From Polaribacter sp. KT25b (GTDB lineage: Bacteria; Bacteroidota; Bacteroidia; Flavobacteriales; Flavobacteriaceae): DNA of 64,000 nucleotides. Of this stretch, positions 1 to 64,000 are shown in pieces. A program made the position numbers and the translations under genes. Where the stretch lies: contig NZ_LT629752.1 in the NCBI RefSeq assembly GCF_900105145.1, forward strand, positions 868,001 through 932,000, read 5' to 3'. Numbering within the stretch: the first letter of the stretch is position 1; each line of letters opens with the position of its first letter. The notes beneath the pieces are model-generated. The model was given only the letters and a program-made list of their open reading frames with translations. It was not told the origin of the DNA and searched no databases.

Positions 1-239
1 TTACTTGCGCCAAAATATAATATCAGGCCAATTGTTGTATAACTAAATCCTCTTCCTAAAGAGTATAATAATCCGCTTAATAACACTTTTCGTTTGCTCG
101 AAATATTTTTAGAAATAAACGCAGTTGCGGTAATATTTGTTGCTAAAGGACATGGACTAATGGCAGTCATTAATCCGAGTATAAATGCCGATAAAATAGG
201 AATGTTATAATTCTCTAAAAGTGATTGTAAAAAATCCAT
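1..239 (-). CDS. ArsG-like CcdA-family membrane permease (partial, 3' end cut by window)
   Basis: The first 79 residues of a gene entering from the window edge are visible. They begin MDFLQSLLENYNIPILSAF and include the SPCPLATN segment and a second hydrophobic stretch, typical of the CcdA/DsbD-like fold of the ArsG family. Family knowledge: ArsG is the membrane partner of ArsE and ArsF in a proposed system that reduces and exports aromatic arsenicals. The ATG follows the stop codon of the ArsF-like gene with no gap, so the two are translationally linked. ArsE- and ArsF-like genes lie just upstream in the same direction, which supports ArsG over a cytochrome-biogenesis CcdA. The C-terminus is outside the window, so length and topology cannot be judged. 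Confidence 0.75.
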   Translation of the reverse strand, partial: MDFLQSLLENYNIPILSAFILGLMTAISPCPLATNITATAFISKNISSKRKVLLSGLLYSLGRGFSYTTIGLILYFGAS

Positions 240-677
240 TTAGAGAGCTTTTAATTCCATGTCTATTTTAGATTTTAATTCTTTAGAAAAGGCTTCTTGA
301 TCGTTTCCCTCCATAAAAGCAAACTCAGTTAGATTTATTTGCGTTTCCTTTCCGTTTTTAATCACATTTAAAATTAAAGAAGTACCAGAAGCTTCAAATT
401 TTTCGGCAATTTTTTCGTTCTTTTTTTCATCAACATTAATCACCTGAAAAGTAATTTTATTGTTTTTTAATTCATCAGCAAAAAAGGTGTTTAACGTATA
501 TTTTGTATTGGCTTCAATAGCATTACAAGTCATACATCTGTGTGTAGAATGGAAATCGAAAACTTCTATTTTAGAAACTGATTCATCTACAGATGCTGTT
601 TTATTTTTAGGTTGATTATTACAAGAATTTAGTACTAAACTAATTACTAAAACGGTAAGAAATTTGAATTTTTTCAT
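240..677 (-). CDS. ArsF-like thioredoxin-fold lipoprotein
   Basis: This 145-aa protein starts at the ATG ending at 677; an upstream in-frame ATG at 737 lies inside the permease gene and is unlikely. It has a lipoprotein signal peptide (MKKFKFLTVLVISLVLNSC) and a redox-like CMTC motif followed by a thioredoxin-like C-terminal half. This matches the 'nitrophenyl compound nitroreductase subunit ArsF' family. Family knowledge: ArsF works with ArsE and ArsG on aromatic arsenicals; the nitroreduction role rests on little biochemistry. It sits 17 bp after the permease stop and directly before ArsG, the usual order of this module. A generic thiol-disulfide lipoprotein is the alternative reading. Confidence 0.75.
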   Translation of the reverse strand: MKKFKFLTVLVISLVLNSCNNQPKNKTASVDESVSKIEVFDFHSTHRCMTCNAIEANTKYTLNTFFADELKNNKITFQVINVDEKKNEKIAEKFEASGTSLILNVIKNGKETQINLTEFAFMEGNDQEAFSKELKSKIDMELKAL

Positions 678-694
678 TTTTATAGATTTAAAAT

Positions 695-1672
695 TTATAA
701 TAGTAAGTTGAATAAATAGCCAGAAATAATAATGCAAAGTGTAACAACACCAAAAAAGATAGCAATTAGTTTTAAAGTCATTACTTTCTTTAATAACATT
801 GCTTCTGGTAATGACAAACCTACAACGCCCATCATAAAAGCAATTGCGGTTCCTAACGGAATTCCTTTTGCAACTAACACTTGAACAACAGGTAATATTC
901 CTGATGCATTAGAGTACATTGGCACCGCTAAAATAGTTGCAATTGGCACAGCAAATAGATTGTCTTTGTCCATATATTGTTCAAAAAAACCTTCAGGAAT
1001 ATAGCCATGCATCAATCCGCCAATGGCGATACCAATAAGTACATACGGAATAATTCCTTTTAAAATTTTTAGAACTTCATCCCAAATAATTGGTAAGCGT
1101 TGTTTTAAGGTTTGTTTCTCTGCAATAAAAGTATCTTGATCTTTTTGTGCATTTGCTAAAACTTCTTTTACCCAAGGAGTTAAATAGCGTTCTAGTTTTA
1201 ATTTTTGAAGAATTACACCAGAAATTGTTCCTAGTAAAATACCACTAATTACATAAATAATAGTTGTTTGAAGTCCGAATAAGCCAACAAAAAGTCCGAT
1301 TGCAACTTCATTAACTAACGGAGAAGTAATTAAAAATGCAAACGTAACTCCTAATGGAATTCCACCTCTCACAAAACCAATAAATAGAGGAACAGAAGAA
1401 CAAGAACAAAAAGGTGTAACAACACCAAAAAGACTTGCCATTAAATATTCTAAACCGTATAATTTATTTCTTGATAAATAATTTTTGACTTTATCTATTG
1501 GGAAATAGCTATTGACGATTCCCATAAAAAAGATAATAACAAAAAGTAAAATTAAAATCTTTGTGGTGTCGTAAATAAAGAAGTTGAGCGCTTCTGCCAA
1601 GTGTTGCCCTTTGGTTAAGTTCAAAATATCATAAACAAACCAATCTGCTATATTTTGTATCCAATCAAACAT
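695..1672 (-). CDS. ArsP-like permease (DUF318 / SO_0444 family)
   Basis: This polytopic membrane protein of 325 aa starts at MFDWIQNIADWF; an alternative ATG at 1705 would overlap OsmC further. The signature TPFCSCSSVPLFIGFVRGG with its vicinal cysteines and the SPLVNEVA segment are typical of DUF318 permeases. Family knowledge: ArsP members export trivalent organoarsenicals, while SO_0444 relatives are annotated as Cu/Zn effluxers, so the substrate is inferred from the arsenic context. The start codon overlaps the end of OsmC by 8 bp, and the ArsF-like gene follows after 17 bp. This indicates one transcript from ArsE to ArsG. Confidence 0.85.
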   Translation of the reverse strand: MFDWIQNIADWFVYDILNLTKGQHLAEALNFFIYDTTKILILLFVIIFFMGIVNSYFPIDKVKNYLSRNKLYGLEYLMASLFGVVTPFCSCSSVPLFIGFVRGGIPLGVTFAFLITSPLVNEVAIGLFVGLFGLQTTIIYVISGILLGTISGVILQKLKLERYLTPWVKEVLANAQKDQDTFIAEKQTLKQRLPIIWDEVLKILKGIIPYVLIGIAIGGLMHGYIPEGFFEQYMDKDNLFAVPIATILAVPMYSNASGILPVVQVLVAKGIPLGTAIAFMMGVVGLSLPEAMLLKKVMTLKLIAIFFGVVTLCIIISGYLFNLLL

Positions 1673-2072
1673 TTTCAAATTGATTAATTGTGCCCGAAAT
1701 AGCACAAGATAATTTTATGGTATTATAGATTGTTCCAAACTTTTCAATATTCTTTTTTAATAAATCTATATTTAATTTTTTATCGTTGCTGTAGATTTTT
1801 AAATCGTAAAAAATGTTATCCATTCTTGGCGGATTTTCTAATCGCGTAGCATTCACTTCAAGTGTAGTTTTTGAATATGTGAATTTCATCATAATTGAAA
1901 AACGTTCTACATTTTTTAACATACAAGCTGCAAATGAGCCAAGAAATAATTCAGCCGGATTTGGTAAAACCTCGGCAGTTTTTGAAGTTGTGCCAAAATT
2001 GATGTTCGATTCTTTTATATGAATAACAGCATCTTTATTTGAGATAGAAGACGCTTTGATCTGATAATTCAT
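1665..2072 (-). CDS. OsmC-family thiol peroxidase-like protein
   Basis: This 135-aa protein has the OsmC/Ohr fold. The conserved first cysteine lies in NPAELFLGSFAACMLKNVE and the second in IKLSCAISG near the C-terminus. Family knowledge: OsmC/Ohr proteins reduce organic hydroperoxides at a cysteine pair. Its place between ArsE and the permease in a tight operon (11 bp from ArsE, 8-bp overlap with the permease) suggests protection from oxidative damage or a redox role during arsenical handling, which is an inference. No signal peptide is visible, so it is cytoplasmic. Confidence 0.85.
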   Translation of the reverse strand: MNYQIKASSISNKDAVIHIKESNINFGTTSKTAEVLPNPAELFLGSFAACMLKNVERFSIMMKFTYSKTTLEVNATRLENPPRMDNIFYDLKIYSNDKKLNIDLLKKNIEKFGTIYNTIKLSCAISGTINQFENV

Positions 2073-2083
2073 AACACTATAAT

Positions 2084-2320
2084 TTAGTTTAAGAGCGCCA
2101 ATACCTCTTCTTTTGATGGTATTCTGCCTTTTATGGTAATTACATCATCAATTACTAAAGCAGGAGTGCTCATTACGTTAAATTTCATAATTTCCATAAT
2201 ATCTTCTACTTTTTCAATAGTTGCATCAATGTTATTTTCTGATACTACATCTTTAACAACTGCTGTCATAGATTGACATTTTGGGCAACCTGTACCTAAT
2301 ACTTTAATTACTTTACTCAT
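2084..2320 (-). CDS. ArsE-like small thioredoxin-family protein
   Basis: This 78-aa cytoplasmic mini-thioredoxin has the motif GTGCPKCQSM (CPKC) near the N-terminus and a TPALVIDD cis-proline segment, as in the redox-active-disulfide protein 2 family. These small thioredoxins are found with DUF318 permeases and are called ArsE in ArsEFG-type operons. It is the first gene of the operon running ArsE, OsmC, ArsP, ArsF, ArsG. A 16-bp palindrome lies 18-33 bp upstream of its start (2338-2353), which makes ArsR control likely. Confidence 0.82.
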   Translation of the reverse strand: MSKVIKVLGTGCPKCQSMTAVVKDVVSENNIDATIEKVEDIMEIMKFNVMSTPALVIDDVITIKGRIPSKEEVLALLN

Positions 2321-2337
2321 AATTTTAAAATTTGTTT

Positions 2338-2353
2338 ATCGTAAATAAGCGAT
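2338..2353. promoter_or_regulatory. Predicted ArsR operator 1 (upstream of ArsE operon)
   Basis: The site reads ATCGTAAATAAGCGAT, an imperfect palindrome with ATCG/CGAT ends. It lies just upstream of the ArsE start and closely resembles the palindromes at 2686-2701 and 4411-4426. Inference: binding site of the ArsR encoded at 2373-2678. Confidence 0.6.
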
Positions 2354-2372
2354 ATGATTATTAAAAAAAATA

Positions 2373-2678
2373 TCAATCAAAAAACTGCTGAAATAACGAT
2401 TTTGCAATGCTCCAGTTTTCTTTATTGATACAATATTTTATTTTGGGTGGTTTTAATTCTCCTTGAATTAAACCCGCATTTTTTAACTCTTTTAGATGTT
2501 GAGAAATTGTAGATTGTGCCAACGGAAAAACTTCTACCAAATCACCAGTAAAACAACAAGATTGATTTTCTAGATGTTTTAAAATAGCAATGCGTGTTGG
2601 GTGCGCTAGAGCTTTTGCGTATTTAGCTAAAGCTTCTGTATTTTCTTTGTATGTTATAGGTTCTAAATTTCTTTTCAT
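2373..2678 (-). CDS. arsR: ArsR-family metalloregulator (ArsR1)
   Basis: This winged-helix repressor of 101 aa starts at the internal ATG ending at 2678 (MKRNLEPITY). The longer start at 2705 would place a palindromic operator inside the coding sequence. The recognition helix region is FPLAQSTISQHLKELKNAG. A Cys pair (QSCCFTGDL) sits where ArsR-type As(III) sensors place thiol ligands. Family knowledge: such repressors leave DNA when thiols bind As(III) or related metalloids. It lies between the ArsE operon and the TauE/cytochrome pair, all on the minus strand and each preceded by a similar palindrome. Only distantly similar to ArsR2 and ArsR3 in this window. Confidence 0.9.
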   Translation of the reverse strand: MKRNLEPITYKENTEALAKYAKALAHPTRIAILKHLENQSCCFTGDLVEVFPLAQSTISQHLKELKNAGLIQGELKPPKIKYCINKENWSIAKSLFQQFFD

Positions 2679-2685
2679 ATTGTCT

Positions 2686-2701
2686 ATCGCAAATTTACGA
2701 T
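2686..2701. promoter_or_regulatory. Predicted ArsR operator 2 (autoregulation of ArsR1)
   Basis: The site reads ATCGCAAATTTACGAT and lies 7 bp upstream of the preferred ArsR1 start codon. In reverse orientation it differs little from operator 1. Its position supports autorepression and decides the start codon of ArsR1. Confidence 0.6.
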
Positions 2702-2787
2702 ACATTTATTAGATACAATGTGATAATTATCAGATTTTTTTTATTTTGTTAGAATTTATTTTTATTAAAGGAAACCGATTATCATCA

Positions 2788-3525
2788 TTAAATTATTTTA
2801 ACGCCCATTTTTATAGCTATAATTATCAAAATAATAGCAAGAATTTTTTTTACGGTTTTAGGATTTAATTTTTTTTGCATTATTGATGTACCAATTGTTG
2901 CGCCTAAAATTCCGGCGATAGCGGTTATTGCTATTAATTTCCAATCAACAGAGCCGATAGACCAATAGGTTAAAAAACCAGACAAAGAAGAAAAAGGAAC
3001 AACAAAAGCCGTTAATGTTGTAATTTTTTTAGGATTAAAACCCATTACTAATAAAAGTGGAGAAATAATTCCGCCTCCACCAATACCAAGAATTCCAGAT
3101 AATAAACCTGCAAAAGCACCAATGAGGGCGAGTGGAAAATAAGGGATATCTTCTCTAAAAATAGTTTCATCCTTTTTTTTGAAAAACAGAAACATACAAC
3201 TAGAGAAAAGTAAGAAACCTACAAACATAATTAATACAATTCTCGACGGAATGTATTGAGATAAATAAGCTCCTACACTCGCAAAAATAAAAGAAAAGAT
3301 AATTAGAGGAATACCTAATTTAAAATCTAGGCGGTTGTTTTTGATATTGTTAGCACTTGCTCCTGCTAAACTTATGGTATTATAAAATAACCCCACAGGT
3401 TTTGCTACCGAAATGGGAATTCCAAAAGCATCCATAATCGGGATTAATATAATGGCAGCACCAACGCCTCCTAAAGAGAAAATAAATGCGGCAAGAAATG
3501 AAATTATAGCTAAATAAAAATCCAT
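2788..3525 (-). CDS. TauE/SafE-family sulfite/anion exporter
   Basis: This 245-aa membrane protein has two hydrophobic halves, each with the glycine-rich family signature (FIFSLGGVGAAIILIPIM and LSGILGIGGGGIISPLLLVM) and about seven to eight membrane segments. Family knowledge: TauE/SafE proteins move sulfite, sulfoacetate, thiosulfate or other small anions across the inner membrane. It lies 47 bp downstream of the cytochrome-like lipoprotein gene, in the same direction, and upstream of ArsR1. The arsenic context suggests export of a sulfur or arsenic oxyanion, but the sequence does not identify the substrate. Confidence 0.88.
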   Translation of the reverse strand: MDFYLAIISFLAAFIFSLGGVGAAIILIPIMDAFGIPISVAKPVGLFYNTISLAGASANNIKNNRLDFKLGIPLIIFSFIFASVGAYLSQYIPSRIVLIMFVGFLLFSSCMFLFFKKKDETIFREDIPYFPLALIGAFAGLLSGILGIGGGGIISPLLLVMGFNPKKITTLTAFVVPFSSLSGFLTYWSIGSVDWKLIAITAIAGILGATIGTSIMQKKLNPKTVKKILAIILIIIAIKMGVKII

Positions 3526-3572
3526 AAAGACTTACAATTTATTTTTTTTGAAAAAGAAATTTATAAGTAATG

Positions 3573-4379
3573 CTATTCAAAATAGTTGTGAAACCCTTTT
3601 AATTGTTGGTTTAATTCCGTTAATTCTTTATTGGCTTCAGAAATTGATGTGGTAGACATTAATGTGTGCATATTGTTTTCTATGCCAGCGAAAAAAATAT
3701 GTATTTGATTAAATAATTCATCTTGATAAGAATCGTCTAACATGATTGTTTTTGCATCATTAAAAACATCTTTCCCTAATTTATTATAGGCTTCAATTTT
3801 TGTTGATTTAAAATTTGATGTTTTTTTAATAATGGTATTTATCAGAAGTATAGATTCTTTTTTTAAAACCCATTTTTTACCATTATTCAATTGTAAAACG
3901 CTAGCCATCATTTTCATTTTAGGCGCTTTGCCAAATTCATAATCGTAAATCGTTTCTGCTATCAATTGTAATTCGGCGTCATCATAAGGCAATTTAGGCA
4001 TCAAATTAAACTTTTTAACAGCACCTGGCATTAACGTTTTTTCTTCTGATGGGTTTTTAGTAAACGCCATAATAGCTTTTATAAATTCCTCTTTATTTGT
4101 GTATGTAGGTTTATAATGCTCTTGAACTCTTAACATTGGTGGCGCAATCATTTGATCTCTTTTTGACGGATTTGGAGTTTCAAAATGACAGATATAGCAT
4201 TTTTGTTGCATCAATTTATATCCTTTAGATTGTACTTTAATGGTTGATGTAACTTTTTTATGTACTACAATTTCTTTTTTATTTGAATTTTCTGATTTTA
4301 AATTTTCTTTGTTTTTTTTATTTGAGTTACAGCTTATTAAACCAACAAAAAATAGCACCAATAATAGATTGAATTTCAT
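3573..4379 (-). CDS. Cytochrome c-like haem-binding lipoprotein
   Basis: This 268-aa protein starts at MKFNLLLVLFFVGLISC, a lipoprotein signal peptide; a start three codons upstream is possible. A single haem motif CYICH (CxxCH) lies near residue 65. A likely axial methionine is in the LMPKLPYDDAELQ segment about 75 residues later, followed by a helix closing the class I-like cytochrome domain. The C-terminal ~110 residues resemble no domain I recognise. The only neighbour in the operon is the TauE exporter. A perfect ATCGTA/TACGAT palindrome upstream (4411-4426) suggests ArsR control, so this may be an electron carrier linked to arsenic or sulfur chemistry. That role is an inference. Confidence 0.7.
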   Translation of the reverse strand: MKFNLLLVLFFVGLISCNSNKKNKENLKSENSNKKEIVVHKKVTSTIKVQSKGYKLMQQKCYICHFETPNPSKRDQMIAPPMLRVQEHYKPTYTNKEEFIKAIMAFTKNPSEEKTLMPGAVKKFNLMPKLPYDDAELQLIAETIYDYEFGKAPKMKMMASVLQLNNGKKWVLKKESILLINTIIKKTSNFKSTKIEAYNKLGKDVFNDAKTIMLDDSYQDELFNQIHIFFAGIENNMHTLMSTTSISEANKELTELNQQLKGFHNYFE

Positions 4380-4410
4380 AATACTCACCTTTTTTAATTT
4401 TACAAAACTT

Positions 4411-4426
4411 ATCGTAAAACTACGAT
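4411..4426. promoter_or_regulatory. Predicted ArsR operator 3 (upstream of cytochrome/TauE unit)
   Basis: ATCGTAAAACTACGAT has perfect 6-bp arms, ATCGTA and TACGAT, around AAAC. It lies 32-47 bp upstream of the cytochrome-like start. It belongs with operators 1 and 2 by sequence. Confidence 0.6.
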
Positions 4427-4435
4427 TGGTTAATG

Positions 4436-4467
4436 AGCTGACATATGACTTATGTCATATGTCAGCT
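4436..4467. terminator. Perfect 14-bp hairpin downstream of acr3
   Basis: AGCTGACATATGAC and GTCATATGTCAGCT form a perfect inverted repeat around TTAT, 7 bp after the acr3 stop. There is no T-run on either side, so it may be a terminator of unusual form, an RNA-stabilising 3' stem or a protein-binding palindrome. Confidence 0.5.
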
Positions 4468-4473
4468 ATTATT

Positions 4474-5508
4474 TTAAGAATAATATTTTTTCTTTAACCA
4501 AAACGAAACACGAACTAATAAAATTAATGCAGGCACTTCTACCAAAGGTCCAATTACTCCTGTAAATGCTTGTCCAGAATTTAGTCCAAAAACCGCAATA
4601 GCAACTGCAATTGCCAATTCAAAATTATTTCCTGCTGCTGTAAAAGCTACTGCTGCTGTTTTATCATATTCTGCTCCAGTTGCTTTTGTAAAGAAAAAGC
4701 CAATGATAAACATTACTGTAAAATAGATTAATAAAGGAACTGCAATAATTAAAACATCCATTGGTATTTCTACAATTAATTCTCCTTTTAAAGAAAACAT
4801 GATTACAATCGTAAACAAAAGCGCAATTAATGTTATTGGCGAAATTGTTGGAATGTATTTTTTAGTATACCATTCTTCTCCTTTTATTTTCACTAAAATG
4901 AGTCTGCTTAAAATTCCCATTAAAAATGGAATTCCTAAATAAATAGCAACACTTTCTGCAATTGTGCTGATAGAAATATCTACAATTGCACCTTCAAAAC
5001 CAAAATAGGGTGGAAGTATAGTTATAAAAAGCCACGCATAAAAACTGTATGCAAAAACCTGAAAAATACTATTTAAAGCAACTAAACCTGCACCATATTC
5101 GCTACTTCCTTCTGCAAGATCGTTCCAAACCAAAACCATTGCAATACAACGTGCCAAGCCAATTAGAATAAGACCAACCATATATTCTGGATAATCACGT
5201 AAAAATGTAATTGCCAAAACGAACATTAAAACAGGACCAATAATCCAATTTAGAATTAATGAAATTGACAGGATTTTTGTGTTTCTAAAAACTTTTGGCA
5301 AGAGCGCATAATTTACTTTTGCTAAAGGCGGATACATCATTAATATTAAACCAATTGCAATTGGGATGTTGGTTGTACCGCTATTGAACGAATTTATAAT
5401 AGTAGGAAATGTTGGAATAAAATATCCAAGTCCGACTCCTATTGCCATTGCAACAAAAATCCAAAGTGTTAGATTTCTATCAAGAAAACTTAATTTTTTT
5501 GAAGCCAT
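4474..5508 (-). CDS. acr3: Acr3-family arsenite efflux transporter
   Basis: This 344-aa inner-membrane transporter has about ten hydrophobic segments. The conserved Acr3 cysteine is at residue 121 in [18 protein letters not shown], and the second family signature is in [14 protein letters not shown]. Family knowledge: Acr3 is an As(OH)3 efflux antiporter of the BART superfamily, with that cysteine essential in studied members. It begins 2 bp after the stop of the arsenate-reductase-like gene, so arsenate reduction and arsenite export are co-transcribed. Length is normal and no defect is visible. Confidence 0.95.
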
Positions 5509-5510
5509 TT

Positions 5511-6143
5511 TTAAGAATTTATTTGAGAGAAAATGTAGAATAATTCAGTTGCAATTTGCAGACTTCTTTCATTATATTTTTCAGCTTGTTGAGGTGTGTT
5601 GTCAAAAGCTTTTGGATCTTCAAAAGTTATAGGAATTCGTTTTTCTGCACCAGCAATAAACGGGCAACCTCCATCTGCTTGCGAGCAAGTCATAATTGCT
5701 GCAAATTTAGATTTTGGATTAAAACCATCATCTAATTTTTTTGAAAAACCAATAATTGGATGTTCATTCTCTGCATATTTAATGCTGTAAACTGGGTTTT
5801 TACCTTCTGAAAGCGTTTTGATTTCAAATCCAGAATTTTTTAGTGTTTCTGCAACCATAGGGAATAAAGCTGTTGCTTCTGTACCACCAGAATAACAAAA
5901 AACATTTTTGATGTTAAAATAATTTGCCATTGTTTGAGCCCAAACTTGTGATAAATGACTTCTTCGTGAATTGTGGGTGCAAATAAAATTGATTCGAATT
6001 TCTTGATCATTTGAAACTTTAGCTTGAATAAATTCAGTTAGCGGTTTTAAGATTTCTTTTCGATCATCAGAAATACTCTCAGGTTTTAAATTCTTGATTA
6101 AATTTTCTATTTCTAGAAATAATGTTGGTTGTGTAGTTATCAT
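5511..6143 (-). CDS. Arsenate reductase-like low-molecular-weight protein-tyrosine phosphatase
   Basis: This 210-aa cytoplasmic protein has the phosphatase loop CTHNSRRS (Cys55, Arg61; CX5R), an insert with [11 protein letters not shown], and an N-terminal extension of about 50 residues. This is the long form annotated as protein-tyrosine-phosphatase in Bacteroidota arsenic operons. The expected reaction is thiol-dependent reduction of arsenate to arsenite. The neighbour acr3 would export the product. A palindrome at 6162-6177 precedes the start, so the pair can be transcribed separately from arsR2. Whether the reductant is thioredoxin or a small thiol cannot be read from sequence. Confidence 0.85.
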
Positions 6144-6161
6144 TTTATTAATTATTTGTTT

Positions 6162-6177
6162 ATTGCGATTTTACGAT
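6162..6177. promoter_or_regulatory. Predicted ArsR operator 4 (upstream of reductase-acr3)
   Basis: ATTGCGATTTTACGAT lies 19-34 bp upstream of the reductase start, in the gap after arsR2. It matches the palindromes at 6547-6562 and 48271-48286 at most positions and differs from operators 1-3 in its ATTGC half. Confidence 0.6.
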
Positions 6178-6195
6178 TAATGTTTTTAAATTTTT

Positions 6196-6528
6196 TTAAC
6201 AACAATCTCCTTTTATAGAAATATCTTGATTTAGAAATTGCAACATAGTTTCTTTCATTTTTGTCCAATTCTCGGTGTTTATGCAATAGCAAACACTTGT
6301 TCCTTCTACATTTCCTTTAATGAGTCCTAAATTTTTTAATTCCTTTAAATGTTGAGAAATTGTAGGTTGCGCAAGACCAATTTCGTTTACCAAATCGCCA
6401 CAATAACAAGCGTCTATTTTAAAGAGTTGTTGTAAAATAGCCACTCTTGCAGGATGCCCAAAAACTTTTGCGAATAAGGCAATTTCATTTTGTAAGTCGG
6501 TAAACATTTCGGTTTTTGCTAATCCCAT
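6196..6528 (-). CDS. arsR: ArsR-family metalloregulator (ArsR2)
   Basis: This 110-aa winged-helix repressor has CYCGDLV (two cysteines) just before the recognition helix segment GLAQPTISQHLKELKNLG. Another Cys motif, VCYCINTENW, lies in the wing region, and the protein ends in GDCC. Several thiols are thus available for As(III) or Sb(III). It is a close paralogue of ArsR3 at 48299-48625 (same GLAQPTISQHLKELK core and CC tail) and more distant from ArsR1. It heads the arsR2, reductase, acr3 set. The palindrome at 6547-6562 overlaps its predicted promoter, consistent with autorepression. Confidence 0.93.
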   Translation of the reverse strand: MGLAKTEMFTDLQNEIALFAKVFGHPARVAILQQLFKIDACYCGDLVNEIGLAQPTISQHLKELKNLGLIKGNVEGTSVCYCINTENWTKMKETMLQFLNQDISIKGDCC

Positions 6529-6546
6529 TTCTTGTTTAATTTATTA

Positions 6547-6583
6547 ATTGCAATGTTACGATTAAAGTTTAAATTGACAAATA
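6547..6583 (-). promoter_or_regulatory. arsR2 promoter with ArsR operator 5
   Basis: The operator ATTGCAATGTTACGAT (6547-6562) covers a -7 box read on the minus strand as TAACATTG, one mismatch from TAnnTTTG. A TTTG -33 box lies 19 bp upstream of it. Bound repressor would block the promoter directly. Confidence 0.55.
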
Positions 6584-6681
6584 AAAATTAAATATTTTTT
6601 AGTCTTTTTTGTGTTTGCTAGCGTGTATTATAAAAATCAGTTATATTGATTCCTATGCGATTTGTTATTAAATATTTCTCA

Positions 6682-6744
6682 TGTCAGTTCGAGTGATTTT
6701 AATGAAGCGGTAGCGTAATAAAAATTGTATCGAGAACTTTTTTT
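6682..6744. repeat. Dispersed intergenic repeat, TTCGAGTGATTTTAAT family, copy 1
   Basis: TGTCAGTTCGAGTGATTTTA is followed about 25 bp later by ATTGTATCGAGAACTTTTTT; TTCGAG and related CGAGAA ends give a weak inverted arrangement. A second copy is at 29425-29478. With operator 5 and the gcvP terminator this accounts for the 6529-6844 gap, where I see no gene. Confidence 0.55.
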
Positions 6745-6795
6745 GAATTTGAAATTTATTTACACGGAATAATTATTTGTAAACCGTTTAACAAA

Positions 6796-6821
6796 AAAAC
6801 CACCTCAAAAGAGATGGTTTT
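6796..6821 (-). terminator. gcvP terminator
   Basis: On the minus strand an 11-bp stem (one G-T pair) with an AAAA/TTTT loop is followed by a run of seven T, 24 bp after the gcvP stop. This is an ordinary intrinsic terminator. Confidence 0.8.
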
Positions 6822-6844
6822 AAATATTTAAAAACACTTAATGT

Positions 6845-9682
6845 TTACATATAATCTTCAATTGGGCTACAAGAACAAATTAAATTTCTGTCTCCAAAAG
6901 CATCATCAACTCTTCTAACAGTTGGCCAGAATTTGTTATCAGCAATATAGTCTAAAGGAAAAGCAGCTTGTTTTCTAGAATATGGTAATGTCCATTCATC
7001 CGCAGTTAACATTTCTTGTGTGTGTGGCGCATTTTTTAAAGGATTATTTTCATCTTCTTTTGTTGCTTCATCAATTTCTTTTCTAATAGAAATCATTGCA
7101 TCACAAAAGCGATCTAATTCAGCCATACTTTCAGATTCTGTAGGCTCAATCATCATAGTTCCGCCTACAGGAAAAGAAACAGTTGGCGCATGAAAACCAT
7201 AATCCATTAAACGTTTTGCAATATCTACAACTTCAATTCCGTTGTTTTTAAAACCTCTACAATCAATAATCATTTCGTGAGCAGCTCTTCCTTTTTCTCC
7301 TGTGTATAAAGTTGGATAAAATTCGTTTAAACGCTCTTTAATATAGTTTGCATTTAAAATTGCCATTTTAGTAGCATTTTTTAATCCTCTAAAACCAAGC
7401 ATTGTAATATATCCGTAAGAAATTAAACACACTAATGCAGAACCCCAAGGAGCTGCAGAAATTGCTGTAATTGCATTTTCTCCACCAGTTTTTACAACAG
7501 GATTTGTAGGTAAAAAAGGCGCTAATTGAGGAGCAACACAAATTGGGCCAACTCCAGGACCTCCACCACCATGCGGAATTGCAAATGTTTTGTGTAAGTT
7601 TAAGTGACAAACATCAGCCCCAATTGTTGCAGGATTTGTTAAGCCAACTTGTGCATTCATATTTGCGCCATCCATATAAACTTGTCCGCCGTTTTCATGA
7701 ATAACATTTGTAATATCTTTAATTCCGGTTTCAAAAACTCCATGAGTTGAAGGATATGTAACCATTAAAGCAGCTAAATTTTTAGAATGGATTTCTGCCT
7801 TTTCTTTTAAATCTTCGAAGTCGATATTTCCTCTTTCATCTGTTTTTGTTACCACAACTTTCATCCCAGCCATTACTGCGGAAGCAGGATTTGTTCCATG
7901 TGCAGAAGCAGGAATTAAACAAATATTTCTATGAGAATCTCCTCTACTTTCATGATACGCTCTAATAACCATTAAACCTGTAAATTCACCTTGTGCACCA
8001 GAGTTTGGTTGTAAAGAGGTTGCAGAGAAACCAGTAATAATATTTAATTGATGTTCTAATTTTTTAAGTACTTCTTGATATCCTTCTGCTTGATTTAAGG
8101 GCACAAAAGGGTGAATATTTCCCCATTGTGGATTGCTTAAAGGCAACATTTCTGAAGCGGCATTTAGTTTCATTGTACAAGAACCTAAAGAAATCATAGA
8201 ATGATTTAAAGCTAAATCTTTGCGCTCTAATTTTTTAATATAACGCATCATTTCTGTTTCAGATTGATACGTATTAAATACCTCATTTTCTAAAAAAGGA
8301 GTGTTTCTCAATAAATTTTCTGGAAGTACCTTAATTGGTAAAGGTAAATCGCCACTTTTTACATTAAAAGCTTGTTCAAAGCAATGTACGATTGCTTTTA
8401 TTTCTTTAATTCCGGCAGTTTCATTGATAGAAATAGAAACATGATTTTCATCAACATAATTAAAATTGATGTTATTTGCTTCTGCAACCTTTTTTAATTT
8501 AGCAGCCTCAACTTCAACTAAAATGGTATCAAAATAAGATGTGTTTAATTGTTTAAAACCTAAATCTTCTAAAATTATTGCGAGTGTTTTTGTGTTTGTG
8601 TGCACATAATCAGCAATAAATTTCAATCCATCTTTTCCATGATAAACAGCATACATTCCTGCCATAACAGCCAATAAAACTTGTGCTGTACAAATGTTTG
8701 AAGTTGCTTTTTCTCGCTTAATATGTTGCTCTCTAGTTTGCAAAGCCATTCTTAAAGCTCTGTTGCCATTTTTGTCTTTGGTAACACCAATAATTCTTCC
8801 AGGAATACTTCTTTTATAAGTGTCTTTTGTGGCAAAATATCCTGCATGAGGACCTCCATAACCTAAAGGAATTCCAAAACGTTGCGTTGTTCCAACAACA
8901 ACATCAACCCCAAATTCTGCTGGCGCTTTTAACCTTACTAAAGATAAAATATCTGCAGCAACAGCAACTTTTATATTTTTTTCATTTGCTTTGGCAACAA
9001 AATCTGCATAGTCAAATACTTGTCCGTATTTTCCTGGATATTGTAAAATTGCTCCAAAAAATTCATCAGAAAAATTAAATTCTTCGTGATTTCCAACAAC
9101 TAATTCAATGCCAATAGGAATTGAACGAGTTTGTAAAACAGATAATGTTTGAGGTAGAATTTCATCAGAAACAAAAAACTTATTTACATTATTTTTCTTT
9201 TGACTTCTTTCTCTAACATCAAACAATAAAGCCATTGCTTCTGCAGCAGCAGTACTTTCATCTAACAAAGAAGCATTTGCCAATTCCATTCCAGTTAAAT
9301 CGCAAATCATCGTTTGATAATTTAACAACGCTTCTAATCTACCTTGTGCAATTTCTGCTTGATAAGGAGTATAAGCTGTGTACCAACCCGGATTTTCTAA
9401 AATATTTCGTTGAATAACACTTGGCACAATTGCTTCATGATATCCTAAACCAATATAGCTTTTAAAGACTTTATTTTTTTCTGATAGTTCTTTAATATGA
9501 GCTAAATACTCATATTCGCTCATTGCAGGATCTAAATTTAATTCTTCTTTTAATCTAATTTTTTCTGGAACAGTCTCATTAATTAACTGATTTAAACTAT
9601 CAACTTTAATTGCTGATAACATTTTTTCTTGTTCCTTTTTATTGGGTCCAATATGTCTTAGTTGAAACGAATTTGTGTTCAT
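6845..9682 (-). CDS. gcvP: Glycine dehydrogenase (decarboxylating), glycine cleavage P protein
   Basis: This full-length 945-aa fused P protein is homologous along its length to P1 plus P2. The PLP-lysine motif [18 protein letters not shown] is near residue 700, and the N-terminal FQLRHIGPN is typical. It decarboxylates glycine and passes the aminomethyl group to lipoyl-GcvH in the cytoplasm. No gcvT or gcvH lies beside it, as is common in Flavobacteriia. It stands alone: the arsenic island is downstream and the UbiA-like gene is divergent upstream. No glycine riboswitch is evident in the 170-bp upstream gap. Confidence 0.97.
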
Positions 9683-9852
9683 TTAAAGTTTTTTATATGT
9701 CTTTTTTCAATCGATGAAGTTGATTGCTGATTTGAATTTACTGAGGCAAAAATAATCATTTCATAAAGTTTGAACTTCATCAAAAACAGTTAAAAAAGGA
9801 TTAATTATCAACCAAAAGTGAATGTTATGAACATAAACTTTATTTTTGCTGC

Positions 9853-10674
9853 ATGAAGGTTTTAAAAACTATTTTAAATTTTTATATAAACGCGAGTATT
9901 CACGTAGCTTTAGCTGTATATGCTTTTGTGAGAATTACAGAAATTTATTTTAAACTTTCGTATAATGAAAACCTCGATTATTTTATCTTTTATGGCACAA
10001 TTACGGGTTACAATTTTGTAAAATATGCTGGTGTTGCAAAACTGCATCACAAAAGGTTAACAAAAGGCTTAAAAATTATACAAATTTTTTCTTTGGGATG
10101 CTTTTTTGCCATGTGTTATTATGGCCATTTAATTGATTTTAAAACTTTGCTTCTTTCAGTGCCTTTCACCTTATTAACAGTGTTGTATGCAGTTCCTTTT
10201 TTAAGCGGATTTGATAAAAATTTAAGAGAAATTAGTTATTTAAAAATTATTGTAGTTGCCTTTGTTTGGGCTGGATTTACTGTTTTAATTCCGGTTTTTG
10301 ATGCAGAAAAAGAATTTAGTTTGTCAGTCGTTTTTACTATAATTCAGCGGTTTTTAATAGTTCTTGTTCTAATTCTTCCTTTTGATATAAGAGATATGAA
10401 ATTTGACGCCATTTCTTTGCAAACAATTCCGAAGAAAATAGGTGTAGAGCAAACAAAGAAATTAGGACTAACATTACTCGTTTTTTCGTTGGTTTTAGAG
10501 TTTATGTCATCCACAGAAATTACAACGAAGAGTCCTTTTATGATGTTCTTTTTTTTATTGACTATTTTCTTGATGAGAGCTAAAATTAAGCAACCAAAAT
10601 ACTATAGTTCTTTTTGGGTTGAGTCTTTGCCAATTGTTTGGTGGTTAATTCTTTTAGGATTTCATAATTTTTAA
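9853..10674 (+). CDS. UbiA-superfamily-like membrane protein of unknown substrate
   Basis: This 273-aa protein has about eight hydrophobic segments. DIRDMKFD fits the second aspartate-rich motif of UbiA prenyltransferases (DxxDxxxD). At the place of the first motif there is YNFVKYAG, lacking the usual aspartate pair. This suggests a divergent or non-prenyltransferase member, or altered metal binding. Families of this kind are annotated as hypothetical or UbiA-like membrane proteins in Flavobacteriia. It is divergent from gcvP and followed by serA in the same direction, but a 139-bp gap and a promoter make it likely monocistronic. Function not assigned. Confidence 0.6.
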   Translation: MKVLKTILNFYINASIHVALAVYAFVRITEIYFKLSYNENLDYFIFYGTITGYNFVKYAGVAKLHHKRLTKGLKIIQIFSLGCFFAMCYYGHLIDFKTLLLSVPFTLLTVLYAVPFLSGFDKNLREISYLKIIVVAFVWAGFTVLIPVFDAEKEFSLSVVFTIIQRFLIVLVLILPFDIRDMKFDAISLQTIPKKIGVEQTKKLGLTLLVFSLVLEFMSSTEITTKSPFMMFFFLLTIFLMRAKIKQPKYYSSFWVESLPIVWWLILLGFHNF

Positions 10675-10768
10675 GCTAAAAAAACCTTTTTCTTATGAAG
10701 TCTTTATTGATATATAACTAAAGAAATTGATTTCGTAAAAATTTTAAAAAAGCTTCATAATTCCCTAC

Positions 10769-10776
10769 TATCTTTG
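10769..10776 (+). promoter_or_regulatory. Predicted -7 box of serA
   Basis: TATCTTTG fits the Bacteroidota -7 consensus TAnnTTTG and lies 37 bp upstream of the serA start. No convincing -33 TTTG is found at the usual distance. Confidence 0.5.
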
Positions 10777-10813
10777 TAGATTTACAGCTTAAATTCAACC
10801 AAGATTCTTACAA

Positions 10814-12706
10814 ATGATTACCACAAAAAGAAATTATATTTTCGATTTTGATAGTACTTTAACAAGAGTAGAAGCTTTAGATGTTTTAGCAGAAATTACG
10901 TTAAAAGATAATCCTAATAAAGATAAAATTATTCAAGAAATAATTGATATTACCAATTTAGGCATAGATGGCGAAATATCTTTTACAGAATCTTTAGAAA
11001 GAAGAATTAAATTACTAAATGCTAATGAAGCAGATTTAGCCAATTTAGTAAATGCTTTAAAAAAACAAGTATCAAAATCCATAGAAAGTAATAAAGAATT
11101 TTTCGAAAATTATGCAGATGATATTTATGTTATTTCCTGCGGATTTAAAGAATTTATAGATCCTATTGTAGCACAATACAATATACCTTCAGAAAGAGTT
11201 TTTGCAAATACTTTTGAGTTTGCGAATGATGGAAAAATTATTGGCTTTGATGCTAATAATCCATTATCTCAGCATAACGGAAAAATAAAGTGTTTAAAAG
11301 ACATGGAACTAGAAGGAGAAATACAAGTTATTGGCGATGGTTATAGCGATTATGTAACTCGAAAAGCGGGTGTAGCAGATAAATTTTTTGCTTACACAGA
11401 AAACGTTTCTAGAGTAAAAACTACAGAAAACGCAGATTTCATTGCCCCAAATTTAGACGAATTTTTATACGTAAACAAGTTGCCAAGAAATATCTCATAC
11501 CCAAAGAATAGAATTAAAATTTTATTATTAGAAAACGTACATCCAGATGCTTTTACAAAGTTATCTACAGATGGCTTTTCTGTAGAAACTGTTTCTAAAA
11601 GTTTATCCGAAGATGAATTAATAGAAAAAATTAAAGATGTACACGTTTTAGGAATTCGTTCTAAAACAAATGTTACGCAAAAAGTAGTTGATGCTGCAGA
11701 CAAACTAATGGTAGTAAGTGCATTTTGCATTGGTACCAAACAAATTGATTTAGAGGCTTGTAAAGAAAAAGGAGTTGTTGTTTTTAATGCACCTTACAGT
11801 AATACACGTTCTGTTGTAGAATTGGCTATTGGCGAGATTATTATGTTAATGCGTAGTGTTTTTCAAAGAAGTACAGAAATACATAATGGTCAGTGGAATA
11901 AAACTGCAGAAGGTTCAAGAGAAGTTCGTGGTAAAAAACTAGGAATTGTAGGTTATGGTAATATTGGTAAGCAATTATCAATTTTGGCAGAAGGCTTAGG
12001 AATGGATGTATATTATTATGATGTAGAAGATACTTTAGGATTAGGAAATGCTACAAAAGTTGACAAGTTAGAAGATTTATTAGCACTATCTGATGTGGTA
12101 ACTTTACATATTGATGACAATGCAGCTAACAAGAATTTTATTGGAGAAAAAGAAATTTCTCAAATGAAAGATGGCGCGTATTTAGTAAACTTAGCAAGAG
12201 GTTTTGTTGTTGATATTCCTGCATTAGTTACAGCTTTAAAAAGCAAAAAATTAGCTGGAGCTGCAATTGATGTGTATCCAGAAGAACCAGCAAAAAATGG
12301 TGAATTCTTCTCTGATTTACAAGGATTACCAAACGTAATTTTAACACCTCATGTTGGTGGAAGTACTGAAGAAGCGCAAAGAGATATTGCAGATTTTGTG
12401 CCAAGTAAAATTATGGCATATATAAATTCTGGAAATACAGTTGATGCTGTAAACTTTCCAAATATTCGTTTGCCAAGACAAATAAAATCACACAGATTCT
12501 TACATATTCACAAGAATGTACCTGGTGTAATGGCAAAAATTAATAAGATTTTAGCTAAATACGAATTAAATATTTCTGGTCAGTATTTATCTACAGATCC
12601 AAAAGTTGGTTACGTAATTACAGATTTAGATAAAGAATATAACAAAGAAGTTATCGAAAAATTAAGAAATGTAGAAGGTACAATTAAGTTTAGAGTTCTA
12701 TATTAA
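10814..12706 (+). CDS. serA: Fused phosphoserine phosphatase / D-3-phosphoglycerate dehydrogenase with ACT domain
   Basis: This 630-aa protein has three parts. Residues ~5-220 are a HAD-type SerB-like domain with the nucleophile motif DFDSTL (Asp11, Asp13) and the closing GDGYSDY motif. Residues ~233-545 are PGDH, with the NAD-binding motif GIVGYGNIG near 376, the catalytic Arg in NLARGF, Glu in YPEEP and His in LTPHVGGST. Residues ~560-630 are an ACT domain, the usual site for serine feedback. The protein would thus carry the first and last steps of serine synthesis; the middle transaminase SerC is not in the window. Such fusions occur in Flavobacteriia. A clear terminator follows, so it is monocistronic. 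Confidence 0.93.
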   Translation: MITTKRNYIFDFDSTLTRVEALDVLAEITLKDNPNKDKIIQEIIDITNLGIDGEISFTESLERRIKLLNANEADLANLVNALKKQVSKSIESNKEFFENYADDIYVISCGFKEFIDPIVAQYNIPSERVFANTFEFANDGKIIGFDANNPLSQHNGKIKCLKDMELEGEIQVIGDGYSDYVTRKAGVADKFFAYTENVSRVKTTENADFIAPNLDEFLYVNKLPRNISYPKNRIKILLLENVHPDAFTKLSTDGFSVETVSKSLSEDELIEKIKDVHVLGIRSKTNVTQKVVDAADKLMVVSAFCIGTKQIDLEACKEKGVVVFNAPYSNTRSVVELAIGEIIMLMRSVFQRSTEIHNGQWNKTAEGSREVRGKKLGIVGYGNIGKQLSILAEGLGMDVYYYDVEDTLGLGNATKVDKLEDLLALSDVVTLHIDDNAANKNFIGEKEISQMKDGAYLVNLARGFVVDIPALVTALKSKKLAGAAIDVYPEEPAKNGEFFSDLQGLPNVILTPHVGGSTEEAQRDIADFVPSKIMAYINSGNTVDAVNFPNIRLPRQIKSHRFLHIHKNVPGVMAKINKILAKYELNISGQYLSTDPKVGYVITDLDKEYNKEVIEKLRNVEGTIKFRVLY

Positions 12707-12754
12707 ACTAATCTACATTATTGCGAGTAACAAAGCAATCTTTTAAATAATAGT

Positions 12755-12788
12755 AGCCTTTCAATGTTTAGTTGAAAGGCTATTTTTT
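12755..12788 (+). terminator. serA terminator
   Basis: AGCCTTTCAA pairs perfectly with TTGAAAGGCT over a 7-nt loop and is followed by ATTTTTTT. Confidence 0.9.
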
Positions 12789-12789
12789 T

Positions 12790-12877
12790 GAAGCTATTTC
12801 CAGCTTTCAACTATATCTTTTTTTCGTTCCTCAAAAAAGGATGCCGTTTCAATCTGGGCTAAGCTTGTTTATAGCTA
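12790..12877. repeat. Dispersed GAAGCTATTTCC / GGGCTAA repeat, copy 1
   Basis: The element runs from GAAGCTATTTCCAGCTTTC to a GGATGCC...GGGCTAAGC end. Its middle is an imperfect hairpin (ATCTTTTTTT against CAAAAAAGGAT). Related copies are at 18217-18306 and, reversed and enlarged, at 23840-24015. It lies in the gap between two convergent genes. Confidence 0.7.
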
Positions 12878-12890
12878 TTTGATTTGAAGT

Positions 12891-14078
12891 CTAAAGCTTT
12901 ATGCTTTCTTTCAAGTCAATAATCATTTTGTCTTTTATACCTAAATAACGTTTACTTCCTAAATATCTATTTTTATTAAACTCGTCATAATTTGGTTGAG
13001 AAGCATCCATAGAACTCAAATGCACGTTACCAGAAGAATGAATAAACTCCATTTTATCATTTCCTAACCAAATACCAACATGTACAACGCGTTGTTTTTT
13101 TTCTGATGTTGCTTTTGTTCCAAAAAACAGTAAATCTCCTTTCTGTAAATCTTTAAAGTTTAATTGATCATCTACAATTTTACCTGCATTTATTTGTTGA
13201 GAAGCATCTCTAGGAATGATAAAACCATTCATTAAATATACCATTTTTGTAAATCCGCTACAATCCATTCCTTTAGATGAAGTTCCGCCCCATAGATAAG
13301 GAAAACCTGTGAAATTTTTAGCAACAACTTCAATATTTTCTTTGGATGATCCTAAGTTTTCTAACCATGAATCATAAATTACAGCTTCCTCTTTTTTGAT
13401 AAAACCTGTTCTATTATCAGGATATTTTACTTCATAAAATTGATTATCTTCAGAAATGTATTGTAAAAGTCCGCCTAAAGTAATATCAGAAATAATGTTG
13501 GTTTCATTTTTTTTATCAGTAAAAACATATCCAAAATTTTTGGTAAAAAGCACTTTTTTTGTTTGATTCCAAGTATCAATTTCTTCTTTATTCATTAATT
13601 GAATTCCGCCTTTATCAACCCAAGAAATATAATTATCAGGAGTTTGAATTCTATAAAAATCACCTTTTTTATCTAATACTTTTAAAGCCATTCCTAACAA
13701 ACCTTGTGTGCCCAATTCTGCAGAATGTTTTGGGTTTGATCTTATATTTATTACAGAATTTCTAGCAACTGCAAAAGTTTTAATTCCTACTGCAGAATCT
13801 GGTAAAACACGTACATTATTTGCGAATTCTAATTCTCTTTTTTTTAAACTATCTAAAAGTATCGAGAATGCTTTTTTAGAAGTGGTTTCTCCTTCTAAAA
13901 TAAGTTGATTATCTTTCAGTTTAAAATTGATATCAAATAATTCAACACGTTTATCAGGCGCAAATTCTGATTTTAGTTTTGCATGAATATTCTCAAGTTC
14001 AGGAATTATTTCTGAATTATTTTTACAAGAGAAGAGTGCAATCAATACTAAAAACGAAAAGTATTTTAAGATTTTCAT
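12891..14078 (-). CDS. C40 (NlpC/P60) peptidase lipoprotein with SH3-like domains
   Basis: The preferred start is the ATG ending at 14078, giving a lipoprotein signal (MKILKYFSFLVLIALFSC) and 395 aa; the longer start at 14147 would bury it. Two bacterial SH3-like segments are visible in the middle (INIRSNPK and the following IISWVDKGG-like region). The C-terminal NlpC/P60 domain has the catalytic Cys in MDCSGF, a His in VVHVGIWLG and a polar residue after FIHSSG. Expected role: hydrolysis of peptidoglycan stem peptides at the cell envelope. The gene stands alone between two intergenic repeats. Confidence 0.88.
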   Translation of the reverse strand: MKILKYFSFLVLIALFSCKNNSEIIPELENIHAKLKSEFAPDKRVELFDINFKLKDNQLILEGETTSKKAFSILLDSLKKRELEFANNVRVLPDSAVGIKTFAVARNSVINIRSNPKHSAELGTQGLLGMALKVLDKKGDFYRIQTPDNYISWVDKGGIQLMNKEEIDTWNQTKKVLFTKNFGYVFTDKKNETNIISDITLGGLLQYISEDNQFYEVKYPDNRTGFIKKEEAVIYDSWLENLGSSKENIEVVAKNFTGFPYLWGGTSSKGMDCSGFTKMVYLMNGFIIPRDASQQINAGKIVDDQLNFKDLQKGDLLFFGTKATSEKKQRVVHVGIWLGNDKMEFIHSSGNVHLSSMDASQPNYDEFNKNRYLGSKRYLGIKDKMIIDLKESIKL

Positions 14079-14171
14079 TAGAATAAATTTTATGCTAAAA
14101 TACAAAACAAAATTCTGTTTTATAAAATGAAGAAAATCATTTAACATCTCTTTAATTTATTTAATTGTGGG

Positions 14172-14270
14172 GCGATAGCCAAGGAGTTTAATTCCCCAAG
14201 TTTTGACTGGAAATGTAACATATTTGTTTTCGAAGCAAACCTAGTACTCTTGGAGCGAGGTTGTAGATTA
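14172..14270. repeat. Dispersed GCCAAGG / TTAATTCCCCAAG repeat, copy 1
   Basis: GCGATAGCCAAGGAG, then TTAATTCCCCAAG and GAAATGTAACATATTTGT, recur in the same order and orientation at 58136-58225. Beyond this the 14079-14347 gap shows no gene. Confidence 0.6.
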
Positions 14271-14347
14271 AATTATGAAATTAGCATCTAAATATTGAAA
14301 TCTCAAAAGGATTGTTTTATATTTGGGATAAATCATTTTTATTGTCG

Positions 14348-15607
14348 ATGAATTATCAAAACACATTAGCTTTTGCACAACAGCAAGATAAAGAGGATAG
14401 ACTTTCTTATTTGCGAAATCGATTTCATATTCCTAAAGATAAAAACGGAAATGACTGGTTGTATTTTACAGGAAATTCTTTGGGTTTACAGCCAAAATCA
14501 ACAAAAGAATATATCAATCAAGAATTAGAAGATTGGGCAAATTTAGGAGTAGAAGGCCATTTTGAAGCTAAAAATCCGTGGTTACATTATCACGAATATT
14601 TAACAGATAAAATGGCTAAAATTGTGGGTGCAAAGCCAGTAGAAGTTGTGGTGATGAATACCTTAACAACCAACTTACATCTGTTAATGGTGTCATTTTA
14701 CAGGCCTACAAAAACAAAATACAAAATTGTAATTGAGTCAGATGCTTTTCCTTCAGATAGATATGCTGTGCAATCTCAATTAAAATTTCACGGTTTTTCT
14801 GAGGATGATGTCATTGAATGGAAACCAAGAAAAGGAGAAGAATTATTAAATATTGATGATTTAGAAAAAATCGTTGCTACACAAGGTGATGAAATTGCTT
14901 TGTTGTTAATTGGAGGTGTAAATTATTACACAGGTCAGTATTTGGATCTTAAAAAAATCGCAGAAATTGGGCACTCAAAAAACTGTGTAGTTGGTATTGA
15001 TTTAGCTCACGGAGCTGGAAATATTCAACCAAATTTACACGATTCAAATGTAGATTTTGCAGCTTGGTGTACCTACAAATATTTAAACTCTGGTCCAGGA
15101 AGTTTAGCGGGTTTATTTGTACACGAAAAACATTCTAAAAATAAAGATTTACCACGTTTTGCAGGTTGGTGGAATCATAACAAATCTACTCGTTTTAATA
15201 TGCGAATGCCTTTTGATGTTATGGAAGGTGCAGAAGGCTGGCAATTGTCAAATCCACCAATATTATCTATGGCAGCCATAAAAGCATCTTTAGATTTATT
15301 TGATGAAATTGGGATGGATGTTTTAAGAGAAAAATCAGAAAAATTAACTGGTTATTTCGAGTTTTTAATCAATGAAATAGGTGCAGATAGCATCAAAATT
15401 ATCACACCAAAAAATCCGAAAGAAAGAGGTTGTCAATTATCCATTCAAGTTAAAAATGCGGATAAAAGTTTACACCAAAAATTAACAGAAAAAAATATTA
15501 TTACAGATTGGCGAGAGCCAGATGTAATTCGTTGTGCGCCAACACCAATGTACAATTCGTTTGAAGATGTATATAAAATGGTTACAATTTTAAAGGATCT
15601 TTTATGA
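14348..15607 (+). CDS. kynU: Kynureninase
   Basis: This 419-aa protein starts at MNYQNTLAFAQQQDKEDRLS; an upstream in-frame ATG at 14312 adds 12 poorly fitting residues. It is a fold-type I PLP enzyme with the family segments FTGNSLGLQPK near the N-terminus and the PLP-lysine in TYKYLNSGPGSLAG. It cleaves kynurenine or 3-hydroxykynurenine to anthranilate or 3-hydroxyanthranilate plus alanine. It heads a cluster with kmo, 3-hydroxyanthranilate dioxygenase and ACMS decarboxylase. Its stop overlaps the next start by 4 bp (ATGA), so the two are translationally coupled. Confidence 0.95.
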   Translation: MNYQNTLAFAQQQDKEDRLSYLRNRFHIPKDKNGNDWLYFTGNSLGLQPKSTKEYINQELEDWANLGVEGHFEAKNPWLHYHEYLTDKMAKIVGAKPVEVVVMNTLTTNLHLLMVSFYRPTKTKYKIVIESDAFPSDRYAVQSQLKFHGFSEDDVIEWKPRKGEELLNIDDLEKIVATQGDEIALLLIGGVNYYTGQYLDLKKIAEIGHSKNCVVGIDLAHGAGNIQPNLHDSNVDFAAWCTYKYLNSGPGSLAGLFVHEKHSKNKDLPRFAGWWNHNKSTRFNMRMPFDVMEGAEGWQLSNPPILSMAAIKASLDLFDEIGMDVLREKSEKLTGYFEFLINEIGADSIKIITPKNPKERGCQLSIQVKNADKSLHQKLTEKNIITDWREPDVIRCAPTPMYNSFEDVYKMVTILKDLL

Positions 15608-16815
15608 GAAAGAACATCTTAATTATTTTACTGACTTTACAGTCTCTTGTAACTTTTTCTCAAAATAAATATTTGTCTGATTTCAATTATTTTTGGGAAA
15701 CCATCCAAATGGAATATGCTTATTTTGATGTAAAACAAACCAATTGGCAAAAGGTAAAAGAGGTATATAGCAAACGTCTAAATTCGATAAAAGAAGATTG
15801 GGAGTTTACCTATTTAATAGAGTTAATGAAACACGAACTTTATGATGCACACTTTACCTTAAATAAAAATCTGGCTTTTTCATTTCGATTAATTCCTAAT
15901 GATGTTGATGCTTTTGTATCTATAAAGAATAATAAATATTACATTAAAGACATCAGACAAAATTATACAATCACAAATTTTAATCTAAAAATTGGTGACG
16001 AAATTGTAAAAATGAATGGAGTTAATTTTGCTGATATTGTACAATTGAACTTACCTAAATCTATAGAAAGTCCAGACCATAAAGTAAAAGAGTATTTTGC
16101 CAATTTAATTTTTGCAGGTAGGCATGATAAACCAAGAAAAATTAAAGTTTTACGTAATGGTAAATTCATCATTTTAAAACTGCCAAAACCTAATCTTAAA
16201 AAATACAATTCAACACTTTTAGATTATAAATTGCTGCCAGAAAATATTGGTTATATTAGAATTAATAATTCTTTGGGTAATAATAATGTTATTAAGCAAT
16301 TTCCGAAAATTGTAGATAGTTTACAAAATAGTAAAGCTATTATAATCGATTTAAGAAATACTGCAAATGGTGGTAACACAGATGTTGCAAAATCAATTAT
16401 GGGCAAATTTGTAAAAGAAGAAATGCCTTATCAAATTCACGAAAGAGTAGGTTTAGAAAGAGAATTTGGCATCAAAAGAAAATATATAGAACTATTATCG
16501 CCACTTAAAAATCCGTATACAAAACCAGTTTATGTTTTGGTAAGCAGATGGACAGGTAGTGTTGGCGAAGCCATTGCACAAGGTTTTTCTAATATGAATA
16601 ACGTAACAGTTGTAGGTACAACAATGGCAAAATTATTAGGTGCAATTAAGTGCAAACAATTGCAGAATTCAGGAATCAGATTTTGCTATCCTTTTGAGAA
16701 ATTATACAATGTAAATGGTTTACCTAGAGAATATTTTAAACCAGATTTTACAACAAATAGTTATAAAGAAACGTATTTAAAAGCCTTAGAATTAATTGAT
16801 GAACAAACAAGATAA
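15604..16815 (+). CDS. S41-family (C-terminal processing-like) secreted peptidase
   Basis: This 403-aa protein has a cleavable signal peptide ending near TFSQ. A PDZ-like stretch (LKIGDEIVKMNGVNF) lies near residues 125-140. The C-terminal S41 core contains the probable nucleophile in RWTGSVGEAIAQGF, the GSxGE pattern of the family. Expected location is periplasm or outer surface. It sits between kynU and kmo, overlapping both (4 bp and 17 bp), which is odd because it has no known place in tryptophan degradation. Substrate unknown. Confidence 0.8.
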   Translation: MRKNILIILLTLQSLVTFSQNKYLSDFNYFWETIQMEYAYFDVKQTNWQKVKEVYSKRLNSIKEDWEFTYLIELMKHELYDAHFTLNKNLAFSFRLIPNDVDAFVSIKNNKYYIKDIRQNYTITNFNLKIGDEIVKMNGVNFADIVQLNLPKSIESPDHKVKEYFANLIFAGRHDKPRKIKVLRNGKFIILKLPKPNLKKYNSTLLDYKLLPENIGYIRINNSLGNNNVIKQFPKIVDSLQNSKAIIIDLRNTANGGNTDVAKSIMGKFVKEEMPYQIHERVGLEREFGIKRKYIELLSPLKNPYTKPVYVLVSRWTGSVGEAIAQGFSNMNNVTVVGTTMAKLLGAIKCKQLQNSGIRFCYPFEKLYNVNGLPREYFKPDFTTNSYKETYLKALELIDEQTR

Positions 16816-18208
16816 AATACTGATTATAGGAGCAGGTTTATGTGGCTCTTTACTCGCCTTAAGATTAGCACAAAAGGGCTATAAAATAGAATTGTATGAA
16901 AGCAGACCAGATTTAAGAAAGGTTGATATTTCTGCAGGTAGATCTATAAATTTAGCATTATCAGATAGAGGTTTAAAAGCTTTACGATTATGTGGAATGG
17001 AAGAAAAAGCCAAAGAAATTAGCATACCAATGTATGGCAGATTAATGCACGACAAAGAAGGCAATACTTTTACTTCTAATTATTCTGGTAGAGAAGGTGA
17101 GTACATCAACTCAATTTCTAGGGGAGATTTAAATGCTATTTTGTTAGATGAAGCCGAAAAGCACGAAAATGTAAACATTCATTTTAATAGCGGATGTGAG
17201 AGTGTAGACATAGAAAATACCATTGCACATTTTAAAGATTATAAAAGTAAAAGAAAGTTTTTTGTAAAAGCCGATGTTATTTTTGGTGCAGATGGTGCAG
17301 GATCTGCTTTAAGAAAAAGCTATATTTCTGAGCGTAAATTTTTGTTTAGTTATTCGCAAAACTATTTAAATCACGGCTATAAAGAATTAGAAATTCCTGC
17401 TGATAATTCAGGAAATCACCAAATAAGCAAAAGTCATTTACACATTTGGCCAAGAGGCGATTTTATGTTAATTGCCTTACCAAATTTAGATGGCAGTTTT
17501 ACAGTAACACTCTTTTTAAGTTATAATGAAGGCGAATATAATTTCGAGAATTTAACAAATACAGAAAAGATAAATGAGTTTTTCGAAAAAGAATTTCCAG
17601 ATGCTTTAGCGTTAATTCCCAATATAAAAAAGGAGTTTTCACACAATCCAACAGGAGCTTTAGGCACCGTAAAATGTTCTCCTTGGTCTTATCTTAACAA
17701 AACTTTGTTAATTGGTGATGCTGCTCACGCAATTGTTCCTTTTTACGGACAAGGAATGAACGCTTCTTTCGAAGATGTTTTTGTGTTTGATGAAATACTA
17801 AATCAAGAATTATCAGATTGGAAATCTGTTTTTAAAGCTTATGAAAAAGCAAGAAAAAAAGACACAGATGCCATTGCAGATTTGGCGATTGATAATTTTT
17901 ACGAAATGAGAGATCACGTTGCAAATCCGTTGTTTAAAGAAAAAAGAAAAATTGAAATGGATTTAGAAAAAATGTTTCCAAATCAATATTTTTCTAAATA
18001 TTCTTTAGTTACATTCAACGAAAATATAGGCTATAATGAAGCTATGAAAAGAGGTAGAGCACAAGATAAAGCTTTGTTGAATTTAATTGCAGATGATGAA
18101 GTCCACACGCATTTAAATATGACAAGAGAAGAACTAAGAACTATTTTAGACAAAGTAATTCACGAAACAGATAAAATATTAGAAGAAGATAAAATTGCAG
18201 GATTGTAG
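16799..18208 (+). CDS. kmo: Kynurenine 3-monooxygenase
   Basis: This 469-aa FAD monooxygenase starts at ATG 16799; the TTG three bases earlier is a possible start. The Rossmann motif GAGLCGSLLALRLAQKG is at the N-terminus, the GRSINLALSDRG segment typical of KMO is near residue 45, and the second FAD motif GDAAHAIVPFYGQGMNASFED is near residue 305. It hydroxylates kynurenine with NADPH and O2. The start lies inside the end of the S41 gene, so it is translationally coupled to it. The C-terminal third is present, so the protein looks intact. Confidence 0.95.
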   Translation: MNKQDKILIIGAGLCGSLLALRLAQKGYKIELYESRPDLRKVDISAGRSINLALSDRGLKALRLCGMEEKAKEISIPMYGRLMHDKEGNTFTSNYSGREGEYINSISRGDLNAILLDEAEKHENVNIHFNSGCESVDIENTIAHFKDYKSKRKFFVKADVIFGADGAGSALRKSYISERKFLFSYSQNYLNHGYKELEIPADNSGNHQISKSHLHIWPRGDFMLIALPNLDGSFTVTLFLSYNEGEYNFENLTNTEKINEFFEKEFPDALALIPNIKKEFSHNPTGALGTVKCSPWSYLNKTLLIGDAAHAIVPFYGQGMNASFEDVFVFDEILNQELSDWKSVFKAYEKARKKDTDAIADLAIDNFYEMRDHVANPLFKEKRKIEMDLEKMFPNQYFSKYSLVTFNENIGYNEAMKRGRAQDKALLNLIADDEVHTHLNMTREELRTILDKVIHETDKILEEDKIAGL

Positions 18209-18216
18209 TTTTTTTA

Positions 18217-18306
18217 GAAGCTATTTCCTGCTTTCCATTATATCTTTTTTCTGAAAAAGAAAAAAGGATGCCATTTCAATCAGGGCTAAACCTATTTATA
18301 AAAACT
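18217..18306. repeat. Dispersed GAAGCTATTTCC / GGGCTAA repeat, copy 2
   Basis: GAAGCTATTTCCTGCTTTCC at 18217-18236 leads through an ATCTTTTTTC/GAAAAAAGGAT hairpin to TTTCAATCAGGGCTAAACC. It is the best-preserved compact copy and lies right after kmo, where it could act as a transcription end. Confidence 0.7.
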
Positions 18307-18344
18307 ATTGAATTTTGCTATCAATAGAAAATTTAAAAACTATA

Positions 18345-18878
18345 ATGAATACTTACATTATTTTATTACGTGGAATTAATGTCTCAGGTAAAAACAAAAT
18401 TCCGATGGCAGATTTACGAGATTTATTAAACAGTTTAGGTTTTCAAAAAGTAAAAACATACATCCAAAGTGGAAATATTATTTTAGAATCAAGTAAAACA
18501 AAATCAGTAACTTGTGAAATGATAAATGTTGGTATTAAAGATAAATTTGGTTTTGATGTTCCTGTAATTGCAAGAACAATTCTAGAATGGGAAAAAGCAA
18601 TTAACAATTATCCTTTTTCAAAACAAAACGAAAAAATAGTTGCTTTTACGTTTTTAGACAAAGCATCAGAAATTACAGAAATTGAAATTAAAAATGTTGG
18701 AGAAGATGAATATAAAATAAATGGAGATGTAGTTTATTTAAACTGTCCGTCAACATTTGCAAAAACAAAAATTTCTAATAATTTATTAGAAAAAAAGTTA
18801 CAAGTAATTGCAACAACAAGAAATTTAAGAACAACTTTAAAGTTGTTAGAGTTAGCAAAAGACCTTACAGGTTTTTGA
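18345..18878 (+). CDS. DUF1697 domain protein
   Basis: This 177-aa protein starts at MNTYIILLRGINVSGKNKIP, the conserved opening of DUF1697; the upstream ATG at 18315 is not supported. The family signature continues with KVKTYIQSGNIILES. The function of DUF1697 is unknown; it is a small cytoplasmic protein. It lies inside the kynurenine cluster without an obvious link to it and is followed at once by a transposase fragment, so this part of the cluster looks rearranged. Confidence 0.9.
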   Translation: MNTYIILLRGINVSGKNKIPMADLRDLLNSLGFQKVKTYIQSGNIILESSKTKSVTCEMINVGIKDKFGFDVPVIARTILEWEKAINNYPFSKQNEKIVAFTFLDKASEITEIEIKNVGEDEYKINGDVVYLNCPSTFAKTKISNNLLEKKLQVIATTRNLRTTLKLLELAKDLTGF

Positions 18879-18904
18879 AATCAGTGAAGTCTACTAAAAA
18901 GGGT

Positions 18905-19150
18905 ATGAAATACGAAGTACTAGAATCAAATAATTATTATCATATTTTCAATCAAGGAAATAATGGAGAGAATATTTTTATTGAGGATATAAATTATTTA
19001 TATTTTTTTGTCTTGACAAAGAAATATATTCACCCAATAGCATCGATTTTATCTTGTCGTTTATTTAAAAAATATTTTTATTTTTTAATACAAATAAAAG
19101 ATGTAGTTGCTATTTCTACTTTTTTAGAAAACACAATTAAGAAAAATTAA
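18905..19150 (+). pseudogene. Fragment of a REP-associated tyrosine transposase (Y1 / RAYT)
   Basis: The ~81 residues starting MKYEVLESNNYYHIFNQGNN match the N-terminal half of Y1 transposases (YYHIFNRGNN...ENIF). The place of the HxH metal site reads KKYFYFLIQIK, with both histidines replaced by tyrosine. The reading frame ends shortly after, before the region with the catalytic tyrosine. It is inactive. It is different from the full RAYT at 62001-62555 and marks past insertion in the kynurenine cluster. Confidence 0.75.
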
Positions 19151-19151
19151 T

Positions 19152-20285
19152 ATGATTAAAATCTTTCGAAATATCAGACATAACCTTCTTAATGAAGGGA
19201 AAAACGTAAAATATTTCAAATATGCAATTGGAGAAATCTTTTTGGTGGTAATTGGTATTTTAATTGCACTTCAAATAAACAATTGGAATGAAAATAGAAA
19301 GAGTGATGCTATTAGAAAGAATTATTATGCTCAAATTTTACAAGATTTAGGCAAAGATTACATTTTTCTTAGAGGTAATATTAGTTGGCTAAATGCTAAT
19401 ATAACACTCTACAAAAAATATCAAGAAGATTTTGCAAAACAAAAAAGTGTAAAGGACCTTATTATTAGATCGGGTAAACTTAATTATTATTTTAAGTATA
19501 TAAAATTTAATGTAAATACGATAGAAACTCTTCAAAATACAGGTGATATTAAATTAATTCCCACTGAAATAAGGAACAAATTAATCGATTTAAAAAGGTT
19601 ACAAGATATTCAAGTAAATACAGCATCAGGTAATTATGATAGTTTTATGAAAGAGTTTATGAATGCAACAAAATTAGGATTCATGCCAAATGTGTTTGAT
19701 AAACTTATTAAAAGTAATCAGTCAAATCAATTATATAAAGATTTAAAAGTTGAAGATAATTTTTCTAAAATTGCTTTAATTATCAATTCTGCGTATAGTC
19801 TTAAAGATATTACAGAGCAAGAACAATTAAAAAGTTCTACACTTATGTTAGCGTCTATCAATAATTTATTCAATCTGATAAATGAGGAATTGGGCAATCC
19901 TTATGCGAACATAGAAAGTGTAACCAATAGTTTATTAAAACTAGAAACACTAATAGAATCTGGTAAAACGATTGATGAGATTATTGCAGTTATAAAAAAA
20001 CAAGATAAAAATGCACCAGTTTATGATATCTCTGAAAGTTATATAAATGCATTAGGATATTGGTATATAAATACTGCAAAAAACAATAAAGATGCCCTAA
20101 AAATTTTTAAATTAAATACAGAATTATATCCTAAAGCTTGGAATACTTATGATAGTTATGGTGAGTGTTTATTGCTGTTGGGAGATACAGAAAATGGAAT
20201 TAAAGCATATAAAAAGTCTTTAGAATTAAACCCTAAGAATCAAAGTGCTCTAAAAGTACTTTCAAAATTGAAAGTAGATAATTAA
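19152..20285 (+). CDS. DUF6090-family membrane protein with C-terminal TPR
   Basis: This 377-aa protein has the conserved N-terminus of DUF6090: a short basic region, then one membrane segment IGEIFLVVIGILIALQINNW followed by NENRK. A long helical region follows. The last ~75 residues form TPR-like repeats (YPKAWNTYDSYGECLLLLGD and the next unit). It is probably anchored in the inner membrane with the TPR part outside. Function unknown. It begins 2 bp after the transposase fragment and lies inside the kynurenine cluster, so it may have arrived with the rearrangement. Confidence 0.8.
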   Translation: MIKIFRNIRHNLLNEGKNVKYFKYAIGEIFLVVIGILIALQINNWNENRKSDAIRKNYYAQILQDLGKDYIFLRGNISWLNANITLYKKYQEDFAKQKSVKDLIIRSGKLNYYFKYIKFNVNTIETLQNTGDIKLIPTEIRNKLIDLKRLQDIQVNTASGNYDSFMKEFMNATKLGFMPNVFDKLIKSNQSNQLYKDLKVEDNFSKIALIINSAYSLKDITEQEQLKSSTLMLASINNLFNLINEELGNPYANIESVTNSLLKLETLIESGKTIDEIIAVIKKQDKNAPVYDISESYINALGYWYINTAKNNKDALKIFKLNTELYPKAWNTYDSYGECLLLLGDTENGIKAYKKSLELNPKNQSALKVLSKLKVDN

Positions 20286-20300
20286 AAATAGAGCAAATAA

Positions 20301-20435
20301 ATGAAAATCCAAAACTACATAAACGGAGAATTTGAAAATTCTATTTTGGGTAATTATATAGATAATTACAATCCATCAAATGATGAGGCTTATTGTAAAA
20401 TTCCAAACTCAACAAAAGAAGATGTAGAGAAGTAG
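20301..20435 (+). pseudogene. N-terminal stump of an aldehyde dehydrogenase (probable 2-aminomuconate semialdehyde dehydrogenase)
   Basis: An ATG at 20301 opens 44 codons ending in TAG. The product begins MKIQNYINGEFENS and continues with DNYNPSNDEAY and IPNSTKEDV, the standard beginning of class I aldehyde dehydrogenases of the aminomuconate/hydroxymuconate type. The remaining ~435 residues, including the catalytic Cys and Glu, are absent, and unrelated DNA follows. Context makes it the step after ACMS decarboxylase. It is too short to function. Whether the deletion came with the neighbouring insertions is an inference. Confidence 0.8.
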
Positions 20436-20512
20436 GTTTTGAAGCATTTAAGAATTAAAATATTTAAAGTTTATTTTCAATTTTTGAATTATTCAATATT
20501 AAAATTAATAAT

Positions 20513-20731
20513 ATGAATAAAGAAATAAAAGAAAAAATCATTCAAGTTTGTAATGATAAAATTACTAAAAAAGGAGAAAATGTAGGTTTATCATTTTACG
20601 CTTTTTTTAAGAATAAAAATGATAACCCAAAATTATTAATGGAAGTTGCAAAATGGTGGATTGAAACTCATCAATTAGATCATTTTGAAAAAGCAACTAA
20701 GATTAAACAAATGATTTTGAATAGTAAATAA
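20513..20731 (+). CDS. Small DUF6500-like protein
   Basis: This 72-aa protein is highly charged and helical, starting MNKEIKEKIIQVCNDKI and containing EVAKWWIETHQLDHFEKATKI. It resembles small proteins annotated DUF6500 in marine Flavobacteriia; no function is known. It has no signal peptide or membrane segment. It lies between the aldehyde dehydrogenase stump and the dioxygenase gene, so it is a guest in the kynurenine cluster. Confidence 0.6.
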   Translation: MNKEIKEKIIQVCNDKITKKGENVGLSFYAFFKNKNDNPKLLMEVAKWWIETHQLDHFEKATKIKQMILNSK

Positions 20732-20820
20732 GAATGAAGATGTTTAGAATTAAGATAATTTTGACGACCTTACATGCGTCTTGATTCTTGTTTCTAAAAA
20801 TCAAAAAAAATCTAAAGAAT

Positions 20821-21354
20821 ATGAGCAACTTAGTACAGCCTTTAAATTTTAAAAAATGGATTGACGAAAATCGTCATTTATTAAAACCGCCAGTTGGTAA
20901 CAAACAAGTTTGGAAAAATGGCGAATATATTGTTATGGTTGTTGGTGGGCCAAATAACAGAAAAGATTATCATTATAACGAAACTCCAGAATTTTTCTAT
21001 CAAGTTGAAGGAGATATGATTTTAAAAATCATTGACGATAAGGGAAAAATGATGGATGTAGAAATAAACGAAGGTGATATTTATTTATTGCCAGCAAAAG
21101 TGCCACATTCGCCACAGAGAAAAGCAAATACTGTTGGTTTGGTAATTGAATATCCGCGTTCTAAAAAAATGTTAGATGCTTTAGAATGGTATTGTGAAAA
21201 ATGTGGAAATCAGTTATACAGAGAAGAATTTAAGTTAGATAATATTGAAACAGATATGCCAATTATTTTTGATAATTTTTATTCTGATATAAAAAAATGT
21301 ACTTGTGATAAGTGTGGAGAAATTATGGAAGCACCCAAAAAAGTAAGCAATTAA
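20821..21354 (+). CDS. 3-hydroxyanthranilate 3,4-dioxygenase
   Basis: This 177-aa cupin starts at MSNLVQPLNFKKWIDENRHL; an in-frame ATG at 20788 is less likely. Metal ligands are visible as His and Glu in DYHYNETPEFFYQ and His in VPHSPQR. The bacterial-type C-terminal rubredoxin-like site is CEKCG plus CTCDKCGE. It opens 3-hydroxyanthranilate to 2-amino-3-carboxymuconate semialdehyde (ACMS) using Fe(II) and O2. The next gene encodes the ACMS decarboxylase, and kynU and kmo upstream make the substrate. Symbols haaO and nbaC are both used for this enzyme. Confidence 0.95.
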   Translation: MSNLVQPLNFKKWIDENRHLLKPPVGNKQVWKNGEYIVMVVGGPNNRKDYHYNETPEFFYQVEGDMILKIIDDKGKMMDVEINEGDIYLLPAKVPHSPQRKANTVGLVIEYPRSKKMLDALEWYCEKCGNQLYREEFKLDNIETDMPIIFDNFYSDIKKCTCDKCGEIMEAPKKVSN

Positions 21355-21422
21355 TCAATAGTAGTTTTTTTAGTTAGTACTTTTTTTTTGAATCTTTTTA
21401 ATTTTTCAATCTTTAATAAATA

Positions 21423-22505
21423 ATGAAACGTAAACTACGCATAAACGGCCATTCACATTTATTACCTTATCCAGAAGAAATTCCTCAATTTATGAAGGAA
21501 AAAGAAATTTTTTGGGTAGATAATGAACGTAAACATATGTTGCAAAAAGGTTGGAAACGACCTGTAACAGATTCTAGTTTTTTCTTAGACGAAAAATTAC
21601 TTTGGATGGAAAAAAATAAAATAGATCATGCTGTTGTTTTAAATCTTTCTCAACTTTATGGTAATGGATTGCGTTTAGAAGAAATGAAAAAAGCCTTGCG
21701 TTTTCAGAATGATTTTAATGCAAAAGTTCAACACAATCATCCTTCTAAATTTACTTGTGGTTTTGTGATTCATCCAGGATTTATTTATGGTGCTTTAGAC
21801 GAAATGAAACGTTGTGTAGAAGAATTAGGTTTAAAAGTGTTGTGTTTGCCAACACATTTTATGGATTCTATTGGGCAATGGCGTTGTGTTTTTGATGAAG
21901 AAAATGACCGAATTTTTGAATTGGCAAACAAGTATAAATTAGCCATTGAAATTCATCCTTATGATGGAGATAAAATGATAAAACTAGAAAATACAAACTG
22001 GCGTTTTCACCTAATTTGGATGTTAGCTCAATGTGGAGATGCGTATCATTTTTATACTTTAAATGGCATGCAAGAACGTTATCCAAATATTAGAACTTGT
22101 TTTGCACATGGAGGTCAATTAGCACAAATGAATTTAGGAAGAAGAATTCAAGGTTTTGATGGAAGACCAGATTTATTTGAAGGTAAAATACATCCTAGAA
22201 AAGCAGTTGGACATAAAAACATTTTCTTTGATACATTGGTTCATGATACAGATTCTTTAGGCTTAATGTTTAAAAGACAGGGTACAAAACAAGTGTTAAT
22301 GGGTTTAGATGATCCTTATCCTTTAGGAGAAATGGAAAGTGATAAACAATCATCTTATCCTGGAAAAATTTTAGATTTAGCTGTAGAAAAAGGTATTATT
22401 TCTAATGATGAAAAAGATCAAATTTGGAAAGATAATGTTTTGCAATGGTTGTTTGGAGATGATGAAAAAGCGAAACAAAATTTAATAGATAAAATACTTT
22501 CTTAA
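21423..22505 (+). CDS. 2-amino-3-carboxymuconate-6-semialdehyde decarboxylase (amidohydrolase family)
   Basis: This 360-aa metal-dependent amidohydrolase has the HxH motif as NGHSHLLPYP at the N-terminus, His in CFAHGGQLAQM and Asp in LMGLDDPYPLGEME. This is the ACMSD layout, slightly longer than short ACMSD forms. It decarboxylates ACMS to 2-aminomuconate semialdehyde, steering flux away from quinolinate. It lies 68 bp after the dioxygenase gene. With the aldehyde dehydrogenase reduced to a stump, the fate of its product must depend on genes elsewhere. Confidence 0.93.
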   Translation: MKRKLRINGHSHLLPYPEEIPQFMKEKEIFWVDNERKHMLQKGWKRPVTDSSFFLDEKLLWMEKNKIDHAVVLNLSQLYGNGLRLEEMKKALRFQNDFNAKVQHNHPSKFTCGFVIHPGFIYGALDEMKRCVEELGLKVLCLPTHFMDSIGQWRCVFDEENDRIFELANKYKLAIEIHPYDGDKMIKLENTNWRFHLIWMLAQCGDAYHFYTLNGMQERYPNIRTCFAHGGQLAQMNLGRRIQGFDGRPDLFEGKIHPRKAVGHKNIFFDTLVHDTDSLGLMFKRQGTKQVLMGLDDPYPLGEMESDKQSSYPGKILDLAVEKGIISNDEKDQIWKDNVLQWLFGDDEKAKQNLIDKILS

Positions 22506-22526
22506 ATATTAGTTTTTTTAGTATCT

Positions 22527-22585
22527 AATAACAGTTTTCAGTAGCAGTTAACAGTGAGAACTGAAAACTGCGACTGAAAACTGAA
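22527..22585. repeat. CAGTTTTCAGT inverted/direct repeat cluster
   Basis: CAGTTTTCAGT (22532-22542) pairs with ACTGAAAACTG at 22560-22570 and again at 22573-22583, so two alternative hairpins can form. It lies between two convergent genes and may end both transcripts. A related CAGT-rich block is at 43670-43775. Confidence 0.6.
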
Positions 22586-22587
22586 AG

Positions 22588-23211
22588 TTATCCTTGACAT
22601 AGTTTTAATACACTTTCGGCTCTTTCTAGCATAAATTTTGGATAAAATTCAATATCTATTTCTTCTTTTTTCCCTAATTCAATTGCGCGTTTTATTTCGT
22701 CACAATAGGGTTTTGTAGATTTTCCAAAAAAGCGTGCAGAGCCCATATTCCATTCTGCATTTCCTAAAATTACTCTAGGATTGTTTGGCGAAATAGCTAA
22801 AGCTTGGGCATATAATTGATTGTTTGCTCCAGATAAAGTCATGCCATATTTTTGACCATCAAAAGCAATATAACCTAAATTTAAAAGTGCTTGCGTAATT
22901 ATAATTTCTGGATTATTTTTTGATATTGATTTTGCAGTATCTAAAAATTCTTGGGCTTTGGTTAATTTTGCTTTTAAAACGGCTTCATCTTTTAAACCAA
23001 AACTGCCTAATATTTCTAAAGTTGCAGCATAATAACTTGGCAACCAATTGTCTTTTTCTACAGAAGCAATTCTTTCAAAAAGTTGAGAAGCTTCAGTTGT
23101 ATTACCTTTTTCCCATAATCCAAATGCTTTTTGCATTCCTGTTTGATAATTTGTTTGCGCAGAAATCCCTGTCGCAATGAAAATTGCGATGATAATTGTA
23201 AATTTTTTCAT
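22588..23211 (-). CDS. Periplasmic TPR-like protein of unknown function
   Basis: This 207-aa protein has a signal peptide (MKKFTIIIAIFIATGISAQ) and helical repeat units: AFGLWEKGNTTEASQLFERIA and later units around NNPRVILGNAEWNMGSARFFG. Proteins of this kind follow DUF2141 and TonB receptor genes in many Flavobacteriia, as here. That suggests one uptake or maintenance unit, with a conserved but unnamed role. A conserved Cys pair (YCDEIK and LCQG) is visible near the C-terminus. Confidence 0.7.
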   Translation of the reverse strand: MKKFTIIIAIFIATGISAQTNYQTGMQKAFGLWEKGNTTEASQLFERIASVEKDNWLPSYYAATLEILGSFGLKDEAVLKAKLTKAQEFLDTAKSISKNNPEIIITQALLNLGYIAFDGQKYGMTLSGANNQLYAQALAISPNNPRVILGNAEWNMGSARFFGKSTKPYCDEIKRAIELGKKEEIDIEFYPKFMLERAESVLKLCQG

Positions 23212-23272
23212 GATGTAAAAGTTTAAGTTTTTGTTGTAAACTCTAGAAAAGAGTGTTAATAATTAGGTTTTT

Positions 23273-23692
23273 TTATTTTACTATTATAGTTAGTTCGGTA
23301 TCTTTTGATACTTCAAATTTTGCATCTTTATATTTTGGAGGTCCCATAAATCCTTTTGCATCATTTGATATTCCTATTGGTTCTTTTGGAATTCCTATAA
23401 AATTTGTATCCATTTTTTTATTATTATTTGCATCATGAAACGCAGAAACTGCATAAATTCCTGATGGAATATCTTTTAAAATTACGGATGCTTTTTTGTT
23501 TTCAATTTTTAGGATAGTTGCTTTTATTGGGTTTTTTAAGAAACTATCTTCTTTGTTATATAAGGCAACATATAAATTACCATTGTTAGATTTCATTCCT
23601 TTAAAATCTAAAGTAATTGTATGGTTTTCTTGTGCTGATGTTGATGAGAAGCCAATAAATATAAAAGCTGTAATTAAAAGTAATTTTTTCAT
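23273..23692 (-). CDS. DUF2141 domain periplasmic protein
   Basis: This 139-aa protein starts at MKKLLLITAFIFIGFSS with a signal peptide. The DUF2141 body is clear: a beta-rich domain with GNLYVALYN, the central IPSGIYAVSAFHDANNNKKMDTN loop and GFMGPPKYKDAKF. The function of DUF2141 is unknown; it is thought to be periplasmic. It lies 61 bp upstream of the TPR gene and downstream of the TonB receptor, all on the minus strand. A 331-bp gap with a repeat separates it from the receptor. Confidence 0.88.
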   Translation of the reverse strand: MKKLLLITAFIFIGFSSTSAQENHTITLDFKGMKSNNGNLYVALYNKEDSFLKNPIKATILKIENKKASVILKDIPSGIYAVSAFHDANNNKKMDTNFIGIPKEPIGISNDAKGFMGPPKYKDAKFEVSKDTELTIIVK

Positions 23693-23839
23693 GATTGTTT
23701 TTTTTTGATATTTCAAATATCTGATGTTTTTATGAGTAATTCACAAGAATAATACCGAATTGTAATTTTTTGTTTCTGAACTGTAATTATTGTTAAAATC
23801 TTACTAGTTTTTAAAGTTCTCTATTCGTTTTCTAAAAAA

Positions 23840-24015
23840 GCTTAGCCCTGATTGAATCTTTCGACTACGCTCAAGACAGGCTTTCTGTTTGAGCTCTTTT
23901 TATGCCGAACTCGTTTTAATATCTCTTACAAATAATAAAATTAATTTAAAATATAAATAGATGCTGAAATAAATTCAGCATAAAAAAGCGAGTAGTGAAA
24001 GCAGGAAATAGCTTC
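23840..24015. repeat. Dispersed GAAGCTATTTCC / GGGCTAA repeat, copy 3 (reversed, enlarged)
   Basis: The element opens with GCTTAGCCCTGATTGAAT and closes with GAAAGCAGGAAATAGCTTC, so both ends are the reverse complement of copies 1 and 2. The middle is about 80 bp longer and holds ATCTTTCGACTACGCTCAAG and an ATGCTGAA/TTCAGCAT hairpin (23961-23981). It fills the gap between the TonB receptor and DUF2141 genes; no gene is seen in this gap. Confidence 0.65.
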
Positions 24016-24023
24016 TAATAATA

Positions 24024-26180
24024 TTATAAATTATTTAACTGATTTGTTTTTTTATTATCGCTAATTGTCCAGAAAAAACCTACAAAAAAGAAGCGATCTG
24101 CATTAGGTATAATTGCTTGTCTATCGAAATTACCATTATTATCTGGCGTGTTTTTGTAATTATAACCAAATACATTTTTGGTTCCTAAGGCATTATTTAC
24201 AGAGAAATATAAGATTTTTTGTTGATTTATTAAATACGCCCAATTTAAACTTAATGAGTTGTAGTTTTTTGTTTTATTATTTAAAAAACCAGGTTTGTTT
24301 GGGTTTGTATAATTTCTGCCAGAAGCAAAATTATAGCTAAAACCAACTTGACTTTTCCAATCTTCAATCCAATGTTTTGTAACAAGAGATAGGTTGTGCT
24401 TTGCTGCAAAATTAGGAGTTGCAGAGGTTGTGTAGTTTCTGTAATTTCTTTTTGTGTCTAAATATGAGTAAGAAACCCAATAATCTGTGTTTTTAATTTT
24501 ACCATTTTGTCTCCAAAAAACATCAATTCCTTTTGCATAACCATTTCCGTTGTTATTAAAAGTGCTGTTAAAAGTTGGCTGAGTTTCATTGTATTTTACC
24601 AAATTGTTATAATCTTTATAATAGGCTTCTATTCTAAAAATTTGCCCTTGTTTTGTTGCTTGATAATTGGCAATAAAATGCGATGTGTTTTCTGATTTAA
24701 AGTTGTTATAAAATTTTAAATAGTTGCTTTTTGGATTTTGATAAAACTGACCATAAGCAAAAGAAAATTGAGAATTTTTACTTGATTTATAAGAAATTGA
24801 AGCTCTTGGTGATAAGGTAAACTCATTTAATAAGCCTGTGTTTTCTGCTCTAACACCAATTTTAGTTGCTAAATTTTTAGAAAAGAAAATATCTGTTTCT
24901 ATAAATGAAGCGAATATGTTGTTGCTAAATCCGTATTCGAATTTTGATGCATTTATTGGTGTGTAATTTTCATTATAATCGCTAATAAAATATTCTGAAC
25001 CAAAGTTTAATTTAAATCTATTAGAAAATAGTTTTTTAAGTTTGAATTTAAAATGAGCAGAATTTTGATTGCTATTTACATTATCATCAATAATTTTTAG
25101 TTTAGAGTTGTCATTTGTAAAACTAATTCCTGTTTCAAATTTCCAATTATTGCCAAATTTATTTTTGTAAGAAGTATTAAAATATAGGTTTCTATTTTGC
25201 ATTGCAAAACGAAATCCATTTGCATAATTGATGTCTTCTTGAATTACGTCAAAATCTGTATAACTATAAGCGCCATACAATTTTAGTAGAGATTCATCTT
25301 TAAATTCGTGTCTAAAAACCATTTCTCCATTAAGACTTTGAAAAGGTTTGTTCCAAGTATTTCTGTCTGGAAAAGCTTCTAAATAAGGAGATAAATTAAC
25401 ATATGAAGTATTGATACTAAAAGAACTTTTTTTCCAAATTTGGGTATTTCCTAATCCTAAACCAACAGTCATAAAAGCTAAATCGGTTTTTTCTTGTACA
25501 GGTTTGTCTATAGTATTTAATAATAAAACGCTTGATAAAGCTTGCCCATATTCTGCAGAATATCCGCCAGTAGAAAATGAAATTCCTTTGAATAAAAAAG
25601 GAGAATATCTACCTCTAGAAGGTATGTTATTTGTTGATGGTGTAAATGGTGTAAAAACTCTTACACCGTCTATAAAAATCTGTGTTTCTTCTGCTTCACC
25701 ACCTCTTACAAATAAACGTCCATCTTCTGCTACAGTTGTTGTTCCTGGTAAGGTTTGCAAAGCGCCAACAAAATCGCCCAAAGCACTTGCAGTTGTAACA
25801 ATATCTAATGGTTTTAAAACGGTAACTTTTGCTTTTTCGCCAGCTTCAAAAGTACCAGCATTTATAACAACTGCATCTAAAGAATTAACGTCATCTCTTA
25901 ATTTTATTTTTAAGTTTTTGAGAGATGATACATCAGCAGTTTTAATATAAGTTTCGAAAGAAATAAAAGAAATAACCAAAGTTTGTGTTCCTTTTTCTGA
26001 TGTTGAAAATGAAAATTCTCCTTTATCGTTGGTCGAAGTTCCATCGTAAGTGCCGTCTAAATAAATGTTTGCGCCTATAATAGGTTCATTTTTGTTATTA
26101 GTAACTTTTCCTGAAATTGTGTTTTGTGCAATTAAAGAAAATTGGCAAATAGTAAAAAATATAAATAGTATTCGTTTCAT
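24024..26180 (-). CDS. TonB-dependent outer-membrane receptor with carboxypeptidase-like N-domain
   Basis: This 718-aa protein starts at MKRILFIFFTICQFSLIAQ with a signal peptide. Residues ~20-105 form a carboxypeptidase-D regulatory-like domain (ISGKVTNNKNEPIIGANIYL). A plug domain follows with PGTTTVAEDGRLFVRGGEAEE, then a beta-barrel of about 520 residues ending NPDADRFFF-like strands. Substrate is not evident. It is smaller than SusC proteins and has no SusD partner, so it is more like a siderophore or metal-type receptor. It lies upstream of DUF2141 and TPR genes, a recurring flavobacterial neighbourhood. Confidence 0.9.
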   Translation of the reverse strand: MKRILFIFFTICQFSLIAQNTISGKVTNNKNEPIIGANIYLDGTYDGTSTNDKGEFSFSTSEKGTQTLVISFISFETYIKTADVSSLKNLKIKLRDDVNSLDAVVINAGTFEAGEKAKVTVLKPLDIVTTASALGDFVGALQTLPGTTTVAEDGRLFVRGGEAEETQIFIDGVRVFTPFTPSTNNIPSRGRYSPFLFKGISFSTGGYSAEYGQALSSVLLLNTIDKPVQEKTDLAFMTVGLGLGNTQIWKKSSFSINTSYVNLSPYLEAFPDRNTWNKPFQSLNGEMVFRHEFKDESLLKLYGAYSYTDFDVIQEDINYANGFRFAMQNRNLYFNTSYKNKFGNNWKFETGISFTNDNSKLKIIDDNVNSNQNSAHFKFKLKKLFSNRFKLNFGSEYFISDYNENYTPINASKFEYGFSNNIFASFIETDIFFSKNLATKIGVRAENTGLLNEFTLSPRASISYKSSKNSQFSFAYGQFYQNPKSNYLKFYNNFKSENTSHFIANYQATKQGQIFRIEAYYKDYNNLVKYNETQPTFNSTFNNNGNGYAKGIDVFWRQNGKIKNTDYWVSYSYLDTKRNYRNYTTSATPNFAAKHNLSLVTKHWIEDWKSQVGFSYNFASGRNYTNPNKPGFLNNKTKNYNSLSLNWAYLINQQKILYFSVNNALGTKNVFGYNYKNTPDNNGNFDRQAIIPNADRFFFVGFFWTISDNKKTNQLNNL

Positions 26181-26330
26181 CAGTATTGGTTTTTGATGAT
26201 ACAAAGATGTAGCGTTATTCGTTTTTAAAATAAAAACAAATACCGAGTTGTAAAATTTGAATGATGAATTGTAAATATGATAAACTATTTGTTTCTTATC
26301 ATTAGATTGCCCTGAAAACTTGTAACGACG

Positions 26331-27248
26331 TTACAAAATAGGAATACATAAATCTACAATAAACTTGTTTTCTTTATGTTCTGCTGCGTTGTTGTAATAA
26401 ATTTCAAACGGATCAATTTCGGACTTTTTGTAACCATTTTCTACCATAAAAGCAAAAGAAGATTCCCACGCTTGTTGAAACTCAAAAGGTGCAATTTCTA
26501 ATCGAGAAACAATACATTTTGTAGGACTTAATATTTTTAAATTTACTTCTTCATCAAGATCAATAGGGTCATTTAAAACAATACAAGCGCTCATTCTTAA
26601 ATTATTAGGATCTGTAATTTTAGGGCTATCATGATAAATAGTAACCATTCTTGTTTGTTCGTTTATCAAACCTTTTGGAGTTGCCCATTTTACTAATTTA
26701 TTATAAATACTTCCAATTGCTTCCATTTTTCCTTTATGCGCAATGTAAGCCAAGTCTAATCTCGGAGTTTTTTTAATTTCAGTTTTTGCATTCATTTGTA
26801 ACCATTTTAAAGCGTTATTGATGTTGCAAATATATTGCTCAAAAGTAACAATCACTTTTCCAATCTTGCTTTCGTTTTTGCTAATTTTGCTATATTTTTT
26901 TGGACTTTCTTCTTTGAATTTGTTTGGAGAAATTCCGTAGAATTTTTTAAAAGATTTAGAAAAAGCAGACAAATCACCAAAACCTACAGCTTCTGCAATT
27001 TGCGTAATATTTTTTTCTTTTTGATGTAATAAATATGCTGCAGATTTTTCAATTCTTTTTCTATTGATAAAATTATGAAGTGTTTCTCCAACAACTAATT
27101 TAAACAGCCTATGAAAATGAAAAGGAGAGAAGTATGCTTTTTCTGATATAATTTCTAAAGATAATTTTTTTGATAAATTACCTTCAATAAAAGTGATTGC
27201 AGTATTTAAACGAGCAATATTTTCTTTCGCAATTTTATCAGAATTCAT
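26331..27248 (-). CDS. AraC-family regulator with GyrI-like effector domain
   Basis: This 305-aa protein has two AraC helix-turn-helix motifs at residues ~15-115 (ISEKAYFSPFHFHRLFK and ITQIAEAVGFGDLSAFSKSF). A C-terminal GyrI-like/SOUL-like effector domain starts near residue 155 (LDLAYIAHKGKMEAIGSIY). Family knowledge: such regulators respond to small hydrophobic or cationic ligands. It is the last gene of a minus-strand run starting with ndh and overlaps the previous stop by 11 bp. Targets cannot be read from sequence. Confidence 0.92.
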   Translation of the reverse strand: MNSDKIAKENIARLNTAITFIEGNLSKKLSLEIISEKAYFSPFHFHRLFKLVVGETLHNFINRKRIEKSAAYLLHQKEKNITQIAEAVGFGDLSAFSKSFKKFYGISPNKFKEESPKKYSKISKNESKIGKVIVTFEQYICNINNALKWLQMNAKTEIKKTPRLDLAYIAHKGKMEAIGSIYNKLVKWATPKGLINEQTRMVTIYHDSPKITDPNNLRMSACIVLNDPIDLDEEVNLKILSPTKCIVSRLEIAPFEFQQAWESSFAFMVENGYKKSEIDPFEIYYNNAAEHKENKFIVDLCIPIL

Positions 27249-27597
27249 TTTTAGTTTTTTGTAGATAGTAGAATATTAATCCGCTTGCAAAATATAAAAT
27301 TATATCGATAAAGTCTTTGGTATATCTTGCTAAATATTCTGGAAAAATAAATTCGAATAATACACTATACATCAAACATAAATATAAAATTACCCAAATA
27401 CTTAAAGTGTAATTTGTATCATTTTTAGACCATTTTAAAACTTGTAAACTGATAAAAAGAATGATAGGAATTATTAAAAAATCGTTTACATAATGACGAA
27501 CAAAACGAGGAAGTTGAATGTTTAAATGCGAAGAAAAGTAAATAAAAGCACCTGTTATTATTGAAAAAATAAAATAATATAGAAGTAGTTTTTTCAT
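27238..27597 (-). CDS. Small four-helix membrane protein of unknown function
   Basis: This 119-aa protein starts at MKKLLLYYFIFSI; an ATG five codons upstream overlaps the previous gene. Four hydrophobic segments are visible, with a charged RFVRHYVNDF loop after the first. I do not recognise the family with certainty. It overlaps the AraC regulator by 11 bp and starts 2 bp before the stop of the zinc-ribbon gene, so it belongs to the ndh operon. Confidence 0.65.
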   Translation of the reverse strand: MKKLLLYYFIFSIITGAFIYFSSHLNIQLPRFVRHYVNDFLIIPIILFISLQVLKWSKNDTNYTLSIWVILYLCLMYSVLFEFIFPEYLARYTKDFIDIILYFASGLIFYYLQKTKNEF

Positions 27598-27598
27598 A

Positions 27599-27904
27599 TC
27601 AACCAGCTGCAACCATTGCTATAAACCAAGCTAAACCAGCGCCAATTGCAGAGACAACAACAAATCCCGAATACAAAATCCATCCAAAAATACGATATAA
27701 GAAAAAGGAATGTTTTTTTAAACGTTCTATAAAATTTGGATTCTCTCTTTTGTAAATTACTTTATTAATTTCTTGCTGTTTTATTTTCTCTAATTTTTCT
27801 TGAAGAAGAATCTCTTGAGTAAGAGATTTGTTGCAGTTTGTACAATATTTCTTACCAGTATTTAGAGTTCCACAATTTGGGCATTTAATGGTTTTTGCTT
27901 TCAT
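27599..27904 (-). CDS. Zinc-ribbon membrane protein of unknown function
   Basis: This 101-aa protein has an N-terminal zinc ribbon (CPNCG, then YCTNCNK) at residues ~8-25, a charged helical linker, and one or two hydrophobic segments in the last 35 residues ending with a glycine/alanine-rich helix. It is likely inner-membrane with the ribbon in the cytoplasm. It begins 2 bp after the ndh stop and is tightly followed by another membrane protein. Function unknown. Confidence 0.65.
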   Translation of the reverse strand: MKAKTIKCPNCGTLNTGKKYCTNCNKSLTQEILLQEKLEKIKQQEINKVIYKRENPNFIERLKKHSFFLYRIFGWILYSGFVVVSAIGAGLAWFIAMVAAG

Positions 27905-27906
27905 AA

Positions 27907-29202
27907 TTATTCTTTAAAAGAATACTTATTTTTCTTTTTATAAGGTCTAATAATTAATCTAGTTTCTCTATCAAAACGAATATAATTATAAACCCAATTT
28001 AGAAAAACAATAGCTTTGTTTCTAAACCCAATTAAAGAAAATAAGTGAACAAACATCCAAACAAACCAAGCAAAAACTCCTTGAAATTTCCATTTTGGTA
28101 AATCTACTACCGCCTTATTTCTACCAATTGTAGCCATAGAACCTTTGTCATTATAAACAAATGCTTTTTGTTCTTTGTTAAACAATTTAGCCAAAATATT
28201 TTTTGCAACTAATTTTCCTTGCTGAATAGCAGGTTGCGCCATCATTGGATGGCCATAAGGATTTTTTTCTGATGACATACAAGCTACATCACCAATTGCA
28301 TAGACATTTTTATAATTTATAACTTTATTAAATTCATCTACTTTTATTCTAGCAGCTCTTTCAATAACACATTCTGTTGCTAAACCATCAATTAGTTCAC
28401 CTTTTACACCAGCAGCCCAAATAACGGTTTCTGCTACAAATGAATCTTCGCTATTTGTAGTAACTGTTTTTCCATCATAATCTAAAACGCGTAAATTTTT
28501 CCAAACATTTACGCCTAAATTAATTAAAAAATCTTCTGCTTTTTCTGATGCTTTTGCACTCATTCCTTTTAAGAGACAATCAGAACTTTGAATTAAATTT
28601 ATTTGCATTTGACGGATGTCTAAATCAGGATAATCTTTAGGTAAAATTCCTTTTTTCATTTCTGCTAAAGCGCCAGCCAATTCAACTCCAGTTGGTCCAC
28701 CACCAACAATTACAAAATTCATTAAAGCATTTCTTTCATCCATATTTGATGTTAAAAGTGCTTCTTCAAAATTTTCTAAAATTAAACTTCTAATGTTTAA
28801 AGATTGTGGAATGGATTTCATTTCCATCGTAAACTTTTGGATGTTGGTATTTCCAAAAAAGTTGGTTGTAGAACCTGTTGCAATAATTAATTCATCGTAT
28901 TCTAAATTCCCAATTGAGGTTTCAATAGAATTAGTTTCGGGGTTTATTTTTTCTACATCAGCTAATCTAAAATAGAAATTTTCTACATCATTAAAACGTT
29001 TTCTTAACGGAAAAGCAATAGAATCTGGTTCTAAACCACCCGTTGCAACTTGATATAATAGAGGTTGAAAAGTATGATAATTATGTTTGTCTATTAAAAC
29101 AACTTGTAATTCTTGTTTTTCTAAACCTCTTGCAGCAGCTAAACCAGCAAATCCACCACCAATAATAACAATTCTAGGAAAACTTGACTGTGGAATATTC
29201 AT
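27907..29202 (-). CDS. ndh: Type II NADH dehydrogenase (NDH-2)
   Basis: This 431-aa FAD oxidoreductase has the first dinucleotide motif GGGFAGLAAARGLEKQ at the N-terminus and the second VIVGGGPTGVELAGALAE near residue 165. The FAD-binding segment AIGDVACM is near residue 300, followed by the quinone-site-like MAQPAIQQGKLVAKNI. A hydrophobic C-terminal region would hold it at the membrane. It oxidises NADH and reduces quinone without pumping protons. It is the first gene of a tight four-gene run (2-bp gap, 1-bp gap, 11-bp overlap) ending in an AraC/GyrI regulator. Confidence 0.93.
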   Translation of the reverse strand: MNIPQSSFPRIVIIGGGFAGLAAARGLEKQELQVVLIDKHNYHTFQPLLYQVATGGLEPDSIAFPLRKRFNDVENFYFRLADVEKINPETNSIETSIGNLEYDELIIATGSTTNFFGNTNIQKFTMEMKSIPQSLNIRSLILENFEEALLTSNMDERNALMNFVIVGGGPTGVELAGALAEMKKGILPKDYPDLDIRQMQINLIQSSDCLLKGMSAKASEKAEDFLINLGVNVWKNLRVLDYDGKTVTTNSEDSFVAETVIWAAGVKGELIDGLATECVIERAARIKVDEFNKVINYKNVYAIGDVACMSSEKNPYGHPMMAQPAIQQGKLVAKNILAKLFNKEQKAFVYNDKGSMATIGRNKAVVDLPKWKFQGVFAWFVWMFVHLFSLIGFRNKAIVFLNWVYNYIRFDRETRLIIRPYKKKNKYSFKE

Positions 29203-29424
29203 TTTTTATGATGGTTTGAAAGTTGGATTATTAGAATTTTAGATTGCAAATTTACTGAAAATGAATTTATTGCTCTCAATAAAAATAAATTGAATTTTAT
29301 AGGTTTTAAAAACTTAAATTAAGTTTTATTAGTTTTCATTTTATGAGACTTTTCGATACAAAATTCTTGAAAAAATAATTTTACTAGAAGTGACAGTATG
29401 TTAATTTGATTCGATTTTACTCAT

Positions 29425-29478
29425 TGTCACTTCGAGTGATTTTAATTTTTTATTAAAATTATATCGAGAAGTTTTTTA
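29425..29478. repeat. Dispersed intergenic repeat, TTCGAGTGATTTTAAT family, copy 2
   Basis: TGTCACTTCGAGTGATTTTA followed by AAATTATATCGAGAAGTTTT matches copy 1 at 6682-6744 with a shorter middle. It reaches the stop codon of the gene at 29476-30000. Confidence 0.55.
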
Positions 29479-30000
29479 ATTAAATTCTCTTTTAATTTCT
29501 TGAAGTATTTTATCCGAATTCATAAAATCAGAAATAATTTTAAAGCGTATATCATTTAAATTTCCATTAAAATATTTTGCCCATTTATCATCTTTAAATA
29601 AATGATTTATTTGTTTGATTCTTTTTTGAGCTTCAGAAAATGTAAATAGAAAGTTTGTAGAGTTTTCTATTTTAGGTTGAAGTTTAGCTGATTTACTGTC
29701 AAAATCAACATCAATAAAAAATATTTTTTCTGATGAATTAATAGGGTAGAAGTCACTCCATTTTGCAAAAGCAATAACGATATTTTGATTCTTGTAATTT
29801 TCTGTAGAAATCAATTTCCATCTGCAATTGGCAACGCGTCCCCAATGATTCGATTTTCTATAAACACCTTCATCAGTATAAAAATACATGCTGTCTGATT
29901 TACTTTTGTAATTGGTGTTTTCTGGAAATTCGAAATTTTCTATTTGTGTAAATTCACAAAAAGTATGTTTAAAGAAGTTATTTTTGTTAAAATTTTTCAA
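29476..30000 (-). CDS. Hypothetical cytoplasmic protein
   Basis: This 174-aa protein is soluble by composition, with no signal peptide or membrane segment. It has beta-rich stretches (NIVIAFAKWSDFYPINSSEKIFFIDVDFD) and a helical C-terminus. I do not recognise a family. It contains aromatic-rich segments (YFYTDEGVYRKSNHWGRVAN). It stands alone, 233 bp downstream of the next gene end, with a terminator-like hairpin between them. Confidence 0.55.
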   Translation of the reverse strand: MKNFNKNNFFKHTFCEFTQIENFEFPENTNYKSKSDSMYFYTDEGVYRKSNHWGRVANCRWKLISTENYKNQNIVIAFAKWSDFYPINSSEKIFFIDVDFDSKSAKLQPKIENSTNFLFTFSEAQKRIKQINHLFKDDKWAKYFNGNLNDIRFKIISDFMNSDKILQEIKREFN

Positions 30001-30183
30001 AACGTTGTTTTTGCAAAAATACTATTCTTAATATTTACATGATATCTAAAGGTAATATTTAAACTTGTTAATTGGTTATTGCTATAAAACAAGGGTCTTA
30101 GAAAGCTGATGCAGAAACTTTTTAGACTGTGTATAATTAGCGTCTGCTTTTCTGGAAAAAAGTAGTTTTAATATTTACTAAAT

Positions 30184-30233
30184 TAATAATTACAAAAACC
30201 TACAATTTGGATTGTAGGTTTTTGTAATTATTA
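30184..30233. terminator. Strong bidirectional 23-bp hairpin terminator
   Basis: 30184-30206 pairs perfectly with 30211-30233 around a TTGG loop. The stem contains AAAAACC on one arm and GGTTTTT on the other, so T-runs appear on both strands. It lies after the lipoprotein gene at 30276-31106. Confidence 0.85.
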
Positions 30234-30275
30234 AAACGTGTGATTTAATACTTTACTAAAATTATAGTTTTTACA

Positions 30276-31106
30276 TTAATTTATATTTACTGTCATTGTT
30301 TTGTAAGTACTTTTTTTAATTGTATTTGAACTACTTGTAGCTAATGGAGTTCCTTCTACTTGAAAAATATAATTTCCACTTTCTGTTATAAAAGTTAAAT
30401 CTGTACCATAAAACTTATTTGTATATGAAGTATTAACATTATGAATATCTACTCTACCTAATGCATTTAAGTCTGTATCATACACAACCATTTCTAGTTT
30501 AAGATCTTGGCTAAACCCCTGTGAAAATCCAACATAAATATCTTCATTTTTATAAATTGCAGTTGGTCTTGTAAAGTCTGTTCTTGATGTTTTAAAAGTT
30601 AAATTATATAAGTATTCTGAATGATCTGCATCGTATACGTAATATGTTCTTTCTCCTTGGTTTGGTCTATTATTTATAATAACCTCTGTATTGCTATCTT
30701 CTTCTAAAACATACGCTTGGTAAGTATCTGGAACTGCATCAAATTCGGCATTATCAAATTTTAAAATAGTGTCTCCACTATTATTAACCTCATCAAACGT
30801 TAAAGCTACTTTATATTCATTTTCTAAATAATCTCCTTTAATAACAATACTATAATTATAAGCATCATTATAATTTTCTACTTTAATAATAGGTACAAAA
30901 CTATTATTGGTTACATCTCCAAACTGAATGTTTGTATAGCCATTATCACTATAACTTGTGTGCGACTCAAAATTTGCAGCTGTAATACTTTGTTCTTTAA
31001 TAACATCATCTTCATTGTTTGAAGAGCATGAAGCAAATACCATTGTGATAGCTAATACTACTAATTTTGTTACGCTAACTAATTGTGTTTTTTTAAAATT
31101 TTTCAT
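30276..31106 (-). CDS. Secreted lipoprotein of unknown function, HTCS-regulon candidate
   Basis: This 276-aa protein has a lipoprotein signal (VVLAITMVFASCSSNNEDD). The mature part is beta-rich with many aromatic residues (NDAYNYSIVIKGDYLENEY, YIFQVEGTPLATSS) and looks like one or two immunoglobulin-like or jelly-roll modules; I do not recognise a named family. The key observation is its promoter region: four direct repeats and a -7 box at 31134-31228, laid out exactly as upstream of 34699-35748. It is therefore likely co-regulated with that operon. Confidence 0.65.
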   Translation of the reverse strand: MKNFKKTQLVSVTKLVVLAITMVFASCSSNNEDDVIKEQSITAANFESHTSYSDNGYTNIQFGDVTNNSFVPIIKVENYNDAYNYSIVIKGDYLENEYKVALTFDEVNNSGDTILKFDNAEFDAVPDTYQAYVLEEDSNTEVIINNRPNQGERTYYVYDADHSEYLYNLTFKTSRTDFTRPTAIYKNEDIYVGFSQGFSQDLKLEMVVYDTDLNALGRVDIHNVNTSYTNKFYGTDLTFITESGNYIFQVEGTPLATSSSNTIKKSTYKTMTVNIN

Positions 31107-31133
31107 TATAATATGTTTTTTTGTTTATATCCA

Positions 31134-31228
31134 CAAATCTATTAGTAAACAGTTATTTACGTCATTCAAAAACCATCTATTTGAGTCAAAAAGTAACTAT
31201 TTATTTCAAAAAGCAACCATTTGAGTCA
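31134..31228 (-). promoter_or_regulatory. Four-site direct-repeat operator and promoter (array A)
   Basis: Sites on the + strand start at 31155 (ATTTACGTCA), 31179 (ATTTGAGTCA), 31199 (ATTTATTTCA) and 31219 (ATTTGAGTCA); spacings are 24, 20 and 20 bp. The minus-strand -7 box TAGATTTG is at 31134-31141, 13 bp from the first site. Array B has the same spacings and the same 13-bp distance. Confidence 0.75.
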
Positions 31229-31338
31229 TTTGTGGTTTTTAATCTAATTTATGCTGAAAAAGTATCAATAATCATTTTTTTTAAAGCATAAAAACAACCT
31301 GTTTTATTATAAAAATATTATTTATAGCAGGTTTTGTT

Positions 31339-31555
31339 GATTAATAAGAACAAAATAATAGTCATAGCTTAAATCGTAATAAAAACTTTATGAATTAAAA
31401 AGATGGTGAAATCTTTATTAGTGCTTTTTATCGATAAATTTAAAATGTAATTGTCGCATTTTTTTGATTAGTAAGAACATTATAATGATGATAGTTTGTA
31501 TCCTCATAAAACTTTACCAATTAAAATGATAATAAAATTTTTATTTATACTCTAT
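31339..31555. repeat. Diverged tandem duplication, ~127-bp period
   Basis: A segment beginning GATTAATAAGAACA at 31339 recurs as GATTAGTAAGAACA at 31466, and both copies continue with ATAGT, then AAAACTTTA and AATTAAAA in the same order. The copies are diverged and no reading frame is kept. It lies in the 568-bp gap 31107-31674, otherwise filled by array A and a terminator. Confidence 0.5.
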
Positions 31556-31622
31556 TAAAGGCTTTACAACTTTAATAATTACTGGTAATAATATTTTTAT
31601 ATTCTATTTATATGACAGCAAA

Positions 31623-31652
31623 AAACCTTGTAGGCTTTCGCTTACAAGGTTT
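31623..31652 (-). terminator. Terminator of the leucine-rich-repeat gene
   Basis: AAACCTTGTA pairs with TACAAGGTTT over a 10-nt loop; on the minus strand the stem leads into TTTTTTGC. It lies 23 bp after the stop at 31675. Confidence 0.85.
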
Positions 31653-31674
31653 AAAAACAAACTAACTACTATTT

Positions 31675-34653
31675 TCACTCTTTCATAAAGCGTTTAGAAG
31701 AAACTGCACCATCTTCAGTTTCTATTTTAATTAAATATATACCTTTATTTAAGTTAGATGTTGTAATATTTTTTGATGAAGTTTCTAAAACCTTTGTACC
31801 CAATACAGAATAGATAGTTGCACGTTTTAAGTTGCTATCCATTTTTATATTTAAAACTGAAGTTGTTGGGTTTGGGTATATAGAAACCGTATTTAAACTA
31901 AAATTATCTGTGCTTAATGCTCCACAATTTGTACTAAAACTTGTTTGTGCATCTATATTTGTCCAGTTGGCATCACTATAAGCAACATCATCTACAGTAA
32001 CACAAGTAAGGTTAGGATTTGTACCTGCATAAAAACTTGCGTTTACTATATTACTGTTATTACCATTTGCTACATTTAAACTCGTTAATTGGTTAATAGC
32101 ACAAGATAATCTTGTTAAAGCTGTATTATTAGAAAGATCTAAACTTGTTAATTGATTATTAGAACAATGTAACTGTTCTAAAACCGTATTATTAGAAACA
32201 TCTAGACTTGTTAATTGGTTATTAAAACATTGTATTTGTTCTAAAGCCATATTATTGGAAACATCTAAACTTGTTAATTGGTTAATATATAAAGTTAAAA
32301 ATTCTAAATTTATATTATTAGTAACATCTAAACTTGTTAATTGATTGATATGGCACCATAAGTTTATTAATAAGGTATTTTGGGAAACATCTAAACTTGT
32401 TAATAAATTACCATTACAAGCTAAGGTTGTTAAAGCAGTGTTAGCAGAAACATCTAAACTTGGTATTAAATTATTGGCACAATCTAAATATGTTAAAGCT
32501 GTATTATTAGAAACATCTAAACTTGTTATTACATTACCATTACAAGCTAAGGATGTTAAAGCTGTATTGGTAGAAACATCTATACTGCTTATGTAGTTAT
32601 TATAATTACAATTTAACTCTGTAATATTAATAAATGCCTCAATACCTGTTAAATAATTAATCGTTAAACTACTAACGTCTATTGTTCCAGTAAAAGCACT
32701 TGCTTCACTACATTGTATTTCTGTATCCCCGTTTGTGTTTATTGCTGCGTTACCAACTAAATACGTTTTAAATTTTGTGTCTGGTATGTTTACGGTACAA
32801 GTTGTACAACTTGCACTATAAGTAGCAGTAGTATCTTTATACCAATCAGTTGGCGAAGTGCCTACAATAGCAGCATCTACCTCAATACAAGTTAACGCCG
32901 TATTATCTGTAGCATAAAAAGAGGTCATATTTCCATTATTTCCATTGGCTATATTTAAACTTGTTAATTGGTTCTCATTACACCATAATAATACTAAATT
33001 TGGTTGCGCAGAAACGTCTAAACTCGTTAATTGGCAATCAGTAGCAAAAAAGTCCTCTAAAGCGGTGTTAGTAGAAACATCTATACTCGTTAATTGGGTT
33101 CTACTAATAGCTAGCCTTACTAAAGCAGTATTAGCCGAAACATCTATACTTGTTATTGGGTTTGTATCAAAATCAAGTTCTGTTAAAGCTGTATTACTTG
33201 AAACGTCTAAACTCGTTAATTGGTTAGTATGACAACTTAAATTAGTTAAAGCCGTGTTAGCCGAAACATCTAAACTCGTTATTTGGTTTTCACCACATTT
33301 TAATTCTGTTAAAGCAGTGCTAGAAGGAAGGTTTATACTCGTTAATTGGTTGTCTCGACAATCTATACTTGTTAAAGCTGTAAAAGCTTCAATACCAGTT
33401 AAATCTGAAATATTTAAAGATATAGCAACTATTGAACCTGTAAAAGCAGTTGCTTCACTACATTGTATTTCTGTATCTCCATTTGTATTTATTAATGAAT
33501 TACCTACTAAATATGCTTTAAAATTTGCGTCTGGTATGTTTACGGTACAAAGTGATGCTACTTCTGTTACACTTTTAAAACCAACCCAACCTGCTGTAGT
33601 ATAAGCCGTTGTTGTATTTTCTGGTATGGTTAAATCTGTATCAATATTATTATTACTAAAAGTAAAACTTAATAATGTTGCTGGTGTTGTACTTTTTGAA
33701 GTAACGTCTGTTAAATAATAATTATTTTCAAATGCAGAAGCTCCAATAGTTGTTACAGACTCAGGAATGGTGATACTTGTTAATGAATTATTTTTAAAAG
33801 CAGCAGCTCTAATAGTTGTTACAGATGCAGGAATGGTAACATCTGTTAATGAATTGTAATCAAAAGAAGCATCTCCTATAGTTGTAACATTATAAGTAGA
33901 TCCAGAATTAGTAACTGTTGCTGGTATGCTAATTGTAGTGCTTGTTCCTATATAATCATAAGTAGCAACGATATCATTATTTGTAATGTCTAATATTTGA
34001 TAAACGATATCATTTTGAGTAAACGTATAATCAATTGTATTAATGGTATTAAAACCAACCCAATTGGCATCTATATATGTCTGTTCTAAACCAACTGGTA
34101 TTGTTAAATCTATACTATTATTGTTATCAAAAACACCACTTAATAAAAATGATGGGTTTGTGCTTTCTGAAACAACTGATACTAAAGATGAATTATAATT
34201 AAAAGCATAAGCACCTATAGCCGTTACAGATGCAGGAATGGTAATATTTGTTAATGGGTTATAACTAAAAGCACTTTGTCCTATTGAAGTTACAGAATTA
34301 GGAATGCTAACACTTGTTAATGAATTAAAAAGGAAAGCATCTTCACCTATTGAAATTATTGAAGTAGGAATGCTAACACTTGTTAGTGAATTTGAACGAA
34401 AAGCTTCTTCTCCTATCGAAGTTACATTATACGTCGTTCCAGAAAAAACGGTTGAAGGTATGGTAGGTGTAAAATTATTTACATCTAAGTAGTCTATAAC
34501 AGCGACTTCTCTAACAGAAGAAGCATTTGCTGAACCTGCTACAGTTATTTGATATTTAAAACCACCTACTGTAAAGATAGTTCCAACAGTTTGTTGTGCA
34601 TTTGCCACCATAGCAACAAATGTTACTAAGAATAAAATTAATTTTGTTTTCAT
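31675..34653 (-). CDS. Leucine-rich-repeat surface protein with T9SS sorting domain
   Basis: This 992-aa protein has a signal peptide ending at VANAQ. Residues ~80-375 hold BspA/LRR_5-type repeats (SLTSVSIPTSIISIGEDAF pattern). Two blocks follow, each opening with CTVNIPD and NTNGDTEIQCSEA, then ~21-residue repeats of the type LTSLDVSNNTALTYLDCAN: ~375-625 and ~630-900. The last ~75 residues are a type A T9SS sorting domain (VSIYPNPTTSVLNIK to the final SSKRFMKE). It is exported by T9SS to the surface or medium. BspA-type repeats often mediate adhesion, so this is a candidate binding protein. It lies 45 bp after 34699-35748 and is probably co-transcribed from array B. Confidence 0.9.
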   Translation of the reverse strand: MKTKLILFLVTFVAMVANAQQTVGTIFTVGGFKYQITVAGSANASSVREVAVIDYLDVNNFTPTIPSTVFSGTTYNVTSIGEEAFRSNSLTSVSIPTSIISIGEDAFLFNSLTSVSIPNSVTSIGQSAFSYNPLTNITIPASVTAIGAYAFNYNSSLVSVVSESTNPSFLLSGVFDNNNSIDLTIPVGLEQTYIDANWVGFNTINTIDYTFTQNDIVYQILDITNNDIVATYDYIGTSTTISIPATVTNSGSTYNVTTIGDASFDYNSLTDVTIPASVTTIRAAAFKNNSLTSITIPESVTTIGASAFENNYYLTDVTSKSTTPATLLSFTFSNNNIDTDLTIPENTTTAYTTAGWVGFKSVTEVASLCTVNIPDANFKAYLVGNSLINTNGDTEIQCSEATAFTGSIVAISLNISDLTGIEAFTALTSIDCRDNQLTSINLPSSTALTELKCGENQITSLDVSANTALTNLSCHTNQLTSLDVSSNTALTELDFDTNPITSIDVSANTALVRLAISRTQLTSIDVSTNTALEDFFATDCQLTSLDVSAQPNLVLLWCNENQLTSLNIANGNNGNMTSFYATDNTALTCIEVDAAIVGTSPTDWYKDTTATYSASCTTCTVNIPDTKFKTYLVGNAAINTNGDTEIQCSEASAFTGTIDVSSLTINYLTGIEAFINITELNCNYNNYISSIDVSTNTALTSLACNGNVITSLDVSNNTALTYLDCANNLIPSLDVSANTALTTLACNGNLLTSLDVSQNTLLINLWCHINQLTSLDVTNNINLEFLTLYINQLTSLDVSNNMALEQIQCFNNQLTSLDVSNNTVLEQLHCSNNQLTSLDLSNNTALTRLSCAINQLTSLNVANGNNSNIVNASFYAGTNPNLTCVTVDDVAYSDANWTNIDAQTSFSTNCGALSTDNFSLNTVSIYPNPTTSVLNIKMDSNLKRATIYSVLGTKVLETSSKNITTSNLNKGIYLIKIETEDGAVSSKRFMKE

Positions 34654-34698
34654 AATTTAATGTTTTTAATATTTATTTTTTCGTTTTTTAAGGCTTAA

Positions 34699-35748
34699 TT
34701 ATCTTACAGTAATGGTGTTACCACATCCAGAATTTTTACTGTACACTTTTGTATTGGTAGTTGTATTATTTACTTGTATATATGCATCTTGACCACAACT
34801 CCACTTTACAGAACCTCCAGTACTAATTTTTGTTCCTCTGTTCTTGCTTCCACTACGTGCTACATAAATAGCACTTCCGCTAGTATTTCGTAGCGTTACA
34901 AAATCTGCTTTTTGACGACTTTGATAATTTGCTTCGTTTTGTCTTTTTCTGCGCTCTAAGTCTTTCCATTCTGGTGTAGCTTTTACAGAATCATTATATT
35001 TTTTAGCTTCTGCATAAGATGCATCTTTGGCTGCTTTTTCTTTTGCCATTTTGTTTTTAGTAAGGTTTGCAACGTTTGTATCTGATTGTTTTTGGGCTGC
35101 AGTTCTACCTTCTTGTTTTGCTTTCATGGCAACTAAATAATCAGTAATTATTTTGTCCATATTCTTATTTTTGAACTCTTTATATTCAGATCCAAAAACA
35201 CCTGCAGATCCTAAAGCTTGATTTTTTAACGCTTTCATTTTTGAGAAAAAAGAATTTTTCTTTTTGGTCTTTTTCTCAGTATCAGCTTTTTCAGGTTTTC
35301 CTGCTTTAATATATACAGCATTAATACCTTTAAAAGTGGCAAATTTTGTTGAAACTCCTTTAAGAGAAAAAACATAATCGCCAATAGATACATAGTAATA
35401 ACGATAACCCCAATCTTCTCCACTTATAACAGATTCATAAGGATATCCTTTACATTCTATTTTTTTATCAGAAATATCAACTGTAAAATCAGTTTCTCCT
35501 TTTTTTGGACCTTCTTGTAGAATAGTAGAAAATTTATAACCTTCTCCTGTTGGTAAATATTCTTTTTTAAATTTAACAGGAGTTCCTCTTTCTTCGGCCT
35601 TGTAAGTTCCATTGCCCGCTTTAGACATCTTTATATATACATTATATATATCGTCTTCAGAAATGTTATCAAAAAAGCTTTTTTGTGCTTGTGTTACTGT
35701 AGCAACTAATAAAACGATTGCTAAAATTATTTGTTTCATTTTTTTCAT
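34699..35748 (-). CDS. Secreted protein of unknown function, HTCS-regulon candidate
   Basis: This 349-aa protein has a signal peptide (IILAIVLLVATVTQAQ). The N-terminal ~150 residues are beta-rich. The middle (~150-265) is lysine-rich and helical with coiled-coil character (KMAKEKAAKDASYAEAKKYN). The C-terminal ~60 residues form a small beta domain with a Cys pair (KWSCGQDAY and NSGCGNTITVR). I do not recognise the family. A start three codons downstream (MKQIILAIV) is equally possible. It is the first gene of an operon with the leucine-rich-repeat protein and sits directly behind operator array B. Confidence 0.65.
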   Translation of the reverse strand: MKKMKQIILAIVLLVATVTQAQKSFFDNISEDDIYNVYIKMSKAGNGTYKAEERGTPVKFKKEYLPTGEGYKFSTILQEGPKKGETDFTVDISDKKIECKGYPYESVISGEDWGYRYYYVSIGDYVFSLKGVSTKFATFKGINAVYIKAGKPEKADTEKKTKKKNSFFSKMKALKNQALGSAGVFGSEYKEFKNKNMDKIITDYLVAMKAKQEGRTAAQKQSDTNVANLTKNKMAKEKAAKDASYAEAKKYNDSVKATPEWKDLERRKRQNEANYQSRQKADFVTLRNTSGSAIYVARSGSKNRGTKISTGGSVKWSCGQDAYIQVNNTTTNTKVYSKNSGCGNTITVR

Positions 35749-35788
35749 TTGTATTGTTTTTGTAATGATATTAGTTTGTTTTTCGTTT

Positions 35789-35883
35789 CAAAACTATTAC
35801 TAAACAAGCATCTAAATCATTCAAAAAACATCCATTTACACCATAAAACTACTATTTAGGTCAAAAAACAACCATTTGGGTCA
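35789..35883 (-). promoter_or_regulatory. Four-site direct-repeat operator and promoter (array B)
   Basis: Sites start at 35810 (ATCTAAATCA), 35834 (ATTTACACCA), 35854 (ATTTAGGTCA) and 35874 (ATTTGGGTCA), spaced 24, 20 and 20 bp. The minus-strand -7 box TAGTTTTG is at 35789-35796, 13 bp from the first site, and is preceded by TGTTTAGTAA as in array A (TGTTTACTAA). A lone related site ATATGAGTCA is at 35917-35926. Confidence 0.75.
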
Positions 35884-35998
35884 AACTGATGTTATACTTA
35901 AAATTTAACAAAATATATATGAGTCATATTTAGTTTATATAAGTTAATTATTTACTGCTATATTTATTATATATACAAGTTAATTAAAATTAAAAATT

Positions 35999-36073
35999 AT
36001 GAAATTAAAAGGATTGTTACTCGTATTATTGGTTAGTGCTTTACATATAAATGCACAAGATTATAGTTCGTAA
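35999..36073 (+). CDS. 24-codon orphan signal-peptide reading frame
   Basis: ATG to TAA encodes MKLKGLLLVLLVSALHINAQ plus four residues: a complete signal peptide with almost no mature part. It is either the remnant of a lost secreted-protein gene or a tiny leader. It lies between arrays B and C upstream of the hybrid regulator. No homology can be judged at this length. Confidence 0.35.
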   Translation: MKLKGLLLVLLVSALHINAQDYSS

Positions 36074-36080
36074 ACCTACG

Positions 36081-36131
36081 TTTTGAGTTATTTTAACAAC
36101 TAATAGGGTCAAAAAATGACCATTTGAGTCA
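36081..36131. promoter_or_regulatory. Three-site direct-repeat array C
   Basis: Sites start at 36081 (TTTTGAGTTA), 36102 (AATAGGGTCA) and 36122 (ATTTGAGTCA), spaced 21 and 20 bp, in the same orientation as arrays A and B. No -7 box is found at the 13-bp distance used there. The array may serve autoregulation of the regulator gene at 36468 or be left from a lost gene. Confidence 0.55.
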
Positions 36132-36416
36132 AAAAACATTTTAGAAGAGTATATTTGTTTAAAAAAAAGATATTTTTACAAAAAAAAGAATTGTGTTAAA
36201 ATCAGGTATTTTTGGTTGCTTTGTTTGTTAAAATTAAAGATGTTTTTTGTTAGATAATAATGAAATTATTAAAATCAATTACCATAGAAATCAAAGATAT
36301 AGGGATGTCTCTGTAGTTTAAAACCTAGCCAATCTAAGTAGAAACTTCAATCATTTTCTTTAAAAAAAACTGTATTTAGATGCTCGTTTTAATGGGGATG
36401 ACAATTTTAACAGAAA

Positions 36417-36437
36417 CCTTGAGGTAAAGCCTCAAGG
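36417..36437 (+). terminator. Hairpin upstream of the hybrid regulator
   Basis: CCTTGAGG and CCTCAAGG pair perfectly around TAAAG, followed by AATTGTTTT. It lies 30 bp before the ATG of the regulator, so it would end a transcript arriving from the orphan signal-peptide region, or act as an attenuator in the leader. The rest of 36132-36416 shows no gene. Confidence 0.6.
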
Positions 36438-36467
36438 AATTGTTTTCGATTAATATTTAATTTATTT

Positions 36468-38642
36468 ATGAAAAAAAAATACGAAAGTATAATTGCCCTA
36501 GGAACAAAGGATAGTTTTTCAAATAGCCTAAATAAAAGAATACGTTTATTAAATACCTATTGTCTAGTTTGGGGACATGTAATTTTGTTATTTTTAAGTT
36601 TAGATGTAATTGTTGGTTTGGTACTTGAAACAATTAGCCAAAACACCATTACTTTAGATTTTTTTGATTTTAATATGTTTTTAACTCATTTATATATATT
36701 AATTTTACTAATACTCATACTTTTTCTTAATAAACGGTTTCTATTTAAACCGGGGCGTTTTGTCTTTATAACTACTGTTATTATTGCAAATTTATATGCT
36801 TCACTTATTATTTCTCCAGGTAGTTATATAGAATATTATTTCTTATTAATTTCGCCTATTGCTATTACACTTTATCAGAAAAAAATCACATCATACTTAT
36901 TTTTAGCAATTGGTTTCTTATGTTTTTTAACACCTTATTATATTTACATCGTTTATCCACCAGATTATGTTGATAAATTAATAATTCTAGAAACCGCTTG
37001 TATTTTTGTAGTTATACACCTTTTGGTAAATTATTTTAAAGCAAATAATTTAAAATATGAAAAACTTTTAGCATTAGAAAGAGATAAAGTGCTTTCTGAT
37101 AAAATAATACTTGAAAAACAAGAAGCAGAATTACGCGAATTGAATGAATTTAAATCGCATTTTTTTGTAAATCTTTCTCACGAAATACGTACACCTTTAA
37201 CATTAATTCAGGGATATACAAATCAATTAAGCTTTAAAGATTCTGATACAGAAAACAAGCAGAAAGCAACTATTATTAAAGAACAATGCCAACAAATGCA
37301 AGATATTATTAATAGTATCATGGATTTAAGTAAAATGGAAAGTGACCAATTTCAATTGATAAGTGAACCTGTTGATATCAATTCCTTTTTAGAAAAACAT
37401 TTTACAGATTTTCAAAGTCTTTTTGCTAAAAAAAACATAGATTTTGTATTTAATAACAATACTTTAAAAACAACCATTTTAGTTGATGAAAAACTGTTTT
37501 CTAAAGCAATAACCAATTTATTAAGTAATGCCTTAAAATTTACACCTGCAAACGGACACGTTTCTATGAATACTGCTTTTACTGATGAAGGTCTTAAAAT
37601 TGATGTTATAGATTCTGGAACGGGCATACACATAGAAGAAAAAGAAGCTATTTTTAATCGTTTTTATCAAGTAAAAAATGATATTACAAAAAGTCAAGGT
37701 AGTGGTATTGGCTTAGCTTTTACAAAGAGTATTGTTAATGCTCATCATTTTAAAATCGCGGTAAAAAGTAGTTTTGGTGAAGGATGTTGCTTTACCATTT
37801 CGATACCAAAAACATTTGTAAACTCTACAGTTAATCAATCATCAACAAAAATACTTGATACTTTAGACAACATTGAAGTAGCGACTACTAATATTAAAAA
37901 ACAATCAAAAACAATTTCAATAAATAAAAAGCAAAAAATACTTGTAGTAGACGATCATGTTCAAATGAGAGTGTATTTAAAAAAAGTTTTACAAAATTAC
38001 GATGTTACGGAAGCTGAAAATGGAAAAGAAGCGCTTCATATACTTCAAAATAATAGTTTCGACCTAATTTTAACAGACTATATGATGCCTGTTATGGATG
38101 GAGAAGCTTTAGTAAAACAATTAAAAAAGCAACAAAACAAAACACCAATTATAGTACTTACTGCAAGAACAGATCAACAAGGAAAACTATCTATGTTGCG
38201 TTTAGGTATTGATGGTTATTTATACAAACCTTTTATGGAAGAGGAACTTTTAATTAATATTAAAAACTCTATCTCTCTTTATAAAAATGTAATAGAATTT
38301 GATAAAGGAAAATCTCCCGAAGTTTTAAAAAGTTTAAATGAATATGCAGATAAATTTAATACTAAAATTACATCTTATATTAACCAAAACATAAATTCGC
38401 CATTACTTACAGTAGATACTATTTCTGAATATATGAAAGTTTCTAGAAGCACCTTAAACCGAAAAGTAAAAAGTATTCTTGGTCAAACTGTTAATCAATT
38501 AATACAAGAGGCGCGTTTAGAAAAAGCCCGAAATTTAAGATCAGAAGATCCTTTTGCATCTAAAAAGCAAATTGCAGAAGCTGTTGGTATTACAAACTCT
38601 ACCTATTTGTTTGATAAACTAAAAGAACGTTATGGTACTTAA
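36468..38642 (+). CDS. Hybrid two-component system protein: membrane histidine kinase, receiver and AraC HTH
   Basis: This 724-aa protein has six hydrophobic segments at residues ~30-190 with no large periplasmic sensor. A short coiled coil follows (~195-228), then HisKA with His238 in NLSHEIRTPL and an HATPase domain (~340-450; SGTGIHIEEKE, GSGIGLAF). A receiver domain lies at ~488-605 (KILVVDDH, phospho-Asp in LTDYMMP, Lys in YLYKPF) and an AraC-type DNA-binding domain at ~630-724 (ISEYMKVSRSTLNRKVK). It thus senses and regulates in one polypeptide. Most HTCS proteins have a large periplasmic domain; this one must sense through its membrane part. Flanking 20-bp direct-repeat arrays are its probable binding sites. 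Confidence 0.93.
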   Translation: MKKKYESIIALGTKDSFSNSLNKRIRLLNTYCLVWGHVILLFLSLDVIVGLVLETISQNTITLDFFDFNMFLTHLYILILLILILFLNKRFLFKPGRFVFITTVIIANLYASLIISPGSYIEYYFLLISPIAITLYQKKITSYLFLAIGFLCFLTPYYIYIVYPPDYVDKLIILETACIFVVIHLLVNYFKANNLKYEKLLALERDKVLSDKIILEKQEAELRELNEFKSHFFVNLSHEIRTPLTLIQGYTNQLSFKDSDTENKQKATIIKEQCQQMQDIINSIMDLSKMESDQFQLISEPVDINSFLEKHFTDFQSLFAKKNIDFVFNNNTLKTTILVDEKLFSKAITNLLSNALKFTPANGHVSMNTAFTDEGLKIDVIDSGTGIHIEEKEAIFNRFYQVKNDITKSQGSGIGLAFTKSIVNAHHFKIAVKSSFGEGCCFTISIPKTFVNSTVNQSSTKILDTLDNIEVATTNIKKQSKTISINKKQKILVVDDHVQMRVYLKKVLQNYDVTEAENGKEALHILQNNSFDLILTDYMMPVMDGEALVKQLKKQQNKTPIIVLTARTDQQGKLSMLRLGIDGYLYKPFMEEELLINIKNSISLYKNVIEFDKGKSPEVLKSLNEYADKFNTKITSYINQNINSPLLTVDTISEYMKVSRSTLNRKVKSILGQTVNQLIQEARLEKARNLRSEDPFASKKQIAEAVGITNSTYLFDKLKERYGT

Positions 38643-38742
38643 AAGTAATTGTTTGTCTTCAAAATATTAAAACCTGTTAGAATTAAATAGTTTTAAGGGT
38701 AATTGTTAACTAAAAACTACAATTCACAAAAAGTTCGTAGTA

Positions 38743-39482
38743 TTATATTTCTCTACAAAAGACATTTATTGAATCACTAATTTTCTTGACAGTTCTCTTT
38801 CGAAAACCTTCCACATAAATAGTATCTTTATCAAACTTTATTTTTGTAATAGCTGAGGTGTTTTCGGTATTTGCCATTCCTTTAAAAGTAAGGTAATATA
38901 CATTATCCAACATTTTATAAGTACCATTATGATTATGGTCGTTAAAGAATGCTTTAATGTTTTTGTAAGGATTAATTACCTCTAAAAACTGATTTCTATT
39001 CCTTAGATTATCATTATCAATTGGAAAAATAGGGAAGTGAGAATAAAAAGCTACTTTTTGCTTTTTCTGTAATGCTTTGTCGAGTTCTTTTTTAAACTAG
39101 TTGATTTGTGTTTTGCCTAAACCATCATCCTATTTTTTAAGTATGGTAGGTTTTTTATCTTTTAATATATTGAAAAGAGAATCTGTTTGTTGTTCTTTTT
39201 CTTTAGTTAAAGTTACATAAAAACTAAAGACGTTACCATCTAAAACTATAAATTTCCAATCGTTTTCTATAAAGCTGTAATATTTATTTTTGATATTTAA
39301 CTTGTTTAATAATTTTTGTTTGCAGCATCTTTTAATCTTTGAGGTAATATTTTGTAATATCTGTTCCATTTTATGGCACTATCACAATATTTACACTCTG
39401 CAATTACACCTACTTTAAATATAGTTTTTTTAGAACAGTTTGTAATTGATATTTGTAAAAATAGAATTAGAAGTTTTTTCAT
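38743..39482 (-). pseudogene. Decayed metallophosphoesterase gene
   Basis: A start with signal peptide (MKKLLILFLQISITNC) and the family opening IFKVGVIAECKYCD is at 39482. The coding trace continues in other frames through YYSFIENDWKFIVLDGN, GLGKTQIN-stop-FKKELDKALQ and VAFYSHFPIFPIDNDN, then FNDHNHNGTYK, to a stop at 38743. The trace resembles ADP-ribose/CDP-alcohol diphosphatase-like calcineurin phosphoesterases. There is at least one frameshift, two in-frame stops, and an internal deletion that removes the metal-binding core (GDxxD and GNHD regions). It cannot be functional. It fills the gap between the hybrid regulator and dnaK. Confidence 0.8.
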
Positions 39483-39531
39483 ATTTATCAATAGTAATCA
39501 AAAAGATAATTTCTGTAGTTATTTGCACAAA

Positions 39532-39561
39532 AAAACGCAACCAAATTAATGATTGCGTTTT
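39532..39561 (-). terminator. dnaK terminator
   Basis: AAAACGCAA pairs with TTGCGTTTT across a 12-nt loop; on the minus strand a T-run follows. It lies about 100 bp after the dnaK stop. Confidence 0.75.
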
Positions 39562-39659
39562 AGTTATTTTAAGAAAATATAATTTTCTTTTTAAAAGATT
39601 CCTCCTTTCGTCGGAATAAGCGATTTACACAATTTTGTTTTACAAAATTGGTTCTCTGC

Positions 39660-41564
39660 TTACTTAACCTCTTCGAAATCCACATCTTCTACATTGTCAC
39701 CTTGATCTGCACCAGCTTCTGGTTGACCTTGTTGTGCACCTGCATCAGCTCCACCTGCAGCTTGTTCAGCAGCATACATTTCTTCTGAGGCAACTTTCCA
39801 AGCTTCATTAATCTTTTCCATTGCAGCATCAATTTGTGCTAAATCTTTAGATTCATGAGCAGCTTTTAATTCAACTAAAGCAGCTTCAATTGGTCCTTTT
39901 TTATCATCAGATAATTTATCACCAAATTCTTTTAATTGCTTTTCTGTTTGAAAGATCATAGAGTCAGCTCCATTTACTTTTTCAGCAGTTTCTTTAGCCG
40001 CTTTATCTGCATCCGCATTTGCTTCTGCATCTTGTCTCATTTTTTCGATTTCTTCTTCAGATAATCCAGAAGAAGCTTCGATTCTAATTTCATGAGATTT
40101 GTTTGTTCCTTTGTCTAAAGCAGAAACTTTAATAATACCATTTGCATCAATATCGAAAGTTACTTCAATTTGAGGAACACCTCTTTGTGCTGGTGGTAAA
40201 CCATCTAAATGGAAACGACCAATTGTATTATTATCTGCAGCCATCGCTCTTTCACCTTGTAAAACGTGAATTTCTACTGATGGTTGATTATCTACAGCTG
40301 TAGAGAATACTTGAGATTTTTTGGTAGGAATTGTTGTGTTTGCATCAATTAATTTTGTGAAAACATTCCCCATTGTTTCAATACCTAATGATAAAGGTGT
40401 AACGTCTAATAACAATACATCTTTTACGTCACCAGTTAAAACTCCACCTTGAATTGCAGCTCCTAAAGAAACAACTTCATCAGGATTTACACCTTTACTA
40501 GGCGCTTTACCAAAGAATTTTTCAACAGCTTCTTGTATAGCAGGTATTCTTGTAGAACCACCAACTAATATAATTTCGTCAATTTCAGAAGTTGATAAAT
40601 CAGCATTTTTTAATGCAGTTTTACAAGGTTCTATTGTTCTCTTGATTAAATCATCAATTAACTGCTCAAATTTTGCTTTTGTTAATGTTCTAACCAAGTG
40701 TTTTGGTCCACTAGCAGTTGCAGTAATATAAGGTAAGTTAATTTCTGTTTGTGCAGAAGAAGATAATTCAATCTTAGCTTTTTCAGCAGCTTCCTTTAAA
40801 CGTTGTAAAGCCATAGGATCTGTAGTTAAATCCATATTTTCATCCGCTTTAAACTCTGCCGCTAACCAATCAATAATTTTAGCATCAACATCATCACCAC
40901 CTAAATGTGTATCACCATCTGTAGCTAATACTTCAAAAACACCATCTCCTAATTCTAAGATAGAAACGTCATGTGTACCACCTCCAAAGTCAAAAACAAC
41001 AATTTTTTTATCGTCATGTGCTTTGTCCATTCCATAAGCTAACGCAGCGGCTGTAGGCTCATTAATAATTCTTTCTACTTTTAAACCAGCAATTTCACCA
41101 GCTTCTTTTGTAGCTTGTCTTTGTGCATCATTAAAATATGCAGGTACAGTAATTACAGCGGCAGAAACATCAGTTCCTAAATAGTCTTCTGCAGTTTTCT
41201 TCATTTTCTGTAATACCATTGCAGAAATTTCTTGAGGTGTATATAAACGACCATCAATATCTACTCTTGGTGTATCATTATCACCTTTTACTACTTTATA
41301 AGGTACTCTCTTGATTTCGTTAGAAGATTCAGAGAATTTATTACCCATAAAACGTTTGATTGAAGAAACTGTTTTTGTTGGGTTTGTTACAGCTTGTCTT
41401 TTAGCTGGATCACCAATTTTACGTTCTCCTCCTTCAACAAAGGCAACGATAGATGGTGTTGTTCTTTTTCCTTCAGCATTAGGTATCACAACTGGCTCGT
41501 TACCTTCCATTACAGATACACAAGAGTTTGTTGTTCCTAAATCTATTCCAATTATTTTACTCAT
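39660..41564 (-). CDS. dnaK: Molecular chaperone DnaK (Hsp70)
   Basis: This full-length 634-aa protein has the ATPase domain at ~1-380 ([17 protein letters not shown], phosphate-2 motif [14 protein letters not shown], adenosine motif LVGGSTRIP). The substrate domain is at ~390-500 ([15 protein letters not shown]), and the helical lid ends in [11 protein letters not shown], the DnaK C-terminal signature. It binds and refolds proteins with DnaJ and GrpE; neither partner gene is adjacent. It stands alone and diverges from DUF2853 with a 248-bp shared upstream region. Confidence 0.98.
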
Positions 41565-41730
41565 AACTATATTTATTTAAAAAATTCTTAATTCAGTTTT
41601 ACGTTTATCTAATTGTCAAACTGTGTGCCAACTACTTTTTATCTAGAAAATGTCAGTTTTAAAAAATATTTTTAAAAAATTTGTGACAACATGACATAAG
41701 TTGTGTCTAAAGTATAGGACACTTATAAGA

Positions 41731-41761
41731 TTTGAATTGCATAATTATTTTCTTATCTTTG
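41731..41761 (+). promoter_or_regulatory. Predicted promoter of the DUF2853 gene
   Basis: A TTTG -33 box at 41731-41734 is 19 bp from the -7 box TATCTTTG at 41754-41761, an excellent match to the Bacteroidota promoter consensus. Confidence 0.7.
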
Positions 41762-41812
41762 GGTTGTTCTTTATGAATCAAAATATTATATCTAATAAAT
41801 TAAAACAAAATC

Positions 41813-42154
41813 ATGAGTAAATTTGACGAAAAAGTAGCACAATATTCTAAATTTATGGACGATAAAGGTCTAGAATACAATGCAGAATTATTAAAAGCTG
41901 TAACAAAAGGTTTAGGCCCATCTATCTATAAGAGAGATGCAGAAACTGTATCTGGTTCTGATGCAAAAGAATTAGAAACAGTTAAAAAGAACTTTTTAAT
42001 GAAAAAGTTAGGTTTAGAAGATGGACCAAAATTAGACGAAGCAATTGCTAAGGTTGTTGAAGCTATAGGTAAATCTGAAAGAAGTAAGTATAGAGCAGTG
42101 GTTTACTATATGTTGGCTGTTGAATTTGGAAAAGAGTCTGTTTACGGAATGTAA
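41813..42154 (+). CDS. DUF2853 family protein
   Basis: This 113-aa cytoplasmic helical protein runs from MSKFDEKVAQYSKFMDDKG to the end and matches DUF2853 throughout, including GLGPSIYKRDAETVS and SKYRAVVYYMLAVEFGKES. The function of DUF2853 is unknown. It has its own consensus promoter and a terminator, so it is monocistronic. The promoter quality suggests strong expression, an inference. Confidence 0.92.
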   Translation: MSKFDEKVAQYSKFMDDKGLEYNAELLKAVTKGLGPSIYKRDAETVSGSDAKELETVKKNFLMKKLGLEDGPKLDEAIAKVVEAIGKSERSKYRAVVYYMLAVEFGKESVYGM

Positions 42155-42182
42155 AAAAGATTTCTTTTAATAAAATAAAAAT

Positions 42183-42211
42183 AAATCCAGCTCATTGAGT
42201 TGGATTTTTTA
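42183..42211 (+). terminator. DUF2853 terminator
   Basis: AAATCCAGCTCA pairs with TGAGTTGGATTT (one G-T pair) and is followed by a T-run, 28 bp after the stop codon. Confidence 0.85.
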
Positions 42212-42244
42212 CATTTACAGCCATAATAAGTCAAAATTTTACGA

Positions 42245-43669
42245 ATGTCGCAATTTATTAGTGTTTTTGATATGCTCAAGATAGGTGTTGGTCCATCAAG
42301 TTCTCATACTCTTGGACCATGGAGAGCTGCAGAAGCTTGGATTCGAAAAATAAAAAACAATCAATTATTTGATTCAATTGATGCTGTTAAAGTTGATTTA
42401 TATGGGTCATTATCTTTAACAGGAAAAGGGCACGCCACAGATTTAGCTATACTTTTGGGTTTGAGCGAGGCGGATCCAGAATACATTCCTATAGAGGATA
42501 TTGCAATTATTGTAGAGAGAATTAATACTCAAGAAGAAATTTATTTTAAGGGAGGCAAAAAATTACCATTTCCTAAAAATTCTATTAAATTTAATCGAGA
42601 TTTTTTACCCTTTCATGCAAATGGTATGACTTTTAGAGGTTTTCAAAATGATGTAGAAATTTCAACAGAAACCTATTTTTCAATTGGTGGTGGGTTTATA
42701 GTTCAAGAAAATGATACTTTAGAAAAAGAAATTGAAATCACTGAAAAAAACTTTCCATATCCAATAAACAGAGCTATAGAATTAGAAGAATATTGTGAGA
42801 AGGAAAATTTATTAATATCAGAAATTGTTTATAAAAACGAATTAGAACTTAGAACATCCGAAGAAATTGATTTTGAATTAAATAGAATTTGGGATACGAT
42901 GTTAGAATGTATGTATTTAGGTTGTCATACAGAAGGTAAACTTCCTGGCGGTTTAAATGTAAAACGTAGAGCTTTTGATTTACACAATAAATTAATAAAA
43001 GATACAACATATAAAAATCCGAAGGAATGGATTACAGCAATTAGAAGTACTGAAGTAAAATTTAGAGAAATTTTAAAATGGGTAAGCTGTTTTGCTCTTT
43101 CTGTAAATGAAGTAAATGCAGCTTTGGGTAGAGTTGTAACGGCGCCTACTAATGGGAGTGCCGGTGTTATACCAGCTGTTTTAATGTATTATTTAGTAAT
43201 AGAGAATCATGAAGCAGATTTTAGTCACATAAAAAGATTTTTATTAGTTGCTGGCGAAATTGGCAGTATTTTTAAAAAAAATGCCACAATTTCTGCCGCA
43301 ATGGGAGGTTGTCAGGCAGAAATTGGTGTGTCATCTGCAATGGCAGCTGCAGCTTTAACAGAATTATTAGGTGGTTCGCCAGCTCAATGTTTATCTGCCG
43401 CAGAAATTGCTATGGAACATCATTTGGGTTTAACGTGCGATCCTATTGCTGGTTTAGTACAAGTTCCTTGTATTGAAAGAAATTCTATGGGAGCAATAAA
43501 AGCAATTCATGCCGCAGAAATTGCGTTAGAAACAAATCCTAAAGAAGCTTTGGTACCTTTAGATAAGGTAATTGACACTATGTGGGAAACCGCAAAAGAC
43601 ATGAATAAAAACTATAAAGAAACGTCGGAAGGTGGCTTGGCAGTTACTGTGAGAATTGTTGATTGTTAG
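42245..43669 (+). CDS. sdaA: L-serine ammonia-lyase, single-chain iron-sulfur type
   Basis: This 474-aa protein is the fused beta-alpha form of serine dehydratase. The N-terminal domain has the conserved KIGVGPSSSHTLGPWRAA. The C-terminal catalytic domain carries the cluster cysteines in MGGCQAEIG, LTCDPIAGLVQVPC and the segment between them. It deaminates L-serine to pyruvate and ammonia in the cytoplasm with a [4Fe-4S] cluster. It lies 34 bp after the DUF2853 terminator and has no other operon partner. Together with serA and gcvP it makes three genes of serine and glycine metabolism in the window, though they are not linked. Confidence 0.96.
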   Translation: MSQFISVFDMLKIGVGPSSSHTLGPWRAAEAWIRKIKNNQLFDSIDAVKVDLYGSLSLTGKGHATDLAILLGLSEADPEYIPIEDIAIIVERINTQEEIYFKGGKKLPFPKNSIKFNRDFLPFHANGMTFRGFQNDVEISTETYFSIGGGFIVQENDTLEKEIEITEKNFPYPINRAIELEEYCEKENLLISEIVYKNELELRTSEEIDFELNRIWDTMLECMYLGCHTEGKLPGGLNVKRRAFDLHNKLIKDTTYKNPKEWITAIRSTEVKFREILKWVSCFALSVNEVNAALGRVVTAPTNGSAGVIPAVLMYYLVIENHEADFSHIKRFLLVAGEIGSIFKKNATISAAMGGCQAEIGVSSAMAAAALTELLGGSPAQCLSAAEIAMEHHLGLTCDPIAGLVQVPCIERNSMGAIKAIHAAEIALETNPKEALVPLDKVIDTMWETAKDMNKNYKETSEGGLAVTVRIVDC

Positions 43670-43775
43670 GTTTCAGTTATCAGTGGCAGTATGCAGTAGT
43701 CTTCAGTTGGCAGTTTGGAGTCAGTTTGTTACTTAATACCGTAACTACGACTGCTAAATACTGCCAACTAATTTC
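43670..43775. repeat. CAGT-rich repeat with AGTTGGCAGT hairpin
   Basis: Units such as CAGTTATCAGTGGCAGT and CAGTTGGCAGT are followed by the inverse ACTGCCAACT (43760-43769), which pairs with AGTTGGCAGT at 43705-43714. It lies between the convergent sdaA and yaaA ends and resembles 22527-22585 in type and position. Confidence 0.6.
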
Positions 43776-43786
43776 TATTTACTTTT

Positions 43787-44545
43787 TTATCGTGTAAAAA
43801 CTAATTCATTTCCAGAAGACATTTCTTCAGAAAAACGGTATTTATCAACATTAAACCCTTTTAAATCTTCGATAGTTTTTACGTTGTTGTCTATTATATA
43901 ACGTACCATTAAACCTCTTGCAATTTTTGCATATGTCATTATAGTTTTATATTCTCCGTTTTTAAAATCTTTAAAAACAGGTGTAATCATTGGTACTTTT
44001 AAAACCTTTTTAGGTATTACTTTAAAGTACTCTAAACTAGCTAAATTGACTAGTAATTCATCATCTTTTAACTCATCATTTAAAGACTTTGCAACTGTGT
44101 CATCCCAAAATTTGTACAGATTTTCTGTTCTGCCAACTTTTAGTTTAGTTCCCATTTCTAAACGATAAGGTTGTATTAAATCTAAGGGTTTTAAGATGCC
44201 ATATAAACCAGATAAAATTCTTAAATTTTCTTGTAAAATTGGTAGTTTTTTTTCATCTAAAGAGTTTACATCAATTCCTTGAAAAACAGCGCCTGTAAAT
44301 GCATAAATAGCTTGTTTAGAGTTTTTGGTTGTAAAAGGAGTTTGCCAAGTTTGATTTCGGTCATAATTCAACGCTGCCAAATCATCAGAAATTTTCATTA
44401 ATTCTGATAATTTCTTTTTGGAAAGTGTTTTTAGTTTCTTATTTAGTTTTTCTGATTTTTCTAAAAATCGTGGTTGCGTGTGTAAACTAGTTGCTACTTT
44501 ACTTTCGAAATCTAAAGATTTTGCTGGTGATATTATGATTTTCAT
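43787..44545 (-). CDS. yaaA: YaaA-family peroxide stress protein
   Basis: This 252-aa protein is full length for YaaA/DUF328, with the opening MKIIISPAKSLDF and the conserved PLDLIQPYRLEMGTKL and GLMVRYIIDNNV segments. Family knowledge: YaaA limits free iron and oxidative DNA damage in E. coli and binds DNA. The protein is cytoplasmic. It stands alone, convergent with sdaA and divergent from the sigma factor gene. No regulator site is evident. Confidence 0.95.
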   Translation of the reverse strand: MKIIISPAKSLDFESKVATSLHTQPRFLEKSEKLNKKLKTLSKKKLSELMKISDDLAALNYDRNQTWQTPFTTKNSKQAIYAFTGAVFQGIDVNSLDEKKLPILQENLRILSGLYGILKPLDLIQPYRLEMGTKLKVGRTENLYKFWDDTVAKSLNDELKDDELLVNLASLEYFKVIPKKVLKVPMITPVFKDFKNGEYKTIMTYAKIARGLMVRYIIDNNVKTIEDLKGFNVDKYRFSEEMSSGNELVFTR

Positions 44546-44738
44546 TTGCTGAAATTGAAAAAATTAATTCTTAAAAATTGAATGATAAAAGTACAAATGA
44601 TTGTTGCAATCTTCAAAGAAACTCATTAATTTATATTGATAAAACTATTTGAAAAATTGATTCATATTTTTTTTCTACAAATAATCAAACTATTTCATTT
44701 ATCTTGGGTCAAAAGAATAGAAATCAACAAAACAATAC

Positions 44739-45278
44739 TTGAATAAAGACGCAGAACTTGTAAAAAAGTTAAAAGATGCTACACAAAAAGATTCTGCTTT
44801 TAGTGAGCTTCTTGACGTTTATCAAGAACGATTGTATTGGCACATTAGAAAAATAGTTGCAACGCATGAAAATGCAGATGATGTTTTGCAAAATACTTTT
44901 ATCAGAATTTATAAAAGCATACAAAATTTTCAAGAAAAAAGTAGTTTACATACTTGGATGTATAGAATTGCTTACAATGAATCAATTAGGTTTTTAGAAA
45001 AAAATAACAAGAAAAGAGCAGATAATATTGATGAAGTTTCAGAATCTCATTTAGCTATTTTGTTTGAAGATGCCTATTTTGACGGAGATGAAATTAAGAA
45101 AAAACTGCATAAAATTATTGAAGGATTTAAAGAAAAACAGAAACAAATTTTTAAAATGAAATATTTCGATGATTTAAGTTTTCGGCAAATATCAGAAATA
45201 TTAGAAGTATCAGAAAGTACATTAAAATCGTCTTATTATTCATCAGTAAAAACAATTGAAGAAAAAATATTTTTATAA
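44739..45278 (+). CDS. ECF RNA polymerase sigma factor
   Basis: This 179-aa sigma-70 family member starts at TTG 44739 (MNKDAELVKKLKDATQ); no upstream ATG is available. Region 2 is at ~20-90 (ADDVLQNTFIRIYKSIQNF, HTWMYRIAYNESIRFL) and region 4 at ~120-175 (KMKYFDDLSFRQISEIL, EVSESTLKSSYYSSVKTI). It directs RNA polymerase to a stress or envelope regulon. It heads a five-gene set on the plus strand; the next gene encodes a one-pass membrane protein that fits an anti-sigma factor. Confidence 0.93.
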   Translation: MNKDAELVKKLKDATQKDSAFSELLDVYQERLYWHIRKIVATHENADDVLQNTFIRIYKSIQNFQEKSSLHTWMYRIAYNESIRFLEKNNKKRADNIDEVSESHLAILFEDAYFDGDEIKKKLHKIIEGFKEKQKQIFKMKYFDDLSFRQISEILEVSESTLKSSYYSSVKTIEEKIFL

Positions 45279-45319
45279 AATAAAACTATTTTTAAAAGTT
45301 TGAATCTAACTAATATATT

Positions 45320-45838
45320 ATGGGGAAATCAATAGAAAATAACAACAATAAAAACTTTTTAAAACAAGGCTTTAAAGGTAATATTTCTAAACATCATAAA
45401 AAATATTTAGGTACAGAAATTCCTAAAGGATATTTTACGAAATCAAAACTGTCAATTTTAGATAAAATAAAAGAAGAATCTAACAGAGAAGAACCTAAAA
45501 AACAAATCGTTTTTTGGATGAAACCTCAGTTTAAATATATGATTGCAGCATCTTTAGTGTTTCTTTTTGCTTTAACGGTTTGGTTGCAAAATTCAGCGAA
45601 TAATGATGCTAATTTTGAGTTATTAGTTTTTTCTGATGATGTTTTATTAGAATCATTATTGATAGAAGATTCTGAAATTGATGATTTTACAGAAGCCACT
45701 TTGTTTAATGAAATTGTGATAAAAGCTGAACTTTCTGAACAAAAACTTGATAATTTAATCTTTAATAATTTAATTTTAGAGGACTCATTGTTAGATAATT
45801 ATATTGATGATGAATTGTTGAAGACAATTATTTTGTAA
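45320..45838 (+). CDS. Putative anti-sigma factor, single-pass membrane protein
   Basis: This 172-aa protein has a basic N-terminal cytoplasmic part of ~75 residues, one membrane segment (YMIAASLVFLFALTVWL, ~73-90), and an acidic periplasmic tail of ~80 residues rich in Asp, Glu and Leu. This matches the layout of ECF anti-sigma factors, though no zinc-binding HxxxCxxC is visible. It lies 41 bp after the sigma gene, and its role is inferred from that position. The acidic tail could sense the lipoprotein or Spy-like neighbours. Confidence 0.65.
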   Translation: MGKSIENNNNKNFLKQGFKGNISKHHKKYLGTEIPKGYFTKSKLSILDKIKEESNREEPKKQIVFWMKPQFKYMIAASLVFLFALTVWLQNSANNDANFELLVFSDDVLLESLLIEDSEIDDFTEATLFNEIVIKAELSEQKLDNLIFNNLILEDSLLDNYIDDELLKTIIL

Positions 45839-45919
45839 AAAAAAATAAAAATTTTCAAACTATTTTAAAATTGATGGTTCTAAATAATAGAATCATTTAT
45901 TAACTAAAATAAACATATT

Positions 45920-46795
45920 ATGAAAACATCAATTTCAAGAGAACGTATTTTTAAATCGAGTATTCTATTTTTAACAATTTCTGCATTTGTTTTATCTGCA
46001 TTATTATTTACATCTTGTTCAGATTCTGAAACTTCAGAAAACGAACTTGCGATAAGCGATACAGCTTTAGTAGAAAAAATAGAAAGTGCATCTAAAGTTA
46101 CTGTTGCCATAGCTAGTTTGCCAGTAGAAACTGCTTCGGCATTTAGTGGAGATTTAGCAGATAGTTATATAGAAAGTGCTGAATTTGCAGCTGGTTTAGG
46201 TTACAAAGTAGCAATAGCTACAGACAATCAATCTAGAGAAGAAGTAACTAGCGATGTATATTTTTCTTTGCAAGGAAAACAATTGGCAGACTCAAATGAG
46301 AAAAGAACTAAGAGAAGATCTAAATGTTTTGAATTTGTATTTCCTATAGATTTTATTATGCCAGATGATTCATCAATTACCCTAAATAGTAAAGATGATT
46401 GGACTTTAATTAGAACTTGGTATGAAGAGAATCCTGGTGCTACAGAGCGTCCAGAATTGGTGTACCCTGTTGATGTAACTATAGAAGACGGAACAGTGCA
46501 AACTTTAATTGATAGTTCTGATTTAGACGCAATTAAAGATTCTTGCAAAAAAGGAAAAAGTAAAAGAAAATGTTTTAAATTAGTGTTGCCTGTAAGTTTT
46601 ACAATGCCAGATGCAACAGTAATAGATATTACAGAAAGATCAGATTATAAATTACTTAAAGAATGGTGTAAAGCAAATCCTGATGCTACAGAAAAAAAGA
46701 GTTTAAATTTTCCTGTAGATATCGAATATAGAGATGGTACAACTGCAACTGTTAATGACCAAACAGAATATGATGCAGCAAAAGATGCTTGTTAA
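45920..46795 (+). CDS. Lipoprotein with a duplicated cysteine-paired domain
   Basis: This 291-aa protein has a long N-terminus and lipobox (FVLSALLFTSCSD). Residues ~134-211 and ~214-291 are two copies of a ~78-residue module. Each begins KCF followed by FP or LP, contains a DFIMPD/SFTMPD strand and a W-x-x-x-NPxATE segment, and ends in a Cys (IKDSC, AKDAC). The cysteines at the two ends of each copy could form a disulfide. I do not recognise a named family. It follows the putative anti-sigma gene by 81 bp. Probably periplasmic or outer-membrane anchored. Confidence 0.65.
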   Translation: MKTSISRERIFKSSILFLTISAFVLSALLFTSCSDSETSENELAISDTALVEKIESASKVTVAIASLPVETASAFSGDLADSYIESAEFAAGLGYKVAIATDNQSREEVTSDVYFSLQGKQLADSNEKRTKRRSKCFEFVFPIDFIMPDDSSITLNSKDDWTLIRTWYEENPGATERPELVYPVDVTIEDGTVQTLIDSSDLDAIKDSCKKGKSKRKCFKLVLPVSFTMPDATVIDITERSDYKLLKEWCKANPDATEKKSLNFPVDIEYRDGTTATVNDQTEYDAAKDAC

Positions 46796-46848
46796 ATTTT
46801 AAATTATAATTTTGTACTTTAGATTCTAAAGAGAAAAAAACAATAAAA

Positions 46849-47316
46849 ATGAAATTAAAAAACATCATATTTACTCTAGCTTTTTTTAGTTTGATGCTAT
46901 TTAATACCAAAGTTTTTGCTCAAGAATCTAGCTTTAATCTAATTCAAAAAGAATTAACAAAACAACAAAGAGATCTATTACAACAAGAAAAAGAGGTAAT
47001 GAAAACAAATCGTGAAGCATTTAAAGCATCACTAACAAAAGAGCAATTAGCTATTTTAAAAGACAAAACAATATCTAAAAGCGAAATAAGAAAACGTTTA
47101 GTAGCTACATTTTCTATAGATCAAAAGAAAATGGTTAGCGATCAACAAATTAGTTTAAGAAAAACTAGAGAAAATTTTAGAAGTACTTTAACTAATGAAC
47201 AAAGAAAAATGTTAAAAGAGCGAATAGATAAAATTAGAAACTCGAAAGATAGAGGAGAGCTTAAAGATGGATCAAGAATAAATAATACTAAAAATGAAAG
47301 GAAAAAAAGAAATTGA
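46849..47316 (+). CDS. Spy/CpxP-like periplasmic helical protein
   Basis: This 155-aa protein has a signal peptide ending at VFAQ. The mature part is helical and basic, with repeated LTxEQ-like motifs (LTKEQLAIL, LTNEQRKML and ELTKQQRDLL), reminiscent of the LTxxQ motif of Spy and CpxP. Family knowledge: those proteins bind misfolded periplasmic proteins or restrain envelope sensors. Its place behind an ECF sigma/anti-sigma pair fits an envelope-stress role. Similarity to Spy is weak, so the family call is tentative. Confidence 0.6.
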   Translation: MKLKNIIFTLAFFSLMLFNTKVFAQESSFNLIQKELTKQQRDLLQQEKEVMKTNREAFKASLTKEQLAILKDKTISKSEIRKRLVATFSIDQKKMVSDQQISLRKTRENFRSTLTNEQRKMLKERIDKIRNSKDRGELKDGSRINNTKNERKKRN

Positions 47317-47335
47317 GATAACTAGTTAATTATTT

Positions 47336-48241
47336 ATGAGACGTCTTTTTCAGGGTTTAAAAAACAGATTTAAGGTTTTTGGGTTGCTATTGATTTCAAT
47401 GGCAACCTCTTTTTGTTCTTATGCACAAGAAGAAAATTTAGATGATTTAGATAGTTTAATTGATGAGCTTTTTTTTAATGATCAACAATTTTTAGATGAA
47501 TTAATAGAAAGCGATTTTTCTTTCAATTTTTTATACACTTCAGTTTCTTACAATAGCAATACTTTTTTTTCTGGGCGAGATTCTGGCACAGATCAATTTA
47601 ATATAATTCCACAAGTTTCTTACTATCATTCCTCTGGCTTTAACGCAAGTATTTCAGGAATTTATTATCAAAATTTTGAGCCAAGTTGGGATTTTACAAG
47701 TGTTTCTTTAGGATATTTTAATTCCTTCGGAAAAAAGAAAAACTTACTTTATAATTTAGGTTATACTAAATATTTTTATTCTGATGGGTATGATGATTTT
47801 ACCAATTCTTTAGATATTAGTCTAGGTATCAGAAATAAAAAACGAACTTTAGGAACCACGGTTTCTGCATCCTATATTTTTGGTAAAGACAATTCTTACC
47901 AAATTATCACTAGTACATTTGCTAATTTTACACTAACAAGAGCAGCTAATTTTGCGTTACGTTTTAGACCTAGCATTAATTTTATTATAGCAAAACAAAC
48001 TTTAGCAATTAAAAATATAGTTTTTTATAACGGTCAAAGTGTATTACAAACTTTAAATGACAATGTTTTTGATTTACTAAATACACAACTAAATTTTCCT
48101 ATTTCTTTAACCACAAATTCTTGGGACTTTGAATTGGGTTACAATTTAAACCTGCCAAGAGCAACTGCCACAGAAAGCGATTTGCCAACAACAGGTTTCT
48201 TTAATTTATCAGTTGGTTATATGTTTGATTTGAATAAATAA
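47336..48241 (+). CDS. Putative outer-membrane beta-barrel protein
   Basis: This 301-aa protein has a signal peptide ending at CSYAQ. An acidic stretch follows (ENLDDLDSLIDELFF). The rest alternates short strands rich in Tyr, Phe, Ser and Asn (SVSYNSNTFFSGR, GYTKYFYSDGYDDF, NLSVGYMFDLNK), with the last residues forming a final barrel strand. This is typical of an 8-12-strand outer-membrane protein. It lies 19 bp after the Spy-like gene and closes the sigma gene set. Function unknown. Confidence 0.65.
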   Translation: MRRLFQGLKNRFKVFGLLLISMATSFCSYAQEENLDDLDSLIDELFFNDQQFLDELIESDFSFNFLYTSVSYNSNTFFSGRDSGTDQFNIIPQVSYYHSSGFNASISGIYYQNFEPSWDFTSVSLGYFNSFGKKKNLLYNLGYTKYFYSDGYDDFTNSLDISLGIRNKKRTLGTTVSASYIFGKDNSYQIITSTFANFTLTRAANFALRFRPSINFIIAKQTLAIKNIVFYNGQSVLQTLNDNVFDLLNTQLNFPISLTTNSWDFELGYNLNLPRATATESDLPTTGFFNLSVGYMFDLNK

Positions 48242-48270
48242 ATTAAAAATCTTTTTATTTATAATTATTA

Positions 48271-48286
48271 ATCGTAATATTGCAAT
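48271..48286 (+). promoter_or_regulatory. Predicted ArsR operator 6 over the arsR3 promoter
   Basis: ATCGTAATATTGCAAT is the reverse complement of a site nearly identical to operator 5 (6547-6562). It overlaps a -7-like TAATATTG and lies 13 bp upstream of the arsR3 start. The link between the two loci is the identity of these palindromes. Confidence 0.6.
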
Positions 48287-48298
48287 AAACAAATTGAT

Positions 48299-48625
48299 AT
48301 GGGGTTAACTAAATCAGAAATATTTACAGAAGAACAAAATAAAATTGCTGCAATTGCAAAAGTTTTAGGTCATCCTGCTAGAATAGCAATTTTAGAGTTT
48401 TTAATTAAACTAAAATCTTGTGTTTGTGGAGATTTGGTAAAAGATATAGGTTTGGCACAACCTACTATTTCTCAGCATTTAAAAGAGTTAAAAAAAGTAG
48501 GAATTATAAAAGGTACCATAGATGGCACAAGTGTTTGTTATTGTATAGACCAAGAAAATTGGGATAAAATAAAAAACATTTTAGGTAAATTTTTAAATAA
48601 GAATTCAACAGAAAGTTGTTGCTAA
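48299..48625 (+). CDS. arsR: ArsR-family metalloregulator (ArsR3)
   Basis: This 108-aa repressor has CVCGDLV before the recognition helix GLAQPTISQHLKELKKVG, VCYCIDQENW in the wing region, and a C-terminal ESCC tail. It is a close paralogue of ArsR2 (6196-6528), with the same cysteine layout. It heads a short locus with a sulfatase, DUF6428 and a methyltransferase but no acr3 or reductase. The operator at 48271-48286 has the same sequence type as those of the ArsR2 locus, so cross-regulation is likely. Start at ATG 48299. Confidence 0.93.
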   Translation: MGLTKSEIFTEEQNKIAAIAKVLGHPARIAILEFLIKLKSCVCGDLVKDIGLAQPTISQHLKELKKVGIIKGTIDGTSVCYCIDQENWDKIKNILGKFLNKNSTESCC

Positions 48626-48637
48626 AAATATTTTGTC

Positions 48638-50014
48638 ATGTATTCTAATAAATTAGTAAGAAAATATAAGTTGTCAATTACTTGTATATTATTTGTTATT
48701 ATAACTATAAATGTATCGTGTAGAACTACTGTTTTAAGTACAGTCACGAATATAGAAACTGAAGAATCTAAGCCGAATATACTTTTTATTCTTACTGATG
48801 ATGCTGGGTATCATGATTATGGCTTTCAGGGTTCTAAAGATTTTAAAACACCTCAAATTGATAGATTGGCTGCTTCTGGAATTTTTTGTACCAATGGCTA
48901 TGTAAGTGCTTCCGTTTGCGGACCTTCTCGTGCTGGTATATTAACAGGGCGTTATCAGCAACGTTTTGGGTTTTTTATGAATCCAAATGATTCTCAAAAC
49001 TTGCCTAAAGATGAAACTACTATCGCCGATGCTTTAAAAGAAAATGGGTATAAAACAGGTATAATAGGTAAATGGCACATGGGGTTTGAAGAAAATTTTC
49101 ATCCTAATGACAGAGGTTTTGATTATTTCTATGGTTTTCTTTCGGGTAATAGAAGTTATTTTCCGCTACCTAAAAAGATGAATAAGAAAAGAAGGTATAA
49201 AGATAATCTTCGCCATAATGATAGTATACTGCCAGAAGCATCTATGGATTTTTACACTACAGACCTTTTCACAGATAAGGCAATGGAATTTATGGCAGAT
49301 AGTCAGAAATCGAAAAAACCGTTCTTTTTATACCTTTCCTATAATGCAATTCATGGACCGCTAAACGCATTACCAGAAGATATTGCGGTTTATAAGGATT
49401 TAAAAGATCCTGTTCGAAGAATAACAGGAGGTATGACAGCCTCTTTAGATCGTAGTTTTGGAAAACTTTTAGACTATCTTGAAACCAATGGTTTACGTGA
49501 AAATACACTTGTTGTTTGGGTAAATGACAATGGTGGACAAGGCAAAAAAATGCATACCAATAATTGGCCACTTAAAGGTTTCAAAGGGGCAGAAACGGAG
49601 GGTGGTATACGTGTGCCTTTTTTGCTAAGTATGCCAAATATTTTACCTGAAAATAAGCGTTATGATTTACCAGTTATTTCTTTAGACTTAATGCCTACGT
49701 TTATAAAACTTGCAGGAGGAAACCCATCTGCGAATCCAAAACCTCTTAATGGAGTAAACTTAATGCCTTATTTAAAAGGAGAAAACACAAATTCACCACA
49801 TGAAATTCTTTTTTGGCAACGCAATGATGCAGCAGTTAGAAAAGGTGATTGGAAACTTATAGATTATGTAACTAAGAATGAATTGCATTTATACAATCTG
49901 AAAAAGGATATTGGTGAAAAAATAAATTTAATAGATAAATACCCAGAGATTGCTAAGGAGCTAAAAAAAGAATTAAGTAAATGGCAAAATCAAAATGCAC
50001 CACGAATGAAATAG
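48638..50014 (+). CDS. Sulfatase (arylsulfatase-type lipoprotein)
   Basis: This 458-aa protein has a lipoprotein-like N-terminus (LFVIITINVSC). The alkaline-phosphatase fold follows: metal ligands in NILFILTDDAGYHDYG, and the formylglycine site CGPSR in SASVCGPSRAGILTGRY (Cys type). It further has the Lys-Trp-His in GKWHMG and Asp-Asn in VWVNDNGGQG. It would remove sulfate from an aromatic or sugar sulfate; substrate unknown. It sits 12 bp behind arsR3 and ahead of DUF6428, an unusual place because sulfatases normally sit in polysaccharide loci. No maturase gene is nearby. Confidence 0.9.
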   Translation: MYSNKLVRKYKLSITCILFVIITINVSCRTTVLSTVTNIETEESKPNILFILTDDAGYHDYGFQGSKDFKTPQIDRLAASGIFCTNGYVSASVCGPSRAGILTGRYQQRFGFFMNPNDSQNLPKDETTIADALKENGYKTGIIGKWHMGFEENFHPNDRGFDYFYGFLSGNRSYFPLPKKMNKKRRYKDNLRHNDSILPEASMDFYTTDLFTDKAMEFMADSQKSKKPFFLYLSYNAIHGPLNALPEDIAVYKDLKDPVRRITGGMTASLDRSFGKLLDYLETNGLRENTLVVWVNDNGGQGKKMHTNNWPLKGFKGAETEGGIRVPFLLSMPNILPENKRYDLPVISLDLMPTFIKLAGGNPSANPKPLNGVNLMPYLKGENTNSPHEILFWQRNDAAVRKGDWKLIDYVTKNELHLYNLKKDIGEKINLIDKYPEIAKELKKELSKWQNQNAPRMK

Positions 50015-50140
50015 TTTTTTATAAAAAAATACTTTAAACAATTTTTTAAATAAGAAGTTGTTACAAAAAATAGAAAGTATAAAACATTCAAAACAACTTA
50101 AGTAATATCGTCATTATAAAAAAAAAATAAATATAAAAAT

Positions 50141-50608
50141 ATGAAATTATCAGAAATTAAAAATCATTTAAAAGGATTAGAAAAAATAGCGTTTCAATTA
50201 CCAAACGGAGAATTAGTTCCAAGTCATTTTCATGTTACTGAAGTTGGTAAAATAACAAAAGATTTTATTGATTGCGGAGGTAAAGTAAGAAGTGAAAACG
50301 TAATTAATTTTCAACTTTGGGAAGAAAATGATTACGATCACAGGTTGCATCCAGAGAAATTAATAGGCATAATAGAATTATCAGAAAAGATATTTAAGTT
50401 TGATGATTTAGAAATTGAAGTAGAATATCAAGGAAAACAAACTATTGGTAAATATAATTTAGATTTTGATGGAACCAACTTCTTATTAACATCTAAAATT
50501 ACTGCTTGTTTGGCTAAAGATGCATGCGGAATTCCACAAGAAAAACCAAAATTAGAATTTTCGGAAGCTCAAGGTTCTTGTTGTAACCCAGGTTCTGGTT
50601 GTTGTTAA
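50141..50608 (+). CDS. DUF6428 family protein
   Basis: This 155-aa cytoplasmic protein opens MKLSEIKNHLKGLEKIAFQL, has the conserved PSHFHVTEVGKITKDFIDCGG, and ends in a Cys-rich tail (ACLAKDACG, then GSCCNPGSGCC). Family knowledge: DUF6428 genes recur between arsR and the arsenate reductase/acr3 genes in Bacteroidota, and the clustered thiols suggest metalloid binding, though no function is proven. Here it is separated from arsR3 by a sulfatase gene and from acr3 by 45 kb. A methyltransferase follows after 22 bp. Confidence 0.88.
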   Translation: MKLSEIKNHLKGLEKIAFQLPNGELVPSHFHVTEVGKITKDFIDCGGKVRSENVINFQLWEENDYDHRLHPEKLIGIIELSEKIFKFDDLEIEVEYQGKQTIGKYNLDFDGTNFLLTSKITACLAKDACGIPQEKPKLEFSEAQGSCCNPGSGCC

Positions 50609-50630
50609 TTAAATTCTAAAAGCTACTTAA

Positions 50631-51251
50631 ATGAAAGAAATGTGGGAAAGCAGATATTCTGCTGAAGATTATGCTTACGGAATTGAGCCAAATACTTTTT
50701 TTAAAGAAACTTTAGAGAAATATAAACTTGAAGGTACTATCTTGTTACCTGCAGAAGGTGAAGGAAGAAATGCTGTTTTTGCTGCAAAAAAAGGTTTAAA
50801 TGTTCTTGCTTTTGATATTAGTGAAGAAGGTAAAAAAAAAGCATTAAAATTGGCAGCGAAGCAGAATGTTACTATCAATTATAAAGTTGGCGATTTTTTT
50901 AATTTAGATATTGTTAATCATAAATATGAATCTGTAGCCTTAATTTTTGCACATTTTCCAGTATCAATTTTGTCGAAATATCATAAAAAGATTGGTGATT
51001 TAATAAAACCAAATGGATTGGTTATTTTAGAGGGCTTTAGTAAAAACCATTTAAAACTTAGTGAGAAGAATCCTAGTTTAGGTGGTCCCAAAAATATAGA
51101 AGTGCTATTTTCTAAAGAATCCATTCAAAACGATTTTCCCGATTTTGAAATTCTACTGCTCGAAGAAAGTAACGTAAATTTATCCGAAGGAAAATTTCAT
51201 AACGGAGAATCTAGTGTTATTCGGTTTATTGGTAGAAAAAAAGAAAAGTAA
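50631..51251 (+). CDS. Class I SAM-dependent methyltransferase, TehB/thiopurine-type
   Basis: This 206-aa protein has the opening MWESRYSAEDYAYG, like the WDxRY motif of TehB-type enzymes. The SAM-binding motif is LLPAEGEGRNAVFAAKKG, with the acidic residue in VLAFDISEEG and motif IV-like VALIFAHFP. Substrate unknown: relatives act on tellurite, thiols or small molecules. The ArsR3/DUF6428 context raises arsenic methylation, but the protein lacks the conserved cysteine set of ArsM, so this is not claimed. It is the last gene of the locus. Confidence 0.82.
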   Translation: MKEMWESRYSAEDYAYGIEPNTFFKETLEKYKLEGTILLPAEGEGRNAVFAAKKGLNVLAFDISEEGKKKALKLAAKQNVTINYKVGDFFNLDIVNHKYESVALIFAHFPVSILSKYHKKIGDLIKPNGLVILEGFSKNHLKLSEKNPSLGGPKNIEVLFSKESIQNDFPDFEILLLEESNVNLSEGKFHNGESSVIRFIGRKKEK

Positions 51252-51266
51252 AAAGTATGCTATAAA

Positions 51267-51306
51267 AATAAAGAGCGATTTAGTTAAAACTAAATCGCTC
51301 TTTATT
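51267..51306. terminator. Bidirectional terminator between methyltransferase and rluD
   Basis: 51267-51285 pairs perfectly with 51288-51306 over a 2-nt loop, with AATAAAGAG on one side and CTCTTTATT on the other. It serves the convergent genes on both sides. Confidence 0.85.
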
Positions 51307-51326
51307 TTTATAAATAGGTGCTAAAA

Positions 51327-52364
51327 TTATTCAAATTCGTGTTTAGAGTTTTCAGAATACGTTCTCCATTTTTCTAAACAATCAACAATATCTTGAGGAA
51401 TATCTGAATTAAACTGCATAAATTCTCCAGTTTTTGGGTGTGTAAAGCCTAATGTTTTTGCATGTAAAGCTTGTCTTGGCAATACTTTAAAACAGTTTTG
51501 TACAAACTGTTTGTATTTGGTAAACGTAGTTCCTTTTAAAATATCATCTCCACCATAACGCTCGTCATTAAAAAGTGTATGACCAATATGTTTAAAATGC
51601 GCTCTAATTTGATGCGTTCTTCCGGTTTCTAATTTACATTGTACTAAAGTTACATACGTTAAACGCTCTAAAACTTTAAAATGAGTAACAGCATGTTTAC
51701 CAAAATCTCCATCAGGAAAAACAGACATTTGTAAACGATTTTTTAAACTACGCCCAATATTACCTTCAATTCTACCTTCGTCTTCTTCTATATTTCCCCA
51801 AACTAAGGCGTAATATAAACGTTCTGTAGTTCTGTCAAAAAACTGTCGTGATAAATTTGCCATTGCAAATTCGGTTTTAGCAACTACTAATAAACCGCTG
51901 GTATCTTTGTCAATTCTATGCACCAAACCTGGTCTTTCGTTAGAGTTTGAAGGCAAATTTTCTATATGATAAATTAAACCGTTTACCAAAGTGCCAGAAT
52001 AATTTCCATGACCTGGATGTACAACCATTCCTGCAGGTTTATTTACAACAATAACCGTATCGTCTTCATAAACAATATCTAGAGGAATATCTTCTGCAAC
52101 TAATAAATTTTCTGCAGGCGGATAAGCCAAAACAACTCTTACAATGTCGTTCGGTTTTACTTTATGATTAGATTTAACAGCAATATCATTCACTAAAACA
52201 TTGCCTGCTTTTGCCGCTTGTTGAATTTTATTTCTGGTTGCACCTTCTACAAAATTCATTAAAAATTTATCAACTCTTAAAGGTTCTTGACCTTCACTAG
52301 CTGTAAATCTATAATGCTCATATAAATCGTCGTTTTCTATATCTTGAGATTGATTTTCTTGCAA
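51327..52364 (-). CDS. rluD: RluA-family 23S rRNA pseudouridine synthase (RluD type)
   Basis: This 345-aa protein has an N-terminal S4 RNA-binding domain (~30-100, LRVDKFLMNFVEGATRNKI). The synthase domain (~105-330) has the catalytic Asp in LVHRIDKDTSGLLVVAK, and the LETGRTHQIRAH motif is near residue 245. It makes pseudouridine in 23S rRNA helix 69 if it is true RluD. Another RluA paralogue is possible. It lies upstream of nothing but a terminator and follows a PASTA protein gene (103-bp gap), a common flavobacterial order. Confidence 0.94.
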   Translation of the reverse strand: MQENQSQDIENDDLYEHYRFTASEGQEPLRVDKFLMNFVEGATRNKIQQAAKAGNVLVNDIAVKSNHKVKPNDIVRVVLAYPPAENLLVAEDIPLDIVYEDDTVIVVNKPAGMVVHPGHGNYSGTLVNGLIYHIENLPSNSNERPGLVHRIDKDTSGLLVVAKTEFAMANLSRQFFDRTTERLYYALVWGNIEEDEGRIEGNIGRSLKNRLQMSVFPDGDFGKHAVTHFKVLERLTYVTLVQCKLETGRTHQIRAHFKHIGHTLFNDERYGGDDILKGTTFTKYKQFVQNCFKVLPRQALHAKTLGFTHPKTGEFMQFNSDIPQDIVDCLEKWRTYSENSKHEFE

Positions 52365-52467
52365 AATTTATTGTTTAAGTTTTAAAGTTGAAATTTACTC
52401 AACCCAGATAAAAAGGCATTGGTTGAGGTTATTTAATTATTAATTTTTAGCTTTGATAACTGATAAA

Positions 52468-53025
52468 TTAGTTTCTTTCTCCGTCACCTAAAACCAATTC
52501 AATTATAGAATTTTTTGGTAGTTTATCATTTGCATTTATAATTTTGTCTTTATGTCTTAAACCTCTAACAACATCTTTGCCAATGTCATTTACGTAGGTA
52601 AAATCTGTACCAACAATAAAACCAATTGCTTGTAGTTCAGAAATTGCTTGTCTTTTTGTGCGTCCGTTTAAATCAGGAATTGTAATATCTCTGTATTTTG
52701 ATGGATTTAAAGTAAGGTATATTTTACGTTTTTCTTTAACAAAGTCTCCTTCTTCTGGATTTTGTTCAATTACAGATTTTTTAGGATAGGTTGGGTTATA
52801 ACTAGCGCTATCAATAACAATAAAGTCTAAATTTAATTCTTTTAAGGTTCTTTCTGCTTCGGTAATTGTTAATTTATGTAAATCTGGAACCTGAATTTTT
52901 TGATCGTGATTTGTAGTAACACCTAACCAAAATTTAAGAAAAAACACAAATATTACCAAACCGATAATAGCAAAAGCTATTTGTTTAAAAAAAGTTTTAC
53001 TTTTTAAGAACTTAAGAATACTCAT
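52468..53025 (-). CDS. PASTA-domain membrane protein
   Basis: This 185-aa protein has a short cytoplasmic N-terminus, one membrane segment at ~13-34, and two extracytoplasmic PASTA domains (~43-108 and ~110-183) opening with IQVPDLHKLTITEAER and ITIPDLNGRTKRQAISEL. Family knowledge: PASTA domains bind muropeptides or assist cell-wall enzymes, but here there is no kinase or penicillin-binding domain. It diverges from ddl across a 94-bp gap and precedes rluD, a conserved gene order. This links it to cell-wall synthesis. Confidence 0.92.
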   Translation of the reverse strand: MSILKFLKSKTFFKQIAFAIIGLVIFVFFLKFWLGVTTNHDQKIQVPDLHKLTITEAERTLKELNLDFIVIDSASYNPTYPKKSVIEQNPEEGDFVKEKRKIYLTLNPSKYRDITIPDLNGRTKRQAISELQAIGFIVGTDFTYVNDIGKDVVRGLRHKDKIINANDKLPKNSIIELVLGDGERN

Positions 53026-53119
53026 TTTTTTAATTTTTTAGAACACGCAAAGATATAAAAACTAAACGTCGTGGATTCTATTAATATTTTGATAAATTTG
53101 TTTTTCTTATTTTACATTG

Positions 53120-54094
53120 ATGAAAAAAAATATAGCTATTGTAATGGGTGGTTTCTCATCCGAAGTAAACATTTCTTTAAAAAGCGGAAATGTAGTTTTT
53201 AAGCATTTAGACAGAAAAAAATATACTCCTTATAGAGTTCATATTTTAAAAGAAAAATGGGTTGCTTTAGATGATGAATCTAAAGAATATCCTATTGATA
53301 AGAATAATTTTTCTTTTGTTATTGATAGTAAATCGGTAACTTTTGATTGTGTTTTTAATGCAATTCATGGAAATCCTGGAGAAAACGGAGAATTACTTGC
53401 CTATTTTAATTTAGTAGGATTAAAACATACTTCTGCGCCTTATTATCAAATGGCGCTAACATTTAACAAACGAGATACGTTAAGTGTGGTAAAAGAATAT
53501 GGCATTAAAACAGCAACTTCTGTATACTTAAATAAAGGTGATGTTATTAATACCGATAAAATTATTGCCAAAGTTGGTTTGCCTTGTTTTATAAAACCAA
53601 ATAACGCGGGTTCTAGTTACGGTATTTCTAAAGCTTATAATAAAGAAGAAATTTTAAAAGGAATTGAAGTTGCTTATAAAGAAGATTCAGAAATTTTAAT
53701 TGAGTCTTTTTTAGACGGACGAGAAGTTTCTGTTGGCGTTATTCAATATAAAGGAGCTATAAAAGTGTTGCCAATTACAGAAATTGTTACAGAAAATGAT
53801 TTCTTTGACTATGAAGCAAAATACGAAGGAAAATCGCACGAAATTACGCCTGCACAAATTTCATCCGAAGAAAAAATTAAAATAGAAGCAATTGCAGAAA
53901 AAGTGTATAAGGTTTTAAATATGTCTGGTTTTTCTAGATCAGAATATATTTTGGTAAATGGCGAACCTCATTTTTTAGAAATGAATACCGTGCCGGGTTT
54001 AACAGAAGCTAGCATTTTACCACAACAAGCACAAGTTGCCGGAATTTCTTTATCTGAGTTATTTGAAAATGCTATTGAGAGTGCTTGTGAATAG
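53120..54094 (+). CDS. ddl: D-alanine--D-alanine ligase
   Basis: This 324-aa ATP-grasp enzyme starts at ATG 53120; the TTG three bases earlier is an alternative. The opening KNIAIVMGGFSSEVNISLKSG carries the ligase N-motif. The AIHGNPGENG segment, FIKPNNAGSSYGISK and the C-terminal EMNTVPGLTEASILPQ metal/substrate motif are all present. It joins two D-alanines for peptidoglycan. It diverges from the PASTA gene and precedes coaD after 182 bp. Confidence 0.96.
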   Translation: MKKNIAIVMGGFSSEVNISLKSGNVVFKHLDRKKYTPYRVHILKEKWVALDDESKEYPIDKNNFSFVIDSKSVTFDCVFNAIHGNPGENGELLAYFNLVGLKHTSAPYYQMALTFNKRDTLSVVKEYGIKTATSVYLNKGDVINTDKIIAKVGLPCFIKPNNAGSSYGISKAYNKEEILKGIEVAYKEDSEILIESFLDGREVSVGVIQYKGAIKVLPITEIVTENDFFDYEAKYEGKSHEITPAQISSEEKIKIEAIAEKVYKVLNMSGFSRSEYILVNGEPHFLEMNTVPGLTEASILPQQAQVAGISLSELFENAIESACE

Positions 54095-54276
54095 CATCAG
54101 GATAATCTTGAAATAAGAAACAAGACTTAACTTTAGTTAGATTTGAAAGTCGTGTTTCATAATTCAAAAATATCAAAACATCAAGTAAATTAAAATTTAA
54201 TAGTAAGTTAGCATAAAAAGTAGTAATTCTTGAATCTAAAAAGTCTTGAATCCAAATTTTTTAAAAACAAAATCAT

Positions 54277-54732
54277 ATGAAAAGAGCAATTTTTCCAGGA
54301 TCATTTGATCCAATAACATTAGGTCATTTTGATATTATAGAACGAGGTGTAAAATTGTTTGATGAATTAATTATTGCAATTGGTATTAATGCAGATAAAA
54401 ATTACATGTTTACCTTAGAAGAGCGTAAAAAATTTATTGAAGATTGTTTTAAAGACGAACCAAAAATAAAAGTTCTTACATATCAAGGCTTAACCGTAAA
54501 TTTTTGCGAAGAACAAAATGCTAATTTTATTTTAAGAGGTTTAAGAAATCCAGCAGATTTTGAGTTCGAAAAAGCAATTGCACATACAAATAGAAAATTA
54601 TCAGAAGTAGAAACTGTTTTTTTATTAACATCTTCAGGAAAAAGCTTTATTTCATCGTCTATTGTTAGAGATGTTATTAGAAATAAAGGAGATTATACAG
54701 GTTTAGTTCCAGAATCAGTTATCGTTAAATAA
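54277..54732 (+). CDS. coaD: Pantetheine-phosphate adenylyltransferase
   Basis: This 151-aa cytoplasmic nucleotidyltransferase has the TxGH motif in AIFPGSFDPITLGHFDII, the phosphopantetheine segment GLTVNFCEEQNANFILRGLRN, and ISSSIVRDVIRN near the end. Length is slightly short but normal for Bacteroidota. It makes dephospho-CoA from phosphopantetheine and ATP. It follows ddl and precedes the M14 lipoprotein gene after 8 bp. Confidence 0.96.
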   Translation: MKRAIFPGSFDPITLGHFDIIERGVKLFDELIIAIGINADKNYMFTLEERKKFIEDCFKDEPKIKVLTYQGLTVNFCEEQNANFILRGLRNPADFEFEKAIAHTNRKLSEVETVFLLTSSGKSFISSSIVRDVIRNKGDYTGLVPESVIVK

Positions 54733-54740
54733 ATAATTAA

Positions 54741-56498
54741 ATGAAAAATATTTTAAAGCAAATTTTCTTTTTTTCTTTCTTTTTTCTGATGATTTCTTGT
54801 GATAACTCATCTAAAGAAAACACAGATTTTACTACACTTTTCGAAAAATCTAACGGAACAGAAACTCCTGAATATAAAGATGTAATTACATATTATAAAA
54901 AGTTATCAGAAGCATATAATCAAATTTCATTATTTTCTTTTGGACAAACAGATTCTGGCGAACCTTTGCATCTGGCAGTCTATAACAGCGAAGGTATTTT
55001 TAATGTTGATGAAATTAAAAATTCTCTAAAAAACAGAATTCTAATTAATAACGGAATTCATCCTGGAGAATCTGACGGAATTGATGCCTCAATGATGTTG
55101 TTAAGAGATATTGTACAAAACGACTCTTTACAAGAAAAATATAAAAATTCGATTATTTGCGTAATTCCTGTTTACAATATTGGCGGATCTTTAAATAGAA
55201 ATTCGCATTCTAGAGCCAATCAAAACGGGCCTAAAGAATACGGGTTTAGAGGAAACGCAAGAAATTACGATTTAAATAGAGATTTTATAAAACAAGACAC
55301 AAAAAACGCAGCTGCTTTTGCAGCTATTTTTCATGCCGTAAATCCAGATGTTTTTGTAGATAATCATGTAAGTAATGGCGCAGATTATCAATATGCAATT
55401 ACGCATTTATTTACGCAGCACAATAAATTAGGAGGTAATTTAGGTATGTTTTTACAAAACGAAATGCAATCTCAAATAGAAGAATCTTTAGAGAAAAAAG
55501 ACATTATAATTACGCCTTATGTAAATGTTTGGGGCACAACGCCAGAAGCTGGTTTTTCTCAGTTTTTCGATTCGCCAAGGTATTCTACAGGTTACACAAC
55601 GCTCTTTAATACGTTGGGTTTAATGGTAGAAACGCACATGTTAAAACCTTATAAAATTAGAGTAGAACAAACCTATGAATTGCTATTTTCTGTTTTTGAT
55701 GTTACAGAAGAAAAATCAAAAAAAATAAAAGAGTTGCGTTTAAATGCTTCGGATAAAATTTTAGCTAAAAAAACATATCCAATTCAGTTTAAAGTTGATA
55801 AAGAAGCATACAGAGATTTGTCTTTTAAAGGCTACGAAGGCGAAATAATTGATAGTAAAGTGACCAACGGAAAAAGATTATTTTACGATAGAAATAAACC
55901 TTTTGAAAAAGTGGTGAAATATTATGATGAATTTGTAGCAACGAAAGAAATTACGATTCCGAAAGCCTATATTTTACAGCAAGGTTGGCACAACGTTATT
56001 GATCGATTAAAAAACAATCATATAGAATTTACTCGTTTTAAAAAAGATACAATAATTACTGTTGAGGTAAATCATATTAAAGACTTTAAAACATCAAAAA
56101 CGCCTTATGAAGGTCATTACTTGCATTCAAAAACTACTGTAACTTCAACATTAGCAAAAATCAACTTTAAAAAGGGCGATATTTATATTGATACCAATCA
56201 GAACGGCGTTCGGTATCTAATAGAAACACTAGAAGCAGCAGCAACAGATTCGTTTTTTAATTGGAACTTTTTCGATACAGTTTTACAGAAAAAAGAAGGG
56301 TATTCTGCCTATGTTTTTGAAGATGTTGCAGCACAAATTTTAGCAGAAAAACCAGCAATAAAAAAAGCATTTGAAAATAAATTAACTTCGGATGAAGATT
56401 TTGCTAAAAACCCGAGAATGCAATTAGATTTTATCTATAAAAATTCTCCGTATTATGAAGATGCACATTTACGTTTGCCAGTTTTTAAAATTTTCTAA
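54741..56498 (+). CDS. M14-family zinc carboxypeptidase lipoprotein
   Basis: This 585-aa protein has a lipoprotein signal (FFSFFFLMISC). The zinc site is His and Glu in NGIHPGESDGIDASMML (HxxE), and a later His in DVFVDNHVSNGADYQ. RNYDLNRDF fits the substrate-binding region of M14. The C-terminal ~280 residues are extra, partly beta-rich. It would cleave C-terminal residues or cell-wall/peptide amide bonds in the periplasm or at the surface. It starts 8 bp after coaD and is followed after 14 bp by another lipoprotein enzyme. Confidence 0.87.
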   Translation: MKNILKQIFFFSFFFLMISCDNSSKENTDFTTLFEKSNGTETPEYKDVITYYKKLSEAYNQISLFSFGQTDSGEPLHLAVYNSEGIFNVDEIKNSLKNRILINNGIHPGESDGIDASMMLLRDIVQNDSLQEKYKNSIICVIPVYNIGGSLNRNSHSRANQNGPKEYGFRGNARNYDLNRDFIKQDTKNAAAFAAIFHAVNPDVFVDNHVSNGADYQYAITHLFTQHNKLGGNLGMFLQNEMQSQIEESLEKKDIIITPYVNVWGTTPEAGFSQFFDSPRYSTGYTTLFNTLGLMVETHMLKPYKIRVEQTYELLFSVFDVTEEKSKKIKELRLNASDKILAKKTYPIQFKVDKEAYRDLSFKGYEGEIIDSKVTNGKRLFYDRNKPFEKVVKYYDEFVATKEITIPKAYILQQGWHNVIDRLKNNHIEFTRFKKDTIITVEVNHIKDFKTSKTPYEGHYLHSKTTVTSTLAKINFKKGDIYIDTNQNGVRYLIETLEAAATDSFFNWNFFDTVLQKKEGYSAYVFEDVAAQILAEKPAIKKAFENKLTSDEDFAKNPRMQLDFIYKNSPYYEDAHLRLPVFKIF

Positions 56499-56512
56499 AT
56501 TATATTTTTTTG

Positions 56513-57019
56513 ATGAAATCTTTTCTTTGTTCCGTTTTCTTAATTATTTTGGTGAGTTGCAATAACACATCAGAAGTAGCCAAAAAAGACCTAAAAGAAA
56601 TTGCAAAAGAAATTATGATTAGTGCAAAAAACTGCGCATTAATTACAGTAGATTCTTTGGGTGTTGCACATGCAAGAACTATGGATCCTTTTTTGCCAGA
56701 AGAAGATTTTACTGTTTGGTTGGGTACAAATTCTAAGAGTTTAAAAGTGCGCCAAATTAAACAAAACAAGTTGGTTACTTTATATTATTTTGATGCAAAA
56801 AATGTAAGTTATGTAACCTTGCAAGGTGTTGCACATATTGTAAATACTCAAAAAGAAAAAGAAAAATTTTGGAAAAATGAGTGGGAAAATTTTTATAAGA
56901 ACAAAGCAACAGATTATATGTTGATAAAGTTTATACCCAACAAAGCAACAATAATTAGCGAAAAATATAACATTTTGGGTGACTCGATTTCTTGGGAAAC
57001 GCCAATAATTAAATTTTAA
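56513..57019 (+). CDS. PNPOx-like flavin-binding split-barrel lipoprotein
   Basis: This 168-aa protein has a lipoprotein signal (SFLCSVFLIILVSC), starting at ATG 56513; a TTG one codon earlier is an alternative. The remainder is the pyridoxamine-5'-phosphate-oxidase-like split barrel, with HARTMDPFLPEEDFTVWLG and LYYFDAKNVSYVTLQGVA. Family members bind FMN, F420 or haem in the cytoplasm; a lipid anchor is unusual. It sits between the M14 and lactonase lipoprotein genes, with 2 bp to the next start. Confidence 0.8.
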   Translation: MKSFLCSVFLIILVSCNNTSEVAKKDLKEIAKEIMISAKNCALITVDSLGVAHARTMDPFLPEEDFTVWLGTNSKSLKVRQIKQNKLVTLYYFDAKNVSYVTLQGVAHIVNTQKEKEKFWKNEWENFYKNKATDYMLIKFIPNKATIISEKYNILGDSISWETPIIKF

Positions 57020-57021
57020 AA

Positions 57022-58128
57022 ATGAATAAGATAGCAATAGTTTTTTTAATGCTAATTTCGACCTTATTAATAACAGGATGTAAAGCAATACAGAAAGAAA
57101 ATTATTCTTTTTATGTAGGTACTTATACAAAAACAACATCTAAAGGGATTTATAAATACGCAATTTCATCAGAAGGAGAGCTCAAAAAAATAGCTTTGGT
57201 TGCCGAAACTATAAACCCTACTTTTTTAGCAAAATCAAAAGACAATAAAACACTTTTTGCAGTAGGAGAAACCAATGAAAACGGATCAGGTTTTGTTAAA
57301 TCTTTTAAAATTGAAAATGATTCTTTATTATTAATAAGCAAAGAAGAAAGTGGTGGCGCTGGACCTTGTTTTGTGGCTTTAAATGATGATAATTATATTG
57401 TAACTGCAAATTATGGTGGTGGAAATGTAGGTTTATTAAAAACGGATACATCAGGCAAATTATCTAGTTTATTAAATGTGCAACAACATTTTGGCAAAGG
57501 ATCTACAAATAGACAAAAAGCACCTCATGCACATTCTGCTTGGTTTTATCCAACAAAAAACGAATTAATTTCTGTAGATTTAGGTACAAATCAATTATGG
57601 TTTTCTACAATTGATAAAGAAAAAAACGAGTTGGTTTTAACAAATCAGAAAACATTAAAAATGGCAGAAGGAGCAGGGCCAAGACATTTAACTTTTCACC
57701 CTAATAATAAATGGATGTATGTTTTAAACGAACTAAATAATACGGTTTCTTTGGTAAAAGAAAAAGACAAAAATTACTTTATTGCATCTTCAGTTTCTTT
57801 GCTTCCAGCAGATTTTAAATCATATAGTAAAGCTGCAGATATTCATATTACAAAAGATGGTAAATTTTTATACGCTTCAAACCGTGGGCATGAATCTATT
57901 GTTATTTACAAGGTAAATCAAAAAGATGGAACCTTAAAAACTATTGGGTTTCAGGATGTTTTAGGTAAAAGTCCGCGTAACTTTTCATTATCGCCAAATG
58001 AAGAATTTTTAGTAGTAGCTAATCAAGATACAGACAATATTATTTCTTTTAAACGAAACGCTAAAACCGGATTATTAACTTTTGTAAGTGAAATTGCAGC
58101 TCCAATGCCAGTTTGTATTTTGTTTTAA
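57022..58128 (+). CDS. Lactonase-family beta-propeller lipoprotein
   Basis: This 368-aa protein has a lipobox (STLLITGC). The body is a seven-bladed beta-propeller of the 6-phosphogluconolactonase/YbhE (lactonase) family: FYVGTYTKTTSKGIYKY, APHAHSAWFYPTKNELI with the conserved His residues, and GAGPRHLTFHPNNKWMYVLNEL. Lipidation suggests it acts outside the cytoplasm, so a role on secreted lactones or sugars is more likely than in the pentose phosphate path. It ends a run of three lipoprotein enzymes starting with M14. Confidence 0.87.
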   Translation: MNKIAIVFLMLISTLLITGCKAIQKENYSFYVGTYTKTTSKGIYKYAISSEGELKKIALVAETINPTFLAKSKDNKTLFAVGETNENGSGFVKSFKIENDSLLLISKEESGGAGPCFVALNDDNYIVTANYGGGNVGLLKTDTSGKLSSLLNVQQHFGKGSTNRQKAPHAHSAWFYPTKNELISVDLGTNQLWFSTIDKEKNELVLTNQKTLKMAEGAGPRHLTFHPNNKWMYVLNELNNTVSLVKEKDKNYFIASSVSLLPADFKSYSKAADIHITKDGKFLYASNRGHESIVIYKVNQKDGTLKTIGFQDVLGKSPRNFSLSPNEEFLVVANQDTDNIISFKRNAKTGLLTFVSEIAAPMPVCILF

Positions 58129-58135
58129 TCAAAGA

Positions 58136-58225
58136 GCGATTGCCAAGGTGTTAATTCCCCAAGGCTTTTCGAGAAATGTAAGATATTTGTATTGTAAGTA
58201 CACCTCGTACGCTTACATTGAATTT
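58136..58225. repeat. Dispersed GCCAAGG / TTAATTCCCCAAG repeat, copy 2
   Basis: GCGATTGCCAAGGTG, TTAATTCCCCAAG and GAAATGTAAGATATTTGT match copy 1 (14172-14270) in order and orientation. It lies 8 bp after the lactonase stop. The remainder of the 58129-58452 gap has no gene that I can support. Confidence 0.6.
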
Positions 58226-58452
58226 GTTAATTTTTCTGTGGACATTTTACCGCAAAGACACAAAAGTTCTTTTTTAAGATTTCTGGTTCTTGGTTTTAAA
58301 GGAAAAGCGATGTTTTGTCTTTTATTATATATTAATGAATTCTATTTAAACATAGTAGTATAATGTTTAGTTTTTTAGTTTAAATTGAATAGAATTTTCT
58401 TTTTTATAATTCAAATTCAATTCCGTAACTTGTAGCATTAAAATTTAAATAA

Positions 58453-58917
58453 GTGAGTAAAAATTTAACAATTAATGGAAAAGTGTACACTGTTGATGTA
58501 CAGGATGATATGCCTCTTTTGTGGGCAATTAGAGATATTGTTGGTTTAACAGGTACAAAATTTGGCTGTGGAGCTGGTGAATGTGGATCTTGTTCTGTTA
58601 TAATTGATGGAGCTCTTACAAAATCTTGTAGCATGCCAGTTTCCTACGGAGTTGGAAAAGAAATTTTTACGATAGAAGGATCATCAGAAAATCTAGAATA
58701 TTTACGTGAAGCTTGGAATGATGGTAATGTGCCACAATGTGGCTTTTGTCAATCTGGTCAATTAATGGCAGCAACTTCTTTGTTAGATAAAATAGAAAAT
58801 CCTACGGATGAAGATATTGATCTTGCCATGAGCAATAATATTTGTAGATGTGGAACATATTCTAGAATTAAAAAAGCAATTCATAAAGCTGTTGCACTTA
58901 AAAATGAATCATTATGA
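58453..58917 (+). CDS. iorA: Isoquinoline 1-oxidoreductase-type 2Fe-2S subunit (IorA-like)
   Basis: This 154-aa protein starts at GTG 58453 (MSKNLTINGKVYTVDV). The plant-ferredoxin-type cluster ligands are in GCGAGECGSCSVII and the following Cys. The second 2Fe-2S cluster ligands are in CGFCQSGQLM and NICRCGTY. It feeds electrons between the molybdenum site and an acceptor. It overlaps the large subunit start by 4 bp. Substrate is not evident; the name reflects family, not proven isoquinoline oxidation. Confidence 0.92.
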   Translation: MSKNLTINGKVYTVDVQDDMPLLWAIRDIVGLTGTKFGCGAGECGSCSVIIDGALTKSCSMPVSYGVGKEIFTIEGSSENLEYLREAWNDGNVPQCGFCQSGQLMAATSLLDKIENPTDEDIDLAMSNNICRCGTYSRIKKAIHKAVALKNESL

Positions 58918-61127
58918 GTAACATACAGCAAATAAATCGTAGAGATTTTGTAAAATTATTTGGCTTAGCAACAGGAGGGCTTCTTTTAGGATGTAATATT
59001 TCATCTGGTAAAAAAGATTTTATTCCGCATACAAATGGCACTTTAGCGCCTAACTTATTTGTGCAAATTCAAAAAGATGGAACTGTTATTTTAATAGCTT
59101 CTCGTTCTGAAATGGGACAAGGAATTAGAACTTCTTTAGCATCCGCAATTGCGGATGAATTAGAAGCCGATTGGAAATATATTACTGTAAAACAAGCAAC
59201 AGGAGATGCCAAATACGGCAATCAAAATACAGATGGTTCACGAAGTGTAAGAACGTTGTTAGCACCAATGCGTAAAATGGGTGCAGTTGCAAAAGCAATG
59301 TTAGTTACAGCTGCTGCAAAAAAATGGAAGGTTGCAGAAACTGATTGTATTGCAAAAAATCACTTTATAATTAATACAAAAAATAACGATAAAATTTTCT
59401 TTGGTGATTTGGTTGATGATGCTGTTAAAGTTACCATTCCAGATGAAGAAACTATTAAACTAAAAAAAGTAGCAGACTTTAAATTTATAGGTAAAACCTT
59501 AAAAAGTGTAGATTTAAAAGATTTTACAAATGGTACGGCAACTTACGGTAATGATGTTAGAATTCCTGATATGAAATTTGCTGCAATTGCAAGGTGTCCT
59601 GTAACTTTTGGAACCGTAAAAAGTTTTGATAGTACAGATGCAGAGAAAACGCCAGGTGTAGAAAAAGTTTTTCAGTTAGATAGAATGGAACCTCCAACTG
59701 GTAAGTTTTATGGCGCCTTAGGTGGCGTTGCAGTAATTGCAAATAATACTTGGGCTGCTTTTCAAGGAAAATTAAACTTAGATATTGAATGGAATTATGG
59801 TAAAAATCATTCTTTTGATTCAGAAAAATTTAAAGAAATACTTACCAAAAGAGTTAAAGAAAAAGGAAAATCAGTTCCTGGTAATTCTGGAGATGTAGAT
59901 GATGCTTTTGAAATTGCAGAAAAAACAATAGAAGCAACCTACTATGTTCCGTTTTTAGCGCATACGCCAATGGAAGTGCCAAACGCTACAGCTTGGTATC
60001 AAAAAAATAAAATAGAAGTTTGGGCACCTTTACAAGATCCGCAAACGGCAAGAGCAGAACTTGCGTATTTTTTTGAAGTTCCTTTAGAAAGTATTACTAT
60101 AAATGTTACTTTTTTAGGTGGTGGTTTTGGGCGTAAATCAAAATCTGATTTTGTGGTTGAAGCCGTTGCTTTATCCAAAGAAATAAAAGCACCTGTACAA
60201 GTAGTTTGGACCCGTGAAGATGATATTCAAAATAGTTATTATCATGCTACAAGTACACAATATTTAAAAGGTTCTTTAGATAAAAATGGTCAAGTAACTG
60301 GTTGGTTGCAAAGAGTTGCATTTCCTTCAATTGGCTCTACCTTTAAACCATTGTCTGAATATGCTGGGGGTTTTGAGCTTAATCAAGGATTTACAAATAA
60401 TCCTTACAATTTAGCTAACTTTAGTTTAGAAAACGCAAAAGCAGAAGCAAATTTAAGAATTGGTTGGATGCGTTCTGTAGTTCATATTCATAGCGGTTTT
60501 GGTAATAATTCTTTTGTAGATGAATTAGCATTTGTTGCTAAAAAAGATCCAATTAAATTTCATTTAGATTTAATTGGAGAAGATAGAGTTATTGAAGGTA
60601 GATCTGAGTTTCCGTATGATTCTAAACGAATGAAAGCCGTTTTAAAAAATACCGCTAAAATTTCTAATTGGGGCAAAGAACTTCCTGAGAATCATGGACT
60701 AGGAGTGGCGATTCATTATAGTTTTTACAGTTATGTAGCCACCATTGTAGAGGTTTCTGTTGTAAATGAAAAAGTAAAAGTAGAAAATGTTTGGACAACC
60801 ATAGATTGTGGTTTGGCATTAAACAAAGACAATATTAAAAATCAATTAGAAGGTGCTGCTATTTTTGGAATGTCTTTAGCTTTGTACGGAAAAATTTCTG
60901 TAAAAGAAGGAGCCGTTGAGCAACAAAATTTCTTTGATTACCAAATGACAAGAATGAAAGATGCACCAAAGATTCATGTAGATATTATAGATGCTATGGA
61001 TAAACATCCTACAGGTGTTGGTGAACCTGGCGTTCCTGTAATGGCGCCTGCTATTTGTAATGCTATTTTTAATGCGACTGGTAAAAGAGTTAGAAGCTTA
61101 CCTTTGTCGGATTTTGGGATGGTTTAA
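58914..61127 (+). CDS. iorB: Isoquinoline 1-oxidoreductase-type molybdopterin subunit (IorB-like)
   Basis: This 737-aa protein has a Tat-like signal (NRRDFVKLFGLATGGLLLGC, also a lipobox-like Cys). The molybdopterin-binding domains include MGQGIRTSLASAIADELE and TFLGGGFGRKSKSDF, with the catalytic-region GVGEPGVPVMAPAI near the end. It oxidises an aldehyde or N-heterocycle in the periplasm. The 2Fe-2S subunit would be exported with it. No dedicated cytochrome or XdhC-like maturation gene is adjacent. Domain order is normal for IorB. Confidence 0.93.
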   Translation: MSNIQQINRRDFVKLFGLATGGLLLGCNISSGKKDFIPHTNGTLAPNLFVQIQKDGTVILIASRSEMGQGIRTSLASAIADELEADWKYITVKQATGDAKYGNQNTDGSRSVRTLLAPMRKMGAVAKAMLVTAAAKKWKVAETDCIAKNHFIINTKNNDKIFFGDLVDDAVKVTIPDEETIKLKKVADFKFIGKTLKSVDLKDFTNGTATYGNDVRIPDMKFAAIARCPVTFGTVKSFDSTDAEKTPGVEKVFQLDRMEPPTGKFYGALGGVAVIANNTWAAFQGKLNLDIEWNYGKNHSFDSEKFKEILTKRVKEKGKSVPGNSGDVDDAFEIAEKTIEATYYVPFLAHTPMEVPNATAWYQKNKIEVWAPLQDPQTARAELAYFFEVPLESITINVTFLGGGFGRKSKSDFVVEAVALSKEIKAPVQVVWTREDDIQNSYYHATSTQYLKGSLDKNGQVTGWLQRVAFPSIGSTFKPLSEYAGGFELNQGFTNNPYNLANFSLENAKAEANLRIGWMRSVVHIHSGFGNNSFVDELAFVAKKDPIKFHLDLIGEDRVIEGRSEFPYDSKRMKAVLKNTAKISNWGKELPENHGLGVAIHYSFYSYVATIVEVSVVNEKVKVENVWTTIDCGLALNKDNIKNQLEGAAIFGMSLALYGKISVKEGAVEQQNFFDYQMTRMKDAPKIHVDIIDAMDKHPTGVGEPGVPVMAPAICNAIFNATGKRVRSLPLSDFGMV

Positions 61128-61150
61128 AACTACATATAACAAATAAAGAA

Positions 61151-61203
61151 AGTAGGAGTGTGTTGGTAACAACACGTTATGATAAAAACTAGATACTCCT
61201 ACT
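61151..61203. repeat. Nested inverted repeats between iorB and the HU-like gene
   Basis: AGTAGGAGT (61151-61159) pairs with ACTCCTACT (61195-61203). Inside it GTGTTG and CAACAC pair around GTAA (61160-61175). The right outer arm lies in the last codons of the HU-like gene. A structured end for both convergent transcripts is likely; there is no T-run. Confidence 0.5.
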
Positions 61204-61587
61204 ACCTTCTTTATAAGTAGTTATTCCTTTTTTTAATACGCGTTTTAATTTTACCGAAGGTTGGTAATTTACATGGTACTTTTTAATATTTCGTTTTGGG
61301 GATAAGAGTTTTGGGTCTTCTTCTGCCGTGCATTGAAACCCCATTTTAAACTTGCCTACAGCACCCAAGTCTACAATATTACCTTCTTGTAAATAAAAAT
61401 CTAACTTTTTACCAAGCGCAATTAATACAGCTTGCACATCTACACTATGTAAACTACATTCATTGCTAATTACATTGCTAATGGTTTCTAAATCTACAGT
61501 GCCTGTAGTAACGGCTTGCATAATGTATTGTTCTTTTTTGTTTTGTATGCTATTGCTTCTTTTGGTGATTCTGTAACGTATTGCCAT
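61189..61587 (-). CDS. HU-like DNA-binding protein (Bacteroidota HU-domain type)
   Basis: This 132-aa protein opens MAIRYRITKRSNSIQNKKEQYI and has an HU/IHF-like alpha-beta fold with VDLETISNVISNECSLHSVDVQ and the LGKKLDFYLQEGNIVDLGAVGKFKM arm region, ending in a basic tail. This longer HU-like family is abundant in Bacteroidota and often sits near mobile elements. Expected to bind DNA non-specifically or at structured sites. It is convergent with iorB. Three 22-bp-spaced palindromes lie 104-157 bp upstream. Confidence 0.87.
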   Translation of the reverse strand: MAIRYRITKRSNSIQNKKEQYIMQAVTTGTVDLETISNVISNECSLHSVDVQAVLIALGKKLDFYLQEGNIVDLGAVGKFKMGFQCTAEEDPKLLSPKRNIKKYHVNYQPSVKLKRVLKKGITTYKEGSRSI

Positions 61588-61690
61588 TCTTTTCTAGATT
61601 TTATTTTGTACCTTTATTTTTTGCTGCCAAATCTAATCGTACAGCTTCTTTGTACCTCTTTTGTAAAAATACTACATTTTTTAAAAAATT

Positions 61691-61748
61691 ATACTAGTAT
61701 ATTCTTAAAAATATATTAGTATATCTGTGCAATTATACTAGTATAATT
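61691..61748. promoter_or_regulatory. Palindrome array with exact 22-bp period
   Basis: ATACTAGTAT at 61691-61700, ATATTAGTAT at 61713-61722 and ATACTAGTAT at 61735-61744 are spaced exactly 22 bp. The last is part of the 18-bp perfect palindrome AATTATACTAGTATAATT (61731-61748). It lies in the gap between the HU-like gene and the transposase and may be an operator or a protein-loading site. Confidence 0.55.
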
Positions 61749-61857
61749 ACAAAGTTAATACGTGTGCGTGTTGTAAAAGTATCTATACTTTGATAAAATA
61801 GATAGGTATGTTTGATAAAGTTGATGAGGGTGTAGTTTGTACTTAGAGTCTAACCTT

Positions 61858-61940
61858 GATATCGCTGATTTGCAATCCGTGAATACCTGATGTTGTCGCG
61901 GATTTGCAACTTGATAGCGCGGATTTGTAATCCGTGAATA
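61858..61940 (+). repeat. REP-like repeats upstream of the transposase
   Basis: Two complete units (61858-61885, 61913-61940) and a truncated one (61889-61910) follow the pattern GAT..CGCGGATTTG.AATCCGTGAATA. CGGATT and AATCCG form a small hairpin. They lie 60 bp upstream of the RAYT gene. No gene is seen elsewhere in 61588-62000. Confidence 0.75.
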
Positions 61941-62000
61941 CTAAATCTCTATATCAAGTAGCTAGTTAAAAAATAAAACTTAAATTGTAATAAAAAAACA

Positions 62001-62555
62001 ATGTCAACTAAATATAAAGCAACCATGACAGATACAGGCTATTTTGTAACTATTACAATTGTAGGTTGGGTAGATGTTTTTACGAGGTTAAAGCAACGCT
62101 ACATAATTATTAATGCTTTAAATTATTGCCAAAAAGAAAAAGGTTTAGAAATTTATGCATATTGCATTATGCCAAGCCATGTACACATGTTATGTAAGGC
62201 AAATGAAGGATATTTATTATCTAATATTATGCGAGATTTTAAAAAATTTACATCAAAAAAAATAATAGATACTATTATAAATTATCCTGAAAGTAGACGT
62301 GAATGGTTATTAGATTTTTTTAAGAATGCTTGTAAACATTTAAATAGAAAACAAACCTATAAAGTATGGCAAGATGGCTATCATGCAGAAATATGTAATT
62401 CTAATACTTTTATAAAACAAAAATTAAATTATATCCATAACAACCCTGTAATTGATAAAATTGTAGCAAATCCAGAAGATTATATGTTTAGTTCTGCTCG
62501 TAATTATGCAGATTTAGATAGTGAATTAGACGTTGTTGTTTTAAATGTTTTTTAA
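62001..62555 (+). mobile_element. REP-associated tyrosine transposase (Y1 family, RAYT)
   Basis: This 184-aa protein has the metal-binding HxH motif at His60/His62 (IMPSHVHML) and the catalytic tyrosine at Tyr144 (KLNYIHNNPV). YHAEICNSNTF precedes it, all typical of RAYT/Y1 transposases. It cuts single-stranded DNA at REP hairpins. It is bounded on both sides by the matching repeats (61858-61940 and 62560-62930). It looks intact. Family knowledge: RAYTs are usually single copy and maintain scattered REPs rather than jumping themselves. Confidence 0.9.
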
Positions 62556-62559
62556 TCTT

Positions 62560-62953
62560 GATGTCGCGAATTTGCAATCCGTGAATACTACATGTCTATA
62601 TCAAATATTTCCTCGAAAGATGATGTGTTTAGCTCCTCTCGTAATTATGCAGACTTAGATGTTATTTTTTTAAAAGTTTTTTAAGTTGTTTAATTCTTAC
62701 AGTTGTGGGCACGGATTACAAATCCGCGCTATCGGTTTTTAAATGTTTTTTAACTTGATGTCGCGGATTTGCAATCCGTGAATATTACATGTCTATATCA
62801 AATATTTCCTCGAAAGATGATGTGTTTAGCTCCGCTCGTAATTATGCAGATCTAGATGTTATTGTTTTAAATGTTTTTTAAGTTGTTTAATTCTTACAGT
62901 TGTGGGCACGGATTACAAATCCGCGCTATCGGGGAGTTTTTATTGCTTCTGCT
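62560..62953 (+). repeat. 197-bp tandem duplication of REP repeats with transposase 3' ends
   Basis: The unit at 62560-62756 is repeated at 62757-62953. Each holds a forward REP unit (62560-62587; 62757-62784), a copy of the last ~22 codons of the RAYT gene (DDVFSSARNYADLDV to the stop), and an inverted REP unit (62707-62733; 62904-62930). Spacing between equivalent points is 197 bp. The 62954-63039 remainder is a plain upstream region of the NUDIX gene. Confidence 0.8.
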
Positions 62954-63039
62954 AAATGTTTTTTATTGAAAAGGATTTTATGCAGTATCCTTAATAATTT
63001 GTAAATTCGTTTATACTATTTTTAGTACTTTACTTAGCT

Positions 63040-63429
63040 ATGAATAAAATTATAAATGTAACTTGTGCTATCATCAGTTTTAAGGATAAAACTTTAGCTG
63101 TTCAGAGAAGTGAAACAATGAAACTTCCTTTGAAATGGGAATTTGCTGGAGGTAAAATAGAAGTTGGAGAATCTGAAATTGATTGCATTAAAAGAGAAAT
63201 CTTAGAAGAGTTAAACATTCAAATAGAAGTCAAAGAAAGATTGACTTCGGTAGTTCATCAATATCCTAATTTTAAGATAAAACTAATACCTTTTATAGCG
63301 GAATATATTAAAGGAGAATTGAAATTGAGAGAACATTCAGATTTTGTATTAGCCAATAAAAAAGAAATGCTAAATTTAGATTGGGCAGAAGCAGATGTGC
63401 CAATTTTAAAAGAATATATGAAGCTATGA
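63040..63429 (+). CDS. NUDIX hydrolase, MutT-like nucleotide pyrophosphohydrolase
   Basis: This 129-aa cytoplasmic protein carries the NUDIX box from GGKIEVGE to REILEELNI (GX5EX7REUXEEXGU pattern; G to N in the last Gly). It is the short form annotated as (deoxy)nucleoside triphosphate pyrophosphohydrolase. Its stop overlaps the start of the helicase gene by 4 bp (ATGA), so the two are co-translated. Such NUDIX genes recur beside DUF3427 helicase genes, and the pair may act together on damaged nucleotides or in phage defence, an inference. Confidence 0.88.
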   Translation: MNKIINVTCAIISFKDKTLAVQRSETMKLPLKWEFAGGKIEVGESEIDCIKREILEELNIQIEVKERLTSVVHQYPNFKIKLIPFIAEYIKGELKLREHSDFVLANKKEMLNLDWAEADVPILKEYMKL

Positions 63430-64000
63430 ATAAAGGAATATACGAAGAGTTAATAACACAACTTATTAATGATAAACTAAATGAAATAGATAAGGACAAG
63501 TTTTTTTTAAAGAAAAATTTAATTGATAAAGAAGAAGCTTCTGGTATTCTATCTAAACATTTATCTAAAACGGTTAAGCAAGCTTTTGATTTAATTAAAG
63601 GTCAAAACAAGGTAGAGGAACAAATAAAAATAGCTAATAAAATAATTAAGCTACTTAAGCAGGAATTAAAAAAACAAGATTTTGATGAAGACTTGGTTCA
63701 TGTTGAAGGAGAAATTTTAAAAGCTGTTTTTTCTAAAACTGATGCCCACTTTTCAAATTTAGATTTGCACCTCAAAGAAATAACACCTTATACAACTTTA
63801 ACACAAAGCGAATTATTTACTGGTGGAAATGGTGGTTTATCTCTAGAAAGTGAGCTTAAAAAAGAAATACTTTCTTCTGATAAAATCAATCTATTAGTTT
63901 CTTTCATAAAGTTCAAAGGAATAATAATTCTTGAAAAAGAATTAAGAGAATTTACAGAACGAGGAGGAGAACTAAATGTAATCACGACAACTTATATTGG
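63426..64000 (+). CDS. PLD-like/DUF3427-type DEAD/DEAH helicase (partial, N-terminal 191 residues)
   Basis: The gene runs off the window. The first ~120 residues are helical (MNKGIYEELITQLINDKLNE opening). Then TLTQSELFTGGNGGLSLE and the segment DKINLLVSFIKFKGIIILEK plus GGELNVITTTYIG match the beginning of a phospholipase D-like nuclease domain found at the N-terminus of DUF3427-type superfamily II helicases. The HKD motif and helicase domains lie beyond the window. It overlaps the NUDIX gene by 4 bp. Families of this kind are seen in defence islands. Confidence 0.75.
   Translation, partial: MNKGIYEELITQLINDKLNEIDKDKFFLKKNLIDKEEASGILSKHLSKTVKQAFDLIKGQNKVEEQIKIANKIIKLLKQELKKQDFDEDLVHVEGEILKAVFSKTDAHFSNLDLHLKEITPYTTLTQSELFTGGNGGLSLESELKKEILSSDKINLLVSFIKFKGIIILEKELREFTERGGELNVITTTYI

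Follow-up and report, generated by a model that had tools for sequence, protein, structure and literature searches.

The hybrid regulator encoded at 36468 in Polaribacter sp. KT25b is probably a membrane switch that activates a small regulon of secreted surface proteins through arrays of four tandem sites, as far as comparison of sequences can tell. Two promoters in the window (the whole stretch of 64,000 nucleotides analyzed, C1:868001-932000 of the single 3.95-Mb contig of genome G000) carry such arrays. These arrays have a fixed anatomy, are unique in the genome, are conserved in other genomes, occur together with the regulator, and stand in front of genes for secreted-looking proteins.

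Architecture of the Promoters

Arrays A and B are 95-bp promoter-operators on the minus strand, which is also the coding strand for the genes behind them (Table 1). In this unit, TGAnTCAAATrGTTG-like sites begin at the four starts given in Table 1, spaced 20, 20, and 24 bp towards the gene, and a TAnnTTTG box occupies positions 88-95. The first-pass annotation had described four sites per array, spaced 24, 20, and 20 bp and ending 13 bp from TAnnTTTG, and this layout was borne out at both arrays, as was the TGTTTA.TAATAG motif that it had placed before each of them. Its ATTTgaGTCA-like site was less exact: there are indeed four sites per array, but several match ATTTGAGTCA weakly, and the pooled site in the site profile, read on the coding strand, is TGATTCAAATAGTTG. 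The register of the fourth site was clear with a site profile from other genomes, since position 65 scored 15.1 in A and 11.9 in B, against -5.7 and 1.4 at position 61. The accessible passages of a previous report give TAnnTTTG as the known -7 consensus of Bacteroidota, with no -33 motif identified in Flavobacterium johnsoniae (PMC7366714).

Table 1. Features of the regulator locus and the two array promoters (positions in the window).
Feature	Position	Strand	Remarks
276-aa lipoprotein-like gene behind A	30276..31106	-	lipobox by eye
-7 box TAGATTTG of promoter A	31134..31141	-	ATG of the gene 27 bp further on
Operator array A	31155..31228	-	four sites, starts 1, 21, 41, 65 of the 95-bp unit, coding strand
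992-aa LRR protein with T9SS sorting domain, second gene behind B	31675..34653	-	LRR_5, LRR_4, Por_Secre_tail; co-transcription assumed
349-aa secreted-looking protein, first gene behind B	34699..35748	-	family not assigned
-7 box TAGTTTTG of promoter B	35789..35796	-	ATG of the gene 40 bp further on
Operator array B	35810..35883	-	four sites, spacing as in array A
Remnant (24 codons) of a 152-153-aa gene	36000..36074	+	full-length at five other loci, where it is divergent to the array
Array C, half array	36067..36131	-	two clear sites at a distance of 20 bp and, after 21 bp more, a weak one; without promoter part
724-aa hybrid regulator	36468..38642	+	membrane domain ~25-190, HisKA 229-292, HATPase_c 340-448, receiver 491-598, AraC-type HTH 653-723

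A two-site pattern with at most 3 mismatches had 4 occurrences in the window, a pair in A and single ones in B and C, and none in 100 shuffles. In the whole genome it was found at 3 places (A, B, and C), compared with 0 for the reversed control. A 95-bp profile built from 15 arrays of other genomes scored 115.1 at A and 97.9 at B, and the best score at a distance of more than 60 bp from them was -33.3, at a place overlapping array C. R1, a sequence-only 95-bp model trained on A, B, and arrays of G004 and G114, gave E-values in its own genome of 5.4e-24 for A, 3.0e-22 for B, 0.004 for the half array C, and 0.36 or more for further matches. The genome-wide search for four-site units suggested earlier thus leaves A and B as the sole full copies. 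An exact 14-base site pattern tried over 28 loci was too narrow, matching only four own-genome loci, and the 95-bp model was used in its place. General repeat finding around the G004 regulator did not pick up its array.

Distribution of the Arrays

Over 24 chosen sources, R1 produced 34 matches at E ≤0.5, and 20 of them, in 11 genomes, were below 2e-9 (4 of these 20 strong arrays had trained the model). Five are in G004 (on four contigs), three in G476, two each in the window genome, P. vadi (G574), and Lacinutrix algicola, and one each in G114 (recorded as Ulvibacter), G515, G547, G440, Oceanihabitans, and Winogradskyella ludwigii. Three of the 14 weaker matches (array C, L042, and L124) were kept as meaningful, and five of the remaining 11 were opposite-strand matches to arrays; L123:3738-3833 may be a third Lacinutrix array. 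Weak arrays were located beside a relative of the regulator with 45% identity in G121 (L042, 2.6e-5) and beside a 44% relative in an Aquimarina MAG (2.6e-5, model positions 10-64). In a search of 21 genomes, 14 had some match at E ≤0.1, with values below 0.001 only in G004, G114, and G121; the other matches, from 0.001 to 0.1, were treated as chance.

When the 20 strong arrays and L042 are taken together, 18 of the 21 are exactly 95 bp long, two are 96 bp, and one is 92 bp. The Bacteroidota sigma-A -7 box TAnnTTTG ends all 18 arrays of 95 bp and, by eye, the other three as well, although the pattern used to find L042 already contained the box. In 20 of the 21, an ATG frame no shorter than 20 codons begins 23-69 bp past the -7 box; the exception is L115 (G004:C21), where the next gene is 137 bp off. 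Absence of the sites from orthologous promoters had been named as a possible objection, but the array and its spacing are kept in 11 genomes before secreted-looking products (once a remnant).

The proteins behind the arrays start with an apparent signal peptide or lipoprotein signal, as judged by eye. Arrays of P. vadi and G476 are followed by genes similar to the lipoprotein-like gene behind A, coding for 276 and 284 aa, respectively. The first protein behind B had no match in Pfam (E ≤0.1), NCBIfam (0.1), or PDB sequences (1), and its family had none among the sequences of solved structures. Besides the LRR protein of the window, Por_Secre_tail was found in proteins scanned from G476, G515, Oceanihabitans, Winogradskyella, Lacinutrix, G547, G114, and G004:C136; for the window, Winogradskyella, and G114, the gene of the protein that carries it is the second one behind the array. 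For two G004 proteins truncated at contig ends, the only domains found were LRR or InlB repeats. The frame behind the array is a 26-aa remnant in L029 (G004:C136) and a frameshifted gene of the 349-aa type in G440.

Array C and the History of the Locus

A third array upstream of the regulator had also been claimed. Repeats are present there, but they form a half array rather than another operator of the same code: array C covers model positions 1-64 of 95 and, because it is partial and has no promoter part, lacks the 24/20/20 code. It sits where relatives have an array divergent to the regulator and aligns with the regulator-side half of the regulator-facing array in four of them. In P. vadi, a near relative whose regulator is 81% identical to that of the window, the order is lipoprotein-like gene, array A, regulator, LRR gene, 350-aa gene, array B, and 152-aa gene. 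In the window, a block made up of the LRR gene, the 349-aa gene, array B, and the truncated 152-aa gene is placed between array A and the regulator. The half array adjoins the truncated gene there, and a second copy of the 152-aa gene was not found in the window genome at E 1e-5.

The different gene order around the arrays in the window and P. vadi, together with the half array at the junction, could also be read as the trace of a non-regulatory repeat family, or of recombination sites that spread with surface-protein genes. Such an origin is very improbable given the fixed distance of the arrays to TAnnTTTG and to the start codon, their single orientation to the gene, their low copy number, and their tie to the regulator.

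Co-occurrence of Array and Regulator

Among the 166 genomes of the genus, arrays (E <2e-8) occur in 7, full-length regulators with at least 44% identity in 6, and both in 5 (hypergeometric 1.3e-7, a value that counts the genomes as independent of kinship, shared descent, or transfer). An array is present in all five genomes whose full-length regulator has 48% identity or more, and a strong array is found in 2 of the 161 others, G547 and G440. G547 is a MAG, 80% complete, in which the contig ends within the kinase adjoining the array; the N-terminal part of this kinase had no match to the query membrane domain at E 0.001. G440 has neither a regulator nor a match to the membrane domain. A 44% relative of the regulator without an array by the model is present in G008. 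In G464 there are regulator fragments only, one 88% identical and another 68% identical with a stop, and neither an array below 0.001 nor a 152-aa or 349-aa gene was found at the limits used. A match in G468 (5.4e-4) spans the junction of two ORFs and was treated as chance.

In a family sample of 397 genomes, arrays below 1e-5 were found only in G000 and G114, which are also the two with regulators of at least 75% identity. Matches from 1.9e-4 to 9.7e-4 were found in 13 further genomes, one of them G121, and the other 12 were treated as chance. In the genus and family searches the filters were stricter and 25 or 10 candidates per genome were scored, so that weak arrays may have escaped them. 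The distance between the G476 array at C1:633423 and the regulator at C1:3358225 is 2.7 Mb along the contig (1.8 Mb if circular), so the link is not solely one of neighborhood. Since the array is conserved with its spacing and tracks the regulator, the putative small dedicated regulon proposed at first pass is well supported by comparison.

LytTR response regulators have a different DNA-binding fold. Their sites are direct repeats about 21-22 bp apart, a period similar to that of the arrays, and another regulator, such as one of this kind, might bind the arrays in place of 36468. LytTR-like response regulators were recognized by eye near 6 of 16 array loci (L029, L042, L107, L114, L115, and L119). 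However, they were not seen at the other 10, and none was seen among the listed ORFs of at least 100 aa at 24-44.5 kb of the window. It is the hybrid regulator that array presence tracks, with 9 of the 21 arrays directly divergent to it (the L111 copy runs into the end of the contig). Repeats of their own lie at the corresponding place in most of its distant relatives. Binding by a LytTR or other regulator is therefore quite unlikely.

The Regulator and Its Relatives

HisKA, HATPase_c, Response_reg, and HTH_18 are all over the Pfam cut-off in the single chain of 36468, which places it in the broad class of hybrid kinase/receiver/AraC proteins. The regulator had been called sensor-less. A periplasmic domain is indeed absent, but the protein has a membrane domain that is conserved and consists of five or six helices; this would be its input domain. 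Residues 1-211 had no Pfam match at E ≤1, and residues 1-215 were matched by 43 database clusters at E ≤1e-5. The hydropathy of the N-terminus shows five separate hydrophobic stretches, the first with room for one or two helices, without any long loop between them; W35, G118, E122, P156, Y163, and other residues are invariant across 38 aligned proteins. Thirty-one relatives fell into two clades in a tree, one of 13 (support 100/100) and one of 18. In the smaller clade, 11 are labeled array-bearing, G121 as weak and G547 as partial.

More distant relatives were analyzed in the 300 bp upstream of 20 proteins with about 33-44% identity (four from close Tenacibaculum species), in which direct repeats of 20 or 21 bp were compared with shuffles. 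Repeats at p ≤0.015 were found in 13 of the 20 upstream regions and no repeat at p 0.015 in the other 7. Among 150 control regions (drawn from 193), 18 reached p 0.015, and five of the ten listed control positives were arrays or the same repeats. Of the two periods compared, 20 and 21 bp, the longer applied to 12 of the 13 relatives whose repeats were significant, and the shorter to the Aquimarina member of the array-bearing (first) clade. For example, TCACAAATCGTTCAA is repeated at 21 bp in G435 and has near copies in G021. A divergent ORF of at least 100 aa starts within 600 bp in 17 of the 20 relatives, about 15 of them with an apparent secretion signal by eye, while the upstream regions of G265 and G420 have neither a significant repeat nor a divergent ORF. 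Because the distant relatives mostly share repeats and divergent secreted-looking genes, the general plan of a regulator, a divergent secreted-protein gene, and tandem repeats between them seems to be older than the four-site array.

Proposed Mechanism

From these comparisons we infer the signal, phosphorelay, binding, activation, and secretion as follows. As a membrane-anchored hybrid kinase, 36468 would read a signal through its input domain of five or six membrane helices and pass phosphate to its own receiver, and its AraC-type domain would bind the TGAnTCAAATrGTTG sites in tandem and in one orientation. The four sites and the sigma-A promoter form a rigid 95-bp unit. With the -7 box at -12 to -5, as placed in F. 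psychrophilum (PMC9723704, passages), the starts of the sites would fall near -99, -79, -59, and -35; the proximal site, shifted by 4 bp, would cover the place of the -33 element. There is no TTTG at that place, the nearest being at about -41 to -38. A proximal site over a -33 region without TTTG would make 36468 an activator needed by weak promoters. The regulon would here consist of two promoters and three genes for secreted surface proteins.

AraC and XylS are activators with two direct-repeat sites about two turns apart, the proximal one at the -35 region. The arrays resemble their operators in having tandem sites with the proximal one at the promoter, whereas AraC and XylS have two sites and are soluble ligand-binding proteins, not hybrid kinases. 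Repression by 36468 bound to the arrays, which would then serve mainly for autoregulation, might be suggested by the fact that 9 of the 21 arrays lie between the regulator and a target gene and by the half array retained upstream of the regulator in the window. However, the sites lie upstream of the -7 box and replace the -33 region without overlapping the start site, and 12 of the 21 arrays are not beside the regulator, which makes this role unlikely. Activation is the reading that we prefer.

Comparison With Known Systems and Implications

In Bacteroides thetaiotaomicron, two-site direct repeats with an average distance of 21 bp at glycan loci have been predicted for 16 of 36 hybrid regulators, according to the accessible passages of PMC3878776. 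Similar to these PUL HTCS, 36468 combines kinase, receiver, and AraC-type HTH in one protein and has putative direct-repeat operators with a period of about 21 bp, which is 20 bp in the array clade. However, the passages describe PUL HTCS as having a large extracytoplasmic sensor, where 36468 lacks a large periplasmic sensor and has a predicted membrane input domain, and as occurring mostly with susC/susD and two sites (PMC3878776). Here, the genes behind A and B are not susC/susD or glycan-degrading genes; they are lipoprotein-like, secreted-looking, and of the LRR-T9SS kind, and these surface-protein targets are combined with a four-site 20/20/24 operator in the -7 register. The first-pass annotation had considered the operator code to be undescribed. 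This appears correct for the fixed four-site form but not for repeats of about 21 bp, which had been predicted earlier (PMC3878776, passages). Among the open-access PMC papers listed for such regulators, four-site operators, or surface-protein targets, no title or abstract opening describes this system. The four-site fixed operator, the membrane input domain, the surface-protein targets, and the varied genes behind one conserved array look new. Fish plasma induces 17 tandem LRR genes in F. psychrophilum, and the accessible passages of that report name no regulator (PMC9723704).

The gene behind the regulator-facing array differs across genomes. In P. vadi it codes for a lipoprotein-like protein of 276 aa and in G476 for an fn3 protein; G515 and Lacinutrix have LamG proteins at this place, G547 and Oceanihabitans have LRR proteins, and Winogradskyella has a 349-aa protein together with an LRR protein. 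In G004 the 26-aa remnant stands in front of a large InlB-repeat protein. Because of this variation, it is conceivable, as a tentative proposal, that the regulator and the four-site promoter are fixed and that the surface-protein gene behind them has been swapped repeatedly, perhaps by recombination at the arrays. If so, one membrane signal would control a changing surface coat.

With the proposed regulon, the known reach of hybrid AraC regulators would go beyond sugar loci and include secreted surface proteins. The strict operator can be searched for in any genome, loss of the regulator along with decay of its targets offers natural experiments, and the signal of the membrane-embedded input domain becomes testable by a simple reporter. 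Taken together, our results bear on the control and exchange of adhesin-like proteins in marine flavobacteria.

Genes accompanying the array

The secreted-looking protein encoded first behind array B (window 34699-35748, 349 aa) is a member of a protein family that comprises at least 148 database clusters (E ≤0.001), with 120 clusters among the matches listed and 49 aligned. The family had no match in Pfam, NCBIfam or PDB sequences, and two invariant cysteines are located in its C-terminal part. In five loci, the array and its 350-aa gene are divergent to a gene coding for a secreted-looking protein of 152-153 aa. Lacinutrix differs in that this gene lies downstream of a 327-aa gene, and in the window it is reduced to 24 codons. 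Elsewhere in P. vadi, a further diverged pair of 350-aa (52%) and 152-aa (26%) genes is present (G574:C33:28930-30425).

Positions of the 152-153-aa gene
Locus and coordinates	Arrangement
L041:11567-12025	divergent to array and 350-aa gene
L107:16673-17131 (P. vadi)	divergent to array and 350-aa gene
L109:7841-8302	divergent to array and 350-aa gene
L110:14135-14596	divergent to array and 350-aa gene
L114:747-1205	divergent to array and 350-aa gene
L123:4385-4843 (Lacinutrix)	downstream of 327-aa gene

Surroundings and relatives of the regulator

Gene remains 3' of the regulator (window 38738-39483, minus strand), where none of the listed open frames of 100 aa falls, resemble by eye the correspondingly positioned, secreted-looking 295-aa gene of P. 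vadi (L107:17189-18076). A fragmented regulator is found at L116:8774-9854 in genome G464, which has no array. In G008, two adjacent open frames, 409 and 423 aa long (loci L162 and L163; G008:C3:4738-6550), weakly match the membrane input domain (28% and 27%, respectively), and perhaps represent this domain in a different protein context.

In Lacinutrix, a weak sequence-model match (L123:3738-3833, minus strand; E 0.014) extends to the -7 box end, and a 105-aa secreted-looking ORF begins 95 bp behind it. This match is possibly a third, degenerate Lacinutrix array.
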